DNA from: Cloacibacterium sp. TD35 | GTDB lineage: Bacteria; Bacteroidota; Bacteroidia; Flavobacteriales; Weeksellaceae | Length of the DNA stretch: 64,000 nucleotides | NCBI RefSeq assembly: GCF_028864635.1 | Contig: NZ_CP104850.1 | Coordinates: forward strand, 688,001-752,000 | Direction: 5' to 3' | In this document: in pieces, positions 1-64,000 of the stretch | Layout of the letters: the number at the start of each line of letters is the position of its first letter | Position numbering within the stretch: the first letter of the stretch is position 1 | Notes under the pieces: generated by a model | What the model saw: the letters and a program-made list of their open reading frames with translations, nothing else | What the model was told of the DNA's origin: nothing | Database searches by the model: none | Program-made: the position numbers and the translations under genes

Positions 1-539
1 GTATTTTCTCCGAAAAATTCTTTAATTTGTTCTAAAGTCGTATTAATTTTATGCGGACTTTCGTATAAAACGATGGTTTTTTTCTCTTCAGCAAGTTGTT
101 TTAGTTTGGTTTGTCTGCCTTTTTTTTGAGGCAAAAATCCTGCGAAATAAAAATCGTTATTTGGCAAACCCGAAACTACCAAAGCCGGAACAAAAGCAGT
201 TGCTCCCGGCAAACAAATCATTTCCAAATCTTCATCTGCACAAGCTTTCCCAAGCAAATATCCAGGATCTGAAATTCCGGGAGTTCCTGCGTCAGTAATA
301 ATCGCGATGTTTTGTCCAGATTTTAAATCTGCAATTACTTTTTCCGTTGCAGTATGTTCATTATGAAGATGATACGATTTTAGAGGTTTTGAAATTTCGT
401 AATGCTTTAACAAAATTCCCGAAGTTCTGGTGTCTTCACAAAGGATATAATCTACTTCTTTCAGCACTTTTATTGCTCTGAAAGTCATATCTTCTAGGTT
501 TCCAATCGGTGTTGGAACAAAATATAGGATTCCGCTCAT
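1..539 (-). CDS. rsmI: 16S rRNA (cytidine-2'-O)-methyltransferase RsmI, C-terminus cut off by window edge
   Basis: RsmI uses S-adenosylmethionine to 2'-O-methylate C1402 in the decoding centre of 16S rRNA. The reading frame begins at the ATG at 539 and runs off the left edge, giving about 180 residues (full family length is usually about 220-290). Visible family motifs are the N-terminal PTPIGNLEDMTFRA, then CEDTRTSG, ITDAGTPGISDPG and CLPGATAFVPAL, all typical of the tetrapyrrole-methylase fold of RsmI. The start codon overlaps the stop of the upstream Mur ligase by the ATGA arrangement (536-539), so the two are probably co-transcribed and translationally coupled. Identity is certain from the motifs; only the missing C-terminus cannot be judged. 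Confidence 0.94.
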   Translation of the reverse strand, partial: MSGILYFVPTPIGNLEDMTFRAIKVLKEVDYILCEDTRTSGILLKHYEISKPLKSYHLHNEHTATEKVIADLKSGQNIAIITDAGTPGISDPGYLLGKACADEDLEMICLPGATAFVPALVVSGLPNNDFYFAGFLPQKKGRQTKLKQLAEEKKTIVLYESPHKINTTLEQIKEFFGEN

Positions 540-1903
540 AACTTCTCATACAAATCTTTACAAAATTCCTCCAAGCTGGGATCTCTCGCTCCCATTAGAA
601 GTAAAACTGAATTTTCTGATAATGAAGGTCTTACCGTTTCTAAAAACTGGTTTCTATCTTCCACGAAATACGCCTTTTTGCCTTTCGCTTTTATATCTTC
701 AATTAAATCATTTGCAGAAATATCTTTCACAGCAGTTCCGCCAGCGTAGAAAATTTCGCTCATCCAGATTTCATCATTTTCACGCAACATATTCGAAATT
801 TCTTCTACAAAATCTTGTCTCAAAAACCTTGTTGGCCCATAACCATGCGGTTGAAACCAAGCCACCACTTTCTCTGCCAAAGGTTGACAAGCCTTAATAC
901 TTGCAGCACATTTTGCAGGATTGTGAGCATAATCATCAATCACCCAAACTCCATTTTTTTGACCAAGAATTTGATGACGACGATAAATTCCTTCATATTT
1001 TAATAAACTTTCGGCGCAAGTTTTTAAATCTACACCAATTTGATTGGCCACGGCAACTGCAGCTGTAGCATTTTCTACGGTGTGCTGCCCAATTGCGTTC
1101 ATTGTAAATTCTTGATTATCAATCTTAAAGCTTAATTTAAAACCTTCTTGTTTGAAATTTTTTGCAGTAAATCCTGCCTCGGTTTCAAAACCGAAATCGT
1201 TATTTACATTCGCCGACAAAGTTTTCGCCAATGCATTCGATTGATTTACAACGAACAGTCTTTGACTGTTCTTTTTAAAAGTTGTAAATAAATCCATTAA
1301 CTCTTCTATTTCTTGATGGTCTTTATCTACGTTAAGTAAAAGTCCAATTTCTGGTTCATATTGAACAACCGAACCATCACTTTCATCAGCTTCTATAATG
1401 AGCCAATCTCCTTTCCCAACATAAGCGTTGCCGATTTTTCCTTGTTTGATAATACTCGTTAAACCCGCTCCAGAAATAATGGACGGCTCTAAACCTGCAT
1501 CCAACAAAATTTGAAATAGCATTGCCGAAGTAGTTGATTTTCCAGAAGTTCCCGCAACTGCAACCGTTTTTTTGCTTTTCGCAATTATAGCGAGAAGTTG
1601 GCTTCTTTTAATAATAGGAATTCCGAGTTCCTTGGCTTTTTTTACTTCGTAAACGGTGTCTTCAATCGCAGTAGAAACCACTACCAAATCGGTTTCAGTA
1701 GTAATTCCGCTTCCATCTTGTAGAAAACACTTTATTCCTTCATTTTCAAGTTGTTCCTTGGTTTTATTGTATTCATCAGGATGAAAATATCTGTCGCTTC
1801 CCGATACATTTTTACCAATTCCCTGCAAGTATTGAGCAATAGCACTCATACCAACTCCTGCAACACCTATGAAAAAAGGATTTTTAAAATCTGAAATATT
1901 CAT
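536..1903 (-). CDS. MurC-like Mur ligase (UDP-N-acetylmuramate:amino-acid/peptide ligase family)
   Basis: A 455-residue protein with the three Mur ligase domains: an N-terminal Rossmann-like UDP-binding domain (FIGVAGVGMSAIA at 11-23, GSDR near 35), a central ATPase domain with a P-loop written GTSGKST at 118-124 and the acidic EADESDGS motif, and a C-terminal domain containing DDYAHNP and WFQPHGYGPTR. These resemble MurC and Mpl, which ligate L-alanine or recycled tripeptide to UDP-MurNAc in the cytoplasm. Bacteroidota normally keep canonical MurC in the dcw cluster, absent here, so this is probably a paralogue; Mpl-type recycling or another substrate is possible. The P-loop differs from the usual GTHGKTT. 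It overlaps rsmI by 4 bp downstream. Confidence 0.8.
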   Translation of the reverse strand: MNISDFKNPFFIGVAGVGMSAIAQYLQGIGKNVSGSDRYFHPDEYNKTKEQLENEGIKCFLQDGSGITTETDLVVVSTAIEDTVYEVKKAKELGIPIIKRSQLLAIIAKSKKTVAVAGTSGKSTTSAMLFQILLDAGLEPSIISGAGLTSIIKQGKIGNAYVGKGDWLIIEADESDGSVVQYEPEIGLLLNVDKDHQEIEELMDLFTTFKKNSQRLFVVNQSNALAKTLSANVNNDFGFETEAGFTAKNFKQEGFKLSFKIDNQEFTMNAIGQHTVENATAAVAVANQIGVDLKTCAESLLKYEGIYRRHQILGQKNGVWVIDDYAHNPAKCAASIKACQPLAEKVVAWFQPHGYGPTRFLRQDFVEEISNMLRENDEIWMSEIFYAGGTAVKDISANDLIEDIKAKGKKAYFVEDRNQFLETVRPSLSENSVLLLMGARDPSLEEFCKDLYEKL

Positions 1904-1907
1904 TATT

Positions 1908-1970
1908 TGTTAGATGTTAAATGTTAGATGTTGGGTGTATTTCAATTCAATCACCAACATCCAGCAATTT
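1908..1970. repeat. Degenerate heptad repeat cluster with inverted arms (copy A)
   Basis: This fills nearly the whole gap between the MurC-like gene and the next minus-strand gene. The left part reads as successive seven-base units TGTTAGA, TGTTAAA, TGTTAGA, TGTTGGG from 1908 to 1935. The right part (1943-1970) is heptads of the opposite sense, CAATTCA, ATCACCA, ACATCCA, GCAATTT. The arms GATGTTGGGTG and CACCAACATC can pair with one bulged G. Two other gaps hold the same design (near 19211 and 61925). It ends directly at the stop codon at 1971. Confidence 0.6.
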
Positions 1971-2978
1971 CTATAAAAATTTATTTTCTACTAAGCTCCA
2001 CAATCTCTGTGCATATTCGTCTACATTTTCCCAACCTCTATCATAATAAACTTCGCTGAGATATTCTTTGGCTTGTTCTAAAGTAGTATAAGAATTCAGA
2101 CGATTCACCATTTGATTGAGTTCTACCTGACTTCCGTTAAAAAGAACTTTTGTAAAAGCAATTCTGTCATTAATATCTAATTTAAAATCAGGAAGTGTTT
2201 TTTCGGCTTCCATATAATCAGTAGGAAGATTAGATTTTAGTAAACTCGGTGCTTTTTTCTCTTCTGGAAGGTGAGTAACGTCTATTTTTTCTTGAATATG
2301 TTCTAAAGGATCATCATCAAAAAGGCTTTGAACAGTTGCTTTCAGTCCTTTAATATGTGCCAATTTAAATTTCTTCTCGTGATGTTCCTTGGTTTCGTGA
2401 TGAGATTCTTCTTGGCTCACAAATTTTTCTTCAGAAGTTGGCTCAGGTTTTTCTTCGGTATGATGAATAGGAACGGGAATGTCTATAATTTTTCTTCTTT
2501 CTTCATGAATTCTTTCTTCCTCTTCTTTTTTATCCATTTCCTCTTTAGCCAAAGTAATTTCAGAAATTTCTTTCTCTTTTTCTATTTCTATATTTTCTGC
2601 TAATTCATTAATATTCTGTTCTTTTTCAATGAAATATTCTTCGTCTATTTTTTCTGCCACAGCATTTTCTTCAACTGCAGGTTCCTCTTCTAATTTTTCT
2701 TCAATATCTACAACTGGTTGACTGAAATCATCTACTTTTTTAGTATCAATTTCAAAGTTTATAACCTGTCTTTCAACATCTTGTTCTACATTATCTTCGG
2801 CACGAATAACAGAAAGCATCTCTGAATAATTTTTCAAAGAAATAACCTTTTCCTGAAGCTCTGTGAAAACTCCTACTTCTACTATAAAATCTTCTTCATT
2901 TGAAAAAGATGAAATCTTTGAAATCAATTCTTTAATTTCAGCGAATAATCTTTCTTGTGTTTCTTGTAATTTTTGCAT
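1971..2978 (-). CDS. Conserved Bacteroidota hypothetical protein, Glu/Lys-rich coiled coil
   Basis: About 335 residues from the ATG at 2978. A longer frame exists up to 3104, but it would run through the tdk promoter and start, so I use the internal Met (MQKLQETQERLF). The first ~70 residues predict helices or coiled coil. Residues ~100-250 are low-complexity and very rich in Glu, Lys and Ile. The last ~70 residues, from about LDINDRIAFTKVLFNG to ENKFL, look like a compact conserved helical module that I recognise only as a Bacteroidota hypothetical. No signal peptide, membrane segment or catalytic motif is visible. It is divergent from tdk and lies upstream of the Mur ligase gene, separated by the heptad repeats. 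Function unknown. Confidence 0.75.
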   Translation of the reverse strand: MQKLQETQERLFAEIKELISKISSFSNEEDFIVEVGVFTELQEKVISLKNYSEMLSVIRAEDNVEQDVERQVINFEIDTKKVDDFSQPVVDIEEKLEEEPAVEENAVAEKIDEEYFIEKEQNINELAENIEIEKEKEISEITLAKEEMDKKEEEERIHEERRKIIDIPVPIHHTEEKPEPTSEEKFVSQEESHHETKEHHEKKFKLAHIKGLKATVQSLFDDDPLEHIQEKIDVTHLPEEKKAPSLLKSNLPTDYMEAEKTLPDFKLDINDRIAFTKVLFNGSQVELNQMVNRLNSYTTLEQAKEYLSEVYYDRGWENVDEYAQRLWSLVENKFL

Positions 2979-3000
2979 GGCAAATCTTTTAATTTTTGCG

Positions 3001-3008
3001 TAAATTTG
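3001..3008 (+). promoter_or_regulatory. Candidate -7 promoter element for tdk
   Basis: TAAATTTG fits the Bacteroidota -7 consensus TAnnTTTG and lies 29 nt before the tdk ATG. No well-spaced -33 TTTG is present, so support is the -7 word and its position only. Confidence 0.4.
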
Positions 3009-3037
3009 AAACTTATTTATATCTGCTAATTTAGACA

Positions 3038-3622
3038 ATGTTTTTAGAAAATACAATAAACCACTCAAAACAAAGTGGATGGATGGAAGTAATTTGTGGC
3101 TCAATGTTTTCGGGGAAAACCGAAGAATTGATTCGCAGATTGCGCAGAGCTGAAATGGCTGGACAAAAAGTAGAAATTTTCAAACCGAAGATAGATACTC
3201 GCTATGATGAGGAAGAAGTTGTTTCTCACAATCACAACAAAATTAGAAGCACTCCTGTAGAAAGTTCAAACGAAATTTTACTACTGGGTTCTACTTGTGA
3301 TGTGGTAGGAATAGATGAAGCACAGTTTTTTGATGAAGGAATTATAGAAATAGCTAATCAATTGGCTAATAACGGAATACGAGTAGTAATTGCAGGTCTA
3401 GATATGGATTTTTTAGGAAGACCTTTCGGACCGATGCCTTTTTTAATGGCAACCGCAGAATACGTGACAAAAGTGCACGCCATTTGTAAAACCACAGGAA
3501 ACTTGGCCAACTATTCTATGAGAACTTCTAGCAGCAAAGACTTGGTACAACTTGGGGAAACCGATAGTTACGAAGCCGTAAGCAGAAGAATTTTTATAGA
3601 CGAAGTTTTGAATAAAAAATAA
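3038..3622 (+). CDS. tdk: Thymidine kinase (type II, TK1-like)
   Basis: Phosphorylates thymidine to dTMP in the cytoplasmic salvage pathway. The 194-residue protein has the Walker A region [12 protein letters not shown] near residues 21-32, the Walker B-like [10 protein letters not shown] with the catalytic Glu near 90, and the lasso-region signature [15 protein letters not shown] near 150. The classical second zinc cysteine two residues after AIC is replaced by Thr, and no C-terminal CxxC/H pair is visible, so the structural zinc site seems lost, as I recall for relatives in this family. Its stop overlaps the ATG of murF-alr by one base (TAATG), so the two genes are almost certainly one operon. 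Confidence 0.95.
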
Positions 3623-6069
3623 TGAATTACACCACAAAAGAAATAGCAGAAATTACTCAATCTCAAATTATTGGGGATAAAAATCTGCAAATTCATCATA
3701 TTGCTTTTGACAGCAGAAATATTTATTCTACCCTCAAAACTGCTTTTATCGCCATCAATACTCACAAAAATTCTGGTGAGAAATACATTTCGCAAGCGAT
3801 AGAAAAAGGAATTAAAGTCATTATTTCTGAAAATTTTTATTCAGAATACGACGGAATTACATGGATTATTGTAGAAAATTCTGTAAAATTTCTACAAGAT
3901 TTAGCACATTATCATATTGAAAATCAACCTATTAAAACCATAGGAATTACGGGAAGTAACGGAAAAACCATCGTAAAAGAATGGTTATACCAATGTTTAT
4001 GGAATGAATTTCCAACCGTGAAATCCCCGAAAAGTTTCAACTCACAGATTGGTTTACCGATTTCTCTGTTACAAACTTCAGAGAAACATCAAGTAGGAAT
4101 TTTCGAAGTGGGAATTTCTAAACCAAATGAAATGAAGACTTTAGAAAAAATTTTTTCTCCTAAAATTGGAATTTTAACTCACATTGGAACTGCTCACTCT
4201 TCTAATTTCGAAAATGAACTTCAGCTGATTAAAGAAAAACTGATTCTTTTTAAAAATTCAGAAATTATTATCTATAATGGTGATAATGAGCAAGTTTGTA
4301 AAGAAATAAAAACACAATATTCTGATAAAAAACTGATTAGCTTTGGTCTAAAAACTCATAATGATGTAAAAATTATCTGTGATTATAAAGATAGAAATCA
4401 AGAAATTTTAGTTCAGTATTTCTCGGAAAAATTGAGTTTTCCTGCGAACCAAAGAGACGAAGCTACATTGACCAATGCTTTGGCAGTAATCTGTATTTTA
4501 AAAGAATTTGGTTTTACCAACGAAAAAATAGTTGAAAAAATCAACAATCTGAAAGCGGTAGAAATGCGATTAGAAAGTGTAAATGGAGTTCGTAATAATC
4601 TGATTATCAATGACTCTTTTAACTTAGATTTAGACTCGCTCATTATTGCATATCAGTTTATTAATCAGTATAATAGAGATGAAAAAACCTTAGTTCTTTC
4701 GGATATTTTTGATGTAAAAAATGATGATGTTTCGCTGTATCATAAAGTGGCAGAAATTACCAATCAGCAAAATTTCAAACAGATATTTTTAGTTGGCAAT
4801 CAAATTTCTAGATTTCAAGAAAAATTTAATGCTAAAACCTATACTTTTTCTACCACAAAAGAATTATTGGAAAGCCAACAACTCAATTCCCTTGAAAATC
4901 AATTGATTCTACTTAAAGGAGCTAGAATTTTTGAATTTGAGAAAATAAAATCACATTTAGAACTTCAAAAACACGATACTGTTTTAGAAATAAATCTCAA
5001 TGCCATTCTGCATAATATTAACGTTCATAAGTCATTGCTAAAACCAGAAACCAAAATGTGTGCAATGGTAAAAGCCTATTCTTACGGACTTGGCGGTTAT
5101 GAAATTGCAGAGTTTTTACAACATCATCATATTGATTATCTGGGAGTTGCATACGCAGATGAAGGAGTAGACCTTAGAAAAAATGGAATCACTACGCCTA
5201 TTTTGGTCATGAATCCCGAACAAGGCAGCTATGATGTGATTATAGATTACAATCTCGAGCCAGAAATTTACAGTTTAAGAGTATTAGAACTTTTTGCTAA
5301 CCAATTACAATTGAAGGGAATTCAGCAGAAGTATCCTATTCATATCAAGGTAGAAACTGGGATGCATCGTCTTGGTTTTAAGGAACATGAAATTGATGAA
5401 TTGGTTGAAAATCTTAAAAAATACAATGTAAAAGTTGCCAGTATTTTCAGCCATCTTTCTTCTGCAGACGTTCCAGAGGAAGATGATTACACGATGGAGC
5501 AAATTCACACGTTCCAAAGAGTTTCTTCTAAAATTTCTGAAGCTTTGGGCTATCAACCTATCAGACACATTTTAAATACTGCTGGAATTACCCATTATGC
5601 TGATTATCAATTTGAAATGGTAAGAATTGGAATTGGAATGGTAGGAATTTCTGCCAATCCAAAAGTGAAAAAACAATTACAAAGTGCCGTAACTTTTAAA
5701 ACCGTAATTTCACAAATTTCTGAGGTAAAAGAAGGAGATTCAATTGGTTACAACAGAAAATACAAGGCAGAAAAAGACACCAGAATTGCTACTATTCCCG
5801 TAGGTTATGCAGACGGAATTCCTAGATTAATTGGCAATAAAAAAGGATTTGTAGGCATTCAAAACCAAAAAGTATCCATCGTAGGAAATATTTGTATGGA
5901 TATGTTAATGGTTGATTTACAGAATATTAAAGCCAAAGAAGGAGATGAAGTGATTATTTTTAACGGTAATCCTACTTTGGAAGAATTCTCTGGATATTGC
6001 CAAACCATTCCTTATGAGGTTCTTACTTCTATTTCCAGAAGAGTCAAAAGGATCTACATAAAAGATTAA
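3622..6069 (+). CDS. Bifunctional MurF ligase / alanine racemase fusion
   Basis: An 815-residue fusion of two cell-wall enzymes. Residues 1 to about 450 are MurF (UDP-MurNAc-tripeptide:D-Ala-D-Ala ligase), with the P-loop GITGSNGKT ending near residue 116 and FEVGISKPNEM after it. Residues about 455-815 are a PLP-dependent alanine racemase: VLEINLNAILHNI opens the barrel, the PLP lysine is in MVKAYSYG (Lys484), and the C-terminal PVGYADGIPR and GNICMDMLMVD motifs carry the second catalytic region. Alr makes the D-alanine that Ddl turns into the MurF substrate, so the fusion links two steps of one pathway. This fusion is established in Bacteroidota. It follows tdk with a 1-bp overlap. Confidence 0.95.
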   Translation: MNYTTKEIAEITQSQIIGDKNLQIHHIAFDSRNIYSTLKTAFIAINTHKNSGEKYISQAIEKGIKVIISENFYSEYDGITWIIVENSVKFLQDLAHYHIENQPIKTIGITGSNGKTIVKEWLYQCLWNEFPTVKSPKSFNSQIGLPISLLQTSEKHQVGIFEVGISKPNEMKTLEKIFSPKIGILTHIGTAHSSNFENELQLIKEKLILFKNSEIIIYNGDNEQVCKEIKTQYSDKKLISFGLKTHNDVKIICDYKDRNQEILVQYFSEKLSFPANQRDEATLTNALAVICILKEFGFTNEKIVEKINNLKAVEMRLESVNGVRNNLIINDSFNLDLDSLIIAYQFINQYNRDEKTLVLSDIFDVKNDDVSLYHKVAEITNQQNFKQIFLVGNQISRFQEKFNAKTYTFSTTKELLESQQLNSLENQLILLKGARIFEFEKIKSHLELQKHDTVLEINLNAILHNINVHKSLLKPETKMCAMVKAYSYGLGGYEIAEFLQHHHIDYLGVAYADEGVDLRKNGITTPILVMNPEQGSYDVIIDYNLEPEIYSLRVLELFANQLQLKGIQQKYPIHIKVETGMHRLGFKEHEIDELVENLKKYNVKVASIFSHLSSADVPEEDDYTMEQIHTFQRVSSKISEALGYQPIRHILNTAGITHYADYQFEMVRIGIGMVGISANPKVKKQLQSAVTFKTVISQISEVKEGDSIGYNRKYKAEKDTRIATIPVGYADGIPRLIGNKKGFVGIQNQKVSIVGNICMDMLMVDLQNIKAKEGDEVIIFNGNPTLEEFSGYCQTIPYEVLTSISRRVKRIYIKD

Positions 6070-6104
6070 AACACCACACCAAAACACCCAAATATTACCC
6101 ACCA

Positions 6105-8261
6105 ATGAAAAAATTAATATTCTATATATTATTGATTTTCTTCAATTTACACGCAAATGCTCAGGTGAAAGAAAATCTAAAAATTCCCAAAAATCCAAAA
6201 ATTGGATTGTCACTTTCTGGAGGCGGAGCCAAAGGATTTGCGCATGTAGGCGTTCTAAAAGTGCTGGATTCACTCGGTGTAAAAGTAGATTACATCTCTG
6301 GAACTAGTATGGGAGCAATTGTAGGCGGTTTATACGCCTCTGGTTACACCGGAAAAGACATTGAAAAAATTATATTAGACACCGATTTTTATAATTTGAT
6401 TTCTAATCAAAATAACCGTGCAGAAAGTTCTTTTTTCAATAAATCTGTAGATAAATATCTGCTAAAAGTTCCCATAAAAAATGGAAAAGCCACATTACCC
6501 TCTTCTATTTCTTCTGGTCAAAAAAATCTATACTTGCTCAAAGAATTATTCAAAAATGTATCTAATATAAACGATTTCAGCAAGTTACCAATACCTTTCA
6601 TGTGTGTAGCGACCAATTTAGAATCTGGAAAAATCAAAATTTTTGAAAACGGAGATCTCTCAGAATCTATTTTGGCAAGTTCTGCATTTCCCTCATTAAT
6701 GGATCCTGTGAAAATTGGCGATAGTATCTATGTGGATGGAGCTATGACGGTAAATTATCCTTCAGAATTTCTAAAGAAGAAGGGAATAGACATTGTAATC
6801 GGTGTAGATTTGAATCAAGGACTTAATAAAAGGGATAAAATCAATAGCATTGTAGATATTTTGAATCAAATCATTGATTTTGGGATTGTAGAAGAAACCA
6901 AAAATCAAATAAAATTTACGGACGTAAATATAAAACCTAATCTAGAAGGTTTAGGAGTAACCAGTTTTGATGATAAAGCCAAAATTCTAAAATCTGGCTA
7001 CACAGAAGCGATGAAATATGTAGAAGTTTTTGACAAACTTCCTAAGAAAAGTTATGAATATCTTAGAATTCCTGTAAATCCAATCTATTCTAATATCTAT
7101 AAAATTGATGGATTAGAATTAGAAAATAATAAAATTTACAGTAAATATTATGTACAAGGAAAGATGAATCTCTTGATTCCATCGGTACAAACCTATGGAA
7201 AGATTAATAAAATGGTTGATAAACTCTACGCTACCAACAATTATAAAATCATCAATTATGACATCATACAGCGTGATAATCGAAATATTTTAAAACTTAA
7301 TGTAAGTGAAGATGACACTAGATTTTTCTTAAAATTAGGTTTGCACTATGATGAGATTTTCAAATCTGGATTATTGGCCAATATCACCATTAAAAGACTC
7401 GTTTTTAAGAATTCTAACATCTCTATAGATGGTGTTTTCGGGGACAGACCTAGATATTACGTCAATTATTTCATTGATAACGGCTATATTCCAGGATTTG
7501 GCTTCTATGCTTCTGGAATGAGCTTTGACACAGAAAATGCAAACGGAACCGCGGTCAACAAATGGAATTGGTACAGAAATGAAGCATTTATACAATCCAT
7601 TTGGAAAGATAAATTTGCTTTTGGTCTAGGTTTAAGCCATGATAATTTTTCTACTACAGAAATTATCACCAATAATGAAAAATTCGGGAATTATTTCAAC
7701 CCTTTCATGTTTATGAGAGCGGATAATCAAGACAGTAAATCTTTCCCAAAAAGAGGATTTTATACCAATATAGAAGCCAAAATTTATAATATTTTTGATG
7801 ACGAACAGAATAAAAGAGCCTTTCAAATCAAAGCAGATTTACGAGGAAATTTCCCTATCACCAAATGGTTAACTTATCGTTTGTCTACTTTTTATGGAAT
7901 TTCTATCAATCCTGTTAATGATTTTTACCAATATCATTTAGGAGGAGTTTTTGACCAAAGAATTGTTAATTTTGTAAGATTTAACGGGTATAATCTTGGC
8001 GAAGAAAAAGGAAATAATATTTTTACGGTTTCTAATAACTTCCAATTTAATTTTTACAGAAATTTTTATATGATTGCAGGAATTAATTCGGCCAATATTT
8101 TTGAAAACTTTGATGATTCTAAATTCCTTGATTTAAAATATAATTCAGCTGCAATTACACTAGGATATGACTCACCATTTGGTCAGGTGAAACTTAATTA
8201 CAGTCACGCATTTAAATCTAAACCAGGAATTTTCACTGTAGTTCTTGGTCACTGGTTCTAA
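6105..8261 (+). CDS. Patatin-like phospholipase with C-terminal outer-membrane beta-barrel
   Basis: 718 residues. A signal peptide (MKKLIFYILLIFFNLHANAQ) is followed by a patatin domain: the oxyanion-hole motif GGGAKG near 39-44, the nucleophile motif GTSMG with Ser68, and the DG of VDGAMTVNYP as the second half of the Ser-Asp dyad. From about residue 310 comes a POTRA-like linker and then a strand-rich region ending in LNYSHAFKSKPGIFTVVLGHWF, typical of a BamA/surface-antigen barrel whose last residue is aromatic. The design matches PlpD-type (type Vd) proteins, in which the barrel exports or anchors its own lipase domain. Substrate is unknown. It begins 35 bp after murF-alr and is followed by ybeY at 12 bp. 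Confidence 0.9.
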   Translation: MKKLIFYILLIFFNLHANAQVKENLKIPKNPKIGLSLSGGGAKGFAHVGVLKVLDSLGVKVDYISGTSMGAIVGGLYASGYTGKDIEKIILDTDFYNLISNQNNRAESSFFNKSVDKYLLKVPIKNGKATLPSSISSGQKNLYLLKELFKNVSNINDFSKLPIPFMCVATNLESGKIKIFENGDLSESILASSAFPSLMDPVKIGDSIYVDGAMTVNYPSEFLKKKGIDIVIGVDLNQGLNKRDKINSIVDILNQIIDFGIVEETKNQIKFTDVNIKPNLEGLGVTSFDDKAKILKSGYTEAMKYVEVFDKLPKKSYEYLRIPVNPIYSNIYKIDGLELENNKIYSKYYVQGKMNLLIPSVQTYGKINKMVDKLYATNNYKIINYDIIQRDNRNILKLNVSEDDTRFFLKLGLHYDEIFKSGLLANITIKRLVFKNSNISIDGVFGDRPRYYVNYFIDNGYIPGFGFYASGMSFDTENANGTAVNKWNWYRNEAFIQSIWKDKFAFGLGLSHDNFSTTEIITNNEKFGNYFNPFMFMRADNQDSKSFPKRGFYTNIEAKIYNIFDDEQNKRAFQIKADLRGNFPITKWLTYRLSTFYGISINPVNDFYQYHLGGVFDQRIVNFVRFNGYNLGEEKGNNIFTVSNNFQFNFYRNFYMIAGINSANIFENFDDSKFLDLKYNSAAITLGYDSPFGQVKLNYSHAFKSKPGIFTVVLGHWF

Positions 8262-8273
8262 AAATATAAATTA

Positions 8274-8684
8274 ATGATACACTTTTTTTACGAAAATATA
8301 GACGAAAATATAGACGAAAATCTTAAAAATTGGATCGAAAATATCATTGTTTCTGAGGGAAAAAAACTCGGAGAAATCAATTATATTTTCTGTGATGATG
8401 AATATTTGCTCAAAATCAATCAAGATTTTTTAGACCATGATTATTATACAGACATCATTACTTTCGACCAAGTTCGTGGAAAAACCATTTCAGGAGAGAT
8501 TTTTGTATCTTTGCAGCGAATTAAGGACAATGCTAGTCTTATTTCAAAAAATTACGAAGAAGAAAAGAAAAGAGTAATTGCACACGGCATTCTCCACCTT
8601 TGTGGTTATAAAGATAAAACCTATGAAGAACAAAAAACAATGCGTGCAAAAGAAGATTTTTATTTGTCATTAAAAACAGAATAA
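8274..8684 (+). CDS. ybeY: Endoribonuclease YbeY (16S rRNA maturation)
   Basis: YbeY is a small zinc endoribonuclease acting in 16S rRNA 3' maturation and ribosome quality control. The 136-residue protein has the family core from ISGEIFVSLQRI to HGILHLCGYKDKTYEEQ. The metal motif normally reads HxxxHxxxxxH; here the first two His are present and the third position is Asp (HGILHLCGYKD), a substitution I recall as common in Bacteroidota YbeY. The N-terminus contains a duplicated ENID coded by a 12-bp tandem repeat. The gene starts 12 bp after the patatin gene and is probably co-transcribed with it. Confidence 0.92.
   Translation: MIHFFYENIDENIDENLKNWIENIIVSEGKKLGEINYIFCDDEYLLKINQDFLDHDYYTDIITFDQVRGKTISGEIFVSLQRIKDNASLISKNYEEEKKRVIAHGILHLCGYKDKTYEEQKTMRAKEDFYLSLKTE
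8291..8321 (+). repeat. 12-bp tandem repeat inside ybeY
   Basis: Two exact copies of CGAAAATATAGA (8291-8302, 8303-8314) followed by a partial third copy. In frame it codes for repeats of Glu-Asn-Ile-Asp, so copy number could vary in steps of four residues without breaking the gene. Confidence 0.8.
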
Positions 8685-8691
8685 AATTTTT

Positions 8692-8815
8692 AGAAGCTAT
8701 TCCCGCTTTCCGCACTCGCTTTTTTATATTTTCCACACGCTTTTTGCCTATTCAAAAATATAAAAAGAGCTCAAAAAAAATGCTTCAATCGGGGCTAGTT
8801 ACACTCCGTAATTTG
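8692..8815. other. Intergenic element with CCCGC/ATCGGGGCT blocks, possibly a dispersed Flavobacteriia repeat
   Basis: In the 203-bp gap after ybeY there are GC-richer blocks unlike ordinary spacers here: CTATTCCCGCTTTCCGC near 8697-8713 and AATCGGGGCTAG near 8787-8798. From memory, similar blocks recur between genes in Flavobacterium and Chryseobacterium genomes; I cannot confirm that here. The stretch also contains TTTTCCACA (8729-8737), a match to the loose DnaA-box consensus TTWTNCACA. No reading frame is convincing. Confidence 0.35.
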
Positions 8816-8829
8816 TAGAAAAAATATAT

Positions 8830-8849
8830 AATGTTTCACGTGAAACATT
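8830..8849. promoter_or_regulatory. parS site 1 (ParB-binding centromere), perfect 20-bp palindrome
   Basis: AATGTTTCACGTGAAACATT is a perfect palindrome whose 16-bp core (8832-8847) exactly fits the bacterial parS consensus TGTTnCACGTGAAACA recognised by chromosomal ParB/Spo0J. It lies 38 bp before mnmG. A second identical 20-bp copy lies just after mnmG. parS sites normally cluster near the replication origin and nucleate ParB spreading and SMC loading. Confidence 0.9.
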
Positions 8850-8887
8850 TAAAAGAAAAAAGAAAATTTATAAATAAATAGATATAA

Positions 8888-10753
8888 ATGTTATTTAACG
8901 AAACATATGATGTAATCGTAGTAGGAGCTGGTCACGCTGGTTGCGAAGCTGCTGCTGCTGCTGCTAATCTAGGTTCTAAAACCATGCTTATTACGATGAA
9001 TATGCAAACCATCGGACAAATGTCTTGTAATCCAGCAATGGGTGGTATTGCAAAAGGTCAAATTGTAAGAGAAATAGATGCAATTGGCGGTTTTAGCGGA
9101 ATTGTAGCTGATAAATCTGCCATTCAATTCAAGATGCTTAACCTTTCAAAAGGACCTGCAATGTGGTCTCCTAGAACACAAAATGATAGAATGAAATTCG
9201 CAGAAGAATGGCGATATGTTCTAGAAAATACTCCAAATCTTGATTTTTTTCAGGATATGGTGAAATCTTTAATCATTAATAATGGAAAAGTAGAAGGCGT
9301 AATTACTTCTCTAGGTATAGAAATCAAAGGAAAATCTGTGGTTTTAACCAATGGAACTTTCTTAAATGGACTCATTCACGTAGGTGATAAACAGTTAGGA
9401 GGAGGAAGAATGGGCGAACCAAAAGCCTACGGAATTACTGAGCAATTAGTAGATTTAGGCTTTGAAGCTGGAAGAATGAAGACTGGAACACCAGTTCGTG
9501 TAGACGGAAGAAGTCTTGATTATTCTAAAATGGAAGAACAAGCAGGAGACAAAAATCCTCAAAAATTCAGTTATTTAGATACCCCTAAATTAACGAAACA
9601 ACGCAGTTGTTACATTACTTATACTAATGATACTGTACACGAAATTCTAAGAACTGGATTTGATAAATCTCCTATGTTTAATGGTACTATCCAAAGTATT
9701 GGACCAAGATATTGCCCAAGTATTGAAGATAAAATCAATCGTTTTGCGGAAAGAAACCGTCATCAATTATTTGCCGAACCAGAAGGTTGGAATACAGTAG
9801 AAGTATATGTAAATGGCTTTAGTTCTTCATTACCAGAAGATGTACAATTGAAAGCTTTACACCATGTTCCTGGCTTTGAAAAAGCTAAAATTTTCAGACC
9901 TGGTTACGCTATTGAATATGATTACTTCCCTCCTACACAATTAAAGCATACTTTAGAAACTAAATTGATAGAAAACCTATATTTTGCTGGTCAAATTAAT
10001 GGAACTACTGGTTACGAAGAAGCAGCTGGACAAGGTTTAATGGCAGGAATTAATGCACATAACAAAGTTCATGAAAAAGATGAATTTATACTCAGCAGAG
10101 ATGAAGCGTATATTGGTGTTTTAATAGATGATTTAATTACCAAAGGAACCGAAGAACCATACAGAATGTTTACTTCTAGAGCAGAATATAGATTACTTTT
10201 AAGACAAGATAATGCAGACATTAGATTAACTGAAAAAGCATACAATCTTGGTTTAGCTAAAGAAGAAAGGCTAAAAAATATGGAAGAAAAAGTATCTAAA
10301 TCTTCTGAACTTGAAGAATTTTTAAGAGAAACTTCTTTAAAACCTGGTATTATCAATCCTATTCTTGAAGCTAATGAAAGTTCACCTGTAGACCAAGCAT
10401 ACAGAGCAGCACAAATCCTTACAAGACCTAACCTTTCTTTAGAAAAATTAACTGCAATTGATTTCATCAAAGAAAAAGTAGAACAGTATAATGAAGAGCA
10501 GAAAGAACAGGCAGAAATCAATATCAAGTATAAAGGTTATATAGAAAAAGAAAGAGATAATGTAGCCAAATTACAAAGATTAGAAACCATTAGAATACCG
10601 GAAGATTTTGATTTTTCTAAAATTTCTTCTCTCTCTGCTGAAGCAAAACAAAAGCTCAATAAAATTCAACCTAAAACCATTGCACAAGCAGGAAGAATTT
10701 CAGGAGTATCTCCTGCAGATATTAATGTACTGCTTATATTTTTAGGAAGATAG
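8888..10753 (+). CDS. mnmG: tRNA uridine-5-carboxymethylaminomethyl modification enzyme MnmG (GidA)
   Basis: The FAD-binding subunit of the MnmE-MnmG complex, which installs cmnm5 on the wobble uridine of several tRNAs using methylene-THF and NADH. The 621-residue length is normal. The N-terminal dinucleotide-binding motif is VVGAGHAGCEAA at 11-22. Further GidA signatures are SCNPAMGGIAKGQIVREIDA, the catalytic-region Cys in RYCPSIEDK, and LYFAGQINGTTGYEEAAGQG; the C-terminal helical domain ends in SGVSPADINVLLIFL. mnmG lies near oriC in many bacteria, and here it is bracketed by two identical parS palindromes. It has no close co-directional neighbour upstream (203-bp gap), so it probably has its own promoter. 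Confidence 0.97.
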   Translation: MLFNETYDVIVVGAGHAGCEAAAAAANLGSKTMLITMNMQTIGQMSCNPAMGGIAKGQIVREIDAIGGFSGIVADKSAIQFKMLNLSKGPAMWSPRTQNDRMKFAEEWRYVLENTPNLDFFQDMVKSLIINNGKVEGVITSLGIEIKGKSVVLTNGTFLNGLIHVGDKQLGGGRMGEPKAYGITEQLVDLGFEAGRMKTGTPVRVDGRSLDYSKMEEQAGDKNPQKFSYLDTPKLTKQRSCYITYTNDTVHEILRTGFDKSPMFNGTIQSIGPRYCPSIEDKINRFAERNRHQLFAEPEGWNTVEVYVNGFSSSLPEDVQLKALHHVPGFEKAKIFRPGYAIEYDYFPPTQLKHTLETKLIENLYFAGQINGTTGYEEAAGQGLMAGINAHNKVHEKDEFILSRDEAYIGVLIDDLITKGTEEPYRMFTSRAEYRLLLRQDNADIRLTEKAYNLGLAKEERLKNMEEKVSKSSELEEFLRETSLKPGIINPILEANESSPVDQAYRAAQILTRPNLSLEKLTAIDFIKEKVEQYNEEQKEQAEINIKYKGYIEKERDNVAKLQRLETIRIPEDFDFSKISSLSAEAKQKLNKIQPKTIAQAGRISGVSPADINVLLIFLGR

Positions 10754-10759
10754 TAGCAA

Positions 10760-10779
10760 AATGTTTCACGTGAAACATT
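10760..10779. promoter_or_regulatory. parS site 2, identical 20-bp palindrome
   Basis: The same 20-bp palindrome as at 8830-8849, with the exact parS core at 10762-10777. It begins 6 bp after the mnmG stop. Two such sites 1.93 kb apart around one gene are very unlikely by chance for a 16-bp motif. Confidence 0.9.
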
Positions 10780-10823
10780 CTAGAATTTTGTATCAAATTT
10801 AGATTGGACTTAGCAAATTATAT

Positions 10824-11642
10824 ATGAAAATTAAAGATCATTTTTTAAGCAAAGAAATTTTTGAAATTAAAGAAACCGAAATAGAAGGAATTTTTAAAAC
10901 CTATCCAATTCCCGAAAATTTAGGTAAATATTATGAGAGTAAAGATTATATTTCTCATCACCAAGATTCTAATTCTTTAAAAGAAAAAATTTACAAATTT
11001 GCCCAATCTTTTAATTTAAATTATAAAAGAAATATTCTTTCTTCTGTAAGTTTTGAAAATGCTAAGGTTCTAGATTATGGCTGCGGTGCTGGTGAATTTT
11101 TGAAACATATAGAAAATGATGTTCAAACTTTCGGATATGAACCGAGTGACGCTGCCAGAAATTTTGCCAAACAAAAAACTACCAAAACAAAGTTTATAGA
11201 AAACTTAAATGAATTAGAAAACGGTAGTTTAGATGTTATTACGCTTTGGCATGTTTTCGAACATATAGAAAATCAGACTGAGATACTTTCATTATTTTAT
11301 GACAAATTAAATCCAAACGGTCATTTAATTATTGCAGTTCCTAACTGTACTTCTTATGATGCAAACTATTATAAAGATTTTTGGGCAGCTTATGACGTTC
11401 CTCGTCACTTATTTCATTTCTCAAAAAAAGGAATGGAAAAATTTTTCAATACCGAAAATTGGAAATTAGAAAAAATAAAACCTCTCCTACTCGATTCTTA
11501 TTATATTTCAATTTTGAGTGAAAAATATAAGAAAAATCCATTTTTTTGGATTTTTGGAGGAATTGTAGGAGCAATTTCGAACATAAAAGCATCAAAAAAC
11601 GGAGAATTTTCAAGTTTGATATACATTATCAAAAAAATCTAG
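10824..11642 (+). CDS. Class I SAM-dependent methyltransferase
   Basis: 272 residues with a Rossmann-type methyltransferase core: the SAM-binding motif I VLDYGCGAGEFL near 87-98, then LDVITLWHVFEHIENQ (motif resembling post-motif II of methyltransf_23 members) and GHLIIAVPNC. The N-terminal ~40 residues (ETEIEGIFKTYPIPENLGKYYESKDYISHH) are typical of Bacteroidota members of this group, often found among polysaccharide or lipid genes. Substrate cannot be told from sequence. It follows the second parS by 44 bp and is convergent with pgk across a strong bidirectional hairpin. Confidence 0.85.
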   Translation: MKIKDHFLSKEIFEIKETEIEGIFKTYPIPENLGKYYESKDYISHHQDSNSLKEKIYKFAQSFNLNYKRNILSSVSFENAKVLDYGCGAGEFLKHIENDVQTFGYEPSDAARNFAKQKTTKTKFIENLNELENGSLDVITLWHVFEHIENQTEILSLFYDKLNPNGHLIIAVPNCTSYDANYYKDFWAAYDVPRHLFHFSKKGMEKFFNTENWKLEKIKPLLLDSYYISILSEKYKKNPFFWIFGGIVGAISNIKASKNGEFSSLIYIIKKI

Positions 11643-11750
11643 AAAATCGATTTTTAAACTATTTATGAAAGTCAATTTTCAGCTATTTTGATTAAAATTT
11701 CTAGTTTTTGGAAATTTTATACTTAAAAAATCTACCCTATTATAAAACAA

Positions 11751-11784
11751 AAAATCTTCAGAAAAATTTCTGAAGATTTTTTTT
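11751..11784. terminator. Bidirectional intrinsic terminator between the methyltransferase and pgk
   Basis: A 14-bp perfect stem (AAAATCTTCAGAAA paired with TTTCTGAAGATTTT) with a very short loop, followed by a run of T on the plus strand and flanked by A-rich sequence giving a T-run on the minus strand. It sits between convergent genes. Confidence 0.85.
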
Positions 11785-11821
11785 GGTCTTTAAACTTCAA
11801 TAAAGTTTAAACTAAAATTTT

Positions 11822-13012
11822 TTAATTATTTATTGCAGCAACTCCTGGAAGTTCTAAACCTTCTAAAGATTCTAACATAGCACCTCCTCCAGTTGAAACA
11901 TAAGAAACTTTATCTGCATAACCATTTTGTTTTACAAAAGCTACAGAATCTCCTCCTCCAACTAAAGAGAAAGCTCCTAATTGAGTTGCTTCGTCTATAC
12001 TATCTCCTAATGCTTTAGTTCCAGCTGAGAAATTCTCCATTTCGAAAACTCCAATCGGTCCGTTCCAAAGAATTGTTCTAGAATTCATAATCACATCGTG
12101 GAAGATTTCTCTAGATTTAGATCCAGCATCCATTCCCATCATGTTTTCTGGAATGTGATAAATATCTACCTCTTCTCTATGCGCATCATTATTAAATTCA
12201 TCTGCAGCAATTACGTCTACAGGCAAATAGACTTTTACATTATTATGTTTAGCTTTTTCTAAAATTTCTAAAGCCAAATCCATTTTATCAGCCTCTAATA
12301 AAGAAGTTCCGATGTTACCTCCTAAAGCTTTAATAAAAGTAAAAGACATTCCTCCACCGATAATTAAATTATCAACAGCTGTTAAAATATTTTCGATAAT
12401 AGTGATTTTAGTAGAAACTTTAGAACCACCCAAAATAGCAGTAACTGGTTTTTCACCGCTTCCTAATACTTTATCTATCGCTTCTAATTCTTTAGCCATT
12501 AATAAACCGAAAAATTTAGTTGAAGGGAAAAATTTAGCTATAACAGCAGTAGAAGCATGTGCTCTGTGAGCAGTACCAAACGCATCATTTACATAAACAT
12601 CTCCTAATTTTGCTAATTTTCCTGCAAATTCTTCATCACCAGCTTCTTCTTCATTATAAAATCTAAGGTTCTCTAGCAATAGAATTTCACCTGGATGAAG
12701 CTCTGCAGCTGCTTTTTCAGCAACTTCTCCTATACAATCAGAAGCAAATTTCACTTCTTTTCCTAATACTTTAGAAACTTCATCTACTATCTGAGAAAGA
12801 GAAAACTCTGGATTTACTTTACCTTTTGGTCTACCAAGATGCGTCATGATAATTACAGAACCTCCATCATTTAAGATTTTATCAATCGTAGGTTTAGCAG
12901 CAACTATTCTGGTATTATCGGTTACTTTTTTATTTTCATCTTGAGGTACGTTGAAATCTACTCTAATTAATGCTTTTTTTCCAGCGAAACTGATATCATT
13001 AATGGTTTTCAT
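11822..13012 (-). CDS. pgk: Phosphoglycerate kinase
   Basis: Transfers phosphate between 1,3-bisphosphoglycerate and ADP in glycolysis. The 396-residue length is standard. N-terminal motifs are [24 protein letters not shown] (phosphoglycerate binding), [10 protein letters not shown] and [13 protein letters not shown]; the C-terminal nucleotide domain has [23 protein letters not shown] and the glycine-rich [14 protein letters not shown]. The start [21 protein letters not shown] is the normal one. Its upstream region is the 660-bp AT-rich gap shared with rpiB. A candidate -7 element lies at 13066-13073. Confidence 0.98.
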
Positions 13013-13065
13013 AAATTTTTTTCTTTTTAAAGTTTTTAGATTATTCTGCTTTTTTTAAAGCTTTA

Positions 13066-13073
13066 CAAATTTA
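13066..13073 (-). promoter_or_regulatory. Candidate -7 promoter element for pgk
   Basis: On the minus strand this reads TAAATTTG (TAnnTTTG class), 53 nt before the pgk start. A -33 element is not obvious. Confidence 0.4.
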
Positions 13074-13099
13074 AGATTTCTAAAATGGCAAAAAGAAAA

Positions 13100-13640
13100 A
13101 TCATGAGAAAAATTTCCACAAACTGACGAAAAACATTTTATAACATATTTTCTTCTTTTTAATAAAAAAAGAAATGAATACTATTGTTGTAGTTGTGAAT
13201 AATGGGGAAAACTATTTTCTAATTTTTTTACGGAAAGAGTTGTAGTGCAATTCATAAGTTTTCCATATTGTAATATTCTCATAATCATATAAATAAATGC
13301 TTTACTAACAATTGTGAATAACTCTTATTTCATACATATATTGAAAAACTTGTTATGGAAAAACTAAAGAATTTGACCTCAAAAAAATATATAAACAAAA
13401 TCTATAATATTGCAAGTTTTTTTCTATTACACAAAAATTCTTTAACTTTTTATTTTATTTAGCAGAAGTTTTAAACATAGTAATTAACATTCTGTTAATA
13501 ATTGTGTAACATTCTATTAAAATACTGTAAATTAGTAGAATACAAATTAAAGTAATTTGCTGAGATTTTCTTAAACACTTGATTTTAAAGCCTATTAAAT
13601 AATTGGATTTTAAAAATTAATCCACAATTCACATTTAAAG
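13100..13640. other. Very AT-rich 0.5-kb non-coding region with DnaA-box-like sites; candidate oriC
   Basis: The 660-bp gap between divergent pgk and rpiB is among the longest gene-free stretches in the window and is strikingly AT-rich. On the minus strand it contains two exact TTATTCACA boxes (13194-13202 and 13313-13321), which fit the DnaA-box consensus TTATNCACA. One-mismatch relatives are at 13112-13120 (ATTTCCACA), 13425-13433 (TATTACACA) and 13618-13626 (TAATCCACA). No reading frame of note is seen. With the parS pair 2.9-4.8 kb away this suggests a replication origin, but dnaA and parAB are not in the window, so this is inference. Confidence 0.45.
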
Positions 13641-13643
13641 TGT

Positions 13644-13651
13644 TAATTTTG
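13644..13651 (+). promoter_or_regulatory. Candidate -7 promoter element for rpiB
   Basis: TAATTTTG, a TAnnTTTG match, 20 nt before the rpiB start. Confidence 0.45.
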
Positions 13652-13671
13652 TAGAAATAATAAGAAATAAA

Positions 13672-14103
13672 ATGAAAAAAATAGCAATCGCCGCAGATCA
13701 CGCAGGCTATGAATACAAGGAATTTGCAAAGAAACAATTAGAAGGAAAATATGAATTGGTAGATTTTGGAACTCATGGTTTAGATTCTGTAGACTATCCA
13801 GATTTTGTACATCCTGCTGCAAGTGCTGTAGAAAACGGAGATTGTGAATTTGGAATTTTATTTTGTGGGAGCGGACAAGGAGTACAATTAAGTGCCAATA
13901 AACACCAAGGAATAAGATGTGCATTAGCTTGGATGCCAGAAATTGCAGAATTATCTCGACAACACAATAATTGTAATATGGTTGCAATGCCAGCCAGATT
14001 TATTGCCAAAGAATTGGCGCTAGAAATCATAGAGAAATTTCTCACCACCGATTTCGAAGGAGGAAGACATCAGAACAGAGTAGATAAAATCACTTGTAAA
14101 TAA
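13672..14103 (+). CDS. rpiB: Ribose-5-phosphate isomerase B
   Basis: Interconverts ribose 5-phosphate and ribulose 5-phosphate in the pentose phosphate pathway. The 143-residue length fits the LacA/RpiB family. IAIAADHAGYEYKE carries the conserved phosphate-contact Asp-His, and the catalytic Cys65 is in FCGSGQGVQLSANK; ACALAW is replaced by RCALAW, and HNNCNMVAMPAR is typical. It is followed by a clean terminator and a 68-bp gap to rnr, so it is probably transcribed alone from the promoter in the AT-rich region upstream. Confidence 0.96.
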   Translation: MKKIAIAADHAGYEYKEFAKKQLEGKYELVDFGTHGLDSVDYPDFVHPAASAVENGDCEFGILFCGSGQGVQLSANKHQGIRCALAWMPEIAELSRQHNNCNMVAMPARFIAKELALEIIEKFLTTDFEGGRHQNRVDKITCK

Positions 14104-14107
14104 AGCC

Positions 14108-14133
14108 ATCTCCGACGAAAGTTGGAGATTTTT
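14108..14133 (+). terminator. Intrinsic terminator after rpiB
   Basis: Nine-base-pair stem ATCTCCGAC / GTTGGAGAT (one G-U pair) closed by a GAAA tetraloop and followed by a short T-run. Confidence 0.8.
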
Positions 14134-14171
14134 ATTTAAATTTATAAAAATTAAAAAACACTAAAACATAT

Positions 14172-16319
14172 ATGAAACAACAACATAAATCACAAAAACA
14201 AGACCAGAAACTTCGCGATATTGGGAAGCTCATTCTGCGTTTTATGAATAAAAAAGCTTCTAAAATCTACAATTACAAACAGATTGCAGACGGAATAGAA
14301 TATAAAAATCCGAGACAAAGAGAACTCGTCATTCAGGCACTTCATAAACTGAAAGCCGAAGATAAAATTAAGGAAACAGAGAAAAATAAATACATCGTTA
14401 ATCTATTGATTACTGATACTTTAACCGGAGTTATAGATTTTGCAGCCAATGGAAATGCCTACGTAAAAGTAGAAGATATAGAAGATGACATTTTTATTCA
14501 TCAAAAAAATGTAAAAGATGCTTTACAAGGTGATACGGTTCTTATCGTAACCTATCATTTCAAAGGAAAAAAATTAGAAGGTTCTGTTTTAGAAGTTTTA
14601 GAACGTGCTAATGATACTTTTGTAGGGACTTTTCAGTTTGTTCCGCATAAAGATTTTGGATTTGTAGTCATTGATAAAAAACAAATCAATAATGACTTTT
14701 TCATTCCAAAAAATAAAATAAACGGTGCTAAAGATGGAGAAAAAGTAGTGGTAAAAATGCTGAATTGGGATGCAAATTCTAAAAATCCTGAAGGGGAGAT
14801 TATCCAAGTTTTGGGACTTCCTGGTGAACATGAAACAGAAATCCACTCCATTTTAGCAGAATATGGTTTACCTTATGAATTTCCACCAGAAGTAGAAGCA
14901 GAAGCAGATAAAATTGATAGAAAAATTACTGCTGCAGAAGTGAAAAAACGAAGAGATATGCGTGAAATTCTCACATTTACCATTGACCCAAAAGATGCGA
15001 AAGATTTTGATGACGCCCTTTCTTTACAGAAATTAGAAAATGGAAACTGGGAAATTGGTGTTCACATTGCAGACGTTTCGCATTATGTAAGACCTGGGAC
15101 TATTTTAGATGATGAAGCATATAACAGAGCAACTTCAGTTTATTTGGTAGACAGAGTGGTTCCTATGCTTCCTGAGGTTTTGAGTAATGATGTTTGTTCG
15201 CTTCGTCCAAATGAAGATAAATTCACATTTTCTGCAGTTTTTGAATTGAATGATAAAGCTGAAGTTCAAAATCAATGGTTCGGAAGAACGGTTATTCATT
15301 CAGACAGAAGATTTACCTATGAAGAAGCGCAAGAACGAATTGAAACGAAAACAGGAGAATTGGCAGAAGAAATAATGGTATTAGATAAACTCGCTAAAAT
15401 TCTAAGGAAAAATAGAATTAAAAATGGAGCAATTACTTTTGACAGAAGTGAAGTAAGATTCAATTTAGACGAGAATAATGAACCTATTGGTGTTTATTTT
15501 AAAATCAGCAAAGATTCTAATCATTTGATTGAAGAATTCATGCTTTTGGCTAATAGAAAAGTATCTGAATTTGTTTCACTAACTAGAAAAGGGGAAACTA
15601 CAGGAAATACTTTTGTGTATAGAGTTCACGATGATCCTAATCCTACAAAATTAGAAGCATTGCGAGAATTTGTAGGAACTTTCGGGTACAAAATGAATCT
15701 TGCCAATTCTAAAAAAGTGGCAGAATCACTCAATAAATTATTGAACGATGTAAAAGGAAAAAGCGAAGAAAACATGATTGAAACTCTTGCCATGCGAAGC
15801 ATGAGCAAAGCAGTTTATTCTACCAATCCTATTGGACATTACGGATTAGGATTCGAATATTACTCTCACTTTACCTCTCCTATTCGTAGATATCCAGATT
15901 TAATAGCTCACCGTTTGTTACAGCATTATTTGGATGGAGGAAAATCTCCTTTTGCTGCAGAATACGAAGAATATTGCAAACATTGTAGTGATATGGAACG
16001 TCTCGCATCAGATGCAGAAAGAGATTCTATTAAATTCATGCAAGTAAAATTCATGGAAAAACATGTAGGAGAAGTTTTCGAAGGGGTAATTTCTGGAACT
16101 GCAGATTTCGGATTCTGGGTAGAAATTCCAGAAAACGGCGCAGAAGGTTTAATTAAATTGCGCGATTTAATGGATGATTCATACTTCCACGAACCAAAAA
16201 CACATTCTATTGTAGGAATGAGAACAGGTAAAACTTATCAATTAGGGGACACTATAAAAATTAAAGTAATAAAAGCGAATTTGGTGGCTAAACAATTAGA
16301 TTTTAAAGTGGTGGATTAA
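14172..16319 (+). CDS. rnr: Ribonuclease R (3'-5' exoribonuclease)
   Basis: A processive 3'-5' exoribonuclease that degrades structured RNA and acts in rRNA and mRNA turnover. 715 residues. Order of domains: N-terminal basic segment and helix-turn-helix-like region, two cold-shock domains (GVIDFAANGNAYVKVE near 85 and the following barrel), the RNB catalytic domain with the metal-binding acidic motif TIDPKDAKDFDDALSL near 270-285, the family signature HYGLGFEYYSHFTSPIRRYPDLIAHR near 555-580, and a C-terminal S1 domain (GEVFEGVISGTADFGFWVEI). The ATG at 14172 precedes a Gln/Lys-rich N-terminus usual for the family. Flanking genes are co-directional but with 68-bp and 110-bp gaps, so it is likely monocistronic. 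Confidence 0.96.
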   Translation: MKQQHKSQKQDQKLRDIGKLILRFMNKKASKIYNYKQIADGIEYKNPRQRELVIQALHKLKAEDKIKETEKNKYIVNLLITDTLTGVIDFAANGNAYVKVEDIEDDIFIHQKNVKDALQGDTVLIVTYHFKGKKLEGSVLEVLERANDTFVGTFQFVPHKDFGFVVIDKKQINNDFFIPKNKINGAKDGEKVVVKMLNWDANSKNPEGEIIQVLGLPGEHETEIHSILAEYGLPYEFPPEVEAEADKIDRKITAAEVKKRRDMREILTFTIDPKDAKDFDDALSLQKLENGNWEIGVHIADVSHYVRPGTILDDEAYNRATSVYLVDRVVPMLPEVLSNDVCSLRPNEDKFTFSAVFELNDKAEVQNQWFGRTVIHSDRRFTYEEAQERIETKTGELAEEIMVLDKLAKILRKNRIKNGAITFDRSEVRFNLDENNEPIGVYFKISKDSNHLIEEFMLLANRKVSEFVSLTRKGETTGNTFVYRVHDDPNPTKLEALREFVGTFGYKMNLANSKKVAESLNKLLNDVKGKSEENMIETLAMRSMSKAVYSTNPIGHYGLGFEYYSHFTSPIRRYPDLIAHRLLQHYLDGGKSPFAAEYEEYCKHCSDMERLASDAERDSIKFMQVKFMEKHVGEVFEGVISGTADFGFWVEIPENGAEGLIKLRDLMDDSYFHEPKTHSIVGMRTGKTYQLGDTIKIKVIKANLVAKQLDFKVVD

Positions 16320-16417
16320 ATTTAAAATCCCAAGGCTAAACAATAAAAATTATTGAAATTTCAGTTCAAACAATAAGCAAAATTTTAAAAAATATTAATC
16401 TTTAAATTGTAATTTCT

Positions 16418-16425
16418 TACCTTTG
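16418..16425 (+). promoter_or_regulatory. -7 promoter element four bases before the LysE-type gene ATG
   Basis: TACCTTTG followed by TTAA and then the ATG at 16430. With transcription starting a few bases after the -7 word the mRNA would begin at or next to the start codon, i.e. be leaderless. Confidence 0.5.
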
Positions 16426-16429
16426 TTAA

Positions 16430-17116
16430 ATGCTTGAACTTATACTTTCGGCAATCGGATTAGGATTTATGTTGAGTCTTGTTTTTATAGGACCAATATT
16501 CTTTTTATTGATTGAGACTAGTTTTTGTAGAGGTCATCGTCATGCATTGGCATTAGATTTAGGCGTGATTACTGCAGATATTTTGTGTATTGTTGCCGCT
16601 TATTTTGCCAGTGCAGATTTGGTAAATCTTATAGACAAACATCCAGGATTTTATAGAATCACAGCACTTATTATTTTGGTTTATGGAATCTTCATGATGG
16701 TTACCAAAACTCAAATGCATGTGGCTAATGAGAAAAAAATCATCAATCAAAATTATTTCAAAACCTTTGTGAATGGCTTCTTATTCAATATTCTAAATGT
16801 GGGTGTCATATTATTTTGGCTAGTTACTGTAATTTCGGTGAGAAATGAATATCCAGATTTGCAGAATTTCATGCTCTATATCGGTTTAGTAATTGCGACT
16901 TATCTTGCAATAGACTTACTCAAAATATTATTAGCCAAGCAATTTCACTATAAATTGACTCAAAACTTAGCCAATAAAATCCGAAAAACTGTAGGAATTA
17001 TCCTTATCATTTTTAGTTTTTTCATCTTTCTGCAGAGTTATAAAAAATTCAATCAGTTTGACAAGCGTTTAGAAGAAGCAGAAAGCAAAGAAATACTCTA
17101 TCAAAAAGCAAAATGA
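16430..17116 (+). CDS. LysE/RhtB-family amino-acid exporter-like membrane protein
   Basis: 228 residues with about six hydrophobic segments. The N-terminus (LILSAIGLGFMLSLVFIGPIFFLLIETSFCRGHRHAL) has the LysE-type signature in which a GP turn in the first helix is followed by a short loop and helix 2. Members export amino acids such as lysine, homoserine or threonine across the inner membrane; the substrate here is unknown. The C-terminal ~25 residues are charged and cytosolic. A TAnnTTTG element ends four bases before the ATG. The stop overlaps the start of the next gene (ldcA) by 4 bp, so the two are an operon. Confidence 0.85.
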   Translation: MLELILSAIGLGFMLSLVFIGPIFFLLIETSFCRGHRHALALDLGVITADILCIVAAYFASADLVNLIDKHPGFYRITALIILVYGIFMMVTKTQMHVANEKKIINQNYFKTFVNGFLFNILNVGVILFWLVTVISVRNEYPDLQNFMLYIGLVIATYLAIDLLKILLAKQFHYKLTQNLANKIRKTVGIILIIFSFFIFLQSYKKFNQFDKRLEEAESKEILYQKAK

Positions 17117-18042
17117 AAAATATTATTTTTCCTAAAACTTTAAAAAAAGGTGATCAAATAGCCATTATTTCTCCTGCAGGATTTGTAGAAGAAGCATCAC
17201 TTCAGAGCACTATCAGTTTGATAAAATCAAAAGGCTACGAACCTATTTTAGGAAAATATACCCTTGGAAAATTTGAAAACGGTTACAACTATTCAGGAAC
17301 CGAAAAAGAAAGAATTCAGGATTTAAATTGGGCTTTAAATAACCCAGAAATTTCAGCAATTTGGGCTTCAAGAGGTGGGTATGGTTGTCAGCATTTATTG
17401 AGACATCTCAAACTTTCAGAATTTAGAGAAAATCCGAAATGGTATATTGGTTATTCTGATAATACAGTCATTAACAGTTATTTACTGAAAAATAATTTTG
17501 CTTCTATTCACGGACAAACCATTAAAACAGCTAGTTTCGGGGTTTCTGAAGGTAGCTATGAAGATATTTTCAAAATTTTAGAAGGAAAGAAAATCCATTA
17601 TTTCGTAGAAAAACATCAACTCAATAAAAACGGAAAAGCAGAAGGAGAAGTCATTGGCGGAAATTTAGCCTTGATTTATGCCCTATTAGGAACTCCTTAT
17701 TCATTTGATTTCAAAGATAAAATTCTTTTCATAGAAGATATTGGCGAGAATTTTTATGCGCTCGATAGAATGTTGATAAGCCTTGATTTAGCAGGAGTTT
17801 TCAGAAAAATCAAAGGATTAATAATTGGTGGAATGACCAATATGGGCGATGCAAAAGAAAACAAAAACTATGATGAACCTTTCGATGAATTTGCTTACGA
17901 AATCATAGCTCAAAGAATAAAAAAATACAACTTCCCTACTCTATTTGGCTTTCCAAATGGGCATATTTTTGACAATAGACCTTTAATTATTGGTGCTAGA
18001 ATAAAAATGGAAGTTGAGGAAAAAATAAAGATTGAATATTAA
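17113..18042 (+). CDS. ldcA: LD-carboxypeptidase (peptidase family S66)
   Basis: Removes the terminal D-alanine from the murein tetrapeptide in the cytoplasm during peptidoglycan recycling. 309 residues. The S66 triad is visible: nucleophile Ser115 in GYSDNTV, Glu208 in LFIEDIGE, and His284 in FPNGHIFDNRP. IWASRGGYGCQHLL near 84-97 is the typical substrate-binding segment. It overlaps the LysE-type gene by 4 bp (ATGA) and is 19 bp from yraN, so the run lysE-ldcA-yraN is likely one transcript. A role together with the Mpl/MurC-like ligase at 536-1903 is possible but the genes are not linked. Confidence 0.93.
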   Translation: MKNIIFPKTLKKGDQIAIISPAGFVEEASLQSTISLIKSKGYEPILGKYTLGKFENGYNYSGTEKERIQDLNWALNNPEISAIWASRGGYGCQHLLRHLKLSEFRENPKWYIGYSDNTVINSYLLKNNFASIHGQTIKTASFGVSEGSYEDIFKILEGKKIHYFVEKHQLNKNGKAEGEVIGGNLALIYALLGTPYSFDFKDKILFIEDIGENFYALDRMLISLDLAGVFRKIKGLIIGGMTNMGDAKENKNYDEPFDEFAYEIIAQRIKKYNFPTLFGFPNGHIFDNRPLIIGARIKMEVEEKIKIEY

Positions 18043-18061
18043 GTTATAAAACTTAAACTTC

Positions 18062-18433
18062 ATGGCAGAACACAATGAATTTGGAAAACTTGCAGAAGAA
18101 TTGGCAGAAAAATTTTTAGTTGAGAAAAATTATAAAATCTTAGCCAAAAACTTTCGTTTTCAAAAAGCGGAAATAGATATCATTGCAGAGTTTAATAACC
18201 AAATCATCATTGTAGAAGTAAAAGCTAGAGCTACAGATGCTTTCATGCTTCCACAAGAAGCCATTAACAAAAAGAAAATCCGACTTCTAGTGGCTGCAGC
18301 CAATCAATTTTTAGAAGAAAATAATATTCATCTAGATACCAGATTTGATGTGATTTCTGTCTTGCCAAACGATGATGGAAAATTAGAAATCAGTCACATA
18401 GAAGATGCTTTTCAAAGCTTTGATGCCAATTAA
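18062..18433 (+). CDS. YraN family (UPF0102) putative nuclease
   Basis: 123 residues. Family signature: GKLAEELAEKFLVEKNYKILAKNFRFQKAEIDIIA, then IIIVEVKAR. The Glu...Asp...ExK arrangement is that of a PD-(D/E)XK nuclease fold related to archaeal Holliday junction resolvase, but the biochemical role of UPF0102 proteins is not established as far as I know. It starts 19 bp after ldcA. Confidence 0.92.
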   Translation: MAEHNEFGKLAEELAEKFLVEKNYKILAKNFRFQKAEIDIIAEFNNQIIIVEVKARATDAFMLPQEAINKKKIRLLVAAANQFLEENNIHLDTRFDVISVLPNDDGKLEISHIEDAFQSFDAN

Positions 18434-18456
18434 GAACATAAATCTATAATTATAAA

Positions 18457-19206
18457 ATGAAAACAGTATTCATAACCGGAGCGACTTCAGGAATAGGAAA
18501 AGCTTCCGCAGAAACTTTTGCTAAACAAGGTCATAGATTGATTATTTGTGGTCGTAGAAAGGAGGTTTTAGAAAATTTACAAATCGAATTAAGCAATTTC
18601 ACAGAAGTGTACAGCTTGGTTTTTGACGTAAGAAACCAGCAAGAAGTAGAAAATGCCATCAATTCGCTTCCAGAAGAATGGAAAATTATAGATGTTTTGG
18701 TAAATAATGCAGGAAATGCTCACGGATTAGAACCTATTTCCGAAGGAAATATTGCAGATTGGGACGCTATGATGGACGGAAATGTAAAAGGATTGCTCTA
18801 TGTTTCTCAACCAATTATTAAAATCATGAAAGCGAGAAATACAGGTCATATCATTAATATTTCTTCGGTTGCTGCGAGACAAACTTATGCAAATGGTGTG
18901 GTGTATTGTGCATCAAAACGCGCTGTAGACGTTATTTCCGAAGGAATGCGTTTGGAACTTACAGAATTTGGAATCAAAGTCACCAATATTCAACCGGGAG
19001 CTGTAGAAACTGATTTTTCTAAAGTAAGATTCAAAGGAGATGAACAACGTGCTGCAACTGTTTATGCTGGTTATGATGCACTAAAAGCAGAAGATATTGC
19101 AGATGCGATTTCGTATTGTGTAAATGCACCAGAAAGAGTTTCTATTGCAGAATTATGCATTTATCCAAAAGCACAAGCAGAACCAAGAACTATTTTTAGA
19201 AAATAA
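18457..19206 (+). CDS. Short-chain dehydrogenase/reductase, YdfG-like
   Basis: 249 residues with a classical SDR fold. The NAD(P)-binding motif TGATSGIGKA is at 7-16; NNAG is at 83-86. The catalytic set is Ser136/137, Tyr150 and Lys154 in YCASK. Arg33-Arg34 after the second strand (ICGRRKE) favours NADP. The C-terminal PKAQAEPRTIFRK resembles 3-hydroxy acid/serine dehydrogenases (YdfG type), which oxidise serine, threonine or 3-hydroxypropionate; the substrate assignment is an inference. It lies 23 bp after yraN and ends just before a heptad-repeat palindrome. Confidence 0.88.
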   Translation: MKTVFITGATSGIGKASAETFAKQGHRLIICGRRKEVLENLQIELSNFTEVYSLVFDVRNQQEVENAINSLPEEWKIIDVLVNNAGNAHGLEPISEGNIADWDAMMDGNVKGLLYVSQPIIKIMKARNTGHIINISSVAARQTYANGVVYCASKRAVDVISEGMRLELTEFGIKVTNIQPGAVETDFSKVRFKGDEQRAATVYAGYDALKAEDIADAISYCVNAPERVSIAELCIYPKAQAEPRTIFRK

Positions 19207-19210
19207 TGTT

Positions 19211-19282
19211 ATAATTAGGTAATTAGATAATGTGATAATATCTTTGCAGAATTATCTAATTACCTTATTAGCAAATTATCTA
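19211..19282. repeat. Heptad-type inverted repeat (copy B) with 15-bp perfect stem
   Basis: In the gap between the SDR gene and tsaB, AGGTAATTAGATAAT (19217-19231) pairs perfectly with ATTATCTAATTACCT (19251-19265), leaving a 19-nt loop. The flanks continue with seven-base words such as AATTATC, TAATTAC, CTTATTA, GCAAATT. There is no T-run, so it is not a standard terminator. It has the design of the clusters at 1908 and 61925. Confidence 0.7.
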
Positions 19283-19289
19283 AATTAAA

Positions 19290-19973
19290 ATGAAAATCCT
19301 CCATATAGAAACCTCTTCTAAAAACTGTTCAGTTGCTATTTCTGATGGCGAAGAATTATTATGTCTTTGCGAAGAAGTTTCAGAAAACTATAAGCAATCA
19401 GAATCGCTACACACTTTTGTAGAATGGGCTTTAGAAGGCGCAGAAATTTCTTTGAAAGATATTGAAGCCGTTTCATTAGGAAAAGGTCCGGGTTCTTACA
19501 CTGGACTCAGAATTGGCGCAGCTTCGGCAAAAGGGTTTTGTTATGGACTGAAAGTTCCTCTAATTGCTGTAAATTCTCTAGAAACGAAGATAGAGCCGTT
19601 TTTAGGTCAAAACTACGATATAATCATTCCATTAATCGATGCAAGAAGAATGGAGGTTTATTGCGCCGTTTTTGATGGAAATTCAGGTAAAATGTTGACG
19701 GAGACAGAAGCAAAAATCTTAGATGAACAATCTTTTAAAGAATTAGAAGGCAAAAAAATCCTTTTCGTAGGAGATGGAGCCAAAAAAGCACAAGAGATTT
19801 TACAGATTTCAGGAGCAGATTTTAATGAAAATGTGTATCCATCTGCGAAATATCTCATCAAAAAATCGGTGGAGAAATTCAACCGACAAGATTTTGAAGA
19901 CGTGGCGTATTTTGAGCCGTTTTATTTAAAAGATTTCCATAGTGTAAAGAAAAAATCATCAGAAAATGCATAA
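19290..19973 (+). CDS. tsaB: tRNA threonylcarbamoyladenosine biosynthesis protein TsaB
   Basis: TsaB is the scaffold partner of TsaD in making t6A37 of ANN-decoding tRNAs. The 227-residue protein has the ASKHA-fold N-terminus ILHIETSSKNCSVAISDG, and the family signature SLGKGPGSYTGLRIGAASAKGFCYGL near 65-90, followed by PLIDARRMEVYCAVFD. It lacks the metal-binding His pair of TsaD, as expected. It is the last gene of the plus-strand run and ends at a strong bidirectional terminator shared with sprE. Confidence 0.95.
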   Translation: MKILHIETSSKNCSVAISDGEELLCLCEEVSENYKQSESLHTFVEWALEGAEISLKDIEAVSLGKGPGSYTGLRIGAASAKGFCYGLKVPLIAVNSLETKIEPFLGQNYDIIIPLIDARRMEVYCAVFDGNSGKMLTETEAKILDEQSFKELEGKKILFVGDGAKKAQEILQISGADFNENVYPSAKYLIKKSVEKFNRQDFEDVAYFEPFYLKDFHSVKKKSSENA

Positions 19974-19975
19974 AT

Positions 19976-20010
19976 AAAAAGCGGAATTGATTATTTCAAT
20001 TTCGCTTTTT
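19976..20010. terminator. Bidirectional intrinsic terminator between tsaB and sprE
   Basis: A 15-bp stem, AAAAAGCGGAATTGA with TCAATTTCGCTTTTT (one G-U pair) and TTATT loop. The T-run lies on both strands and the genes converge here. Confidence 0.88.
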
Positions 20011-20015
20011 ATTAT

Positions 20016-22502
20016 CTATTTTTTAGGATTAAGTGGTTGTAGACCCGGATCATTACTTTCCCAATTGGTCTTTAATTTTACTGGAGGTGTCTTTGGATTT
20101 TTTTGTGAAGAAGAATTTTCTAATGAATTGCCTCTTTGTGCTTCTGGATTTTGAATTTCCATTTTTGGTTTATTCAAAGCATTATTATTAATTAGGTTTC
20201 CATTAGAGTCGAATTGTTCCACTTTTAAATCGCTTTTCATATATTGTAACATTTCCTTCGCTTTTACTCCTTCAGGAGTTTTTGCATAATTCAGCATTAA
20301 TTGTTCTAGTTGAAGAATCATGATTTCTTTTCCTGCAGTTTTTCCTGTGTTAAAAGCATTTAACAAAGTAAATTTAGGAACCAAAACATCTTTTGGATAC
20401 TTCAGCAATGTTTCTTCAATCATTTTCCTAGAATCGTCATATTTTTCTTCTGCGTAAAGAGCAAAAGCCTGTGTATAGATTTTTTCTACCTCAGAATCAG
20501 AAGTGGTAAAATCTGCTTTTTTAGGATTTTTTACAAATTCTGCATAAGAAGTATAAGGGTATTTTTCTAAAATCAATTGTTTCGCACGTTCAGCAGCACT
20601 AGGCGTTTTTTCATAATTCATAGAAAAAATCTGATACAGTGCTTGTAATTCTGTTTCTTCATCGGTTTTAGAATCTACCAAATCGTAAAGTGTTTTGGTG
20701 GCTAAAGAAGTATTAGAAAAGAAGTTTTCGTACATTCTTCCCAAACCAAGACTTGCCGTATCTCTGTCTTTTTTGAGCGCTAAAATTTCTTCTGTTTTGG
20801 TCGGGATTTTCTCTATGTAGAAATCAGGTTCATATCTTCTAGGATCTGGAGCAGCCGTAATTCCGAGTGCTTCATTTTTAAGATCTTCTATAGAGTTCAT
20901 CTTGGTAGAAGTTCGCCAATTGTCCGTAAGCGCTCTATTTCCCCAGATTTGTTTAAATTCTCTTTCACCTTTAGAAATCGTAGTTTGATTGGCAAAATAA
21001 AAGCCTTTGCTTGCATTGAAATCTAAGAAAGAATTGTTGTTATCTGTATTTCCTAGCAAGGCAAAATCTACGGTTTCTACTCTATTTTTGCTTTCTTTTT
21101 CTGCTTTTTTTCGTTCGAGTTCTTCCTTAGCTTCTTTGGCTTTTATGCCTTCAATATGTTTGTTAAAAAAGGCAATTCGCTCATCATTAGACATTTTGGT
21201 TAGTTTTAGAATGCTGTCGTTCTTTTTGATGAGATAATAATTTTTAGAAATGTCTTTTATGTTTTCGGTAAGCGATTTCAGTTCTTCTTTTGCAGGTGTA
21301 TAATTCATCGCAGCATAAGCAGAATCATAGTAAACACCAGCGCTTAGATAGTCATTATCTTCGAAAAACTTTTTCCCGATTTCATAGTAAGCCAAACCTC
21401 TAACTTGAGGATCTGATATTTTTTCTTTGATAGATTTCTGGAAAAATTCTTGCGCTTCTTCCTTTTTACCAGCTTTTTTTGCCATTAAGCCCAGTGCATA
21501 ATAGAATTCATTTTTTCTAGAAGCATAGGTTCCTTTTTTGCTTATTTTTTCTAGATATTCTTTTGCACCTTCGTAATCATCGTCTTTTCCGTTGAAAGTT
21601 TTGGCGATTTCTACTTGAGATTTTACTTCAAATTCAAAATTTCTGGCATTTTTATAAGCAGTCACGAAGCTTTCTCTTGCTTCTTCATTTTTGCCAAGAT
21701 TGGCAAGTATTTGTCCACGAAGAAAAGCAATTCTGCTTCTTAATTTTTTGTTTTTATTGAGTTGGTAAGCACTTTCTAATTCTGTTACTGCTTCTTCTTT
21801 TTTACCAGCGTTTAAAAGCATTTCTGAATAGAAAATACTGAGTAATTTTTTTTCAGATTTTTTAAGTTTTTTATTCTCTTTCAGTTCACGGAAGGTTTCA
21901 TCTGCACGGTAATAATCTTTCATTTTTCCGTAAGTGTACGCTTCGTAAACTTTGGCTAAAGAAAGTCTCTTATCTTTTTTATAAATTTTTTGAACTGTAT
22001 TAAGCGCGTCAAGAGCTTCCAAAGGCTTATTTTGGAACAATCTGGCTTTTGCTAATACAAGATAAGCGTCAAAAATAGTTTTGTTTTTTTCTTCGCCTTT
22101 AAATAACATAGAATGCTTTTCAATCGCTTTTTGAGCCTTCATTTCTGCAATTTCTAAAGTACTAACTCTAGAGCCAGAAGACAAAGAATTTACATTTATA
22201 TCATCATTATAAAACCCAGCAGGGGGGATTACACTTTCATCATCAGACATTCCTAAACTTTCCATTTGAGATGAAGAAATTTGCTCATCATATGTAAGTA
22301 ATTTAATGTAAGGCGCATGAAAATTATCTCGGTGAGATTTATCTCTCTGTTTCAGTTCGGTATTGAGCGCTTCTTCCCCATTAAATAAAACATTGTAAAA
22401 AGTGGTGAAACCTTGATATTTGCGGTTCAAATAGCCATCTTTTCTTGGCGAACAAGCCAAAAAAATGAAGAAACCTAATGCAAGAAGTATATTTTTTTTC
22501 AT
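20016..22502 (-). CDS. sprE: Type IX secretion/gliding lipoprotein SprE (PorW-like), TPR-rich
   Basis: An 828-residue lipoprotein from the ATG at 22502. The open frame extends to 22685, but that would overlap maf and lacks the signal sequence, so the internal Met is preferred: MKKNILLALGFFIFLACS has a lipobox ending at Cys17. After the Cys, NRKYQGFTTFYNVLFNGEEAL closely follows the SprE/PorW family start. The body is rich in TPR-like helix pairs (about residues 150-470 and 640-780), and the C-terminal ~80 residues are Asn/Pro-rich. SprE/PorW is an outer-membrane-associated component needed for type IX secretion and gliding in Flavobacterium johnsoniae and Porphyromonas gingivalis. Its presence implies the organism has a T9SS. 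Confidence 0.87.
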   Translation of the reverse strand: MKKNILLALGFFIFLACSPRKDGYLNRKYQGFTTFYNVLFNGEEALNTELKQRDKSHRDNFHAPYIKLLTYDEQISSSQMESLGMSDDESVIPPAGFYNDDINVNSLSSGSRVSTLEIAEMKAQKAIEKHSMLFKGEEKNKTIFDAYLVLAKARLFQNKPLEALDALNTVQKIYKKDKRLSLAKVYEAYTYGKMKDYYRADETFRELKENKKLKKSEKKLLSIFYSEMLLNAGKKEEAVTELESAYQLNKNKKLRSRIAFLRGQILANLGKNEEARESFVTAYKNARNFEFEVKSQVEIAKTFNGKDDDYEGAKEYLEKISKKGTYASRKNEFYYALGLMAKKAGKKEEAQEFFQKSIKEKISDPQVRGLAYYEIGKKFFEDNDYLSAGVYYDSAYAAMNYTPAKEELKSLTENIKDISKNYYLIKKNDSILKLTKMSNDERIAFFNKHIEGIKAKEAKEELERKKAEKESKNRVETVDFALLGNTDNNNSFLDFNASKGFYFANQTTISKGEREFKQIWGNRALTDNWRTSTKMNSIEDLKNEALGITAAPDPRRYEPDFYIEKIPTKTEEILALKKDRDTASLGLGRMYENFFSNTSLATKTLYDLVDSKTDEETELQALYQIFSMNYEKTPSAAERAKQLILEKYPYTSYAEFVKNPKKADFTTSDSEVEKIYTQAFALYAEEKYDDSRKMIEETLLKYPKDVLVPKFTLLNAFNTGKTAGKEIMILQLEQLMLNYAKTPEGVKAKEMLQYMKSDLKVEQFDSNGNLINNNALNKPKMEIQNPEAQRGNSLENSSSQKNPKTPPVKLKTNWESNDPGLQPLNPKK

Positions 22503-22579
22503 GGAGTGTTTTAATAACTGAAATTGCCACAATTTATTGTGATTGAGGCTAAAAACATTCAGTAAAAATAAGGATTTTT

Positions 22580-23140
22580 TTAGAAACCTAAATCTTTTAG
22601 AGTTCCGTAAACCAAATGTGTAGGCAATCCCATAATTGTGTAAAAACTGCCATTGATTTTTGAGATTTTTGCCATGCCCAGCCATTCCTGAATTCCGTAG
22701 CTACCTGCCTTGTCAAAAGGATGATAATTTTCGATGTAAAAATTAATTTCTTGGTCATCAATTTCTGAAAATTCTACATTTGCTACATCAGTTTTAGTGA
22801 TGATTTTTTCATCTGTTTTAAAAGAAACAGCGGTGTAAACTTGGTGTGTTTTTCCTGACAAATGTTGAAGCATTTCTACAGCTTCTTCCCTATTTTTAGG
22901 CTTTCCCAATGCTTTTCCTTCAAAGGTGACAATGGTGTCAGAGGTGAGTAAAACGTCATCTTTTTGTAGATTTTTGTAAGCATTTGCTTTAAGCTCAGAG
23001 AGATATCCTGCAATATTTTCTACGGGTAAATTTTCTGGAAAAACTTCGTCACAATCTATAGAAACCACCTCAAAATCAAAGCCTAAACTTTGTAAAAGTT
23101 CTTTTCTTCTAGGTGAATTAGAGCCAAGTAATATTTTCAT
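22580..23140 (-). CDS. maf: Maf family nucleoside triphosphate pyrophosphatase
   Basis: 186 residues beginning MKILLGSNSPRRKELLQSLGF, the invariant N-terminal Maf motif. It also has SDTIVTFEGKALGKPKNREEAVEML, the substrate and metal region, and DKAGSYGIQEW. Maf/YhdE/YceF proteins hydrolyse dTTP, UTP or modified nucleotides to monophosphates and so cleanse the pool. Which substrate applies is not decided by what I can see. It is in a minus-strand run with kdsC-like upstream (24-bp gap) and sprE downstream (77-bp gap). Confidence 0.93.
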   Translation of the reverse strand: MKILLGSNSPRRKELLQSLGFDFEVVSIDCDEVFPENLPVENIAGYLSELKANAYKNLQKDDVLLTSDTIVTFEGKALGKPKNREEAVEMLQHLSGKTHQVYTAVSFKTDEKIITKTDVANVEFSEIDDQEINFYIENYHPFDKAGSYGIQEWLGMAKISKINGSFYTIMGLPTHLVYGTLKDLGF

Positions 23141-23164
23141 TTTTTTTAAGTAGCTATAAGTTTT

Positions 23165-23683
23165 TTAAATAGACTGCGTATCATCATCAATCCAAGCTCC
23201 TTGTACTTTCATGACCTGTTCTATAACGTCTCTTACAGCGCCTTTTCCACCGTAAATAGGAGAAATATAGTCCGAAATTTCTTTTACTTCTGCTACAGAA
23301 TTTGGCGGACAAGCTGCAATTCCAGAAATTTTCATCATTTTGATGTCTGGAATATCATCTCCCATCGTAAGAATTTCTTCGTTTTGAAGATTATATTTTG
23401 CTTTAAACTCTTCGAATTTTTCTAATTTATGATGCACTTTTGAATAATAATCAGTGATACCCAAATAATGTATTCTGTGACGAACCATTGGGTCATCTCC
23501 GCCTGTAATAACACAGATTTTATATTTCTTTTTCAATGCTTTTACCACTGCAAAACCATCTAAAACATTCATCACTCTGCACATGTTTCCTTCTGGCAAT
23601 AGATAAACGCTACCGTCTGTGAAAACACCGTCTACATCAAAAACAAAGGCTTTTATATTTTTTAATTTTTCTAAATGACTCAT
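23165..23683 (-). CDS. KdsC-like HAD phosphatase (3-deoxy-D-manno-octulosonate 8-phosphate phosphatase family)
   Basis: About 172 residues from the Met at 23683 (MSHLEKLKNIKAF); an alternative upstream start at 23704 adds seven residues. The HAD motif I is FDVDGVFTDG, motif II is VITGG, and motif III/IV is LTMGDDIPDIKMM. The short form without a cap domain matches KdsC, which makes free Kdo for LPS core; some relatives act on sialic acid 9-phosphate. Gly-Pro-rich IYGGKGAVRDVIEQVM at the end is typical of KdsC tetramers. Next to maf, DUF2520 and two glycosyltransferases, a role in LPS is plausible. Confidence 0.86.
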   Translation of the reverse strand: MSHLEKLKNIKAFVFDVDGVFTDGSVYLLPEGNMCRVMNVLDGFAVVKALKKKYKICVITGGDDPMVRHRIHYLGITDYYSKVHHKLEKFEEFKAKYNLQNEEILTMGDDIPDIKMMKISGIAACPPNSVAEVKEISDYISPIYGGKGAVRDVIEQVMKVQGAWIDDDTQSI

Positions 23684-23734
23684 AAAATTTACGATTTCTA
23701 ACAAATTAACATCTTATATCTTAAGTCTGAAAAT

Positions 23735-24484
23735 CTATCTATACATTTTCAGAATAGATTCGTTTAAGGTTTTATAGATTTTTAGTTTTTCTTCATCGGT
23801 TAATAAAGATTCATGAAGTTTCAGCACTTTTTCATCATTTCTGATGGCTGGTCCGGTTTGTGCTAATTTCGGTTCTAATTCATGAATTTTTTGGGTAGTT
23901 TCGTCAATTAATGGTAAGAAATAATCAAAAGGAATTCCCTGACTGTCAGAAATTTCTTTAGCTCTTGTGTACAAATGATTCACGAAATTACAAGCAAAAA
24001 CCGCCGTCAAATGAATGTATTTTCGTTTTTCATCATTGGCAAGCATTACGTTTTTAGAAATCTTTGATGCTAAATTTTTCAAAATTTCTTTGTCATTTTT
24101 GTTTTCTGCATCTATGAAAAATGGAATTTTAGAATAGTCTAAATTTTTTGATTTTGAAAACGTTTGAAGCGGATAAAAAACTGATTTTCTGAAATTTCCA
24201 CTTAATGCTTCACGTGAAACAGAACCAGAAGTATGCGTTACCAAAACATTTTCATTTTTGATGAGAGATGAAACTTCAGCAATCGAAGAATCACTTACCG
24301 AAATAATGTACAAATCAGCAGTAACTAGAGTTTCAGTAGAAAAAGGAATGGAAAATTGCTCTGAAATTTTCTGAAGCTCGGTGGTATTTCTTCCAAAAAT
24401 TTGAGAAATAGGAATTTTAGCTTCTGTAAAAGCTTTTGCTAGGTGAAATGCCACATTTCCAGAACCGATGAGTACAATTTGCAT
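23735..24484 (-). CDS. Rossmann-like / DUF2520 domain protein
   Basis: 249 residues. The N-terminal half is an NAD(P)-binding Rossmann-like fold starting MQIVLIGSGNVAFHLAKAF (GxGxxA motif), with THTSGSVSREAL and VFYPLQTFS in the middle. The C-terminal half is the helical DUF2520 domain, with HLTAVFACNFVNHLY and the AQTGPAIRNDE motif. It resembles 6-phosphogluconate or F420-dependent reductases in layout, but no substrate is known to me. A TAnnTTTG element ends four bases before its ATG, so it may begin a leaderless transcript with kdsC-like and maf. The coding region contains a near-parS sequence at 24206-24221. Confidence 0.85.
   Translation of the reverse strand: MQIVLIGSGNVAFHLAKAFTEAKIPISQIFGRNTTELQKISEQFSIPFSTETLVTADLYIISVSDSSIAEVSSLIKNENVLVTHTSGSVSREALSGNFRKSVFYPLQTFSKSKNLDYSKIPFFIDAENKNDKEILKNLASKISKNVMLANDEKRKYIHLTAVFACNFVNHLYTRAKEISDSQGIPFDYFLPLIDETTQKIHELEPKLAQTGPAIRNDEKVLKLHESLLTDEEKLKIYKTLNESILKMYR
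24206..24221. promoter_or_regulatory. parS-like site with one mismatch, inside the DUF2520 gene
   Basis: TGCTTCACGTGAAACA differs from the parS core only at the third base. It falls in codons for Val-Ser-Arg-Glu-Ala. A single-mismatch site can be a weaker ParB nucleation site; chance cannot be excluded. Confidence 0.45.
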
Positions 24485-24488
24485 AGAG

Positions 24489-24496
24489 CAAAGATA
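24489..24496 (-). promoter_or_regulatory. -7 promoter element four bases before the DUF2520 gene ATG
   Basis: On the minus strand: TATCTTTG, then CTCT, then ATG. The spacing predicts a leaderless or nearly leaderless mRNA. Confidence 0.45.
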
Positions 24497-24520
24497 AGAA
24501 ATAGTTATTTTCGGAAAATT

Positions 24521-25474
24521 TTAAATTTTCTTCAAGATTTCAGAAATTTCTATTTGATTAAGACAAGCATAATCCCCACGGAAACAAGGTTTATTGCCAA
24601 AAACAGAACAAGGCCTGCATGCTAAATCTGTAATTTCTACAATGTCATTTTCGGACTGTCCGTATCCTAAAAATCCAGCGAAATAATGGGTAGCTCCCCA
24701 AACCGAAACCACTCTAGTTCCCACCAAACTTGCCAAATGCATATTGGCAGAATCCATAGAAATCATGAGTTCTAATTTAGAAATTTTCTGAAGTTCTTCT
24801 TTTAGCGAAAGTTTCCCAGCGAGAGAAGTTACATTTTCTAACTCTTGCTCCCATTTTGATAAAACCGCTACTTCTTTTTTTCCGCCACCAAAAAGATAAA
24901 CGGGATTATTTTTAGAAAGCGTTTTTACCAATTCTAAAGATTTTTCAATGGGAAGCATTTTCCCTGCATGTTGAGCAAAAGGAGCAAATCCAATTCCAGA
25001 TTTTTGTTGAGATTTTGGGAATAATTGATGAGAAAGTTTTAGTTTAAAACCTAATTTTCTGAAAACATCTGCATAACGTTCTGTAGTTGGCTTCAGCGGG
25101 TTTTTAACCTTATTTTCCTTTCTCGTAAGTAATTTTTTTTCGGTTCTTCCTTTGTCAAGCGTTGCCGTTTTTTTGAAGAAAAAACTCAGAATTTTAGTGC
25201 GCAAAACATTGTGCAAATCGGCTACAAAATCTGGCTGAAATTCCTTTTTCAGTTCTAAAGCCAATTTTCTTAACCCGAAAAATCCTTTGTAATCATCTAG
25301 ATTTACGCCACGAAAAGTCAATCGCTCTACTCCATCGAATAAATCGGCAAAGTTTTTTCTAGAAACGAAAACAATTTCTGTGTCAGGATTTTGTGCCAAA
25401 AATTCTTTCAAAACAGGCACAATCATTGCCACATCTCCAAAAGCGGAAAAACGATATGCTAAAATTTTTTTCAC
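24521..25474 (-). CDS. Glycosyltransferase family 9 (heptosyltransferase-like)
   Basis: 317 residues starting MKKILAYRFSAFGDVAMIVPVL, the usual GT9 opening (normally RxSxxGDVxxxxP). The C-terminal nucleotide-sugar domain shows LISMDSANMHLASLVGTRVVSVWGATH, the conserved donor-binding region. Canonical members add ADP-heptose to LPS inner core; in Flavobacteriia the exact sugar is often unknown. The C-terminus contains four Cys (LACRPCSVFGNKPCFRGDYACL) typical of the subgroup. Its start overlaps the sufE stop by 4 bp, so the pair is translationally coupled. Confidence 0.88.
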   Translation of the reverse strand: MKKILAYRFSAFGDVAMIVPVLKEFLAQNPDTEIVFVSRKNFADLFDGVERLTFRGVNLDDYKGFFGLRKLALELKKEFQPDFVADLHNVLRTKILSFFFKKTATLDKGRTEKKLLTRKENKVKNPLKPTTERYADVFRKLGFKLKLSHQLFPKSQQKSGIGFAPFAQHAGKMLPIEKSLELVKTLSKNNPVYLFGGGKKEVAVLSKWEQELENVTSLAGKLSLKEELQKISKLELMISMDSANMHLASLVGTRVVSVWGATHYFAGFLGYGQSENDIVEITDLACRPCSVFGNKPCFRGDYACLNQIEISEILKKI

Positions 25475-25890
25475 GATTTTAACTGAAATGCAACCGCGTA
25501 AAACTTAATTTGTTTGGTCATTGCCATCAAACCATTGGCTCTAGAAGGCGATAAAAATTCTTGCAAACCGATTTTTGAGATAAAATCAAAGTCAGAATCC
25601 AAAATTTCTTGGGTAGAATGACCGCTGTAAATTCTCACCAAAAGTGAAACAATTCCTTTCGGTAAAATCCCATCAGAATCTGCATTGAAGAATAATTTTC
25701 CGTCTTTAAATTCGGCGTCTAACCAAACTTTTGACTGACAACCTTTAATCAGATTTTCTTCTGTTTTTTTGTCTTCAGGCAAACCTTTCAGTTCTTTTCC
25801 AAGGTCTATTATGTATTCGTATTTCTGCTCCCAATCGTCTAGAAACTCGAATTCTTCTATGATTTCTTGTTGTTTTTCTTGAATTGTCAT
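25471..25890 (-). CDS. sufE: SufE-type cysteine desulfuration protein
   Basis: 139 residues. SufE accepts persulfide sulfur from SufS and passes it to the SufBCD scaffold for Fe-S cluster assembly. The acceptor is Cys51 in IKGCQSKVWL, the same position as in E. coli SufE. The family core WEQKYEYIIDLGKELKGLP and ILDSDFDFISKIGLQEFLSPSRANGL is clear. No other suf gene is adjacent; it sits between two glycosyltransferases. A TAnnTTTG element lies four bases before the ATG and overlaps the stop of the upstream GT4 gene. Confidence 0.94.
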   Translation of the reverse strand: MTIQEKQQEIIEEFEFLDDWEQKYEYIIDLGKELKGLPEDKKTEENLIKGCQSKVWLDAEFKDGKLFFNADSDGILPKGIVSLLVRIYSGHSTQEILDSDFDFISKIGLQEFLSPSRANGLMAMTKQIKFYAVAFQLKS

Positions 25891-25894
25891 GGTA

Positions 25895-25902
25895 CAAAAT
25901 TA
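25895..25902 (-). promoter_or_regulatory. -7-like element four bases before the sufE ATG
   Basis: Minus strand: TAATTTTG, then TACC, then ATG. The TAA is also the stop codon of the upstream gene, so part of the match is dictated by coding. Confidence 0.38.
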
Positions 25903-27003
25903 GTGAAAGTTTTCTATAATCACTTTTTGATAAAGTTCCAGAATTTTTGGAGCTTCATTTTCCCAACAAAGTTCTTGGGAAGCAATTTCCAGTTGAGGCA
26001 AATAAGAACTTCTCCCCTTTTCTAAAACAGTTTTTACTTTTTCTGCCAAATGTTTTGGTTCGTGAGAAGTGATAAATTCGCCTACATGATAATTTTCTAT
26101 AATTTTCTGCATTTCGGGGAATTTAGAAACTACCACAGGAACTCTGGCTTGTATGTAATCTGAGATTTTATTCGGAAGTGAGTAGTAATAACTTAAGCCT
26201 TTATTTTCTTCAATGCTTATACCTACATCTGCTTTTTCGGTGATTTTTCTTAAATCATCAGGATGAAGATTTCCTAAGAATTTTACTTTATTTTCTAGAT
26301 GCAAAGTTCTCGTAAGTTGTTGATATTCTTCTAAAAAAGGACCTCTTCCTGCAATGTGGAACTCTGCATTTTCAATAAATTGCATCGCTTCAATCATCTT
26401 ATCAATTCCTCTAGAATAATTGATGGCACCTTGGTAAAGAATTACTTTTGGATGGTTTTCAACGAAATTTTTCGGTGATTCTGATTTTTGAGGGAAATTT
26501 CTAATGACAATAGGTCTCTTAGTCTTGTAAGTACCCTCAAACCAATTGGCATAAGAATCATTTGCCGTGATAAAATATTTGATTTTTCTAATCAAAGCAT
26601 TTTCCAGAAGTCTCCAAACATACTGAACCCAACGGTTGGTTACGGTTGGCATTTCGGTAAAAATCTCGTGACTATCCCAAACTAAAGGAATTCCTTTGAT
26701 TTTTGAAACCAGATAATTGGGTAAAAGTGCGTCTAAATCGTTGGCGTGAAGAACCGTTTTTCGGTCGGCTTTTTTCAGCAATTCAAAGAATAATTTCCAA
26801 TGAAATTCTAAATAAGCGAAACGTAATTTTTTGGAATGTAAAGAAATTCTTGAAAATGGATAAGGTCTTTGCATTTCGGGATTTCCGCCCCAATTATTCC
26901 CTATTACTTCTATTTGGTAAGCATTTTCGTGCAAGGTTTTGCAGAATTTTTCCACACGCTGATCGGTGTATAAATTATTGAAAACGCTTACCAAAATTTT
27001 CAT
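25900..27003 (-). CDS. Glycosyltransferase family 4 (GT-B fold)
   Basis: 367 residues. The N-terminal acceptor domain starts MKILVSVFNNLYTDQRVEKFC and contains VLHANDLDALLPNYLVSK and WDSHEIFTEMP. The C-terminal donor domain has VILYQGAINYSRGIDKMIEAM, FHIAGRGPFLEEY and a GT4-type ExxxxE segment near SYYYSLPNKISDYIQA. Such enzymes transfer a sugar from a nucleotide donor in polysaccharide or LPS synthesis; donor and acceptor are unknown. It is 12 bp downstream of the small YgjV-like gene and leads into sufE-GT9. Confidence 0.88.
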   Translation of the reverse strand: MKILVSVFNNLYTDQRVEKFCKTLHENAYQIEVIGNNWGGNPEMQRPYPFSRISLHSKKLRFAYLEFHWKLFFELLKKADRKTVLHANDLDALLPNYLVSKIKGIPLVWDSHEIFTEMPTVTNRWVQYVWRLLENALIRKIKYFITANDSYANWFEGTYKTKRPIVIRNFPQKSESPKNFVENHPKVILYQGAINYSRGIDKMIEAMQFIENAEFHIAGRGPFLEEYQQLTRTLHLENKVKFLGNLHPDDLRKITEKADVGISIEENKGLSYYYSLPNKISDYIQARVPVVVSKFPEMQKIIENYHVGEFITSHEPKHLAEKVKTVLEKGRSSYLPQLEIASQELCWENEAPKILELYQKVIIENFH

Positions 27004-27015
27004 TATAAAAAACTT

Positions 27016-27234
27016 TTAATCGTGTTTTAATAAATGATAAAGTTGTATAACGCAAAGAATTGCGTTAGGAATAATGATAGGCCACAACATTCCGCTGAAA
27101 ACACCATAAATTACAAAAGCAATACAACCGATAAGATTAATTACTCTGATTTGTTTAATGTTTTTAAGCATAAAGCTCAGCACTACAAAGAATGATGCAG
27201 CATAACCTACATAATTTGCCCAATTCGCGTCCAT
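27016..27234 (-). CDS. Small three-helix membrane protein, YgjV-like
   Basis: 72 residues with three hydrophobic stretches (about 8-23, 32-47, 49-66). The pattern NYVGYAASFFVVLSFMLKNIKQIRVINLIGCIAFVIYG resembles the YgjV/PQ-loop-like small inner-membrane family. No function is known to me. It lies 12 bp before the GT4 gene on the same strand and is divergent from clpC. Confidence 0.72.
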   Translation of the reverse strand: MDANWANYVGYAASFFVVLSFMLKNIKQIRVINLIGCIAFVIYGVFSGMLWPIIIPNAILCVIQLYHLLKHD

Positions 27235-27277
27235 TTCAAAAAAATTTAAGACGACAAAATTACTAATTTCCTGCTAT

Positions 27278-27339
27278 TAATTTTGTAAAATAATGTCATA
27301 AAGTCATAATATGAGTTTGGTAAAGTATTTGTAACTTTG
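27278..27339 (+). promoter_or_regulatory. Two candidate -7 elements upstream of clpC
   Basis: TAATTTTG at 27278-27285 and TAACTTTG at 27332-27339 both fit TAnnTTTG. The second lies 55 nt before the clpC ATG. No CIRCE-type or CtsR-like direct repeat is visible in the 160-bp gap. Confidence 0.4.
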
Positions 27340-27394
27340 ATTTACGAAATCAATTCATATTGACTTCATTAGAATTTTATTGAGAGAAATTATC

Positions 27395-29911
27395 ATGGAA
27401 AATAAATTTTCAGAAGGCTTAACCAAAGTCTTCAAACAAAGTAAAAGCGAAGCAAAACGTTTGCATAGCGAATTTTTATCTACAGAGCATTTCTTGCTGG
27501 GAATTATTCAAACGGATAATTCTGCTAAAGAAATTTTAGAAAATCTTCAGGCAGATCTTACTCAGATTCGCAGAAAGATTGAAAATATGAACGTAAATAC
27601 TAATCCTTTTTCAGAAGAAAAGGAGAATATTTCTTTCACCAAATTAGCAGATTATGCTGTAAAAAGAGCAGATTTAGAATGCAGACAATATAGAGCTTCA
27701 GAAATTAATACTGTTCATCTTTTGTTAGGAATTCTCTATAAAATGGAAGATCCTACTACCAATATTTTAAGTGCTTACGAAATTGATTATGATAGCGTAG
27801 CCAGAGAGTATCAATCTATGCTTAAAAATACAGGTCAGTTGCCAAAAAGTTCTGCATATGATGATGACGAAGAACGTGAAGAATACGGTCAAATGAAAAA
27901 ACCTACTGGAAATCTAGGAACAGGAAAAAGCAAAACACCAACTTTAGATAATTTTGGTAGAGACCTTACTGCACTAGCTTCTGAAGGTAAATTAGACCCT
28001 GTAATTGGTAGAGAAAAAGAAATTGAAAGGGTTTCTCAGATTTTATCAAGACGTAAGAAAAACAATCCGCTTTTGATTGGGGAGCCAGGCGTTGGTAAAT
28101 CCGCTATTGCAGAAGGTTTAGCGCTTAGAATCATGCAGAAAAAAGTGTCTAGAGTTCTTTTCGGGAAAAGAGTAATTACTTTAGATTTAGCAAGTCTAGT
28201 TGCTGGAACTAAATACAGAGGTCAGTTCGAAGAGAGAATGAAAGCGATTATGACCGAGCTGGAGAAAAATAGAGACGTCATCCTTTTCATAGATGAATTG
28301 CACACGATTGTTGGCGCAGGAAGTTCTACAGGAAGTTTAGATGCTTCTAATATGTTTAAACCTGCTTTAGCAAGAGGCGAAATTCAATGCATCGGAGCGA
28401 CTACTTTAGACGAATACCGTCAGTATATCGAAAAAGATGGTGCTCTTGAAAGACGTTTCCAAAAAGTAATGGTAGAACCTACTTCTGTAGAAGAAACCAT
28501 TTTGATTTTGAATCAAATTAAAGACAAATACGAAGATCATCATAATGTAACGTATACAGACGAAGCGATTGCAGCGTGTGTAAATCTTACTTCGAGATAT
28601 ATTACCGATAGATTCCTTCCAGACAAAGCGATTGACGCGATGGACGAAGCAGGTTCTAGAGTGTATATCAAAAACATGAAAGTTCCTACTGATATTATTG
28701 AGTTTGAAAAGCAAATTGAAGAAATCAAGGAGCAGAAACAAAAAGCAGTAAAAGCCCAAGATTATCTAGAAGCGAGAAAGCTAAAGGATGAAGAAGAGCG
28801 TTTACAACTAGAATTGGCAGTGGCTCAAGACAAATGGGACAAAGAAGTGAAGGAGAAAAAAGAAGTGGTAACCGAAGAAAATGTAGCTGAGGTAGTTTCG
28901 ATGATGTCTGGAGTTCCTGTAACAAAAGTGGGCAAAAACGAGATGGATAAATTAGCCAATATGGATAATTTACTCAACGGAAAAGTAATTGGCCAAGAAG
29001 ATGCAGTGAAAAAAGTTGTGAAAGCCATCCAAAGAAATAGAGCAGGTCTTAAAGATCCAAACAGACCGATTGGAACATTTATTTTCTTAGGAACAACAGG
29101 TGTTGGTAAAACAGAATTGGCAAAAGTAATGGCTCGTGAATTATTCGATTCTGATGATGCATTGATTAGAATAGACATGAGTGAATACATGGAGAAATTC
29201 GCGGTTTCTAGACTAGTTGGAGCGCCTCCAGGATATGTAGGTTATGAAGAAGGCGGTCAATTAACCGAAGCGGTTCGTAGAAAACCTTACGCGGTAGTTT
29301 TATTAGACGAAATAGAAAAAGCACACCCAGATGTTTTCAATATTTTATTGCAAATTTTAGATGAAGGTCACGTTACTGATTCTTTGGGTAGAAAAGTAGA
29401 TTTCAGAAATACAATTATCATCTTGACTTCTAACATCGGAACCAGAGATTTAAAAGATTTCGGTGATGGAGTAGGATTCGGAACTTCTGCTAAAAAATCG
29501 AATACAGATGCAAGAGCAAGAGCAACCATAGAAAACGCTCTGAAAAAAGCTTTTGCGCCAGAATTCTTGAACAGAATAGATGATATTATCATCTTCAATT
29601 CTCTTGAAAAAGAAGACATTAAGAAAATTATTGACCTTGAGTTAAATAAATTATACAAACGTCTAGAAAAACTAAACTACAAAGTAGAATTAACAGACGA
29701 AGCTAGAGATTTCATCGCAGAGAAAGGCTGGGACAAAGATTTTGGAGCAAGACCTCTAAAACGTGCCATCCAAAAATATATAGAAGATTTATTGGCTGAA
29801 ATGCTTGTAAACAAACAATTCTCTGAAGGCGAAACCGTAATTCTAAAATTGAACGAAGCCAAAGATGCTTTAGAAGGCGAAACCCAAAAGAAATCTAAAC
29901 AAAAAGCATAA
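27395..29911 (+). CDS. clpC: ClpC-type AAA+ unfoldase (ATP-dependent Clp protease ATP-binding subunit)
   Basis: An 838-residue Hsp100 unfoldase that feeds substrates to ClpP. The ATG at 27395 ([15 protein letters not shown]) is preferred over an in-frame TTG at 27380. Domains: two Clp N-repeats (about 1-145), AAA1 with Walker A GEPGVGKS near 225 and [15 protein letters not shown], a UVR/M-domain coiled segment near 420-450 ([20 protein letters not shown]), then AAA2 with GTTGVGKT near 570, [14 protein letters not shown], and the C-terminal D2-small domain ending [14 protein letters not shown]. The middle domain is that of ClpC rather than ClpA or ClpB. A strong terminator follows. Confidence 0.95.
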
Positions 29912-29913
29912 AC

Positions 29914-29945
29914 AAAAACCTCCGAATTTTCGGAGGTTTTTTATT
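29914..29945. terminator. Bidirectional intrinsic terminator after clpC
   Basis: Stem AAACCTCCGAA / TTCGGAGGTTT with a tight TT loop and T-run; clpC and the minus-strand OMP gene converge here. Confidence 0.88.
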
Positions 29946-29955
29946 TTTTTAAAGT

Positions 29956-30480
29956 TTACAACCCAAAAACCACTCCAATATTAGGTACAAAACCACTGCT
30001 GAAAATACTGCTGTTTTGTTTCCAAAGTACGTTGTACATTCCGCCAATCTGCAAATAAGAATTGTTGCCCATTCTTTGCATGTAACCGCCACCAATGTAA
30101 AGTGCAGCTTCGTTTGAACTATATTTTTCTTCTGAAGATTTTATTTTTTGACTGATAAAATATTCCTGAAATTGAGAACCCAAATAGAAATTTCTGCCCA
30201 AATAATAATTCACAAATGGTCCAATTCCAAACAAAGTGGAGTAAGAATAAGATGAGTTTTGCCAATTGAGACTTCCCATTAAACCTGTTTCTAAATTTTC
30301 AGAAATTTTATAACCTACTCTTGGTGCAATATGTACTGCAATACCGCTATTACTACCAAAACCGCCAGTTAAACCAGCATAACCACCAAAAGTCCATTTA
30401 GAGTTTTGTGTAGGAATTTCCACCTGTGAAAATGCCGAAAAAGACATCAAAGTCAGAAAGAATAGAGATAATTTTTTCAT
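29956..30480 (-). CDS. Small outer-membrane beta-barrel protein
   Basis: 174 residues from the Met at 30480 (MKKLSLFFLTLMSFSAFSQ), a clear signal peptide; the open frame extends upstream but without one. The mature part has alternating hydrophobic strands with Gly/Tyr-rich turns (FGGYAGLTGGFGSNSG, YLGRNFYLGSQFQEYF, ALYIGGGYMQRM) and ends in FVPNIGVVFGL, with aromatic/hydrophobic C-terminal residues suited to BAM recognition. It is probably an eight-strand barrel; function unknown. A TAnnTTTG element lies at 30502-30509 on the minus strand. Confidence 0.75.
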   Translation of the reverse strand: MKKLSLFFLTLMSFSAFSQVEIPTQNSKWTFGGYAGLTGGFGSNSGIAVHIAPRVGYKISENLETGLMGSLNWQNSSYSYSTLFGIGPFVNYYLGRNFYLGSQFQEYFISQKIKSSEEKYSSNEAALYIGGGYMQRMGNNSYLQIGGMYNVLWKQNSSIFSSGFVPNIGVVFGL

Positions 30481-30501
30481 TTTTAGAAAATTTCTATGAT
30501 T

Positions 30502-30509
30502 CAAATTTA
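30502..30509 (-). promoter_or_regulatory. Candidate -7 element for the OMP gene
   Basis: Minus-strand TAAATTTG, 21 nt before the chosen ATG at 30480, supporting that start over the longer frame. Confidence 0.4.
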
Positions 30510-30540
30510 GCAGAAAAATTTCAAATGAGTTTTTAATTCG

Positions 30541-30548
30541 TAATTTTG
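30541..30548 (+). promoter_or_regulatory. Candidate -7 element for mnmA
   Basis: TAATTTTG, 40 nt before the mnmA ATG in an intergenic stretch shared with the divergent OMP gene. Confidence 0.4.
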
Positions 30549-30588
30549 CAGTCGTAAAACTTTCCCTTAACGAAAGCGTAACTCAATT

Positions 30589-31776
30589 ATGAAAATAGTA
30601 GTCGGTTTATCAGGAGGTGTAGACTCCAGTGTTGCAGCGTATTTGTTGCAGAAACAAGGTCACGAAGTCATCGGACTTTTTATGAGAAATTGGAATGATG
30701 CTTCGGTAACTTTAGAAGATGAATGTCCTTGGATTGAAGACAGTAATGATGCCCTTTTAGTGGCCAAAAAACTAGGAATTCCGTTCCAAGTGATTGATAT
30801 GAGCGAACTCTACAAAGAACGCATTGTAGATTATATGTTTTCCGAATATGAAAAGGGTAGAACACCCAATCCTGATGTTCTGTGTAACCGAGAAGTAAAA
30901 TTCGATGTTTTTCTAGAAACAGCACTTTCATTAGGTGCAGATAAAGTAGCAACAGGACATTACGCCAGATTAGATTCTTTTACCAATGAAAATGGGGAAG
31001 AAGTGTATCAACTTTTGGCAGGGAAAGATAATAACAAAGACCAAAGTTATTTCTTGTGTCAATTGAATCAAAAACAGCTTTCTAAAGCGCTTTTCCCAAT
31101 TGGTGAACTCACTAAGCCAGAAGTAAGAGAAATTGCCAGAGAAATGGAATTGGCAACTGCGGATAAAAAAGATTCTCAAGGTCTTTGTTTCATCGGGAAA
31201 GTAAGTTTGCCTACTTTTCTTCAGCAACAATTAAAAGCCAAAGAAGGTGAAATTGTTGAAATTTTCAGTGATTTTGCTGAATATCACAAAGAAAAACCTG
31301 AATTTTCTTCAAAATTAGAAGAGTTAGAATATTTGTCTGCAAAAATCCATTACAAAAAATCAGACGGAAAAGTGATTGGTAAACATCAAGGTGCACAATT
31401 TTATACGATTGGTCAAAGTAAAGGCTTGGGAATTGGTGGTCATAAGGAGTCTTGTTTCCTCATTTCCAGAGATATGAAAAATAATTTGGTGTATGTAGGG
31501 GAAGGAAGAAATTTCCCAGGATTATTTAGAAAAGCTTTGAAAATTGATAATTCAGAATTGCATTGGGTTCGTGAAGATTTACGTCTTAAAAACGGAGAAT
31601 CTATGGAAGTAATGGCAAGAATTAGATACAGACAGCCTCTAGAAAAAGCCACGCTTTATCAGTTTGAAGAAGGATTTTTCATAGAATTTGAAAATCCACA
31701 ATCTGCTATTGCAGAAGGACAATTTGCAGCTTGGTATGTAGGGGAAGAATTGTTGGGAAGTGGAGTAATTTCTTAG
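30589..31776 (+). CDS. mnmA: tRNA 2-thiouridine(34) synthase MnmA
   Basis: Thiolates C2 of the wobble uridine in tRNAs for Lys, Glu and Gln. It acts on the same base as MnmG, whose gene is 20 kb away here. The 395-residue protein starts [20 protein letters not shown] (PP-loop, 7-14). The catalytic pair is Cys99 in [12 protein letters not shown] and Cys200 in [15 protein letters not shown] is written RTPNPD, and [12 protein letters not shown] and [22 protein letters not shown] are conserved. Residues about 222-245 ([24 protein letters not shown] region) form an insertion relative to E. coli MnmA, which seems common in this group. Confidence 0.96.
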
Positions 31777-31796
31777 AAATTTTAAAAATATAAAGG

Positions 31797-31828
31797 AAAA
31801 GCAGCCTATTACAGTCTGCTTTTTTTTA
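31797..31828 (+). terminator. Intrinsic terminator after mnmA
   Basis: Stem AAAAGCAG / CTGCTTTT with an 11-nt loop, followed by eight T. Confidence 0.75.
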
Positions 31829-31904
31829 TGTTTAGAATAAGAAAAAACCTTATCAATAAAAGCTTTTAAGCAATAAATACTTTTATTTTGAAGTTATAAT
31901 TAAA

Positions 31905-33143
31905 ATGATGCTTATGAATTACAATGAACTCTATGAAATTTTAAAAGAAAACTTTGAAAAAGAAGGAAATTTCAAAATAATTGAAGACTTAAATGTAACG
32001 ATAGAAACCATTCATTTTCATTCTAAAAAAGCAGATTTACTGAACGGTTCTTTTTCTACCACATCCTGCGAAAAACACCAAACACAATTCAAGGAAAGTA
32101 ATCAAAATAAAATACTTTACGGGTTTTCCAGCATTGATGTGAAAGATTTTGACATCGAAAGAAATAAGCATTTTGACTATTATATTCTCAAAAGAGCAGA
32201 TGTAGAAATCGCCGAAGGCACCCTCATTTTTTTCCATGGATTGAACGAGAAAAAGTGGGATAAATATTTACCTTGGGCTTATGAATTGGCTCAAAAAACC
32301 AAAAAAGTCATCATTCTTTTTCCGATTGCTTTTCACATGAACAGAGCCGAAGAAATCTGGAGTGACAGACGCACAATGGTAGAAGTAGCAAAGTTCAGAA
32401 AGAAAAATTATCCCGAAAATACCAATTGCTCTTTTGTAAATGCTGCAATAAGTTCTCGTTTAGAAGCGCATCCTCAGAGAATTTTTTGGTCTGGTTTTCA
32501 GACGTATTCAGATGTAATACAAGTGGTTAAAGATATTAGAAATCAGAAGATTAAAAGCATTTCTCCAGAAACCTCTATTGATTTATTTGGATATTCTATT
32601 GGTTCATTTTTATCGATGATTCTAAAAATGGCAGATCCAGAAGGAATTTTTGAAAATTCAAAACTTTTTTGCTTCTGTGGTGGAATGACGATTGATAGAA
32701 TGTTCCCAATTTCTAAATACATTATGGATGCAAGAGCAGCTATAAAAATGCAAACAGTTTTTGCAGAATTATTGAGTTCTGATTTCCAGTCAGATGAAAG
32801 ATTAGGTCATTTTCAGGACGAGAAATTACATCCGCAGGAAAGTTGGTTCAAAATGATGTTGAGGTATAATTATTTCCAAAAAGAAAGGGAAGAAAGAATT
32901 AAAAAATTGCATCATCAAATCAAACTCTATGTTCTTGAAAAAGATGAAGTTGCACCACCAATGGAAGCACTCAATACTTTGCAAGGCGGTTACAGAAATA
33001 TAAAAACTGAGATAGAAATTCAGGATTTTCCTTATGAATATTCGCACATGGTTCCTTTTCCTTTAACCAATAAAATTCAGAAAGAGGTTACGGAAGCTTT
33101 TCAGCATTTTATCAATTCTGCGAGTGCGTTTTATAATGGTTGA
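31905..33143 (+). CDS. Alpha/beta-hydrolase-like protein (DUF6051-type)
   Basis: 412 residues, no signal peptide. Around 105-125, EGTLIFFHGLNEKKWDKYLPWA looks like the oxyanion strand of an alpha/beta hydrolase, and DLFGYSIGSFLSMI near 227 gives the nucleophile elbow GYSIG with Ser as candidate nucleophile. KLYVLEKDEVAPP near 345 would supply the acid, and SHMVPFP near 387 the His. I believe it matches DUF6051, a Bacteroidota hydrolase-like family, but state this from memory. Several in-frame ATG (31905, 31908, 31914) are possible. It converges with the frameshifted lipoprotein, the stops being 2 bp apart. Confidence 0.68.
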   Translation: MMLMNYNELYEILKENFEKEGNFKIIEDLNVTIETIHFHSKKADLLNGSFSTTSCEKHQTQFKESNQNKILYGFSSIDVKDFDIERNKHFDYYILKRADVEIAEGTLIFFHGLNEKKWDKYLPWAYELAQKTKKVIILFPIAFHMNRAEEIWSDRRTMVEVAKFRKKNYPENTNCSFVNAAISSRLEAHPQRIFWSGFQTYSDVIQVVKDIRNQKIKSISPETSIDLFGYSIGSFLSMILKMADPEGIFENSKLFCFCGGMTIDRMFPISKYIMDARAAIKMQTVFAELLSSDFQSDERLGHFQDEKLHPQESWFKMMLRYNYFQKEREERIKKLHHQIKLYVLEKDEVAPPMEALNTLQGGYRNIKTEIEIQDFPYEYSHMVPFPLTNKIQKEVTEAFQHFINSASAFYNG

Positions 33144-33145
33144 TA

Positions 33146-33459
33146 TTAAAAAGCATTAATAATAACCGCTCCACGTTTTTCTACGCCGTAAATTGTTTTT
33201 GCGCCACTTTCATTCAAAAGATTTACAGATTCTATTCTAGATTTTTTAAAGGAATTTTTATAGTGTCTAGATTTTCATCATATTTAAAGACTCCTCCGTT
33301 AATAATGATAAGGGGATTTTTAGATAAAATTCCTTCTGAATAGCCTCTTTTTACTTCTTGGTTGAGGAAAAATTTGTCATCATTTTTTTCTTCTATAACA
33401 AAGGTTTTTGGATGACAACTCATTAAGAATAGAACAACAAAAGCAGTCAATTTTTTCAT
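33146..33459 (-). pseudogene. Small lipoprotein with TonB-plug-like motif, broken by a -1 frameshift in an A6 run
   Basis: The first segment, from the ATG at 33459, is MKKLTAFVVLFLMSC with a lipobox and continues to KNPLIIINGGVFKYDENLDTIKIP, stopping at TAG (33232-33234). The next minus-strand frame immediately continues RIESVNLLNESGAKTIYG and VEKRGAVIINAF to a stop at 33146. Together they give a ~102-residue lipoprotein whose PLIIING...RIESVNLL...AKTIYG...GAVIINA pattern is that of TonB-dependent receptor plug-like proteins. One extra A in the A6 run (plus-strand T6, 33242-33247) restores one frame. It is therefore a recent pseudogene, a phase-variable or slippage gene, or a sequencing error. 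Confidence 0.7.
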
Positions 33460-33467
33460 ATTTTCAA

Positions 33468-34208
33468 TTATTTTACCAACCAATCTTTAAAATCTTTCAC
33501 ACGTTCTCTACTCACTGTAATTTCCTCGGCAGGTTGCGCTTGCAATTCTACTTTGTAATTCGGTGAAGTATGAATGTTTTTGATGCAATCTGAACTGATG
33601 ATAAACTGTCTGTTTACCCGGAAAAACGATTTTTCGTCTAACACTTCTTCCAGTTCATCTAAGGTAAAATCTGTTGGGAAACTTCGCTCTAGAGTCTGTG
33701 CGTAAACAATTTTGTTTTCGGAATAGAAACAGCAAATTTCTTCAGTTTTGATGACCTTCAAATTATAACCAATTTTCACCAAAATTCTAGATAATTTCGG
33801 TTGATCTTCTTTGATTAAATATTTCATTTCCAAAGCATTGTGTGTTTCTTCGGAAGGCAAAAAACTTTTGAATTTTTCAATCGATTTGGCTAAATCTTCC
33901 TCTGAGATGGGCTTGAGAAGATAATCTATGGAATTGAGTTTGAAGGCTTTTAAAGTATATTGATCAAAAGCAGTCGTGTAAATAATGAAACTGTTGGTAG
34001 GAATTTTTTCAAAAATATCAAAAGACAAACCATCTCCCAAAACAATATCTGAAAATATGAGTTTAGGATGTTCGTTTTTACTGAACCAATCTACAGCATC
34101 TTCCACAGAATGGAGTGTTGCAACCATTTGTAAATCAGTGAAATTACTCAATAATCTTTCTAGTTTTCTAGCGGCTGGTTTTTCGTCTTCTATAATTACT
34201 ACTTTCAT
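33468..34208 (-). CDS. LytTR-family two-component response regulator
   Basis: 246 residues. N-terminal receiver domain: MKVVIIEDEKPAARKLERLL (acidic pair 7-8), phosphoacceptor Asp54 in LIFSDIVLGDGLS, YTTAFDQYTLKAFKLNSIDYLLKPI with the conserved Thr/Ser and Lys. C-terminal LytTR DNA-binding domain (about 145-246) with ILVKIGYNLKVIKTEEICCFYSENKIVYAQ and FFRVNRQFIISSDCI. It is the last gene of the 36478-33468 operon and overlaps the preceding 2TM gene by ATGA (34205-34208), so it is very likely the partner of the kinase at 34818-36161. Target promoters are unknown. Confidence 0.93.
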   Translation of the reverse strand: MKVVIIEDEKPAARKLERLLSNFTDLQMVATLHSVEDAVDWFSKNEHPKLIFSDIVLGDGLSFDIFEKIPTNSFIIYTTAFDQYTLKAFKLNSIDYLLKPISEEDLAKSIEKFKSFLPSEETHNALEMKYLIKEDQPKLSRILVKIGYNLKVIKTEEICCFYSENKIVYAQTLERSFPTDFTLDELEEVLDEKSFFRVNRQFIISSDCIKNIHTSPNYKVELQAQPAEEITVSRERVKDFKDWLVK

Positions 34209-34516
34209 ACTTTCAAATTTCTATTTCTTTCCATCAATTCACGGATTTTCTTTTCTTCCCAGTTTTTTCCGAGGATAAAATTAGGTAAGAAAACGGATAA
34301 ACCATGCGCAAAAAGTCCAATTCCCCAAAGTCCAATTCCCCAGAATTGATTTTGCTGGAAAAACGTTTCAAAAGAATCGTATTTAATGGATTTCGCGAGA
34401 ATTAAAAACAAGTTGACCAAAACATAAACCAAAGCGTGAATATAGAAACCTTTAATCTCTTTCACTCTTTTTCTGGCTCTTTCGTATTGAATATTTTTAT
34501 CGTTTACAGGTTCCAT
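34205..34516 (-). CDS. 2TM-domain small membrane protein (third of the operon)
   Basis: 103 residues from the ATG at 34516 (MEPVNDKNIQYERARKRVKEIKGFY); the frame is open further but overlaps the upstream gene. Two membrane helices (about 27-45 and 60-80) are joined by a short loop, preceded by RARKRVKEIKGFYIHALVYVLVN and followed by GKNWEEKKIRELMER. This is the 2TM domain (Pfam 2TM family) common in Flavobacteriia next to LytS/LytTR systems. It overlaps the LytTR regulator gene by 4 bp. Confidence 0.85.
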   Translation of the reverse strand: MEPVNDKNIQYERARKRVKEIKGFYIHALVYVLVNLFLILAKSIKYDSFETFFQQNQFWGIGLWGIGLFAHGLSVFLPNFILGKNWEEKKIRELMERNRNLKV

Positions 34517-34518
34517 TT

Positions 34519-34815
34519 TTAATTTTTTTGTTTGTATTTCTCCATTAATTCTTTGGTTTTTCTTTCTTCCCAATTTCTGAAATAAGCCGTGAATAAATAA
34601 ATTCCGTAACCCAAAAGAAAAATTCCCCATAAGATCACCATCCAAACGCTGTAATTTCTAGAAATATTAAGAAGATTTCCGTCATAATTTCGGCTAATAA
34701 TGATATAACCTACCGCTAAATATCCCAAAACCATGTAATAATACGTTCTGATATCTTTTACTCTTTTTTGTGCTTTTTTGTAAGCAATTTCGTTGAATTT
34801 ATCTTGATTTTCCAT
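34519..34815 (-). CDS. 2TM-domain small membrane protein (second of the operon)
   Basis: About 98 residues from the ATG at 34815; an alternative start at 34827 would overlap the kinase stop by 10 bp. Sequence KKAQKRVKDIRTYYYMVLGYLAVGYIIIS, two hydrophobic helices, then RNWEERKTKELMEKYKQK. It is the most divergent of the four 2TM copies: GFY is TYY and the HG in the second helix is YG. Spacing of 2 bp on both sides shows tight operon packing. Confidence 0.83.
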   Translation of the reverse strand: MENQDKFNEIAYKKAQKRVKDIRTYYYMVLGYLAVGYIIISRNYDGNLLNISRNYSVWMVILWGIFLLGYGIYLFTAYFRNWEERKTKELMEKYKQKN

Positions 34816-34817
34816 AG

Positions 34818-36161
34818 TTATTTCCATTTTCTAGCGTTTTCTTCTTCTTTTTCCATGTATTTTTTGATTTGGCGTTCTTCCCAATCTGTTCCGATACCGA
34901 AAGTCTTAATTCCGTGAGAAATTACGCCAATTCCCCAGCCTAACATCGGCCACCAAAACCAATTATATTTAGGTGAAGTTTGGAAATTAATAAAAATTAA
35001 GAATGGGATAAAGATGCAGTAAGAAATTAAGTTTCCGTAGAAACCTTTGAGTTCTTCTACTCGTTTTGCGGCTTTTTCGAAAGCCAATTGTTCTTGTGAT
35101 GGAGTATATGGATTCATGGAGTTCAATTTTTCTGTTAAAATAGGGAGTTTCACGCGAAAGAAAGTTTCTGATTTTTCTACAAAGACATTCCTTTCGGTTA
35201 ATAAATTATATCTCGAAACAATGTTCGCTAAACCTACGCCTGTAGATTTATTCGGCAATTCTCTGGTTTGCAAATTATTTTCGATGATAAGGTTTCCTTT
35301 TTCTGTAAATATGTTGATATTCAATGGTTTAGATGAGGTAGCAAAATTGTGTTTAATAGAATTTTCGAGCAAAAGTTGCAAAGAAAGTGGCACTACAAAA
35401 CCTTTTTTGTCTTCCTCTGAAATGTTGAATTCAAAGGTTACTGCGTCTTCAAATCTGGTTTTCAGCAGTTCGCAATACATTTTGGCAAAGTCTATTTCTT
35501 CTTCCACCGAAACCAGTTCCTTGTCTTTTTGTTCCAAAACATAGCGATAAATCTTCGACATAGAATTGGTAAAACGTTGCGCTTGAACAGGATTTTCCTC
35601 AATCAAAGAGTCTAAAACATTCAGGGAATTGAATAAAAAATGCGGGTCTAATTGATTTTTTAAACTTTCGAATTGTGCATTGGCAGATTTGGCGATGATT
35701 TTTTGTTCTACTACTTCTTTTTTGGTAGAGTTTTTCCAAGCGGCCATAAAACCTCGAACGTGACCAATTGCCGAAATCATAATCGCAAAATTGATAAAAA
35801 ACCAATTGATGAAGTTCATCTCACCGTTGAAGAATTTTTCTGGATTTTTGCCTTGTATAATAATGAAATTCAAATAATTACAAAAATAAACCAGCGCAAT
35901 GTTCATCACCAAAGTTCCTACAATAGCAGCGATGGTTCTTTTGCGCGTTTCCTCTGTCCACGAGAATTTAGAATCTAGATAATCGTTTAAAAAACCGTTT
36001 CCTAAACCTATGAAAAACGTATACATTCCAGAAATAAGGAAAGTAACAGAGTACCTTTCGAAGGTTTTTTCTCCACCATCAATTAAGAAGATAAAAAGAC
36101 TTACTATAATATTGATGTAGAGTAGGTTAAGCGCCGTTTTTTTGATTACCTCGAGTTTCAT
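34818..36161 (-). CDS. LytS-type sensor histidine kinase fused to a C-terminal 2TM domain
   Basis: 447 residues. Four hydrophobic segments (about 11-28, 38-56, 76-100, 115-135) lead into a short linker and the His-kinase domain: phosphoacceptor His174 in NQLDPHFLFNSLNVL, N-box SLQLLLENSIKHN near 255 and G-box STGVGLANIVSRYN near 312. After the kinase comes AFEKAAKRVEELKGFYGNLIS, two helices and WEERQIKKYMEKEE, a complete 2TM domain at about 360-445. So the kinase carries in cis the same module encoded by three neighbouring small genes. The signal sensed is unknown. Confidence 0.9.
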   Translation of the reverse strand: MKLEVIKKTALNLLYINIIVSLFIFLIDGGEKTFERYSVTFLISGMYTFFIGLGNGFLNDYLDSKFSWTEETRKRTIAAIVGTLVMNIALVYFCNYLNFIIIQGKNPEKFFNGEMNFINWFFINFAIMISAIGHVRGFMAAWKNSTKKEVVEQKIIAKSANAQFESLKNQLDPHFLFNSLNVLDSLIEENPVQAQRFTNSMSKIYRYVLEQKDKELVSVEEEIDFAKMYCELLKTRFEDAVTFEFNISEEDKKGFVVPLSLQLLLENSIKHNFATSSKPLNINIFTEKGNLIIENNLQTRELPNKSTGVGLANIVSRYNLLTERNVFVEKSETFFRVKLPILTEKLNSMNPYTPSQEQLAFEKAAKRVEELKGFYGNLISYCIFIPFLIFINFQTSPKYNWFWWPMLGWGIGVISHGIKTFGIGTDWEERQIKKYMEKEEENARKWK

Positions 36162-36184
36162 TTTCTAAAAATAATATTTTAAAA

Positions 36185-36478
36185 TTATTTTTCGTTTAAA
36201 ATTTCTTGGATTTTTCTTTCTTCCCAGTTTCTGCCTAAAAACAGCTCACCACCAAAAACCGATAAACCATGAGCCAATAAGCCGAAACCCCAGAAAAAAG
36301 CCGTGTAATAATTATCAATATCATTAAAACCTTTTCCGTCTACAATTGCATTAGAGAAAATAATAAATACGTTTACCAATACGAAAACCAAAGTGTGCGT
36401 GTAAAAACCTTTGATTCTTTTTACGTGCTTTCTAGCGTTTTCTAGTTTCTGTTCTTGTGTTGTTTTGTACGTTTCCAT
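36185..36478 (-). CDS. 2TM-domain small membrane protein (first of the operon)
   Basis: 97 residues: ENARKHVKRIKGFYTHTLVFVLVNVFIIF, a polar loop, FFWGFGLLAHGLSVFGGELFLG, then RNWEERKIQEIL. It is very like the copy at 34205 (GFYxHxLV, GLLAHGLSVF, GxNWEExKI). It is the promoter-proximal gene of the kinase operon, with a good -7 element upstream at 36526 and 23 bp before the kinase gene. A role in signal sensing or in modulating the kinase 2TM tail is inferred from co-location. Confidence 0.88.
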   Translation of the reverse strand: METYKTTQEQKLENARKHVKRIKGFYTHTLVFVLVNVFIIFSNAIVDGKGFNDIDNYYTAFFWGFGLLAHGLSVFGGELFLGRNWEERKIQEILNEK

Positions 36479-36525
36479 AAGTGTGAAATTTTATAAATTA
36501 ATAGGGTATTTCTTTTTTGATGGAA

Positions 36526-36533
36526 CAAAGGTA
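36526..36533 (-). promoter_or_regulatory. Candidate -7 element for the 2TM/LytS/LytTR operon
   Basis: Minus-strand TACCTTTG (TAnnTTTG), 47 nt before the first 2TM gene. Confidence 0.45.
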
Positions 36534-36602
36534 TCTCTGCTCACTTCTGAAAAGAAATAAGTTTTACTGAACTGTAAAAAATAGAAACTGAATCGTAGAA
36601 AA

Positions 36603-37073
36603 TTACAAAATAGGAATACAAAAATCTACCAAACACTTTTTCTGAGGGTGTTCTCGGTAATCATTATGGTAAATTTTATAAGGACATTCTTTTCTAAACT
36701 GATGCCCGTTTTCGTTCATCCAAAGGAAAAGTGCGTTCCAGGCAGTTTCGAATTCGGGGAGCGTAATTTCTTGTCGTGAAACGATATATTTCCCTTTTGG
36801 CAAAATTTCTAGGAAAACTTCGCCTTCATTTTTGATGGCTTCTTCTAGCAACATTCCTGCATGAATTCTCACTTTATTGGGAGCAGTAACTTTGAAACTA
36901 TCGTGATAAACGGTAATCATTTTCACATTTTCTCTAGGGAAAATATTTTTAGAAATAGCCCAAGAAATAAGTGTGTTGTAAGCGTTTCCTATATTCTGCA
37001 CACCTATGCTTAATACTGATGCAATCTGCATTTCTGGCATTTCTTTTATTTGGATATTGGCTTTGTTTTCCAT
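36603..37073 (-). CDS. GyrI-like (AraC effector-binding/SOUL-type) small-molecule-binding protein
   Basis: 156 residues: IKEMPEMQIASVLSIGVQNIGNAYNTLISWA at the N-terminus, GMLLEEAIKNEGEVFLEILPKGKYIV in the middle and AWNALFLWMNENGHQF near the end. These are hallmarks of the GyrI-like domain that binds amphipathic drugs and ligands (Rob C-terminal/BmrR type) as a stand-alone protein without a DNA-binding domain. It is a single gene with its own TAnnTTTG element upstream. Ligand unknown. Confidence 0.82.
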   Translation of the reverse strand: MENKANIQIKEMPEMQIASVLSIGVQNIGNAYNTLISWAISKNIFPRENVKMITVYHDSFKVTAPNKVRIHAGMLLEEAIKNEGEVFLEILPKGKYIVSRQEITLPEFETAWNALFLWMNENGHQFRKECPYKIYHNDYREHPQKKCLVDFCIPIL

Positions 37074-37119
37074 AAAATTAGGCTAAAAATAATCTTCGTA
37101 AGTCAAGCAATTACTTTTA

Positions 37120-37127
37120 CAAATATA
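37120..37127 (-). promoter_or_regulatory. Candidate -7 element for the GyrI-like gene
   Basis: Minus-strand TATATTTG, 46 nt before the ATG at 37073. Confidence 0.38.
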
Positions 37128-37166
37128 GGGTTAAAAACCAATCAGAAGCCTCTTATTATAAAAACC

Positions 37167-37197
37167 AAAAAACTCGAAGACGAATCCTCGAGTTTTC
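37167..37197 (-). terminator. Intrinsic terminator after the GLPGLI gene
   Basis: On the minus strand AAAACTCGAGGA pairs with TCTTCGAGTTTT around a TTCG tetraloop (one mismatch near the loop), followed by further T. It lies 32 bp after the minus-strand GLPGLI gene. Confidence 0.78.
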
Positions 37198-37228
37198 TGT
37201 TACAAAAGTTTAATATGAATGGAAATTT

Positions 37229-38116
37229 TTATTTTTTTGCTTTTTCTGAAGTGTAGATTTCTACGGTATTATTACTTGCGTTGTAGAAATCTTTAATTGA
37301 TTTTTCTTGATCATTCATCATTTCGCCCATCGTTTTATCATTTCCAGGCATCTTCATCGCTTTCATTTCTGGAGTGATTTGCGCTCTTATTGATGCAAAA
37401 GGATCTTTTTTATATTCCTCAAAAGAAGATTCAAATTTATCTCTGTTGATTATCGTTACATCATTTCTCGCACCGAATTGTGCCGATAGTTTTTCGCTGT
37501 AAGAAAGTTCTTCAAATTCTTTTAGCGGTTTATTAGCTGTTAAAAGCCAAGAGAAATTTTTCTCAGCATCTTCTATTTTTACAATTAATCCTGGCAAACC
37601 AGAGAATTTATACGGCCCATCTGGGAAAGGAATAGATTCTGTAAACCAAGCCGTCCATTTTCTACCACCGAACTCTGTGGTTGCTTTTTGAGCTTCGTAT
37701 TCTCCTATTTTTTGTTTATCGTTAGATATTTTCCAGTTGAATTTTGGCTCTTCATTATATCCAAAAACAGAATTCAGCATTCTTTCACTAAAGTTTACCT
37801 TCATGGTAGGATATTCTTTCGTGATTTTATAAGCAAATTTTGGCATTTGGAAAGATTTTGATAAATCTTTGAACACACCTGCTTTTTGCATTTTTTCAAC
37901 TTCAATTTTTAGGACAGAATCCTGTGAAACCGTCAAGTAATCTCTATAAAGTGATTTTTTATCGGCTACGTCTAGAATCATTACTGTTTTTTGTAAAGAG
38001 TCTATTCCTTTTTTGGGTTTAAAGGTCAATTCATAAAAAAATCTATTAGCAGACTGTGCATTTGCAAGAACTACTAAAAACAATAAAGCAAAGCTTAAAG
38101 ATTTATACCATTTCAT
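37229..38116 (-). CDS. GLPGLI family exported protein
   Basis: 295 residues with a signal peptide (MKWYKSLSFALLFLVVLANAQS). The family-defining motif is present as KFSGLPGLIVKI near 193-204, with the typical preceding EARKWTAWFTESIPFPDGPYKF. GLPGLI proteins are Bacteroidota periplasmic or surface proteins of unknown function, often next to TonB-dependent receptors or two-component genes. Here it stands alone, ending in a strong terminator. The C-terminal half is Lys/Asp-rich and ends with TVEIYTSEKAKK; no T9SS sorting domain is visible. Confidence 0.9.
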   Translation of the reverse strand: MKWYKSLSFALLFLVVLANAQSANRFFYELTFKPKKGIDSLQKTVMILDVADKKSLYRDYLTVSQDSVLKIEVEKMQKAGVFKDLSKSFQMPKFAYKITKEYPTMKVNFSERMLNSVFGYNEEPKFNWKISNDKQKIGEYEAQKATTEFGGRKWTAWFTESIPFPDGPYKFSGLPGLIVKIEDAEKNFSWLLTANKPLKEFEELSYSEKLSAQFGARNDVTIINRDKFESSFEEYKKDPFASIRAQITPEMKAMKMPGNDKTMGEMMNDQEKSIKDFYNASNNTVEIYTSEKAKK

Positions 38117-38243
38117 TTTTTAAATTTTATTAATTAGTAAGGGATTTTATACTTTGTTACAAAAATTTATGAAAAATTTAATAGCAACTCTTAGAAACGA
38201 TTCTCTAAGTTGATGTAACTTCGTTCTACCAAACTCAAAAATT

Positions 38244-38741
38244 ATGGACACCTTATCACAACTTAGACAAGAACTCGAACAAGAGTATCAAACCACTAAA
38301 AAGTTTTTCGAAAGATTTCCTGAAGGGAAAAATGATTATGCGCCGCATGAAAAAAGCATGAAGATGATGCCTCTTTCAGCACACATTGCCGAAGTTTTCG
38401 GTTGGCCAGATTTCATTGTCAAAACTTCTGTTTTAGATTTTGCAGCAGGAGATTATCAACCTACTTTTCTAGAAACTAGAGAGCAGCTTTTACAAAAATT
38501 AGAAGAAGATTATCAAAAAAGCAAAGCTACACTTCATGAAATTTCAGAAGACAAACTGAATGAAAGATGGCAAATGAAAATGGGCGAACAAGTTCTCGCA
38601 GATTGGGATAAATACGGAGCAATTCGTCATTCATTAAATCAAGCTACGCATCACAGAGCTCAATTGGGCGTTTATTATCGATTATTAGATATCCCAGTTC
38701 CTGGAAGTTATGGACCTTCTGCTGACGAGCAAGAAATGTAA
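38244..38741 (+). CDS. DinB-family four-helix-bundle protein
   Basis: 165 residues: LRQELEQEYQTTKKFFERFPEGKNDYAPHEKSMKMMPLSAHIAEVFGW at the start, with the first metal-ligand-type His in AHIAE, and RHSLNQATHHRAQLGVYYRLLDIPVPGSYGPSADE at the end, with the His pair HHRAQ. This arrangement is that of DinB/YfiT metal-binding bundles, some of which are thiol transferases. Substrate unknown. It is monocistronic and ends in a strong hairpin 3 bp after the stop. Confidence 0.87.
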   Translation: MDTLSQLRQELEQEYQTTKKFFERFPEGKNDYAPHEKSMKMMPLSAHIAEVFGWPDFIVKTSVLDFAAGDYQPTFLETREQLLQKLEEDYQKSKATLHEISEDKLNERWQMKMGEQVLADWDKYGAIRHSLNQATHHRAQLGVYYRLLDIPVPGSYGPSADEQEM

Positions 38742-38743
38742 AT

Positions 38744-38775
38744 AAAACTCCGAAATTTTTCGGAGTTTTTTATTT
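38744..38775 (+). terminator. Intrinsic terminator after the DinB-family gene
   Basis: Stem AAAACTCCGAAA / TTTCGGAGTTTT with a TT loop and T-run. Confidence 0.88.
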
Positions 38776-38811
38776 TTTATGATTTTAAAATCCACATTTA
38801 CAGATAATTTA

Positions 38812-38819
38812 TATTTTTG
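38812..38819 (+). promoter_or_regulatory. Candidate -7 element for the DUF885 gene
   Basis: TATTTTTG, 17 nt before the ATG at 38837. Confidence 0.42.
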
Positions 38820-38836
38820 TTTAAAATTTAAGACAA

Positions 38837-40627
38837 ATGAGATTCTTTAGAACGCCTATTTTAGGAATATTTGCAATGATGCTTTTCGTAATCAGTTGTA
38901 AAAAAACAGACATTGCTTTGCCAAAATCCGAAGCCAATATAGACAGCATTGCTTCTAAATATTATGAAGGTTACCTAAAAATGTTTCCTCTAGAAGCCAC
39001 TATGCAAGGTGATAATAGATATAATGACCAATTGCCAAATGCCATCAGTCAGGATTTTATTTCTAAGGAAATTGGATTTTATACCGAAACTCAAAAAAAG
39101 TTGCAAACTCTTGATTATGAATCTCTTTCTGATAAAGATAAAACCGTTTATGATGTTTTAGATTTTACCTTAAAAGATAAGATTGAAAAGTATGCGTATC
39201 ATCCAGAACTGATGCCTTTTAACCAATTTGAAGGTTTGCCATTAGATTTTCCATTGTTAGGAAGTGGAGATGGAAATCAACCGTTTAAAACGACTAAAGA
39301 TTATGATAATTTCTTGAAAAGAATAGATGCTTTTGCCGTTTGGATGAATACTGCCGAAAAGAATTTCAGAGATGGAATGAAACAAAATGTGGTGCTTCCA
39401 AAAAAATTGGTGGTGAAAATGATTCCTCAAATGAGAGGTGAAGAAATTATTTCTGAAAACTATGATAAAAATATTTTCTACGGACCTATCAAAAAAATCC
39501 CAGCCAATTTTTCTGCTGCGGATAAACAAAAGTATACCGTACTTTATCAAAACGCCATCAAAACGAAAATTATTCCTGCTTATAAAAGAATGGGTAATTT
39601 TCTAGAAAAAGAATATTTGCCAAAAGCGAGAAATACAGACGGAATTAATGCCATTCCTAATGGAAGCAATATTTACACGTATCTCGCAAAATCTTGGACA
39701 ACGACTAATCTTACTCCCGAAGAAATCAATAAAATTGGGTTGAGAGAAGTAGCCATGTTAAGAGCAGAAATGGAGAAAGTAAAAACTCAATTAGGTTTCA
39801 AAGGAACACTCGAACAATTCTTAGTAAGCCTAAAAACGGATAAAAAAGCAATGCCTTATAAAACGCCAGAAGAAGTAATTGGTGCTTTTAATGGGATTTT
39901 AAAGAAAATAGAACCTAAGCTTCCAACGATGTTTAGTCAATCTCCTAAAACACCGTTTGAAATCAGAAGAACCGAAAAATTTAGAGAAGCAAGTGCAAGT
40001 GCAGAATACAAACCAGGTTCTGCAGACGGAAGTAGACCGGGAATTTTTTATACACCCATTCCAGATGCTACAAAATATAATGTAACCAATGGTTTCGAAT
40101 CTTTATTCCTACACGAAGCTATTCCAGGGCATCATTATCAAGTTTCGCTTCAACAAGAAAATATGGAGATTCCTAAATTCATGAGATTTGGTTGGTTCGG
40201 AGCTTATGGCGAAGGTTGGGCGCACTATACCGAAACCTTAGGTCCAGAGTTTGGTTTGTACACCGATCCTTATCAAAAAATGGGTTATTTAAGTGATCAA
40301 ATGTTACGTGCAGTTCGTTTGGTAGTAGATACAGGAATTCATACAGGTAAAATGACCAGAGAAGATGCAATTCAATATTATCTGAACAATATTTCTGATT
40401 CTGAAGAAGGCGCAACTGCCGCAATTGAGCGTTATATGGCAATTCCGGGACAAGCATTAGGCTACAAAATCGGTTCGCTTAAATTTTTAGAATTAAGAGC
40501 CAAATATCAAAAAGAACTAGGTAAGAAATTCAGTTTGGCTAAATTCCATGATGAAATTCTGAACCAAGGATGTCTTCCATTATCCGTTTTAGAAAGAAAG
40601 ATGGAACTTTGGGTAAAGAAACAGTAA
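38837..40627 (+). CDS. DUF885 lipoprotein, putative zinc metallopeptidase
   Basis: 596 residues. The N-terminus MRFFRTPILGIFAMMLFVISCKK has a lipobox with Cys at 21, so it is a lipoprotein. The DUF885 domain carries LHEAIPGHHYQ with HEAIPGHH at 426-433, a variant of the HExxH zinc motif, and GEGWAHYTETLGPE about 25 residues later, supplying the further Glu ligand. MTREDAIQYY and AYKIG-like segments follow as usual. Members are predicted gluzincin-like peptidases in the periplasm or at the surface. It is monocistronic between two terminators. Confidence 0.9.
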   Translation: MRFFRTPILGIFAMMLFVISCKKTDIALPKSEANIDSIASKYYEGYLKMFPLEATMQGDNRYNDQLPNAISQDFISKEIGFYTETQKKLQTLDYESLSDKDKTVYDVLDFTLKDKIEKYAYHPELMPFNQFEGLPLDFPLLGSGDGNQPFKTTKDYDNFLKRIDAFAVWMNTAEKNFRDGMKQNVVLPKKLVVKMIPQMRGEEIISENYDKNIFYGPIKKIPANFSAADKQKYTVLYQNAIKTKIIPAYKRMGNFLEKEYLPKARNTDGINAIPNGSNIYTYLAKSWTTTNLTPEEINKIGLREVAMLRAEMEKVKTQLGFKGTLEQFLVSLKTDKKAMPYKTPEEVIGAFNGILKKIEPKLPTMFSQSPKTPFEIRRTEKFREASASAEYKPGSADGSRPGIFYTPIPDATKYNVTNGFESLFLHEAIPGHHYQVSLQQENMEIPKFMRFGWFGAYGEGWAHYTETLGPEFGLYTDPYQKMGYLSDQMLRAVRLVVDTGIHTGKMTREDAIQYYLNNISDSEEGATAAIERYMAIPGQALGYKIGSLKFLELRAKYQKELGKKFSLAKFHDEILNQGCLPLSVLERKMELWVKKQ

Positions 40628-40633
40628 AAATAT

Positions 40634-40659
40634 AAACCGCAGAATTCTGCGGTTTTTTT
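40634..40659. terminator. Bidirectional intrinsic terminator between the DUF885 gene and nth
   Basis: Perfect palindrome AAACCGCAGAA/TTCTGCGGTTT followed by seven T on the plus strand; convergent genes. Confidence 0.85.
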
Positions 40660-41278
40660 ATTTCTCAAAAAGCATTTTCGTGAGGTAATCTTTCTCCTGA
40701 TTTCCTCTGGCTGGAGAATATTCTCTGCCGTAGAAAATAATTTGAAGGTGAAGTTTATTCCAAGTTTCTTTTGGGAAAAGTTTTTTAGCGTCGTTTTCCG
40801 TTTGAACCACGTTTTTTCCTTCGGTTAATTTCCATTGTTTCATCAATCGATGAATGTGAGTATCCACTGGAAATGCAGGCACACCAAAAGCCTGACTCAT
40901 CACTACACTAGCTGTTTTATGACCTACTCCTGCTAAATTTTCTAAATCTTCAAAATTAGAAGGAACTTCGCCGTTATGTCTTTTCAGAAGCTGATTGGCC
41001 ATAATTTTTAGATTTTTGGCTTTGGTGGTAGAAAGTCCTATTTCTTTAATCAATTCCTTGATTTCTGGTTCTTCCAATACTGCCATTTTTTCTGGATTGG
41101 GAGCTACAGAAAACAATTTAGGAGTTACTTCGTTTACTTTTTTATCAGTAGTTTGTGCAGAAAGTGCAACTGCAACCAATAGTTCATAAGCATTTCTATG
41201 GTTCAGTGGAATAGGAACTTCGGGATAGATTTTTTCTAACTCAGTCATTACTATTTTTGCACGCTCTTTTTTAGTCAT
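40658..41278 (-). CDS. nth: Endonuclease III-like DNA glycosylase/AP lyase lacking the Fe-S cluster motif
   Basis: 206 residues of the HhH-GPD family, which removes oxidised pyrimidines and nicks AP sites. The helix-hairpin-helix region LENLAGVGHKTASVVMSQAFG contains the catalytic Lys121, and VDTHIHRL has the catalytic Asp139. In E. coli Nth the C-terminus carries Cys-x6-Cys-x2-Cys-x5-Cys ligating a [4Fe-4S] cluster; here the corresponding end, HLQIIFYGREYSPARGNQEKDYL onward, contains no Cys. The catalytic core is intact, so it should still be active. It is divergent from bcp with overlapping promoters. Confidence 0.9.
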   Translation of the reverse strand: MTKKERAKIVMTELEKIYPEVPIPLNHRNAYELLVAVALSAQTTDKKVNEVTPKLFSVAPNPEKMAVLEEPEIKELIKEIGLSTTKAKNLKIMANQLLKRHNGEVPSNFEDLENLAGVGHKTASVVMSQAFGVPAFPVDTHIHRLMKQWKLTEGKNVVQTENDAKKLFPKETWNKLHLQIIFYGREYSPARGNQEKDYLTKMLFEK

Positions 41279-41284
41279 TTTCTG

Positions 41285-41302
41285 TAAATTTGAACAAAAA
41301 TA
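41285..41302. promoter_or_regulatory. Overlapping divergent -7 elements for nth and bcp
   Basis: Plus strand TAAATTTG (41285-41292) ends 16 nt before the bcp ATG. Minus strand TATTTTTG (41295-41302) ends 16 nt before the nth ATG. The two point outward through each other in a 30-bp gap. Confidence 0.48.
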
Positions 41303-41308
41303 AGCATT

Positions 41309-41755
41309 ATGTTAAAAATAGGTGATACACTTCCTACGTTTCAATTGGATAATCAAGACGGAAATCTGGTAAAATCTTCAGATTTCAAAGGAAAAAAATT
41401 GGTGGTTTTCTTTTACCCGAAAGCCAATACGCCAGGTTGTACAGCAGAAGCTTGTAACCTTAATGAAAATATAGAATACTTAACGAAACAAGGTTTTACG
41501 ATTTTGGGAATTTCTGCAGATCCTGTGAAAAATCAAAAGAAATTTCATGATAAATTCGGGTTTAAATATGATTTATTAGCCGATGAAAACCATGAAGTTT
41601 GTGAAAAATTCGGGGTTTGGCAACTCAAAAAATTCATGGGCAAAGAATTCATGGGAATCGTGAGAACTACCTTTTTATTTGACGAAAATTCTGTTTGTAC
41701 AGAAGTCATCGAAAAAGTAGAAACCAAAAATCACGCAGCTCAGATTTTGAAGTAA
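41309..41755 (+). CDS. bcp: Thiol peroxidase of the Bcp/PrxQ type
   Basis: Reduces hydrogen peroxide and organic hydroperoxides with electrons from thioredoxin. 148 residues. The peroxidatic Cys44 and resolving Cys49 are in PKANTPGCTAEACNL, the CxxxxC spacing of PrxQ. TILGISADPVKNQKKFHDKFGFKYDLLAD and FGVW are conserved. Its gap of 30 bp to divergent nth suggests joint control of an oxidative-damage pair, but no operator is visible. Confidence 0.95.
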   Translation: MLKIGDTLPTFQLDNQDGNLVKSSDFKGKKLVVFFYPKANTPGCTAEACNLNENIEYLTKQGFTILGISADPVKNQKKFHDKFGFKYDLLADENHEVCEKFGVWQLKKFMGKEFMGIVRTTFLFDENSVCTEVIEKVETKNHAAQILK

Positions 41756-41758
41756 TCT

Positions 41759-42271
41759 TTATAAATCAGTTTCGAAATATAATAATTCTTCTGGATCACC
41801 ATCCATGAAGAATTTTTTTTGGAATTTTAAACCTAGCTTTTCTAATAATTTTCTGGAAGCGTGGTTGTATTCTACCGTAATTCCGCCCAATTTGGTAATG
41901 TTGAAATCATTTTTAACCAAATTTTTTAGAAAACTAGCACTTTCATAGCCATAACCTTTTCCTTCAAATTCTGGTAAAAAAGCAAAGCCAATATCAGGAG
42001 CATTATCTGTGTTTTCTCTAGCGTAAACTCCACAAGTTCCCATTTTAGAAGAATCTTCCTTTAGAATTACGGTAAAACTTCCGTAACCTAGTCTTTCAAA
42101 CTGAGGAAAACATCTATTGCGAATGTAGTTTTCGGTGTCTTCTATGGTTCTTACGTTTCTGTCACCAATATATTTGATGAAACTTTCAGAATTTAAAAGC
42201 TGAAGAATAAATTCGGCATCATCTAAATCTGTAGGTTTGAGTAAAAGTCTTTCGGTTTCGTAGGTTTTCAT
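41759..42271 (-). CDS. GNAT-family N-acetyltransferase (RimJ/RimL type)
   Basis: 170 residues beginning MKTYETERLLLKPTDLDDAEFILQLLNS, the usual RimJ/RimL-type opening. The acetyl-CoA pyrophosphate-binding region is GFAFLPEFEGKGYGYESASFL (Q/RxxGxG/A variant GKGYGYE), and the C-terminus has EYNHASRKLLEKLGLKFQKKFF. Substrate, protein N-terminus or small amine, is unknown. It begins 5 bp after the ChaA-type gene (whose stop precedes it on the minus strand) and converges with bcp. Confidence 0.9.
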   Translation of the reverse strand: MKTYETERLLLKPTDLDDAEFILQLLNSESFIKYIGDRNVRTIEDTENYIRNRCFPQFERLGYGSFTVILKEDSSKMGTCGVYARENTDNAPDIGFAFLPEFEGKGYGYESASFLKNLVKNDFNITKLGGITVEYNHASRKLLEKLGLKFQKKFFMDGDPEELLYFETDL

Positions 42272-42276
42272 ATCTA

Positions 42277-43344
42277 TTAAGGATAAATTACAGTAAAAAT
42301 ATAAGCTGCTAAGTTCACAAGTAAAACCACACCATAAAGAATGTTGGTTTTTCCTCGACTTAGTGAAAGCATGGTGATAAAAATAGATAATCCCAGCAAA
42401 ACCATCGATTTATAATCTAACCCTAAAACAAGGTCTAAATCAAAAATACTGCACACAACTGCAACTGCAGGAATGGTAAGTCCAATAGAAGCCAATGCGG
42501 AGCCTAAAGAAAGATTGAGGCTGGTCTGTAAATCATCTTTTCTGGCTGCTTTAATGGAAGCGATTCCTTCTGGTAATAAAATCACTGCTGCAATAATTAC
42601 TCCGACCAAAGATTGTGGCAATCCTGCGTTTCTAATGATGGTTTCTATAGGTGTAGATAGTTTTTTTGCCATTAATACTACTATTCCGAGACAGACCAAT
42701 AAGGTAATAAAGCTCAGAATACTTTCTTTCGCAGTAGGAACAGAAATGACTTCTTCTTTGTTATTGGGTAAGAAATAATTTCTGTGTCTCACGGTTTGAA
42801 CCAATAAAAAAGTGCTGTAAATGGTAAGGCAAGCTATAGAAACAAAAATCAATTGAGGTTGTGTATAAACAGGACCATTTGCACTGGTGGTAAAATTAGG
42901 AAGAATAAGTGTAAGAACTAAAATAGCAATCAAAGAAACGAGTAGGGAATTGGCAGAGGTTCTTGCAAAAAACTGTTCGTGAAATTTCACACTTCCTACC
43001 AATAAACTTAAACCTAAAACACCGTTTAAAATAAGCATTACCGCTGCGAAAACAGTATCTCTGGCGAGATGTGAGGTTTCTTTTCCTCCTGCTGCCATGA
43101 GCGAAATAATAAGTGCTACTTCTATAATTGTAATGGAAATCGCCAAGACAATAGTTCCAAAAGGTTCGCCAATTTTATGTGCGATGACTTCTGAATGGTG
43201 TACTGCAGAAAACACACTTAACATTAAAAAAACACCACAAAGCATTAAAATAACTGTACTGTCTGAATCGGGGGTTAAAAAATAAATGGCCCAAGCTAGG
43301 ATGGGAGCAATAACCGTCCAATGGAAAAGTTTTTTTAATTTCAT
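42277..43344 (-). CDS. Ca2+(Na+)/H+ antiporter, ChaA/CAX-like
   Basis: 355 residues with about 11 hydrophobic segments. Two alpha-repeat signatures of the cation/Ca2+ exchanger superfamily are visible: GEPFGTIVLAISITIIEVALIISLMAAG near 58-85 and VGVIIAAVILLPEGIASIKAARKDD near 247-271, each with the conserved acidic residue. ChaA-type proteins extrude Ca2+ or Na+ in exchange for protons at alkaline pH. Substrate is inferred. It is followed at 5 bp by the GNAT gene. Confidence 0.9.
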   Translation of the reverse strand: MKLKKLFHWTVIAPILAWAIYFLTPDSDSTVILMLCGVFLMLSVFSAVHHSEVIAHKIGEPFGTIVLAISITIIEVALIISLMAAGGKETSHLARDTVFAAVMLILNGVLGLSLLVGSVKFHEQFFARTSANSLLVSLIAILVLTLILPNFTTSANGPVYTQPQLIFVSIACLTIYSTFLLVQTVRHRNYFLPNNKEEVISVPTAKESILSFITLLVCLGIVVLMAKKLSTPIETIIRNAGLPQSLVGVIIAAVILLPEGIASIKAARKDDLQTSLNLSLGSALASIGLTIPAVAVVCSIFDLDLVLGLDYKSMVLLGLSIFITMLSLSRGKTNILYGVVLLVNLAAYIFTVIYP

Positions 43345-43361
43345 ACGTGTTTATATTTAAG

Positions 43362-43838
43362 TTATATTCCTTTTTTACCAGCTAAAATCATTTCTATCAA
43401 TTTTACCTTTCGGTTTTCTCTGGTTTCTGGTTTTTTGGCATCGGTAATCCATCTCATATATTCTTTCCGATGGGTGTAAGACATTTTTTGATACATTTCA
43501 AAAGCCTCTTTGTTCTTTTCGAAAACTTCTAAAACATCATCAGGAATTTCTACAATTCTTTCTTCTTGGTCTTGCCAGAGTTTCACCGTAACCTTATCAC
43601 CAAAAGTTTTCCCGAGTTGTTTTCTTACCTCTTGTGTTAATCCCAGTAGATGACAATCACTTTTCATTTTGGCAAGACTTCCTCTGTATTCTACTTTTTC
43701 GTCAAGCAAAGCTTTGATTTTTACCTGACCTTTTTTGCCAAATAATTCTTCTGTAGAGAAAGGAAAGTCTACAAAGGCAGCATTCATAGTGCCGTTTTGC
43801 TTAATTTCTGCTTCAAAAGTGATGTAATCCGTTGTCAT
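43362..43838 (-). CDS. DUF1905/YdeI (OmdA-like) protein
   Basis: 158 residues. The N-terminal ~95 residues form the DUF1905 barrel (TFEAEIKQNGTMNAAFVDFPFSTEELFGKKGQVKIKALLDE). The C-terminal part, PDDVLEVFEKNKEAFEMYQKMSYTHRKEYMRWITDAKKPETRENRKVKLIEMIL, is the YdeI/OmpD-associated helical domain. Some relatives protect from bacteriocin, but mechanism is not established. It lies 17 bp before the ChaA-type gene on the same strand, so the three minus genes 43838-41759 look like one operon. Confidence 0.86.
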   Translation of the reverse strand: MTTDYITFEAEIKQNGTMNAAFVDFPFSTEELFGKKGQVKIKALLDEKVEYRGSLAKMKSDCHLLGLTQEVRKQLGKTFGDKVTVKLWQDQEERIVEIPDDVLEVFEKNKEAFEMYQKMSYTHRKEYMRWITDAKKPETRENRKVKLIEMILAGKKGI

Positions 43839-43952
43839 TTATGTGAATTTTGAGGAAAAAAGAATGTTTAAAAATTATGATTTCCTAAAAATAAGAAAAT
43901 TTGAGTTTTTATAAAAGTTTTTTAAAAACTAAACGGAGTAAAAAGTAATAAA

Positions 43953-43979
43953 AAACCTCGAAGAAATTTCTCCGAGGTT
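43953..43979 (-). terminator. Intrinsic terminator after the S46 peptidase gene
   Basis: Minus strand AACCTCGGAG / TTCTTCGAGGTT-type stem (one mismatch) followed by a six-T run; lies 25 bp after the S46 stop. Confidence 0.82.
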
Positions 43980-44003
43980 AATGTTAGAAGCAACAAAGTT
44001 GCC

Positions 44004-46136
44004 TTATTTTCTGATAGTCATTTCGTTTAATAAATAACCAGCTCCGTGATATTTATCCATTACCCAAAGTAAAAATCTTACATCTAGGTTGATGGTTTTT
44101 TGCCATTGTTTTTCGAAAACGATATCTCCTGAAAGTGCTTCAGAGTTACCATCGAAAGCAAGACCAATTAATTCGCCATTTCCGTTTAAGATAGGAGAAC
44201 CAGAGTTTCCACCTGTAATATCATTATCTGATAAGAAGTTTACAGGCATGTAACCTTTTTTGTCTTTGTATGGACCGAAATCTTTTTTCTTGTATAGATC
44301 TAACAATCTTTGTGGTAAGTCAAACTCTGCGTCGCCTTTTTTGTATTTAGCCACCATACCTTTCATATCAGTATAGAAGTTATCTTTTACGCCATAATAT
44401 TGTCTGTCTTTTCTGATTGGTAACCTATCTACTTTACCGAAAGTTACTCTCATAGTAGAGTTAGCATCTGGATAGAATTCTTTTTCTGGCATAGATTTTC
44501 TAAGACCGTCAAAGTATAATCTTGTGTTTTTAGCAAATTGGTCATCAGCTTTTACATATTTGTCTCCAAACATCATAGCTTCTGCTACCATAATTCCTGA
44601 GAATTTGTAAAGCGGATCATTTTCTAAAACAGCTAAACTAGGATTTTCGATGAATTTAAGTAGAGATTCTTTGGTGCTGAAAATAGAAGCGTCTGCTTGG
44701 TTAGCTAATTCTGCTGGATTAGAATATTTCATCACCGGAAGTTGATAATCAAACGGTACTTTGTTCTTATAAAGAGAAAGTAAAGTTTGTAACATATCTT
44801 TTTCTACTACTGGGTGAAACCCGTCGTAAGAAGCTTCTACACCAGCAAGAAGTCTAGCTTTCATAGCGGTTTTACCTGCTTCGTTTTGCTCAATATAAGA
44901 TTTAAGAGCAGCGCCAATTCTGTAAGGAAGAACTGCATATTTAGCATTTCTTTGGAATTGAGTAGCGTAGTTTCTTTCTAAATTTCTATCAGCAATTAAT
45001 TTGTAATATGCTTCGATTTCTGAAAGGACATTGCCATAAGTAGCTTTGTTTTCTGCTAAGTTTGCCCATTCTTGGAATTTAGCTTCTACTTTTTGTTTGT
45101 CTGCAACTGTTCCGTTTTTGTTTACAGATTCTATGGTTCCAGCTCTGTTTTTCCAGTAGTTTGCTACAGAAGCGTATTGAGAAGCGTAATCTAATCTGAT
45201 TTGAGTGTCTTTGTCCATGTACTTCTTCATCACATCCATTGCAGATTTAGAAGCATCTACCCAACCGATATAATCTTTAGTCACCAATTGATTGATTCCA
45301 TAAGAAGTTAAATATCTGTTAGTTCTACCAGGGTAACCCATAATCATGGTGAAATCACCAGGTTTTACACCTTTCATAGAAACAGGAAGGTGATATTTAG
45401 GTTTTAATGGAACGTTGTTTAATGAATATTCTGCAGGATTTCCGTTATCATCACCATAAATTCTGAAAACAGAGAAGTCACCAGTATGTCTTGGCCATTC
45501 CCAGTTATCGGTATCACCACCAAATTTACCAATAGATTCTGTAGGAGTTCCTACCAATCTTACGTCTTTATAATCTTGATATACGAAATAGTAGAATTCG
45601 TTCCCGCTGAAGAAATCTCTTACTACAACAGTATATTTACCATTTTCTGAATTTTCTTTTTGGATGGCTTTGTATTCTGCATCGATTACTGCTTTTCTTT
45701 CGTCAGCAGACATTTGAGGATTAAGTTTCCCATTAATTCTAGCCGTTACATCATCCATTCTTACTAAAAATCTCACATAAAGATTTTTTGCAGGAAGCTC
45801 TTCTTTGTTGCTCATGGCGAAGAAACCATCTTTTAAATAATTTTTTTCTGGAGTAGAAAGTGTTGCAATTGCATCATAACCACAGTGGTGGTTTGTGAAA
45901 AGCAAACCTTCTTTAGAAACTACTTCTGCAGTACAACCACCATTAAACTGTACGATGGCGTCTTTTAGGCTAGAATTGTTTACAGAATAAATTTCTTCTG
46001 CAGTTAATCTAAGCCCTTGTTTTTGTAAGTCTTTTCCGTTTAATCTCTTTACGAGCATCATCAGCCACATTCCTTCGTCTGCACGCATTTGTGCAAAGCT
46101 CAATAGAAATGTGAATAGTAAAAATATTCTTTTCAT
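44004..46136 (-). CDS. S46-family dipeptidyl-peptidase, DPP7-like
   Basis: 710 residues with a signal peptide (MKRIFLLFTFLLSFAQMRA) cleaved before DEGMWL. S46 enzymes release N-terminal dipeptides in the periplasm and allow Bacteroidota to live on peptides. The chymotrypsin-like His is in LFTNHHCGYDAI near 84, the Asp lies near FGGDTDNWEWPRHTGDFSVFR, and the nucleophile is Ser645 in TGGNSGSPILNG. Eighteen residues after the Ser is Gly (LAFDGN). In P. gingivalis the corresponding residue 673 is Gly in DPP7 and Arg in DPP11, so DPP7-like preference for hydrophobic P1 residues is expected rather than Asp/Glu. Confidence 0.93.
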   Translation of the reverse strand: MKRIFLLFTFLLSFAQMRADEGMWLMMLVKRLNGKDLQKQGLRLTAEEIYSVNNSSLKDAIVQFNGGCTAEVVSKEGLLFTNHHCGYDAIATLSTPEKNYLKDGFFAMSNKEELPAKNLYVRFLVRMDDVTARINGKLNPQMSADERKAVIDAEYKAIQKENSENGKYTVVVRDFFSGNEFYYFVYQDYKDVRLVGTPTESIGKFGGDTDNWEWPRHTGDFSVFRIYGDDNGNPAEYSLNNVPLKPKYHLPVSMKGVKPGDFTMIMGYPGRTNRYLTSYGINQLVTKDYIGWVDASKSAMDVMKKYMDKDTQIRLDYASQYASVANYWKNRAGTIESVNKNGTVADKQKVEAKFQEWANLAENKATYGNVLSEIEAYYKLIADRNLERNYATQFQRNAKYAVLPYRIGAALKSYIEQNEAGKTAMKARLLAGVEASYDGFHPVVEKDMLQTLLSLYKNKVPFDYQLPVMKYSNPAELANQADASIFSTKESLLKFIENPSLAVLENDPLYKFSGIMVAEAMMFGDKYVKADDQFAKNTRLYFDGLRKSMPEKEFYPDANSTMRVTFGKVDRLPIRKDRQYYGVKDNFYTDMKGMVAKYKKGDAEFDLPQRLLDLYKKKDFGPYKDKKGYMPVNFLSDNDITGGNSGSPILNGNGELIGLAFDGNSEALSGDIVFEKQWQKTINLDVRFLLWVMDKYHGAGYLLNEMTIRK

Positions 46137-46344
46137 TGATTTAAAAAATTTTATGTGTAAATGTATGAATTAAAAGCGATTTTTGAAAATTGGTATCTGT
46201 TTTAGCCTTTCTGTTACAATTTAGAGATTATAAAATTCTAATTTTCTAACATTAGTATTTGTTTTAAAAAAAAAAATGAGGAAACCATAAAGTCAGTAGC
46301 TAAATATTGATACTGATAACGATCGATATTTAATAAATGATTTT

Positions 46345-46352
46345 TACATTTG
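46345..46352 (+). promoter_or_regulatory. Candidate -7 element for the SemiSWEET pair
   Basis: TACATTTG, 23 nt before the first SemiSWEET ATG. Confidence 0.42.
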
Positions 46353-46375
46353 TTATCAATTATTATCCAAATATT

Positions 46376-46639
46376 ATGAATTTTAACCCAGAAATTCTCG
46401 GCTTGATTGCAGGAACACTGTCTTGTATTACCTTCGTTCCGCAAATTTTTAAAACTTGGAAGTCTAAATCTGTAAAAGATATTTCTGTAATGTCTTTTTT
46501 AATTGTAGTAACCAGTACTTTAATTTGGTTGGTTTATGGCATTATAAAGCAATTACCTTCTGTAATTCTCACCAATGTAGTGGTCTGTATATCTGCGATT
46601 ATCATGCTTTTGCTCAAGTGGAAATATTCTGAAAAGTAA
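46376..46639 (+). CDS. SemiSWEET-type sugar transporter subunit 1
   Basis: 87 residues from the ATG at 46376 (MNFNPEILGLIAGTLSCITFVPQIFKTW); an upstream in-frame ATG at 46337 would place the -7 element inside the gene. One PQ-loop/MtN3 triple-helix bundle: FVPQ in helix 1, KSKSVKDISVMSF in the loop, then WLVYGIIKQLPSVILTNVV with the Trp-Asn pair used for sugar contact. SemiSWEETs work as dimers that carry sucrose or glucose. A second, similar gene follows 70 bp downstream. Confidence 0.9.
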   Translation: MNFNPEILGLIAGTLSCITFVPQIFKTWKSKSVKDISVMSFLIVVTSTLIWLVYGIIKQLPSVILTNVVVCISAIIMLLLKWKYSEK

Positions 46640-46709
46640 ATTCTATAAAAGATTCTTTAAACCTTGAAATGTTCTTTTGGAGAAAAGAAATTTTCTTTGA
46701 AAGAAAAAC

Positions 46710-46976
46710 ATGAATATCAATCCAGAAGTGTTTGGATTTATAGCTGGTGGAATTTCCTCTGCGCTTTTTATCCCTCAAATTGTTAAAATTTTCAAGGAAA
46801 AATCAGCCGAAGAAATCTCTTTGCTCACTTGTATTATAGGAATAATCAGCAGTGTGCTTTGGTTGTATTATGGTGTGGTAAAAGACAGCATTTCTATGAT
46901 GGCGACCAACAGTATTTCTATCGCCATCACCGTTTTTTTATTGATTTTAAAATGGAAATTCTCAAAATCTCTATGA
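46710..46976 (+). CDS. SemiSWEET-type sugar transporter subunit 2
   Basis: 88 residues: MNINPEVFGFIAGGISSALFIPQIVKIFKEKSAEEISLLTCIIGIISSVLWLYYG and DSISMMATNSISIAITV. It is a second three-helix PQ-loop unit, colinear with the gene before it (MNxNPE, G-IAG, PQI, KS--EIS, LWLYYG / LIWLVYG, TN). The PQ motif is IPQ and the Asn of TNSI is kept. Tandem copies suggest either two separate homodimers or one heterodimer. Confidence 0.9.
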   Translation: MNINPEVFGFIAGGISSALFIPQIVKIFKEKSAEEISLLTCIIGIISSVLWLYYGVVKDSISMMATNSISIAITVFLLILKWKFSKSL

Positions 46977-46991
46977 TAGGTGAATATATAT

Positions 46992-46999
46992 TACCTTTG
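46992..46999 (+). promoter_or_regulatory. Candidate -7 element for hflX
   Basis: TACCTTTG, 25 nt before the hflX ATG. Confidence 0.42.
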
Positions 47000-47024
47000 T
47001 AAAATAATGTAGTCAGTAAACCTT

Positions 47025-48236
47025 ATGCTCGAAAAAAAAGAACATCAATACGAAAAAGCCGTTTTAGTAGGCTTAATTACACAACATCAAGACGAAGAAA
47101 AACTTACAGAATACCTAGATGAGTTAGAATTTCTCGCCTATACTGCAGGTGCAACTGTAGAAAAACGCTTTACGCAGAAATTATCTCAACCAGATTCTAA
47201 AACCTTTGTAGGAAGCGGAAAAGCAGAAGAAATCAAAAATTTTGTAAAAGAAAACGAAATAGGAACCGTTATTTTTGATGACGAACTTTCGCCTTCTCAG
47301 CTCAAAAATTTAGAGCGTGAAATGGAAGTGAAAATCCTCGACAGAACCAATCTTATCCTCGATATTTTTGCACAAAGAGCCCAAACTTCTTATGCAAGAA
47401 CTCAAGTAGAACTCGCACAATACGAATATCTTTTGCCGAGATTAACCAGAATGTGGACGCACTTAGAGCGTCAGCGAGGTGGTATCGGAATGCGTGGTCC
47501 TGGTGAAACCGAAATTGAAACCGATAGACGTATCATTCGTGACCGAATTTCTTTGCTCAAAGAAAAATTGAAAACCATTGATAAACAAATGGCAACGCAG
47601 CGAAGCAATCGCGGAAAAGTAGTGAGAGTAGCTTTAGTAGGGTATACGAACGTAGGAAAATCTACACTCATGAATGCGCTTTCTAAATCAGAAGTTTTTG
47701 CAGAAAATAAACTCTTTGCAACGCTAGACACAACCGTTCGTAAAGTGGTGATTGGAAACTTACCGTTTTTGTTGACAGATACGGTTGGTTTCATCAGAAA
47801 ATTGCCTACGCAGTTAGTAGAATCTTTTAAATCTACGCTAGATGAGGTAAGAGAAGCAGATTTACTCATTCACGTGGTAGATATTTCTCACGAAAGTTTC
47901 GAAGACCACATCGATTCAGTGAACCAAATTCTCATGGAAATTAATGCGCATCAGAAACCTATGATTATGGTTTTCAATAAAATAGATGCTTTTGCTTATG
48001 AGAAAAAAGACGAAGATGATTTAACTCCAACTACCAAAAAGAATATTTCTTTGGAAGAATGGAAAAAAACTTGGATGGCAAAATCTAAATATCCTACGGT
48101 TTTCATTTCGGCTTTGACTAAAGAAAATTTCTCAGAAATGAAGAAGATGATTTATGATGAGGTTCACAAAATACATATTTCAAGATTCCCATATAATGAT
48201 TTCTTGTTTGAGTATTTTGAGGATGAAGAACGTTAA
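47025..48236 (+). CDS. hflX: Ribosome-associated GTPase HflX
   Basis: 403 residues. HflX binds the 50S subunit and splits stalled 70S ribosomes after stress. N-terminal domain with TFVGSGKAEEIKNFVKEN and DDELSPSQLKNLE; the HflX signature RIFAQRA-like ILDIFAQRAQTSYARTQVELAQYEYLLPRLTRMW; glycine-rich GGIGMRGPGETEIETDRR. G-domain: G1 GYTNVGKST at 206-214, G3 DTVGFI, G4 FNKID. It follows the SemiSWEET genes by 48 bp with its own candidate promoter and precedes the AlkD-like gene by 15 bp. Confidence 0.95.
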   Translation: MLEKKEHQYEKAVLVGLITQHQDEEKLTEYLDELEFLAYTAGATVEKRFTQKLSQPDSKTFVGSGKAEEIKNFVKENEIGTVIFDDELSPSQLKNLEREMEVKILDRTNLILDIFAQRAQTSYARTQVELAQYEYLLPRLTRMWTHLERQRGGIGMRGPGETEIETDRRIIRDRISLLKEKLKTIDKQMATQRSNRGKVVRVALVGYTNVGKSTLMNALSKSEVFAENKLFATLDTTVRKVVIGNLPFLLTDTVGFIRKLPTQLVESFKSTLDEVREADLLIHVVDISHESFEDHIDSVNQILMEINAHQKPMIMVFNKIDAFAYEKKDEDDLTPTTKKNISLEEWKKTWMAKSKYPTVFISALTKENFSEMKKMIYDEVHKIHISRFPYNDFLFEYFEDEER

Positions 48237-48251
48237 TTTGAAAATTTAAAA

Positions 48252-48968
48252 ATGACATTCCACAACCAAATCCTTGAAGCCTTACAATTTCTTTCCACAC
48301 CAGAAAAGAGAGATTTTTTGCCGTATTTTTTTAAAACGGGAAAAGGTCAATATGCAGAAGGTGACCAATTCATTGGTGTAGTGGTTCCAGATTCTAGAAA
48401 GTTGGTGAAGGAGTATTGGCAAAAAGCCACTTTAGAAGATGTTCAAGAAATTTTGAAATCAGAATTTCACGAGATGAGATTAGTGGCACTGTTGATTTTG
48501 GTAACTCAATTTGAGAAATCCAAAGACGAAAAAGAGAAGAAAACTCTAGTAGATTTTTATCTGAAAAATACAAAATATATCAACAATTGGGACTTGGTAG
48601 ATTTATCTTGTTATAAATTATTAGGAAGATATTGCTTTGAAAATCAGAAAGATGATATTTTGAAAAAGTTATCGAATTCTGAAAGCATGTGGGAAAAACG
48701 CATCGCAATTGTAGCTACGATGTATCATATTAAAAAAGGAAGTCATGATTTAACCATAGAATTGGCACTGAATAACTTGAATCATTCGCATGATTTGATG
48801 CACAAAGCAAACGGGTGGCTTCTAAGAGAAATAGGCAAAAAAGATGAAGAAAAATTATTGAATTTCTTGAAAACTCATTACCAGAATATGCCCAGAACTT
48901 CACTTCGCTATGCGATTGAAAAACTAGACGAAGATTTACGCCAAGACTTTTTAAAAGGAAGAATTTAA
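48252..48968 (+). CDS. AlkD-like DNA alkylation repair protein (HEAT-like repeats)
   Basis: 238 residues, mostly helical. MTFHNQILEALQFLSTPEKRDFLPYFFKTGKGQYAEGDQFIGVVVPDSRKLVKEYW is the start typical of the DNA_alkylation family, followed by helical pairs with WEKRIAIVATMYHIKKG and MHKANGWLLREIGKKDEEKLLNFLKTHYQNMPRTSLRYAIEKL. AlkD removes N3- and N7-alkylated bases without flipping them. The aromatic and Asp residues needed for activity (W in NNWDLVD, R in MPRTSLRYA) are present. It lies 15 bp after hflX, likely co-transcribed. Confidence 0.93.
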   Translation: MTFHNQILEALQFLSTPEKRDFLPYFFKTGKGQYAEGDQFIGVVVPDSRKLVKEYWQKATLEDVQEILKSEFHEMRLVALLILVTQFEKSKDEKEKKTLVDFYLKNTKYINNWDLVDLSCYKLLGRYCFENQKDDILKKLSNSESMWEKRIAIVATMYHIKKGSHDLTIELALNNLNHSHDLMHKANGWLLREIGKKDEEKLLNFLKTHYQNMPRTSLRYAIEKLDEDLRQDFLKGRI

Positions 48969-48971
48969 ACT

Positions 48972-49310
48972 TTGGAAGTTGCAAAAATCATAACGCACTA
49001 TTTTTTACACTTGATATTTCCAGTGTTTATAGCGCTTGTTTTCTATAGAGAAAATTGGAAAAAGGTCTATTTCATTATGTTAGCCACCATGTTGGTAGAT
49101 GTAGATCATCTTTTTGCTACGCCAATTTTCCAAGAGGGAAGAAGCAGCATCGGTTTTCATCCTTTGCATACTTATCCCATGATTTTTTTATACTTTTTAG
49201 GCGTTTTATTTCTGCGAGGAAATTACAAAATCATAGCAATAGGATTGCTATTTCATATGTTTACAGATTTTCAGGATTTTTATTTCTGGAGATGGTTAAT
49301 GAGATTATGA
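48972..49310 (+). CDS. DUF6122-like small membrane protein
   Basis: 112 residues with the only early start being a TTG at 48972. Three to four hydrophobic segments. Conserved-looking polar motifs are HYFLHLIFPVF, MLVDVDHLFATPIFQ, SIGFHPLHTYPMI and LLFHMFTDFQDFYFWR; the DVDH/HPLH/HMFTD His-Asp set resembles membrane metal-dependent hydrolases of the YdjM/LexA-regulated type. I believe it is the Bacteroidota DUF6122 family. It starts 3 bp after the AlkD-like gene and overlaps the convergent globin by 6 bp. Confidence 0.75.
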   Translation: MEVAKIITHYFLHLIFPVFIALVFYRENWKKVYFIMLATMLVDVDHLFATPIFQEGRSSIGFHPLHTYPMIFLYFLGVLFLRGNYKIIAIGLLFHMFTDFQDFYFWRWLMRL

Positions 49311-49691
49311 TTTTCTCAACTTGGTATCCATTTCCATTTTATAGGCCATTAAATTAGCAATATTTTCGGCTTTAGATTTTGCAGATTCTGCGATTTCGCC
49401 TGAGAATAATTGGTCTACAGTAGATTTCCAAAGGTTCAACCATGTTTCAAAATGGCGTTTTTCCATAGCCATTTTTTCGTTGATAGGGAAGTGAGCTCCC
49501 ATAGGGTTTCCGTCAAATTTTACATCAGCAAACAATAAGGCTTGCCAGAATAGATACATTTTTGGCAAATGCTTTTCCCAGTTTACCGGCACAATTTCTT
49601 CAAAGAAAAAACCGATTTCTGATTGTCTAACGCTGTCGTAAAAAGTATTGACGAGTAATTGTATGTCTTGAGTGTTGGTTATGTCTTTCAT
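49305..49691 (-). CDS. Truncated hemoglobin, group III-like
   Basis: 128 residues. The globin pattern is visible as VNTFYDSVRQSEIGFFFEEIVP.VNWEKHLPKMYLFWQALLFADVKFDGNPMGAHF and the proximal-His helix MEKRHFETWLNLWKSTVDQLF. The Trp in FWQALL and His in KRHFETWL fit group III (TrHbP). Such proteins bind O2, NO or sulfide and may help detoxify NO. A TAnnTTTG element ends exactly four bases before its ATG. It converges with the DUF6122-like gene (6-bp overlap). Confidence 0.88.
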   Translation of the reverse strand: MKDITNTQDIQLLVNTFYDSVRQSEIGFFFEEIVPVNWEKHLPKMYLFWQALLFADVKFDGNPMGAHFPINEKMAMEKRHFETWLNLWKSTVDQLFSGEIAESAKSKAENIANLMAYKMEMDTKLRKS

Positions 49692-49695
49692 TTCA

Positions 49696-49703
49696 CAAAA
49701 ATA
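49696..49703 (-). promoter_or_regulatory. -7 promoter element four bases before the truncated hemoglobin ATG
   Basis: Minus strand TATTTTTG, then TGAA, then ATG at 49691. Confidence 0.5.
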
Positions 49704-49746
49704 GGGCTTTATATCATGAAAAATTTATGATTTCAATCAATTAGTT

Positions 49747-49754
49747 TAATTTTG
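49747..49754 (+). promoter_or_regulatory. Candidate -7 element for the YkgJ-family gene
   Basis: TAATTTTG, 16 nt before the ATG at 49771. Confidence 0.45.
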
Positions 49755-49770
49755 CAGGATTAACGATAAG

Positions 49771-50259
49771 ATGGATTTAGAGTTTTATAAAAATCAAGCT
49801 TTACAGAAGCAAAAAGAATACAAAAAGTTTCTTGAAAATCTCAAAAAAAAACCGCCTAAAAATTTAGATTATGTGGTTCAAGAAGTGCATGATGAGGTTT
49901 TCGATGAGGTTGATTGTTTGTCTTGCGCCAATTGTTGCAAAACTACAGGTCCGCTTTATACTGAAAAAGACATCGAAAGAATTTCTAAACATCTTAGAAT
50001 GAAACCAGCAGATTTTGAAGCAAAATTTCTAAGAATAGACGAAGATAATGACAAAGTTCTGCAAAATTTACCTTGCTTTTTCCTTAATGAAGATAACGCG
50101 TGTTCTATCTACGAAATAAGACCAAAAGCATGCAGAGAATATCCTCATACTGATAGAAAGAAAATTTATCAAATTAACAGCCTCATGCTGAAAAACACGG
50201 TGATTTGTCCTGCTGCATTTACGTTTGTAGAAAAAATGATGAAAAACCTTACCAAATAA
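49771..50259 (+). CDS. YkgJ-family cysteine-cluster protein (putative zinc/iron-chelating domain)
   Basis: 162 residues. The Cys cluster reads VDCLSCANCCKTTGPLYTEKDIERI (CxxCxxCC), then LPCFFLNEDNACSIYEIRPKACREYPHTDR and TVICPAAF. This is the YkgJ/CxxCxxCC family, predicted to bind zinc or an Fe-S cluster. Its biochemical role is not established. It is divergent from the truncated globin and ends at a hairpin shared with gdhA. Confidence 0.9.
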   Translation: MDLEFYKNQALQKQKEYKKFLENLKKKPPKNLDYVVQEVHDEVFDEVDCLSCANCCKTTGPLYTEKDIERISKHLRMKPADFEAKFLRIDEDNDKVLQNLPCFFLNEDNACSIYEIRPKACREYPHTDRKKIYQINSLMLKNTVICPAAFTFVEKMMKNLTK

Positions 50260-50260
50260 A

Positions 50261-50287
50261 AAAGTCTCGAATATAATCCGAGACTTT
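50261..50287. terminator. Intrinsic terminator between the YkgJ-family gene and gdhA
   Basis: Stem AAAGTCTCG / CGAGACTTT with a 9-nt loop. The clean T-run is on the minus strand, so it chiefly serves gdhA; on the plus strand only three T follow. Confidence 0.78.
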
Positions 50288-50330
50288 CTACCGTTTTATG
50301 GGTCTTTATTTTGAAAAAATCATCAATTAT

Positions 50331-51689
50331 TTATACTACACCTTGTGCAAGCATCGCTTCAGCTACTTTCACGAAACCAGCAATATTAGCACCTTTTACA
50401 TAGTTTACGTATCCATTTTCTTCTTTACCGTATTTTCTACAAGCATTGTGAATACCAATCATAATTTCTTTCAGTCTAGCGTCTACTTCTTCAGAACTCC
50501 AGTTTAATCTGATAGAGTTTTGAGTCATTTCTAGACCAGAAGTTGCTACACCACCAGCGTTAGAAGCTTTTCCTGGGCTGAATAATACTTTATTATCTAA
50601 GAAATAGTTTATTGCATCTAGTGTAGAAGGCATGTTTGCAGCTTCAGTCACACAGATTACACCATTAGATACCAATTTTTGAGCATCTTCTAGGTGAAGT
50701 TCGTTTTGTGTAGCTGCTGGAATTGCCACGTCACATTTTACTTCCCAAGGACGTTTTCCTGCGTGGAATTCTGCAGAAGGGAATTTTTTAGCGAAATCTT
50801 CCGCTCTGTTGGTTCCAGAAGCTCTCATTTCAAGCATGTAATCAATCTTTTCACCAGAAATTCCGTCTTTATCGTAGATGTATCCGTCTGGACCTGAAAT
50901 GGTAAGCACTTTTCCACCCAGTTCATTTACTTTTTTCACTACTCCCCAAGCTACATTTCCGAAACCTGAAACAGTGAATGTTTTACCTTTAACTTCTTCC
51001 CCAATAGTATGAAGCATCTGCTCGCAGAAGTAAACCACACCATAACCAGTAGCTTCTGGTCTGATTAATGAACCACCGTATGCTAAACCTTTACCAGTAA
51101 GAACTCCAGTAAACTCATTTCTGATTCTCTTATATTGACCGAAAAGGTAACCAATTTCTCTAGCACCTACTCCTATATCTCCTGCAGGAACATCGGTTTC
51201 TGGACCGATGTGTTTACACATTTCTGTCATGAAAGATTGGCAGAATCTCATGATCTCATTATTGGATTTACCTTGTGGATCGAAATCTGAACCTCCTTTT
51301 CCACCACCCATAGGTAAAGTAGTCAAAGAGTTTTTGAAAACTTGTTCAAATGCTAAAAATTTTAGCACTGATAGGTTTACCGTAGGATGGAATCTGATTC
51401 CTCCTTTATATGGCCCGATTGCAGAGTTCATTTGAATTCTGAAACCTCTATTCACCTGAATTTCACCTTTATCATCCACCCAAGGAACTCTGAAGATGAT
51501 TACTCTTTCAGGCTCCGCCATTCTCTCTAGAAGCTTCATTCCTCGGTATTCTTCTTTAGTGGCAATAAAAGGAATAACTGTAACCGCTACCTCCTTTACT
51601 GCTTGTAGAAATTCTGGCTCATTTGGGTTTTTTGCTTCAATTTTTGCAACGAACTCTTGTATTTTTTGTTCGATAGTATTTTGTTCCAT
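50331..51689 (-). CDS. gdhA: Glutamate dehydrogenase (hexameric, probably NADP-dependent)
   Basis: 452 residues. Interconverts glutamate with 2-oxoglutarate and ammonia. The N-terminal catalytic domain has RGFRIQMNSAIGPYKGGIRFHPTV with substrate-binding Lys, LPMGGGKGGSDFDPQGKSNNEIMRFCQSFMTEM with the catalytic Lys, and DVPAGDIGVGAREIGYLFGQYKRI. The Rossmann domain starts GKTFTVSGFGNVAWG. The residue after the second strand is not acidic (TISGPDG), consistent with NADP use, though this is an inference. Single gene with its own -7 element upstream. Confidence 0.96.
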   Translation of the reverse strand: MEQNTIEQKIQEFVAKIEAKNPNEPEFLQAVKEVAVTVIPFIATKEEYRGMKLLERMAEPERVIIFRVPWVDDKGEIQVNRGFRIQMNSAIGPYKGGIRFHPTVNLSVLKFLAFEQVFKNSLTTLPMGGGKGGSDFDPQGKSNNEIMRFCQSFMTEMCKHIGPETDVPAGDIGVGAREIGYLFGQYKRIRNEFTGVLTGKGLAYGGSLIRPEATGYGVVYFCEQMLHTIGEEVKGKTFTVSGFGNVAWGVVKKVNELGGKVLTISGPDGYIYDKDGISGEKIDYMLEMRASGTNRAEDFAKKFPSAEFHAGKRPWEVKCDVAIPAATQNELHLEDAQKLVSNGVICVTEAANMPSTLDAINYFLDNKVLFSPGKASNAGGVATSGLEMTQNSIRLNWSSEEVDARLKEIMIGIHNACRKYGKEENGYVNYVKGANIAGFVKVAEAMLAQGVV

Positions 51690-51711
51690 AGATGTTATGA
51701 ATTATTACAGA

Positions 51712-51719
51712 CAAATATA
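51712..51719 (-). promoter_or_regulatory. Candidate -7 element for gdhA
   Basis: Minus strand TATATTTG, 22 nt before the ATG at 51689. The rest of the 185-bp gap to dprA is AT-rich with nothing else recognisable. Confidence 0.42.
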
Positions 51720-51874
51720 AATTTTTTTTCTATTCTCACAACAATTATTTTAACTTTAATGAAAATTATATAAATTATGCTAAAAATTTTATTAAATTCA
51801 TAATTATAATGTTTCTATTAAGGAAAACATGATGTTATGTGAAAAATAATGAAATATTAAAAAATCATGAATTT

Positions 51875-52978
51875 TTAAATTACAGAATATTGCTTTCCAG
51901 AAAGTGCTTTGATGTATCCTTTTAACTCAAAATCAAGCAAAACGGGCAACAATTTGTAAGGAGGAATGTCTAATTTTTCACTCAAGTCGTCTAACGAAAT
52001 TTGAGGCTGAGAAGCAATCGTGTTATAAATGGGTTGCAGCTCTTTATTCAACTTAATTTCTTTTGCTTCAAAAAGACTTCCTATCTTTTCTTTTTCTTTA
52101 CCCAATTGCAATTCAACTAATATTTCTTCAAAATTTTGTAAAATTCTGGCTTTGTTCTGTGCGATAAGCAGATTACAACCTTGGCTGTACTTATCATTGA
52201 TTTTTCCAGGCAGCGCAAAAACCTCTCTGTTATAATCATTGGCATAACTTACTGTACTCAAAGAGCCGCCACCAAAAGCGGTTTCTACCACAATGGTAAC
52301 AGGCGAAAATCCTGCTACAATTCTGTTTCTTTGCAAAAAATGTTCTCGGTTTGGTTTATCATGAGAATTAAATTCTGTGAGCAAAGCGCCATCTTCTTCT
52401 AAAATATCTGCAGCTAATTTTTTATGCTGAGAAGGATAGATAAGATGCAAACCATGGGCTAAAACGCCCACTGTTTTGAGTTTGTTTTTCAAGGCTTCAG
52501 CATGAGCGCAGCCATCTGTTCCGAGTGCCAAACCACTTACTATGAGAACTTTTTTATTTTTTAAAATTTCTAAAAATTCTTCAATAAAATGTTTACCATA
52601 ACCCGTCATGTTTCTAGTTCCTATAATGGAAACCGGAGTTAAACTTTCGTCTAAACTTCCTTTTTGGTAAAGTATTGCTGGAGCATCATCACAGTTAGAA
52701 AGCAGTTTTGGAAGTTCTTTTAGATGGCGAAGATTAATTTTAATGTTATTTTTTTGACAGAAATCAATTTCTTTTTCTGCGAATTGCAGATATTTTTCGT
52801 TACCAATTTCTTGAGTGATTTTCGAGCCAATTCCCGGAATTTCTTTCAGCAATTTCTTAGAAAGACGCCAAGTTTCTTTGGCAGAACCTGTAATTTCTAC
52901 CAACTTCATAAAATTCACATCGCCAATGAGCGGAGTAGCGCGTAACGCTATGGAATAAAGATGTTCTTCATGTAACAT
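51875..52978 (-). CDS. dprA: DNA-processing protein DprA
   Basis: About 367 residues from the ATG at 52978; an in-frame TTG at 52984 is less likely. DprA loads RecA on single-stranded DNA taken up in transformation. N-terminal SAM-like region (MLHEEHLYSIALRATPLIGDVNFMKLVE), then the Rossmann DprA core with PVSIIGTRNMTGYGKHFIEEF, VSGLALGTDGCAHAEALKN, TVGVLAHGLHLIYPSQHKKLA, REHFLQRNRIVAGFSPVTIVVETAFGGGSLSTVSYA and VFALPGKINDKYSQGCNLLIA. A C-terminal winged-helix DML1-like domain follows. With comM at 56086 it hints at transformability, but uptake genes are not seen here. Confidence 0.95.
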   Translation of the reverse strand: MLHEEHLYSIALRATPLIGDVNFMKLVEITGSAKETWRLSKKLLKEIPGIGSKITQEIGNEKYLQFAEKEIDFCQKNNIKINLRHLKELPKLLSNCDDAPAILYQKGSLDESLTPVSIIGTRNMTGYGKHFIEEFLEILKNKKVLIVSGLALGTDGCAHAEALKNKLKTVGVLAHGLHLIYPSQHKKLAADILEEDGALLTEFNSHDKPNREHFLQRNRIVAGFSPVTIVVETAFGGGSLSTVSYANDYNREVFALPGKINDKYSQGCNLLIAQNKARILQNFEEILVELQLGKEKEKIGSLFEAKEIKLNKELQPIYNTIASQPQISLDDLSEKLDIPPYKLLPVLLDFELKGYIKALSGKQYSVI

Positions 52979-52981
52979 TCT

Positions 52982-52989
52982 CAAAAATA
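52982..52989 (-). promoter_or_regulatory. -7-like element three bases before the dprA ATG
   Basis: Minus strand TATTTTTG, then AGA, then ATG at 52978. Confidence 0.38.
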
Positions 52990-53002
52990 AGAAAAAATCG
53001 CT

Positions 53003-53773
53003 TTACTTTTTTCTAAGTTTATCTAAATGTTCCCAGATTTCTTCTTTCTTTTTCTGCGGCATTTCTAGAAAATGCTCAGGGTGATTTTCGATGTACTCTT
53101 GCCAGAGTTTATCATCTTTTTCGCTATAATAATTCGGGAATTCCCAAATGAATTTTTTCTTTTTTTCTTGATGTTTTTTTCTAAAAATCAGTGCTAGAGA
53201 AATGCCTACCACAGCTCCAGAAAGGTGTGCTTGCCAAGAAATACGACTGGGTTCTTCTAATCGATAGAACAATTCTTCTGGAAAAATCCCCCAGATTAAA
53301 CTTCCGTAATACAATGCCACTAAAAGTGAAACGGTAAGCAGTTTTTTATCTTTTCTGAAAATTCCACTGAAGAATAAGAAAAATGCAAGCATGTATACAA
53401 TTCCGCTCGCTCCGATGATGCAGGTATAAGCTGCTTCTTGTCCGAAAAAATTCATAGGAGGCAGTAACCAAACTACGAGTCCCGTCACAATCCATCCATA
53501 GAAAAATACTGGATTGGCTAATTTAGGATAAAACTGATAGAGCAAGAAAAGCAATGCTGCAATGGGCACAGAATTACTGGCAATGTGTTCTAAATTCCCG
53601 TGTAAAAGCGGAGAAAATATTACGCCTTTTAAGCCTTCTGGAACCAAAGGAATAAGGGAGCCTTCACAATTTTCTACAAAACCAATATGTTGTAAAAAGA
53701 AACCTAACCACATGTCAGAGAGCATGAAGAGAGGAATTAAAAGCGCTTTGATGTGGATGGTGTTTTTTAGCAT
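53003..53773 (-). CDS. Rhomboid-family intramembrane serine protease
   Basis: About 256 residues from the Met at 53773; a longer start at 53806 is possible. Six hydrophobic segments. Rhomboid motifs: HGNLEHIASNSVPIAALLF (oxyanion-side His/Asn in helix 2), the nucleophile in IIGASGIVYML (GASG, Ser), and the catalytic His in SWQAHLSGAVVGI. The C-terminal ~55 residues are a charged cytosolic tail (EFPNYYSEKDDKLWQEYIENHPEHFLEMP) typical of this Bacteroidota subgroup. Substrates unknown. It lies 24 bp upstream of dprA on the same strand. Confidence 0.9.
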   Translation of the reverse strand: MLKNTIHIKALLIPLFMLSDMWLGFFLQHIGFVENCEGSLIPLVPEGLKGVIFSPLLHGNLEHIASNSVPIAALLFLLYQFYPKLANPVFFYGWIVTGLVVWLLPPMNFFGQEAAYTCIIGASGIVYMLAFFLFFSGIFRKDKKLLTVSLLVALYYGSLIWGIFPEELFYRLEEPSRISWQAHLSGAVVGISLALIFRKKHQEKKKKFIWEFPNYYSEKDDKLWQEYIENHPEHFLEMPQKKKEEIWEHLDKLRKK

Positions 53774-53907
53774 AAATAAAATGTGACTAAATAAATGCCA
53801 TGACAATTTTATGGAAAATTTGACTATAAATTCCCGAATTTTTTAAAAATTATAGACAAAAAGTAAGATTTTTTCGTTTTCAAGACTTCCATTCGTTTTA
53901 CAAATTG

Positions 53908-53915
53908 TATTTTTG
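53908..53915 (+). promoter_or_regulatory. Candidate -7 element for the DUF3078 gene
   Basis: TATTTTTG, 23 nt before the ATG at 53939. Confidence 0.4.
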
Positions 53916-53938
53916 GACTGGTTTTTTAAATTTTGAAA

Positions 53939-55042
53939 ATGAAGAAGTTGTTAATTTTTGTGTTCGGTTGTCTATCTATACATGTGTATTACTCCCAAAT
54001 TGAGAGTAAAAAAATACTAGATTCCATAAGCGCAGAAAACTGGAAAAAAAACATTCCTAACTTAGATTCTTTGGCAGAAATTAATTTACAAAAAATAGAT
54101 GTAAAGCACAAAGACACCATTATTCTAAAAACCGATAAAATCATTGCAGAACTCGGCACAGAGATTCCTATTACACCGTTTCAATTGATTAAAACTAAGG
54201 AAGAAAAAAAATGGTATTTCTATGGTCAAAACAATATGGTTTTTAACCAAGCGAGTTTCAGCAACTGGAATTCTGGAGGAAATAACAACATAGGTGTTTT
54301 GGGAAAGATTAATTACAATATAAGTTTTAAAAAACGCAAACATTACTTAGAAAATAATTTCCAGATAGGATATGGGATTGTAGCAGCAAGTGGACAAACC
54401 ACCAGAAAAACAGAAGATTACATTAATATCATGGCAAATTATGGTTATGATTTAGGAAGAAATTATTATTTGTCTTCTGGTTTGCAGTTTATTTCTCAGT
54501 TTGCGCCAGGTTATAACTATGTGAAAACCCCGAGCCCGAATTTTGATGACAGAATTTCTAAATTTTTAGCACCAGCATACATCAATACGGGTATTGGTAT
54601 TTCGTATAATCCCAATGAGAATTTCCAAGTGATTTTTAGACCTATTAATGGTAAGTTTACCATTGTAGCCGATAAGCATTTGCAAAAAGTAGGTTTTTAC
54701 GGTTTGGAAAAAGATGGGCAAAGCCTCAGAAAAGAGTTAGGAGCCATGGTGAATATTTTGTACAGACAAAAAATTTATAAAGACATTAATCTGGTGAATC
54801 AATTGAATTTCTTCACCAATTATTTATATCATACAGAACGAGTAGATTTCTCGTACAATGGTCAATTGAACTTTAGAATTAATAAATTGATTTCTACCAA
54901 TGTAAATGTAGATTTATTGTACGATCATGACCAAATCAAAAGAATGCAGTTTAAGCAAACGCTTGGGATAGGTTTTACCTATAATCTTGGTATCGAAAAT
55001 CAAGATAAACCCAAAATTAAAAAAGTAAAGCCTTTTTTATAA
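53939..55042 (+). CDS. DUF3078 family outer-membrane protein
   Basis: About 367 residues from the ATG at 53939 (MKKLLIFVFGCLSIHVYYSQ), a signal peptide; an in-frame TTG at 53933 is less likely. The central domain with WYFYGQNNMVFNQASFSNWNSGGNNNIGVLGKINYNI is the DUF3078 signature, and the rest alternates hydrophobic strands (LENNFQIGYGIVAASGQTTRKTEDYINI, YYLSSGLQFISQFAPGYNY) as in an outer-membrane barrel. Function is unknown. Single gene, divergent from rhomboid-dprA. Confidence 0.88.
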   Translation: MKKLLIFVFGCLSIHVYYSQIESKKILDSISAENWKKNIPNLDSLAEINLQKIDVKHKDTIILKTDKIIAELGTEIPITPFQLIKTKEEKKWYFYGQNNMVFNQASFSNWNSGGNNNIGVLGKINYNISFKKRKHYLENNFQIGYGIVAASGQTTRKTEDYINIMANYGYDLGRNYYLSSGLQFISQFAPGYNYVKTPSPNFDDRISKFLAPAYINTGIGISYNPNENFQVIFRPINGKFTIVADKHLQKVGFYGLEKDGQSLRKELGAMVNILYRQKIYKDINLVNQLNFFTNYLYHTERVDFSYNGQLNFRINKLISTNVNVDLLYDHDQIKRMQFKQTLGIGFTYNLGIENQDKPKIKKVKPFL

Positions 55043-55208
55043 TAATTGTCCGTAAACTTCGTTAATAAAATAGAAATTAGACTTTTTTATATATGGTGCA
55101 AAATTACGCTCAGTAATCAAAATGTTATAAGATTTTCAGATAATTCTATAAATTTTCTTTAGGAATGATTTTGAAAATTTGTACTATCAAAAAACAAAAA
55201 GTTTAATT

Positions 55209-55991
55209 GTGAAAAATTTATTTTTATCTTTCGCTGCCATCGCAGCTTTATCGTTGGTTTCATGTAATTCTTCAGATGATTCAGGAAACACAGCAAAGTT
55301 GAATGTTAAGTTAACAGATGCTCCCGCAAAATATGATGCGGTAAAAATCGACATTAAAAGCGTAGAAATTAACTCAGACCAATCTGGTTGGAATACTTTC
55401 TCTGTTATAAAACCTGGCGTATATAATCTTCTAGATTTCAGAAACGGAATGGATATGCTTCTAGCAGAAGCAGAATTGCCTGCTGGCACCATTTCTCAGA
55501 TGAGATTGGTTTTAGGAACTAATAATTCTGTAGTTATAGACGGCGTAGAATATCCACTATCTACTCCTTCTGCAATGCAGAGTGGACTAAAATTTAACTG
55601 GCATCAAACACTTGCAGCTGGTGGCGCTTATAATGTTTGGATAGATTTTGACGCAGGCCGTTCTATCGTAAAACAAGGAAACGGAACCTATGCTTTAAAA
55701 CCAGTAATCAGAACTTTTTCTGAATTAACAGACGGACAAATCAAAGGATATGTTTTACCACAAGATGCTAAATCATTAATTCATGTGATTAATGTAAATG
55801 ACACCATAGCTACTGCTTTGCCGAATGCAGATGGTTTTTTCATGTTCAAAGGTTTACCTTCTGCTACGTATAAAGTTTCTTATGATGCAGATGCTTCTAC
55901 AGGTTATGGAGATGTAAACAAAGAAAATGTATCGGTAACTTATGGTCAAGTAACTAATCTAGGTACTACTACTTTAGTAAAACCAAATTAA
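55209..55991 (+). CDS. DUF4382 lipoprotein with carboxypeptidase-regulatory-like tail
   Basis: About 260 residues if started at the GTG at 55209, which gives (V/M)KNLFLSFAAIAALSLVSCNSS, a signal peptide with a lipobox Cys. The frame is open to 55179 but upstream residues are polar. Residues ~35-175 are the DUF4382 domain (AKLNVKLTDAPAKYDAVKIDIKSVEIN, YNLLDFRNGMDMLLAEAELPAGTISQMRLVLG, WIDFDAGRSIVKQGNGTYALKPVIR). The C-terminal ~75 residues look like a small Ig/CarboxypepD-reg domain (GYVLPQDAKSLIHVIN, NADGFFMFKGLPSATYKVSYDAD). Likely outer-membrane or surface lipoprotein; function unknown. Confidence 0.87.
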   Translation: MKNLFLSFAAIAALSLVSCNSSDDSGNTAKLNVKLTDAPAKYDAVKIDIKSVEINSDQSGWNTFSVIKPGVYNLLDFRNGMDMLLAEAELPAGTISQMRLVLGTNNSVVIDGVEYPLSTPSAMQSGLKFNWHQTLAAGGAYNVWIDFDAGRSIVKQGNGTYALKPVIRTFSELTDGQIKGYVLPQDAKSLIHVINVNDTIATALPNADGFFMFKGLPSATYKVSYDADASTGYGDVNKENVSVTYGQVTNLGTTTLVKPN

Positions 55992-56009
55992 TAAAAATAC
56001 TAAAAGAGA

Positions 56010-56039
56010 AATCCACCAAATTTTTGGTGGATTTTTTAT
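56010..56039. terminator. Bidirectional intrinsic terminator between the DUF4382 gene and comM
   Basis: Stem AAATCCACCAAA / TTTGGTGGATTT-like with T-run on the plus strand. Confidence 0.83.
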
Positions 56040-56085
56040 TTGATAAGTTAATAACAAGCAGAGACCTTCTTATAAGCCCTGAAAA

Positions 56086-57621
56086 TTAAGCATTCCAAAA
56101 TTCTCTATCCAGACTTCTGTATTGTATCGCTTCAGAAATATGATGAGAAAGAATATGTTCTGATTGTTCTAAATCTGCAATAGTTCTAGAAACCTTCAAA
56201 ATCCTGTCATAAGCTCTCGCCGAAAGATTTAGTTTTTCCATGGCGTTTTTGATGAGATTTTTAGAATCTTCATTCAGTTCACAGTATTTTTCTAATTCTT
56301 TAGGGCCGATTTGAGCATTGTAACTGATGTCTAAATCTTGGTAGCGAACATTTTGCATTTCTCTGGCTTTCAAAACGCGTTCTCTTATTGCAATACTGCT
56401 TTCACCTTTTCTTCTGTCTGAAAGTTGCTCGAATTCTACTTTTTGAACTTCGATGTGAATATCAATTCTATCCAACAAAGGTCCAGAAAGTTTATTCATG
56501 TAGCGTTGCATTTCAAATTGAGACGAAGTATTATTAGGATCATCAGGGAAATAACCACTTGGTGAAGGATTCATACTTGCCACCAGCATAAAACTTGCAG
56601 GATAATTCACCGAAAATCTCGCTCTGGAAATCGTCACTTCTCGGTCTTCCAACGGTTGACGCATTACTTCCAGAACTGTTCTTTTAAATTCTGGCATTTC
56701 ATCCAGAAATAAAACTCCATTATGCGCCAAAGAAATTTCGCCAGGTTGAGGATAACTTCCGCCACCAACTAGAGCCACGTCAGAAATCGTGTGATGAGGT
56801 GAACGAAACGGACGAACTGTCATCAAAGAATTATTGGCGCCCATTTTTCCTGCCACAGAATGAATTTTGGTAGTTTCCAAAGCTTCTTTCATGGTTAATG
56901 GTGGCAAAATACTCGGAACGCGTTTAGCGAGCATGGTTTTTCCACTTCCGGGAGGACCGATGAGAATAATATTGTGACCACCAGCTGCGGCAACTTCCAT
57001 CGCACGTTTTGCGGTTTCTTGTCCTTTCACTTCAGAAAAATCAAAAGGAAAATGGTCTATTTTTTCTTGAAACTCTTTTCGGGTGTCAAATTCTGTTCTT
57101 TCCAGCGGAATATCTTCGTTAAAGAAATCAATAACTTGTTTAATGTTTTCTACGCCGTAAACTTCCAGATTGTTGACAATAGCGGCTTCTCTTACATTTT
57201 GCTTTGGTAAAATAATGCCTTTGAAACCTTCTTCTCTGGCTTTTATGGCAATCGGCAGAACGCCTTTTATCGGTTGCAAACCTCCGTCAAGGGAAAGTTC
57301 GCCCATGATGATATATTTTTCTAAATTTTCGGCTTTTATTAAGTCTGAAGCAGCCAAAATCCCAATAGCAATGCTTAAATCATAGGCAGAACCTTCTTTG
57401 CGCAAATCTGCAGGAGCCATGTTGATGGTGATTTTCTTACCCGGAATTTTGTAGCCTACATTTTTGAGTGCGGCATTAATTCTATAGCTGCTTTCTTTAA
57501 TGGCATTATCTGGTAAGCCTACAAGATGATAGCCTACTCCGCCTGTGTCTACATTAACTTCTATAGTGATGGTTTGCGCCGATACGCCATGAATAGCGCT
57601 CCCGAAAATCTTTACTAGCAT
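56086..57621 (-). CDS. comM: ComM/YifB-type AAA ATPase (Mg-chelatase-like)
   Basis: About 511 residues from the Met at 57621 (MLVKIFGSAIHGVSAQTITIEVN); upstream residues lack similarity. The N-terminal Lon-protease-like domain has VGLPDNAIKESSYRINAALKN and DLSIAIGILAAS. The AAA+ part has Walker A IGPPGSGKTML near 218, Walker B LFLDEMPEF, and FRSPHHTISDVALVGGG. The C-terminal domain ends LNLSARAYDRILKVSRTIADLEQSEHI. ComM is a hexameric helicase promoting branch migration in natural transformation. Single gene with its own -7 element; dprA lies 3 kb away. Confidence 0.93.
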   Translation of the reverse strand: MLVKIFGSAIHGVSAQTITIEVNVDTGGVGYHLVGLPDNAIKESSYRINAALKNVGYKIPGKKITINMAPADLRKEGSAYDLSIAIGILAASDLIKAENLEKYIIMGELSLDGGLQPIKGVLPIAIKAREEGFKGIILPKQNVREAAIVNNLEVYGVENIKQVIDFFNEDIPLERTEFDTRKEFQEKIDHFPFDFSEVKGQETAKRAMEVAAAGGHNIILIGPPGSGKTMLAKRVPSILPPLTMKEALETTKIHSVAGKMGANNSLMTVRPFRSPHHTISDVALVGGGSYPQPGEISLAHNGVLFLDEMPEFKRTVLEVMRQPLEDREVTISRARFSVNYPASFMLVASMNPSPSGYFPDDPNNTSSQFEMQRYMNKLSGPLLDRIDIHIEVQKVEFEQLSDRRKGESSIAIRERVLKAREMQNVRYQDLDISYNAQIGPKELEKYCELNEDSKNLIKNAMEKLNLSARAYDRILKVSRTIADLEQSEHILSHHISEAIQYRSLDREFWNA

Positions 57622-57640
57622 TTTGGTTATTAGTTTTTTA

Positions 57641-57648
57641 CAAAAGTA
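57641..57648 (-). promoter_or_regulatory. Candidate -7 element for comM
   Basis: Minus strand TACTTTTG, 19 nt before the ATG at 57621, supporting that start. Confidence 0.42.
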
Positions 57649-57810
57649 AAAGTAAGGATTTTTTTGAAAAAGAAATATCACATTTTTAAATTTTAGGTTT
57701 TATTAAAAAATATCATTTCCTAATAAAACGAAAAAAAGGAGGAATTGTTCACTTATTTTTTATACAGATTTGCACAACTCATATTCGGGTTAAATTTGAC
57801 TTAAGTTTTA

Positions 57811-57917
57811 GGTTTGTTCGTGGTTTGTTCGTAATTTATGGTACTTTTCCGAGTCTGATTCGAAGGAAACACGAACAAACCACGAGCAAACCCCAAGCAA
57901 AACTCCTATTTGACTGC
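57811..57917. repeat. Direct-repeat copy 1 with 22-bp inverted arms and 11-bp iterons
   Basis: 57831-57917 matches 59389-59475 at about 92% (7 differences in 87 bp by my alignment). In this copy the repeat also has a left inverted arm: two units of GGTTTGTTCGT (57811-57832) pair with ACGAACAAACC and ACGAGCAAACC (57871-57892) with one mismatch across a 38-nt loop. The 11-bp units are therefore tandem within each arm. It lies between comM and the exported-protein gene in the 398-bp gap. Confidence 0.85.
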
Positions 57918-57940
57918 TAGAAAACTCAAAGGATTGCCCA

Positions 57941-57966
57941 TAAAAAAATCCGCTTTTTGCGGATTT
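57941..57966 (-). terminator. Intrinsic terminator after the exported Thr/Asn-rich protein gene
   Basis: Minus strand AAATCCGC / GCGGATTT stem with AAAAA loop followed by seven T. Confidence 0.82.
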
Positions 57967-58019
57967 CTAGAGTTTATTTTTTTGTTATAGTTACGGATTA
58001 GAAATCCGCCTATCGTTAG

Positions 58020-59201
58020 TTAAAATTTGTAAGCACGGAATCCATCAATTGATAATCCTCCAGTTAAATTGTTATAGGGCTGGGCTTCAGCCTCATTTCC
58101 CCATCTTTGTAATCTAGGAGAAGCGCCAGGGGTACATCCTCCGCTTGTAAACAAAATAGGATTTAAAGTTAAGTAAATATCTGTTGCTTGTGTTATGTTT
58201 AATATAAAAGAATTTGTAATAGTAAAAGAGCCCATACCGTTTTTTATTGCGTTGTATAGAGTATTCCATGTTCCAGGGATAGCCCTTCCACCACTTAGAT
58301 CAGTGTTATTGCTGTATTGTTTAGTGGTTACTAATAATTCTACAGCTCCTGTATTACATGTGCCTGTATCTATAAGTCCATAGTCCCCTGATATGTATAC
58401 ACTATATGTTCCCACTTCTGTCAATGTTAATTTAGCAATGCTGTTATATCTAGAAACAGGAATGCTATTGTTTGTTGCTGCAGTAGCGTTATTCAATAAC
58501 CAAGTACTTTCAACGATTGTTTTTGGTGCTTTGTCTTGCCATGTTGCCACCCCATTGGCATCAGAAGTCAATACTCTACCATTCGCTTCTGTACCATCTT
58601 TAATCTGCAGAGCGCCATTGGTGGTTCCGTTATTTACAATCAGTCTAGAGTTGGTTCCGCCGGTGGGAACTGTTGTGGCTCCTATAAGCACTTTACCTGT
58701 ATTGGTAACTCTAGTACGTTCGGTATTATTGGTCTTGGTAACGAAGTCTACATTATCGGTAGTGCCAATAAAATTGGTAGTTGCAGAGGTTCCTGTATTT
58801 CCACTCGTTTTCCAAAAGTTACTGGCGCCTGAGCCTACCTTTTGCCATAAGCTTCCATCAAAAAAATAGTAGCCAGTATCAGTAATATTAGGGGTTTGTG
58901 TATTAGCAGCAGCTGCAGTAATCTCTGCTGCCGTAGCTGAGGTAATGTATACTAATGTACCTTTTTGGTTTGTTCCGTATAGGGCGGTTCCTTTGGCATT
59001 AAGCTCTGTAAGGGTGAGGCGTGGTGCCTGTATTCCTGTAATATCAGAAGTGAGTAGATTACCAAAAGCATCTTTTTTGCCACTTACATCTAGAGTAGAA
59101 GTAGGGGTGTTAGTGTTTACTCCCACTCTGCCATCTTGTGCATAAGCTTGTGTGGTAAATGACACAAGTAAAAATGCTGTTAAAAAAATATTTTTTCTCA
59201 T
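58020..59201 (-). CDS. Exported Thr/Asn/Gly-rich surface protein, tail-fibre-like
   Basis: 393 residues from the ATG at 59201 (MRKNIFLTAFLLVSFTTQAYAQ, a signal peptide ending AYAQ); an upstream start at 59255 lacks one. The mature N-terminus RVGVNTNTPTSTLDVSGKKDAFGN is the pattern seen in many Flavobacteriia surface and tail-fibre-like proteins. The middle is low-complexity Thr/Asn/Gly/Ala (TSATTNFIGTTDNVDFVTKTNN, RLIVNNGTTNGALQIKDG). The C-terminal ~150 residues are beta-rich with two well-spaced Cys and end in GLSIDGFRAYKF. No T9SS sorting domain is recognised. The gene is flanked by direct repeats at 57831 and 59389. Role in adhesion is a guess. Confidence 0.8.
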   Translation of the reverse strand: MRKNIFLTAFLLVSFTTQAYAQDGRVGVNTNTPTSTLDVSGKKDAFGNLLTSDITGIQAPRLTLTELNAKGTALYGTNQKGTLVYITSATAAEITAAAANTQTPNITDTGYYFFDGSLWQKVGSGASNFWKTSGNTGTSATTNFIGTTDNVDFVTKTNNTERTRVTNTGKVLIGATTVPTGGTNSRLIVNNGTTNGALQIKDGTEANGRVLTSDANGVATWQDKAPKTIVESTWLLNNATAATNNSIPVSRYNSIAKLTLTEVGTYSVYISGDYGLIDTGTCNTGAVELLVTTKQYSNNTDLSGGRAIPGTWNTLYNAIKNGMGSFTITNSFILNITQATDIYLTLNPILFTSGGCTPGASPRLQRWGNEAEAQPYNNLTGGLSIDGFRAYKF

Positions 59202-59258
59202 TATTTGTACTTTTTTAGGTTTAGATTCATTATAAGTAGGGGCTTGCCTTACCATAAA

Positions 59259-59370
59259 TACATCTGTTTTCAGATGTTTTTTTATAGCACAAATTAAAGA
59301 TTTTAAGATGAGATGTGCAAACTACATATTTGTAGTTTGCATGTCTATATGTCTATGATTTTTGTCATAG
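59259..59370. promoter_or_regulatory. Leader region with three perfect hairpins upstream of the exported-protein gene
   Basis: Within 112 bp there are three perfect stem-loops: ACATCTG/CAGATGT (59259-59276) followed by seven T on the plus strand, TGCAAACTACA/TGTAGTTTGCA (59316-59341) with a TATT loop, and CTATGA/TCATAG (59353-59370). They lie upstream of the minus-strand gene, so they could be operators, leader-RNA structures or remains of a mobile cassette end. The first could also act as a plus-strand terminator. Confidence 0.6.
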
Positions 59371-59388
59371 AATGTGATATCGGGGTAC

Positions 59389-59475
59389 GTAATTGATGGT
59401 ACTTTTCCGAGTCTGATTCGAAGGAAACACGAACAAACCACGAGCAAACCACGAGCAAGACTCCTAAAAGACTGC
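59389..59475. repeat. Direct-repeat copy 2 without the left inverted arm
   Basis: Second copy of the 87-bp repeat, 1558 bp after the first. It contains the right-hand 11-bp units ACGAACAAACC, ACGAGCAAACC, ACGAGCAAGAC. The sequence before it (ending GGGGTAC) shows no trace of the left arm present in copy 1. The two copies bracket the exported-protein gene together with its leader. Confidence 0.85.
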
Positions 59476-59536
59476 TTTTTGAGTGCTACTTACTTGGTGA
59501 AATTTTTATCAAGAAAAAAGAAAATGCACCCAACAA

Positions 59537-59562
59537 AAAACCCCAACTTGCGCTGAGGTTTT
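59537..59562 (-). terminator. Intrinsic terminator after the EF-G-like gene
   Basis: Minus strand AAAACCTCA / TGGGGTTTT stem (one G-U pair) with an 8-nt loop, followed by two more T. Confidence 0.65.
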
Positions 59563-59584
59563 CTTCGAAATTATATTAGAAAAA

Positions 59585-61711
59585 CTATGCTTCTACTTTT
59601 TCAGCAGCATGTTTTTTCACGAGGTCTTGTTGTACATTGGCAGGAACCAATTGGTAGTCACTAAATTTCATTGAGAATTTTGCTCTACCTCCTGTTAATG
59701 AACGTAGTGTAGAACCGTAATCGTTCATTTCAGCCAATGGAACTTCGGCCATAATTTTTTGATAATGACCTTCGCTATCCATACCAGAAATCATGGCACG
59801 TCTGGTTTGTAAATCTCCCATTACATCACCAGTACATTCGTCTGGAGCTAGAATTTCTACATGATACATAGGTTCTAGCAATTGAGGATGCGCATTGTGG
59901 AACGCTTCTTTAAACGCGCCAGAAGCTGCCAATTGGAAAGAAATATCATTAGAGTCTACACTGTGCATTTTTCCGTCATATACAGAAACTCTGATGTTTT
60001 GGCAGTGTGAACCAGTTAATGGACCTTCTTTTAACTGTTGCATAATTCCTTTTTTAATTGCGCCGATGTATCGAGAATCTATCGCTCCACCTACGATACA
60101 CCAGTAGAATGCAAATTTTCCGCCCCAAGGTAAATCTTCGAATTCTTTGCTTCTAATGTTTACACCTTCTGGTTCTGGCATTCCTTCGTAGTAGTTTTCT
60201 ACTCTCATGTGAATTTCACCAAATTGTCCAGCTCCACCAGATTGTTTTTTGTGTCTGTAATCTGCTTCTGCTTTTCCAGTGATGGTTTCGCGGTAAGAAA
60301 TTTTAGGATTTTTCATTTCCATTTTTACTCCGAAATCTTTTTCGAGACGATATTTTACCAAGTCTAGGTGCAACTGACCTTGTCCTCCTAAAATGGCTTC
60401 GTGAGTATCATGGTCTATTTCTACTTTTAATGTAGGATCTTCTTCTTTAAGTTTATTAAGTGCAGCAAAAAGTTTTTCGGTTTCTGCTGTATTTTCTACG
60501 AAAACAGCTTTTCTAAGTCTGCTTTCTGGGAATTTCATAGATTCTATTTTTCTATCAGTCCCTTTAGAATTAAGGGTATTGTTAGAATGTCCGCTTTTAA
60601 GTTTTACGGTAACGCCCAGGTCACCAGCAACTAATTTATCTACGGCGGTTCTCTCTTTTCCTTCTGCTACGAAAATTTGAGAAATTCTTTCGAGTTCACC
60701 ATTATTGGCATTGATGAGTTCATCACCTGGTTTTATTTCACCAGAGAATACTTTGAAATAAGAAACTACACCAACTTGCGGTTCAGATTGAGTTTTGTAT
60801 ATGAAAATAGTGGTTTTGTCTGCAGAATTACAAGTTAAAACTTCTCCATTTTCTAGTTTGCTACCAAAACGGTCAGCTGGAGATGGAGCGATATCATCTA
60901 TAAATCCCATAATTCTACCAGAACCCATATCTTTAGCACCAGATGCTACAAATACTGGGAAGAAATCATGTTTAGCTAGACCGATGGTTAAGCCTTTTGC
61001 TAATTCTTCTTCAGAAAGATTTCCTTCTTCGAAATATTTTTCCATTAATCCTTCTTCGTTTTCGGCAGCCATTTCTACTAGTGCATTGTGCATTTCATTG
61101 GCTCTAGCCATTTCAGATTCAGGGATTGGTTTTTTCTCTGGTTTTCCACCAGTTGCAGGAAACTCATACATTACCATTCTTAAGGCATCCACAATTTGGT
61201 TAAAACCATCACCAGAATTAAGTGGATATTGAATAGGAATAACTTTGCTTCCAAATCTATTTTTAAGTTGTTCTAGAGTAGTATCATAATCAGCTTTTAG
61301 GTGATCCATCTGATTAATCACGAAAATAGCAGGGGTTTGATAATCTTCTACATATTCCCAAACCAATTCAGTTCCTACTTCTACACCAGCAGAAGCATTT
61401 ACCATAATAAGTGCGGTATCTGCTACTTTTAAGTTGGCAATAACTTCACCTACGAAATCGTCAAAACCAGGGGTATCTAAAATGTTGATTTTATTTTTTT
61501 TCCAATTCACGAACATTTGATGTGAGAAAATCGTGTTTTCGCGTTCGTGTTCTAGGTCGGTATTGTCGGAAACGGTGTTGTGTTGTTCTACAGTTCCTCT
61601 TCTTTTGATAGCTCCACCTTCGTAGAGCATGGTTTCTATAAATGTAGTTTTACCGCTTCCTGAATGCCCGAGTAAAACTACGTTACGGAGGTCTTTAGTG
61701 TTAGTGCTCAT
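59585..61711 (-). CDS. EF-G-like translational GTPase (non-canonical, FusA2 type)
   Basis: 708 residues with all EF-G domains: GTPase (1 to ~280), domain II, and domains III-V with the EF-G IV/V signatures (SYRETITGKAEADYRHKKQSGGAGQFGEIHMRVE, and VMGDLQTRRAMISGMD). G1 is GHSGSGKTT at 15-23 and G4 is INQMD where canonical EF-G has NKMD. G3 is DTPGFDDF, with Phe83 where EF-G/EF-Tu keep the catalytic His of DTPGHVDF. Domain IV GGA tip is kept. This matches the second EF-G class found in Thermus and mycobacteria, whose exact role is unsettled; canonical fusA is presumably in the str operon elsewhere. Confidence 0.92.
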   Translation of the reverse strand: MSTNTKDLRNVVLLGHSGSGKTTFIETMLYEGGAIKRRGTVEQHNTVSDNTDLEHERENTIFSHQMFVNWKKNKINILDTPGFDDFVGEVIANLKVADTALIMVNASAGVEVGTELVWEYVEDYQTPAIFVINQMDHLKADYDTTLEQLKNRFGSKVIPIQYPLNSGDGFNQIVDALRMVMYEFPATGGKPEKKPIPESEMARANEMHNALVEMAAENEEGLMEKYFEEGNLSEEELAKGLTIGLAKHDFFPVFVASGAKDMGSGRIMGFIDDIAPSPADRFGSKLENGEVLTCNSADKTTIFIYKTQSEPQVGVVSYFKVFSGEIKPGDELINANNGELERISQIFVAEGKERTAVDKLVAGDLGVTVKLKSGHSNNTLNSKGTDRKIESMKFPESRLRKAVFVENTAETEKLFAALNKLKEEDPTLKVEIDHDTHEAILGGQGQLHLDLVKYRLEKDFGVKMEMKNPKISYRETITGKAEADYRHKKQSGGAGQFGEIHMRVENYYEGMPEPEGVNIRSKEFEDLPWGGKFAFYWCIVGGAIDSRYIGAIKKGIMQQLKEGPLTGSHCQNIRVSVYDGKMHSVDSNDISFQLAASGAFKEAFHNAHPQLLEPMYHVEILAPDECTGDVMGDLQTRRAMISGMDSEGHYQKIMAEVPLAEMNDYGSTLRSLTGGRAKFSMKFSDYQLVPANVQQDLVKKHAAEKVEA

Positions 61712-61924
61712 ATCTTTTGATATTTTAAAATTATTTTCATCTATAATGTCTGATTTTTATTAAAATTCAGACGGAATGCACAATGCAATTCCTTATGAGG
61801 CGAAAATTTTTAAAATCAAGAATGTCTTAAAAGGCACTTTGAATGTAAAAATTTAGGTTATTAAAATTACAAAAGATTTTAATACAATGTAAATTTTGTA
61901 ACATGATTTTTGAAAGGTTGAGAA

Positions 61925-62018
61925 TTGCTGGGTGATGGAAGTTGGGTGCAAGGTGTTTAAATAAGGAAAATATATTTTCAAGAAAACATCCATCACCCAT
62001 CTTCTAACTTCCAGCAAA
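61925..62018. repeat. Degenerate heptad repeat cluster with inverted arms (copy C)
   Basis: Left arm in heptads from TTGCTGG: GCTGGGT, GATGGAA, GTTGGGT, GCAAGGT (61927-61954). Right arm: CATCCAT, CACCCAT, CTTCTAA, CTTCCAG (61987-62014, approximate phase) then CAA. GGGTGATGG (61930-61938) pairs with CCATCACCC (61990-61998), and GGAAGTT with AACTTCC (62006-62012). Located in a 340-bp gap that otherwise is AT-rich with nothing recognisable. Confidence 0.6.
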
Positions 62019-62051
62019 ATTTTACTACTTTTATCAAAATTTTTAAAGAAA

Positions 62052-63452
62052 ATGGTTTTAAGTAGAATTTGGAGCGCATTTATTATTGTGGCCATTGTAG
62101 TGGCAAGTATTAAATATTTATTTAGCGATAACTACAAAGCAATTTATAATGATTTGGTGGTAGGAAAAAGTGGAGACACGGTTCAAATTGCCAAAGTTCC
62201 TGTTCAAAAACTTTCTGCGGAAATACAGAAATCTTTAACCGAAAATCCAGACACAGAAATTGCGAGAATTAATTACAAGAAAGATTCTATCAATCAAGTG
62301 GCAGTGTATAGAGTTCAAAAAGCAGATGGTGTAATCTCTACTAGTAAAACTGCGGTAGAAATTTCCCTTGGTTTAATAGGAATTATGACGCTTTTTATGG
62401 GTTTTATGAGCATCGCCGAAAAAGCAGGAGGAATCAATTTTCTTTCAAGAATGATACAGCCGTTTTTCTCAAAATTATTCCCAGAAATTCCGAAAAATCA
62501 CCCTTCTTTCGGTCACATGACGCTTAATTTCGCAGCTAATTTATTAGGATTAGATAATGCTGCAACGCCTTTTGGTTTAAAAGCTATGGAAAGTTTACAA
62601 ACCTTAAACCCTGATAAAGACAAAGCTTCTAATGCACAAATTATGTTTCTGTGTCTTCACGCAAGTGGATTAACGCTGATTCCGGTTTCCATTATTGCGA
62701 TTAGAGCTTCCATGAATTCTGCAACGCCTACAGATATTTTCTTGCCGACTTTAATTGCTACTTTTTGTGCAACCATGGCTGCGATGATTATTGTTTCCAT
62801 CAAACAAAAAATAAATCTTTTTCAACCTACACTTTTGGCTTTCGTGGGGGGAGTTTCGGCACTCATTGCATTGTTGGTTTGGTTTTTAGTAAGATTGAGC
62901 AAAGAAGAATTAGATGATGTAAGTAAGTTGATTAGTAACGGAATGATTCTGTTGATTTTCTTTGCAATTATCGCAGGAGCTGTTTACAAAAAAATCAATG
63001 TTTTCGATGCATTTATAGATGGTGCAAAAGAAGGTTTCCATGTCTGTGTGAAAATTATTCCGTATTTGGTAGGAATGCTGATTGCGATTTCATTACTAAG
63101 AACTTCTGGTGTTTTTGATGTGATTATAGACGGAATGAAATGGTTTGCCCAAATTGCTAATTTAGATACCCGATTTGTAGACGGTTTACCAACGGCTTTA
63201 ATCAAACCGCTTTCTGGTTCTGGAGCAAGAGGAATGATGGTAGACACAATGAATGTTTTCGGGGTAGATTCTTTCCCTGCGAGACTTTCTGGGATTCTAC
63301 AGGGTAGTTCAGATACTACTTTTTATGTAATTGCAGTGTATTTTGGAGCTGTTGGAATTAAAAATACTCGTTACACAGTTGGCGCGATGCTTTTGGCAGA
63401 TTTGGTAGGAATTGTGGTTTCTATTTTGATGGCGTATTTGTTTTTTGGGTAG
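62052..63452 (+). CDS. Nucleoside-recognition/SpmA-SpmB fusion membrane protein
   Basis: 466 residues with about 11 hydrophobic segments. After an N-terminal helix and ~90-residue periplasmic-type segment, the first Gate domain (SIAEKAGGINFLSRMIQPFFSKLFPEIPKNHPSFGHMTLNFAANLLGLDNAATPFGLKAM) matches SpmA. The second, DAFIDGAKEGFHVCVKIIPYLVGMLIAI through LPTALIKPLSGSGARGMMVDTM, matches SpmB. Bacillus has these as two genes for spore-core dehydration, and related gate domains occur in nucleoside and ferrous-iron transporters. Here the fusion is in a non-sporulating lineage, so the cargo is unknown. Single gene with a terminator downstream. Confidence 0.9.
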   Translation: MVLSRIWSAFIIVAIVVASIKYLFSDNYKAIYNDLVVGKSGDTVQIAKVPVQKLSAEIQKSLTENPDTEIARINYKKDSINQVAVYRVQKADGVISTSKTAVEISLGLIGIMTLFMGFMSIAEKAGGINFLSRMIQPFFSKLFPEIPKNHPSFGHMTLNFAANLLGLDNAATPFGLKAMESLQTLNPDKDKASNAQIMFLCLHASGLTLIPVSIIAIRASMNSATPTDIFLPTLIATFCATMAAMIIVSIKQKINLFQPTLLAFVGGVSALIALLVWFLVRLSKEELDDVSKLISNGMILLIFFAIIAGAVYKKINVFDAFIDGAKEGFHVCVKIIPYLVGMLIAISLLRTSGVFDVIIDGMKWFAQIANLDTRFVDGLPTALIKPLSGSGARGMMVDTMNVFGVDSFPARLSGILQGSSDTTFYVIAVYFGAVGIKNTRYTVGAMLLADLVGIVVSILMAYLFFG

Positions 63453-63477
63453 TATTTTTTCTAAATAAATGAACAAG

Positions 63478-63501
63478 AGAAGCAGAAATGCTTCTTTTTT
63501 T
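63478..63501 (+). terminator. Intrinsic terminator after the SpmA/B-type gene
   Basis: Stem AGAAGCA / TGCTTCT with a GAAA tetraloop and T-run. Confidence 0.85.
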
Positions 63502-63548
63502 GTAACAAAAACCACCAATCTTCGTCTAATTGAGAAACTTTTCATCTT

Positions 63549-64000
63549 ATGAAAAAAATATTTTCACTCGTATTGCTATCAGCATTTTCTTTAGGGTTTT
63601 CTCAAAAGAAATGGAGTTTACAAGAATGTGTAGATTATGCGGTTAAAAATAATTTACAAGTTATTAGCAATCAATATAATGCAGATATTCAGTCTAAAAA
63701 TTTAGACATTTCAAAAAGACAAAAATTGCCTTCAGTTTCGGGTAGTTTTAACAATAATATGAGCTTTGGAACCACACAAGGCTTTCAAGGAAGTATCGGT
63801 AGAAATGATAATTTCAATAATAGTGCCTCAGTAGGCGCAAACATGCTGATGTATAATAACGGAAGACTGCAAAAATCTGCCGAAAAATCTCAGTATGATT
63901 TAGAAGCGAGTATGCTAGACGCAGAGCGCGTAAAAAACGATATTTCACTGCAAATTGCACAGCAATATTTACAAGTTCTGCTGAATAAAGAGGTAAAAAA
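63549..64000 (+). CDS. TolC-family outer-membrane efflux protein, N-terminal part cut by window edge
   Basis: About 150 residues before the right edge. MKKIFSLVLLSAFSLGFSQ is a signal peptide. Then KKWSLQECVDYAVKNNLQVISNQYNADIQSKNLDISKRQKLPSVSGSFNNNMSFG and, further on, SASVGANMLMYNNGRLQKSAEKSQYDLEASMLDAERVKNDISLQIAQQYLQVLLNKE form the first helical hairpin and strand pair of TolC/OprM-type trimers. These exit ducts serve RND or ABC efflux; adaptor and pump genes would be expected to the right. The true C-terminus is outside the window. Confidence 0.93.
   Translation, partial: MKKIFSLVLLSAFSLGFSQKKWSLQECVDYAVKNNLQVISNQYNADIQSKNLDISKRQKLPSVSGSFNNNMSFGTTQGFQGSIGRNDNFNNSASVGANMLMYNNGRLQKSAEKSQYDLEASMLDAERVKNDISLQIAQQYLQVLLNKEVK

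Follow-up and report, generated by a model that had tools for sequence, protein, structure and literature searches.

The window analysed here, a stretch of 64,000 nucleotides (positions 688001-752000 of a single-contig genome of 2,595,287 bp, 99.96% complete), raises the question of whether a bacterial chromosome can start its replication in the intergenic gap between pgk and rpiB, as a first-pass annotation made from the letters alone had proposed. The genome is close to that of Cloacibacterium normanense, with RpiB and Pgk being 100% and 98% identical, respectively, to the proteins of C. normanense IMET F. We conclude that the pgk/rpiB gap is very probably the chromosomal origin, oriC, and that it is an ordinary DnaA-type oriC whose unusual address is conserved across the family. 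The computed support consists of the switch in corrected GC skew, the uniqueness of the nearby parS sites, the enrichment and conservation of DnaA boxes, and the distance to dnaA and parB.

DnaA boxes in the pgk/rpiB gap

The gap is divergent and AT-rich as annotated, and its length of about 660 bp was measured as 659 bp, at 701.0-701.7 kb of the genome (Table 1). Its A+T content of 0.795 is, as a matter of composition only, at the level of the most A+T-rich 600-bp stretch of the window. On the pgk side, pgk itself and a methyltransferase-like gene (named by eye) separate the gap from mnmG.

Table 1. Features of the proposed origin and its neighborhood (positions counted from the first letter of the window)
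Feature	Position	Strand	Basis or remark
parS, exact TGTTTCACGTGAAACA	8832..8847		just upstream of mnmG
mnmG (gidA)	8888..10753	+	named by eye from translation; between two parS
parS, exact	10762..10777		just downstream of mnmG
pgk	11822..13012	-	ORF; ≤5 kb from parS in 21/28 single-contig family genomes
Proposed oriC, AT-rich divergent intergenic gap pgk/rpiB	13013..13671 (659 bp)		boxes; box-rich gaps at same place in relatives
Likely pgk promoter -7 element	13065..13079	-	TAnnTTTG-like; best conserved block of gap
Two-mismatch box ATTTCCACA	13112..13120	+	related letters there in many aligned gaps
Conserved tandem block of exact TTATTCACA (13194-13202) and neighboring degenerate TTTTCCCCA, same strand	13192..13212	-	23-gap consensus, + strand: GtTgtgaatt.TG.GGA.AA
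Conserved facing pair TTTACTAACA-ATT-GTGAATAACT	13301..13323		right arm is second exact TTATTCACA (13313-13321, -)
Candidate unwinding region	13359..13600		composition only; 100 bp from 13359 are the AT maximum of the gap (0.84 A+T); end guessed
One-mismatch box TTATTAACA	13493..13501	-	motif scan
One-mismatch box TAATCCACA (13618-13626) overlapping two-mismatch box CAATTCACA	13618..13633	+	motif scan
rpiB	13672..14103	+	ORF; ≤5 kb from parS in 18/28 single-contig family genomes
Third parS-like site, one mismatch	24206..24221		inside an ORF

Two exact TTATNCACA boxes had been reported in the gap, and both are present. Of the one-mismatch relatives, said to number at least three, we count just two; the TNCACA core is also preserved at four sites that have two mismatches. 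The earlier estimate that well under one exact box should occur by chance agrees with 100 dinucleotide shuffles of the gap, which give an expectation of 0.02. Across the genome, TTATNCACA occurs 125 times, compared with 78 times for the reversed control.

Judged within its own genome, the cluster is not unique. Among 19,176 overlapping 650-bp windows, which cover 38% of the genome, one scores higher than the gap (at 485.35 kb, mostly within two ORFs) and three places tie with it. In a comparison of 94 intergenic regions, each 250 bp or longer, the gap ranks first by exact boxes (two), equalled by one region at 1.953 Mb, and its count of four boxes with at most one mismatch makes it joint top with three others. 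We accordingly rejected box density alone as proof of an origin, given the one higher window and the three ties; it is the skew, parS and conservation that are decisive.

Strand asymmetry, parS and the distance to dnaA

GC skew was taken at third codon positions of 712 genes in a sample of 990 kb (38% of the genome), with correction for gene strand. On the plus strand the corrected skew is mostly negative before the window, mostly positive beyond it, and negative again near 1.9 Mb. A change-point fit to the 712 genes places the first switch at a maximum-likelihood position of 713.0 kb, with a bootstrap 95% interval of 699.5-737.0 kb near whose low edge the gap sits, and the reverse switch, marking the terminus, at 1.900 Mb (1.889-1.930). 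Within its resolution, the corrected skew puts the gap at a sign change, as is characteristic of a DnaA-type oriC, and both 16S genes (440.6 kb, -; 1134.8 kb, +) are directed away from it. Some stretches run against the sign of their arm: on the left arm, those at 345, 2425 and 2555 kb are positive, and on the right arm, those at 770 and 1320 kb are negative. Positions 345001-365000 of the genome have a third-position GC skew of +0.407 on minus-strand genes, which is far outside the rest of the arm, along with several long intergenic regions; this is possibly acquired DNA or an unusual gene.

The minimum of the cumulative skew had been suggested as a check on the proposal, and its outcome is mixed. 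The corrected skew does switch here within its resolution, and not at dnaA, but the raw cumulative skew (sampled 38%, interpolated) bottoms out near 610 kb within a flat floor that extends over ~590-765 kb, the gap lying ~1% of the total range above that minimum and the running sum of the sampled stretches being lowest at 540-560 kb. Because this floor is so flat, the raw minimum is too blunt to decide, and we rejected the raw cumulative skew as proof of an origin.

The flat floor would also accommodate a true origin at another site in the region, up to ~16 kb on the rpiB side, with the gap being a satellite cluster of DnaA-binding sites. The corrected skew lends some support to such a site. 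In an alignment of six genomes on the gap, negative skew predominates as far as the gap and positive skew past +10 kb, with both signs occurring in the 10 kb between, and the optimum falls on the rpiB side in six out of six (by +1 to +16 kb). Pooling the six puts the optimum at +5 kb, where the log-likelihood nominally exceeds that at the gap by 15.6; our genome, whose separate fit gave 713 kb, has its optimum at +13 kb with a nominal gain of 7.1. Both gains ignore gene-to-gene scatter. However, the offsets vary among genomes, and since rpiB follows the gap in five out of the six they are not independent. Moreover, from 13.3 to 42.9 kb the window is free of exact boxes. We read the offset as reflecting a limited resolution of ~10-15 kb, within which an origin slightly toward rpiB still has room.

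A further marker is parS, which is expected near the origin in bacteria with a ParABS system. With at most one mismatch allowed, the whole genome contains three parS-like sites, all in the window at 2.2 to about 10.6 kb from the gap, compared with no match for the control. The parS pair had been placed 2.9-4.8 kb away, and these figures hold as distances of the two exact sites from rpiB. The same flanking of mnmG by parS was found by tblastn in G091, G062, G071, G001 and G052. Two exact sites are present in 25 out of the 28 single-contig family genomes, among which a spacing of ~1.9 kb recurs. The parS search was positive in 112 genomes, with positions taken from part of these, and the 27 single-contig genomes other than ours were queried again. 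At least one of pgk and rpiB is within 20 kb of parS in every one of the 28 single-contig family genomes. The best match to the ParB family lies at 1494889-1495422, ~0.8 Mb from parS, so that dnaA is not the only gene of this kind far from the origin: a par gene is as well.

As first annotated, the proposed origin is not signalled by a nearby dnaA. The dnaA domain was found at 1,776,277, which is 1.08 Mb from the gap and closer to the terminus; the gap therefore does not show the adjacency to dnaA/dnaN that is common among, but does not define, DnaA-type origins. It would be tempting to place the origin at dnaA all the same, as the numbering of many records implies, because dnaA is generally associated with oriC and 11 out of the 28 single-contig family records start at dnaA. 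Yet the sign of the corrected skew does not change across dnaA (1.71, 1.77 and 1.84 Mb), and no parS-like site is found there in the whole-genome scan with at most one mismatch. A comparison of box densities had been proposed too, and it stood in one respect, in that the 5.5 kb around dnaA contain no exact box (and five one-mismatch boxes), but not in the other, as the gap is not unique in the sampled genome. An origin at dnaA is hardly credible on this evidence. The separation is not confined to our genome: the dnaA-parS distance amounts to 0.39-0.98 of a half-chromosome in 28 out of 28 single-contig family genomes, a comparison in which 13 out of the 28 chromosome lengths are rounded.

Conservation of the gap and rearranged genomes

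Both pgk and rpiB were found in 116 out of 120 family genomes, and in 92 out of these 116 they are divergent and adjacent, separated by a gap of 510-1098 bp (median 643). An origin beside pgk/rpiB had been called unusual; the address is indeed unusual, but it is not peculiar to our genome, as the arrangement is family-wide. From 46 loci we obtained 23 distinct gaps, after setting aside five without pgk in range, 12 in reverse orientation and six duplicates. Exact boxes number 28 in these 23 gaps, where 1.2 would be expected and the highest total from 100 shuffles is 5. Boxes with at most one mismatch number 124, compared with 29.9 expected and a highest shuffle total of 43. These controls ignore that the gaps share ancestry. 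Exact boxes are present in 18 out of the 23 gaps and absent from the other five. In 14 of these loci, exact boxes occur at 1.89 per kb in the gaps (18 in 9,506 bp) versus 0.18 per kb in other intergenic DNA (3 in 16,684 bp).

The arrangement of the boxes is conserved as well. In the alignment of the 23 gaps, the best conserved block is promoter-like and lies before pgk, and the stretch with the facing pair comes next. Past the promoter-like block there are three box blocks with a consensus of 60-80%, namely the tandem block, the facing pair TTAt.aACAatTgT..aTAA and a block TTaTCCACA (TTATCCACA), the last of which is clear in most of the relatives shown and not recognisable in our genome. The gaps of the relatives have a box cluster above expectation, and the 23 gaps share a conserved box arrangement, two hallmarks of an oriC. 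In G062, a genome of the family, the pgk-rpiB gap measures ~643 bp and has two facing TTATCCACA, and dnaA lies at 0.98 of the half-chromosome. The start of another family record, G109, splits the gap, such that its last base (2768102) is that of the pgk start codon and rpiB runs from 706; bases 1-705 contain one exact and four one-mismatch boxes. It looks as if the depositors had numbered this record from an origin predicted at the gap.

Could the boxes instead serve to regulate pgk or rpiB, or to titrate DnaA in the manner of datA/DARS-type loci, near an origin set elsewhere? DnaA boxes are also found at regulated promoters, and the promoter-like character of the best conserved block, probably the pgk promoter, would fit this idea; it contains a TAnnTTTG-like element, which we take to be the -7 promoter motif. 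However, the boxes stay after rpiB has left, and the long gap stays beside rpiB where pgk has left. Most of the family keeps a gap of 510-1098 bp, and parS and the corrected skew switch coincide at the locus. Regulation or titration near an origin set elsewhere is very improbable.

Rearranged genomes provide the most telling comparison for the origin. Twenty-four family genomes lack adjacent pgk and rpiB, 13 of which were read; in G109 the two genes are adjacent across the end of the record. A long gap (543-1206 bp) upstream of pgk is kept in 11 out of the 13 (genera g2, g3, g16 and g33), with an exact box in eight out of the 11 and an exact parS within 5 kb of pgk in seven out of the 11. In two g29 genomes it is pgk that has moved, and a gap of ~590 bp remains beside rpiB with two and four one-mismatch boxes, respectively, and no exact box. 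In addition to the 23 aligned gaps, 16 gaps upstream of pgk, including genera without rpiB alongside, contain 14 exact boxes, compared with 0.67 expected (largest shuffle total, 3); this set came from 21 stretches after exclusion of three gaps of at most 52 bp and two stretches without pgk, two of the 16 are just 71 and 80 bp long, and an exact box is absent from five out of the 14 long gaps.

The skew of G071 (g16) turns from one sign to the other between 900-915 and 940-960 kb, at the block of parS, mnmG and pgk; rpiB is 504 kb away from this block and dnaA 0.95 Mb. The 20 kb around the switch are without rpiB and rnr, and keep parS-mnmG-parS, pgk and a 610-bp gap with one exact box. This argues against a true origin elsewhere toward rpiB, as does the poverty in boxes of the other intergenic DNA in the 15-20 kb loci of the 14 relatives, and we consider such a nearby site unlikely. 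G091 (g20) has a weak, noisy skew, in which negative values at 2.53-2.55 Mb give way to positive ones from 2.57 Mb onward, at the same type of block, the exception being one slightly positive stretch at 2.50 Mb. We rejected rpiB as an anchor of the locus: its distance from parS is 54-504 kb in four out of the 28 single-contig genomes, compared with more than 20 kb for pgk in two out of the 28. The better anchor is pgk together with the parS-mnmG-parS block.

Outside the family, pgk lies 2.8-25 kb from parS in five out of six genomes that carry both on one contig; in 10 more, pgk and parS are on different contigs, and 17 out of the 38 genomes of the screen have no exact parS. Out of six out-of-family pgk regions that were read, a long pgk-rpiB gap occurs in G122 alone (577 bp, with four one-mismatch boxes and no exact box), and the remaining five have at most 80 bp upstream of pgk. 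With one such gap in six regions, the gap as an origin across the wider order is not supported.

Known origins and the role of the locus

Taken together, the corrected skew, parS, the conservation of a box-rich gap and the box-poor dnaA region support the proposal that the pgk/rpiB gap is oriC. From established knowledge of DnaA and oriC, DnaA, encoded 1.08 Mb away, would bind the tandem and facing boxes and open the adjacent, very AT-rich DNA, whereupon the replicative helicase could be loaded for two forks that would meet near 1.90 Mb. By analogy with known ParABS systems, ParB would bind the parS pair around mnmG and segregate the new origins, its best match being encoded 0.8 Mb off.

The oriC of E. 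coli is likewise not at dnaA. In E. coli and Yersinia, oriC lies between gidA (mnmG) and mioC, according to the description given with Ori-Finder 2022 (PMC10225481), and the likeness to our locus is an array of DnaA boxes in a gap close to mnmG. The differences are that here two parS flank mnmG, a methyltransferase-like gene and pgk intervene, and dnaA lies far out. DoriC 10.0 (PMC6323995) mentions cyanobacterial oriC far from dnaA/dnaN, as in Synechococcus lividus PCC 6715, which belongs to another phylum, has another box motif and is one strain, compared with the family-wide arrangement here. Since the SkewDB description places dnaA within 5% of the skew shift in >80% of chromosomes (PMC8941118), the separation of dnaA from the origin represents a known minority state.

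The nearest precedent is Elizabethkingia meningoseptica G4076, for which Ori-Finder predicted an oriC of 649 bp with three boxes at 740,720-741,368, 1.87 Mb away from dnaA at 2,613,273 (PMC8994065); from the same family, the authors also name the genus Riemerella. This 649-bp oriC far from dnaA resembles G062 in gap length and in the remoteness of dnaA, and we infer that the predicted region is the pgk-rpiB gap. Unlike our analysis, the pertinent passages of that report give no flanking genes, parS or family-wide conservation. The separation of oriC and dnaA is therefore already known elsewhere and has been predicted in E. meningoseptica. Among the literature matches listed, compared by titles and abstract openings, none concerned an origin at pgk/rpiB, the Elizabethkingia prediction being the closest.

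The family thus gains a concrete, testable origin, although its records often start at dnaA. In this family, replichore analyses, vector design and the estimation of growth rates from read depth would go wrong if dnaA were taken as the origin. The locus also illustrates cleanly how an initiator gene can stay remote from its origin throughout a family. We speculate, with considerable doubt, that with a family-wide origin tied to the parS-mnmG-parS-pgk block and dnaA (here parB too) far out, dnaA would be copied late, and that this delay in dosage could help to limit re-initiation.

Elsewhere in the window, positions 3622-6069 hold one ORF of 815 aa whose translation, by eye, resembles a fusion of MurF and alanine racemase.
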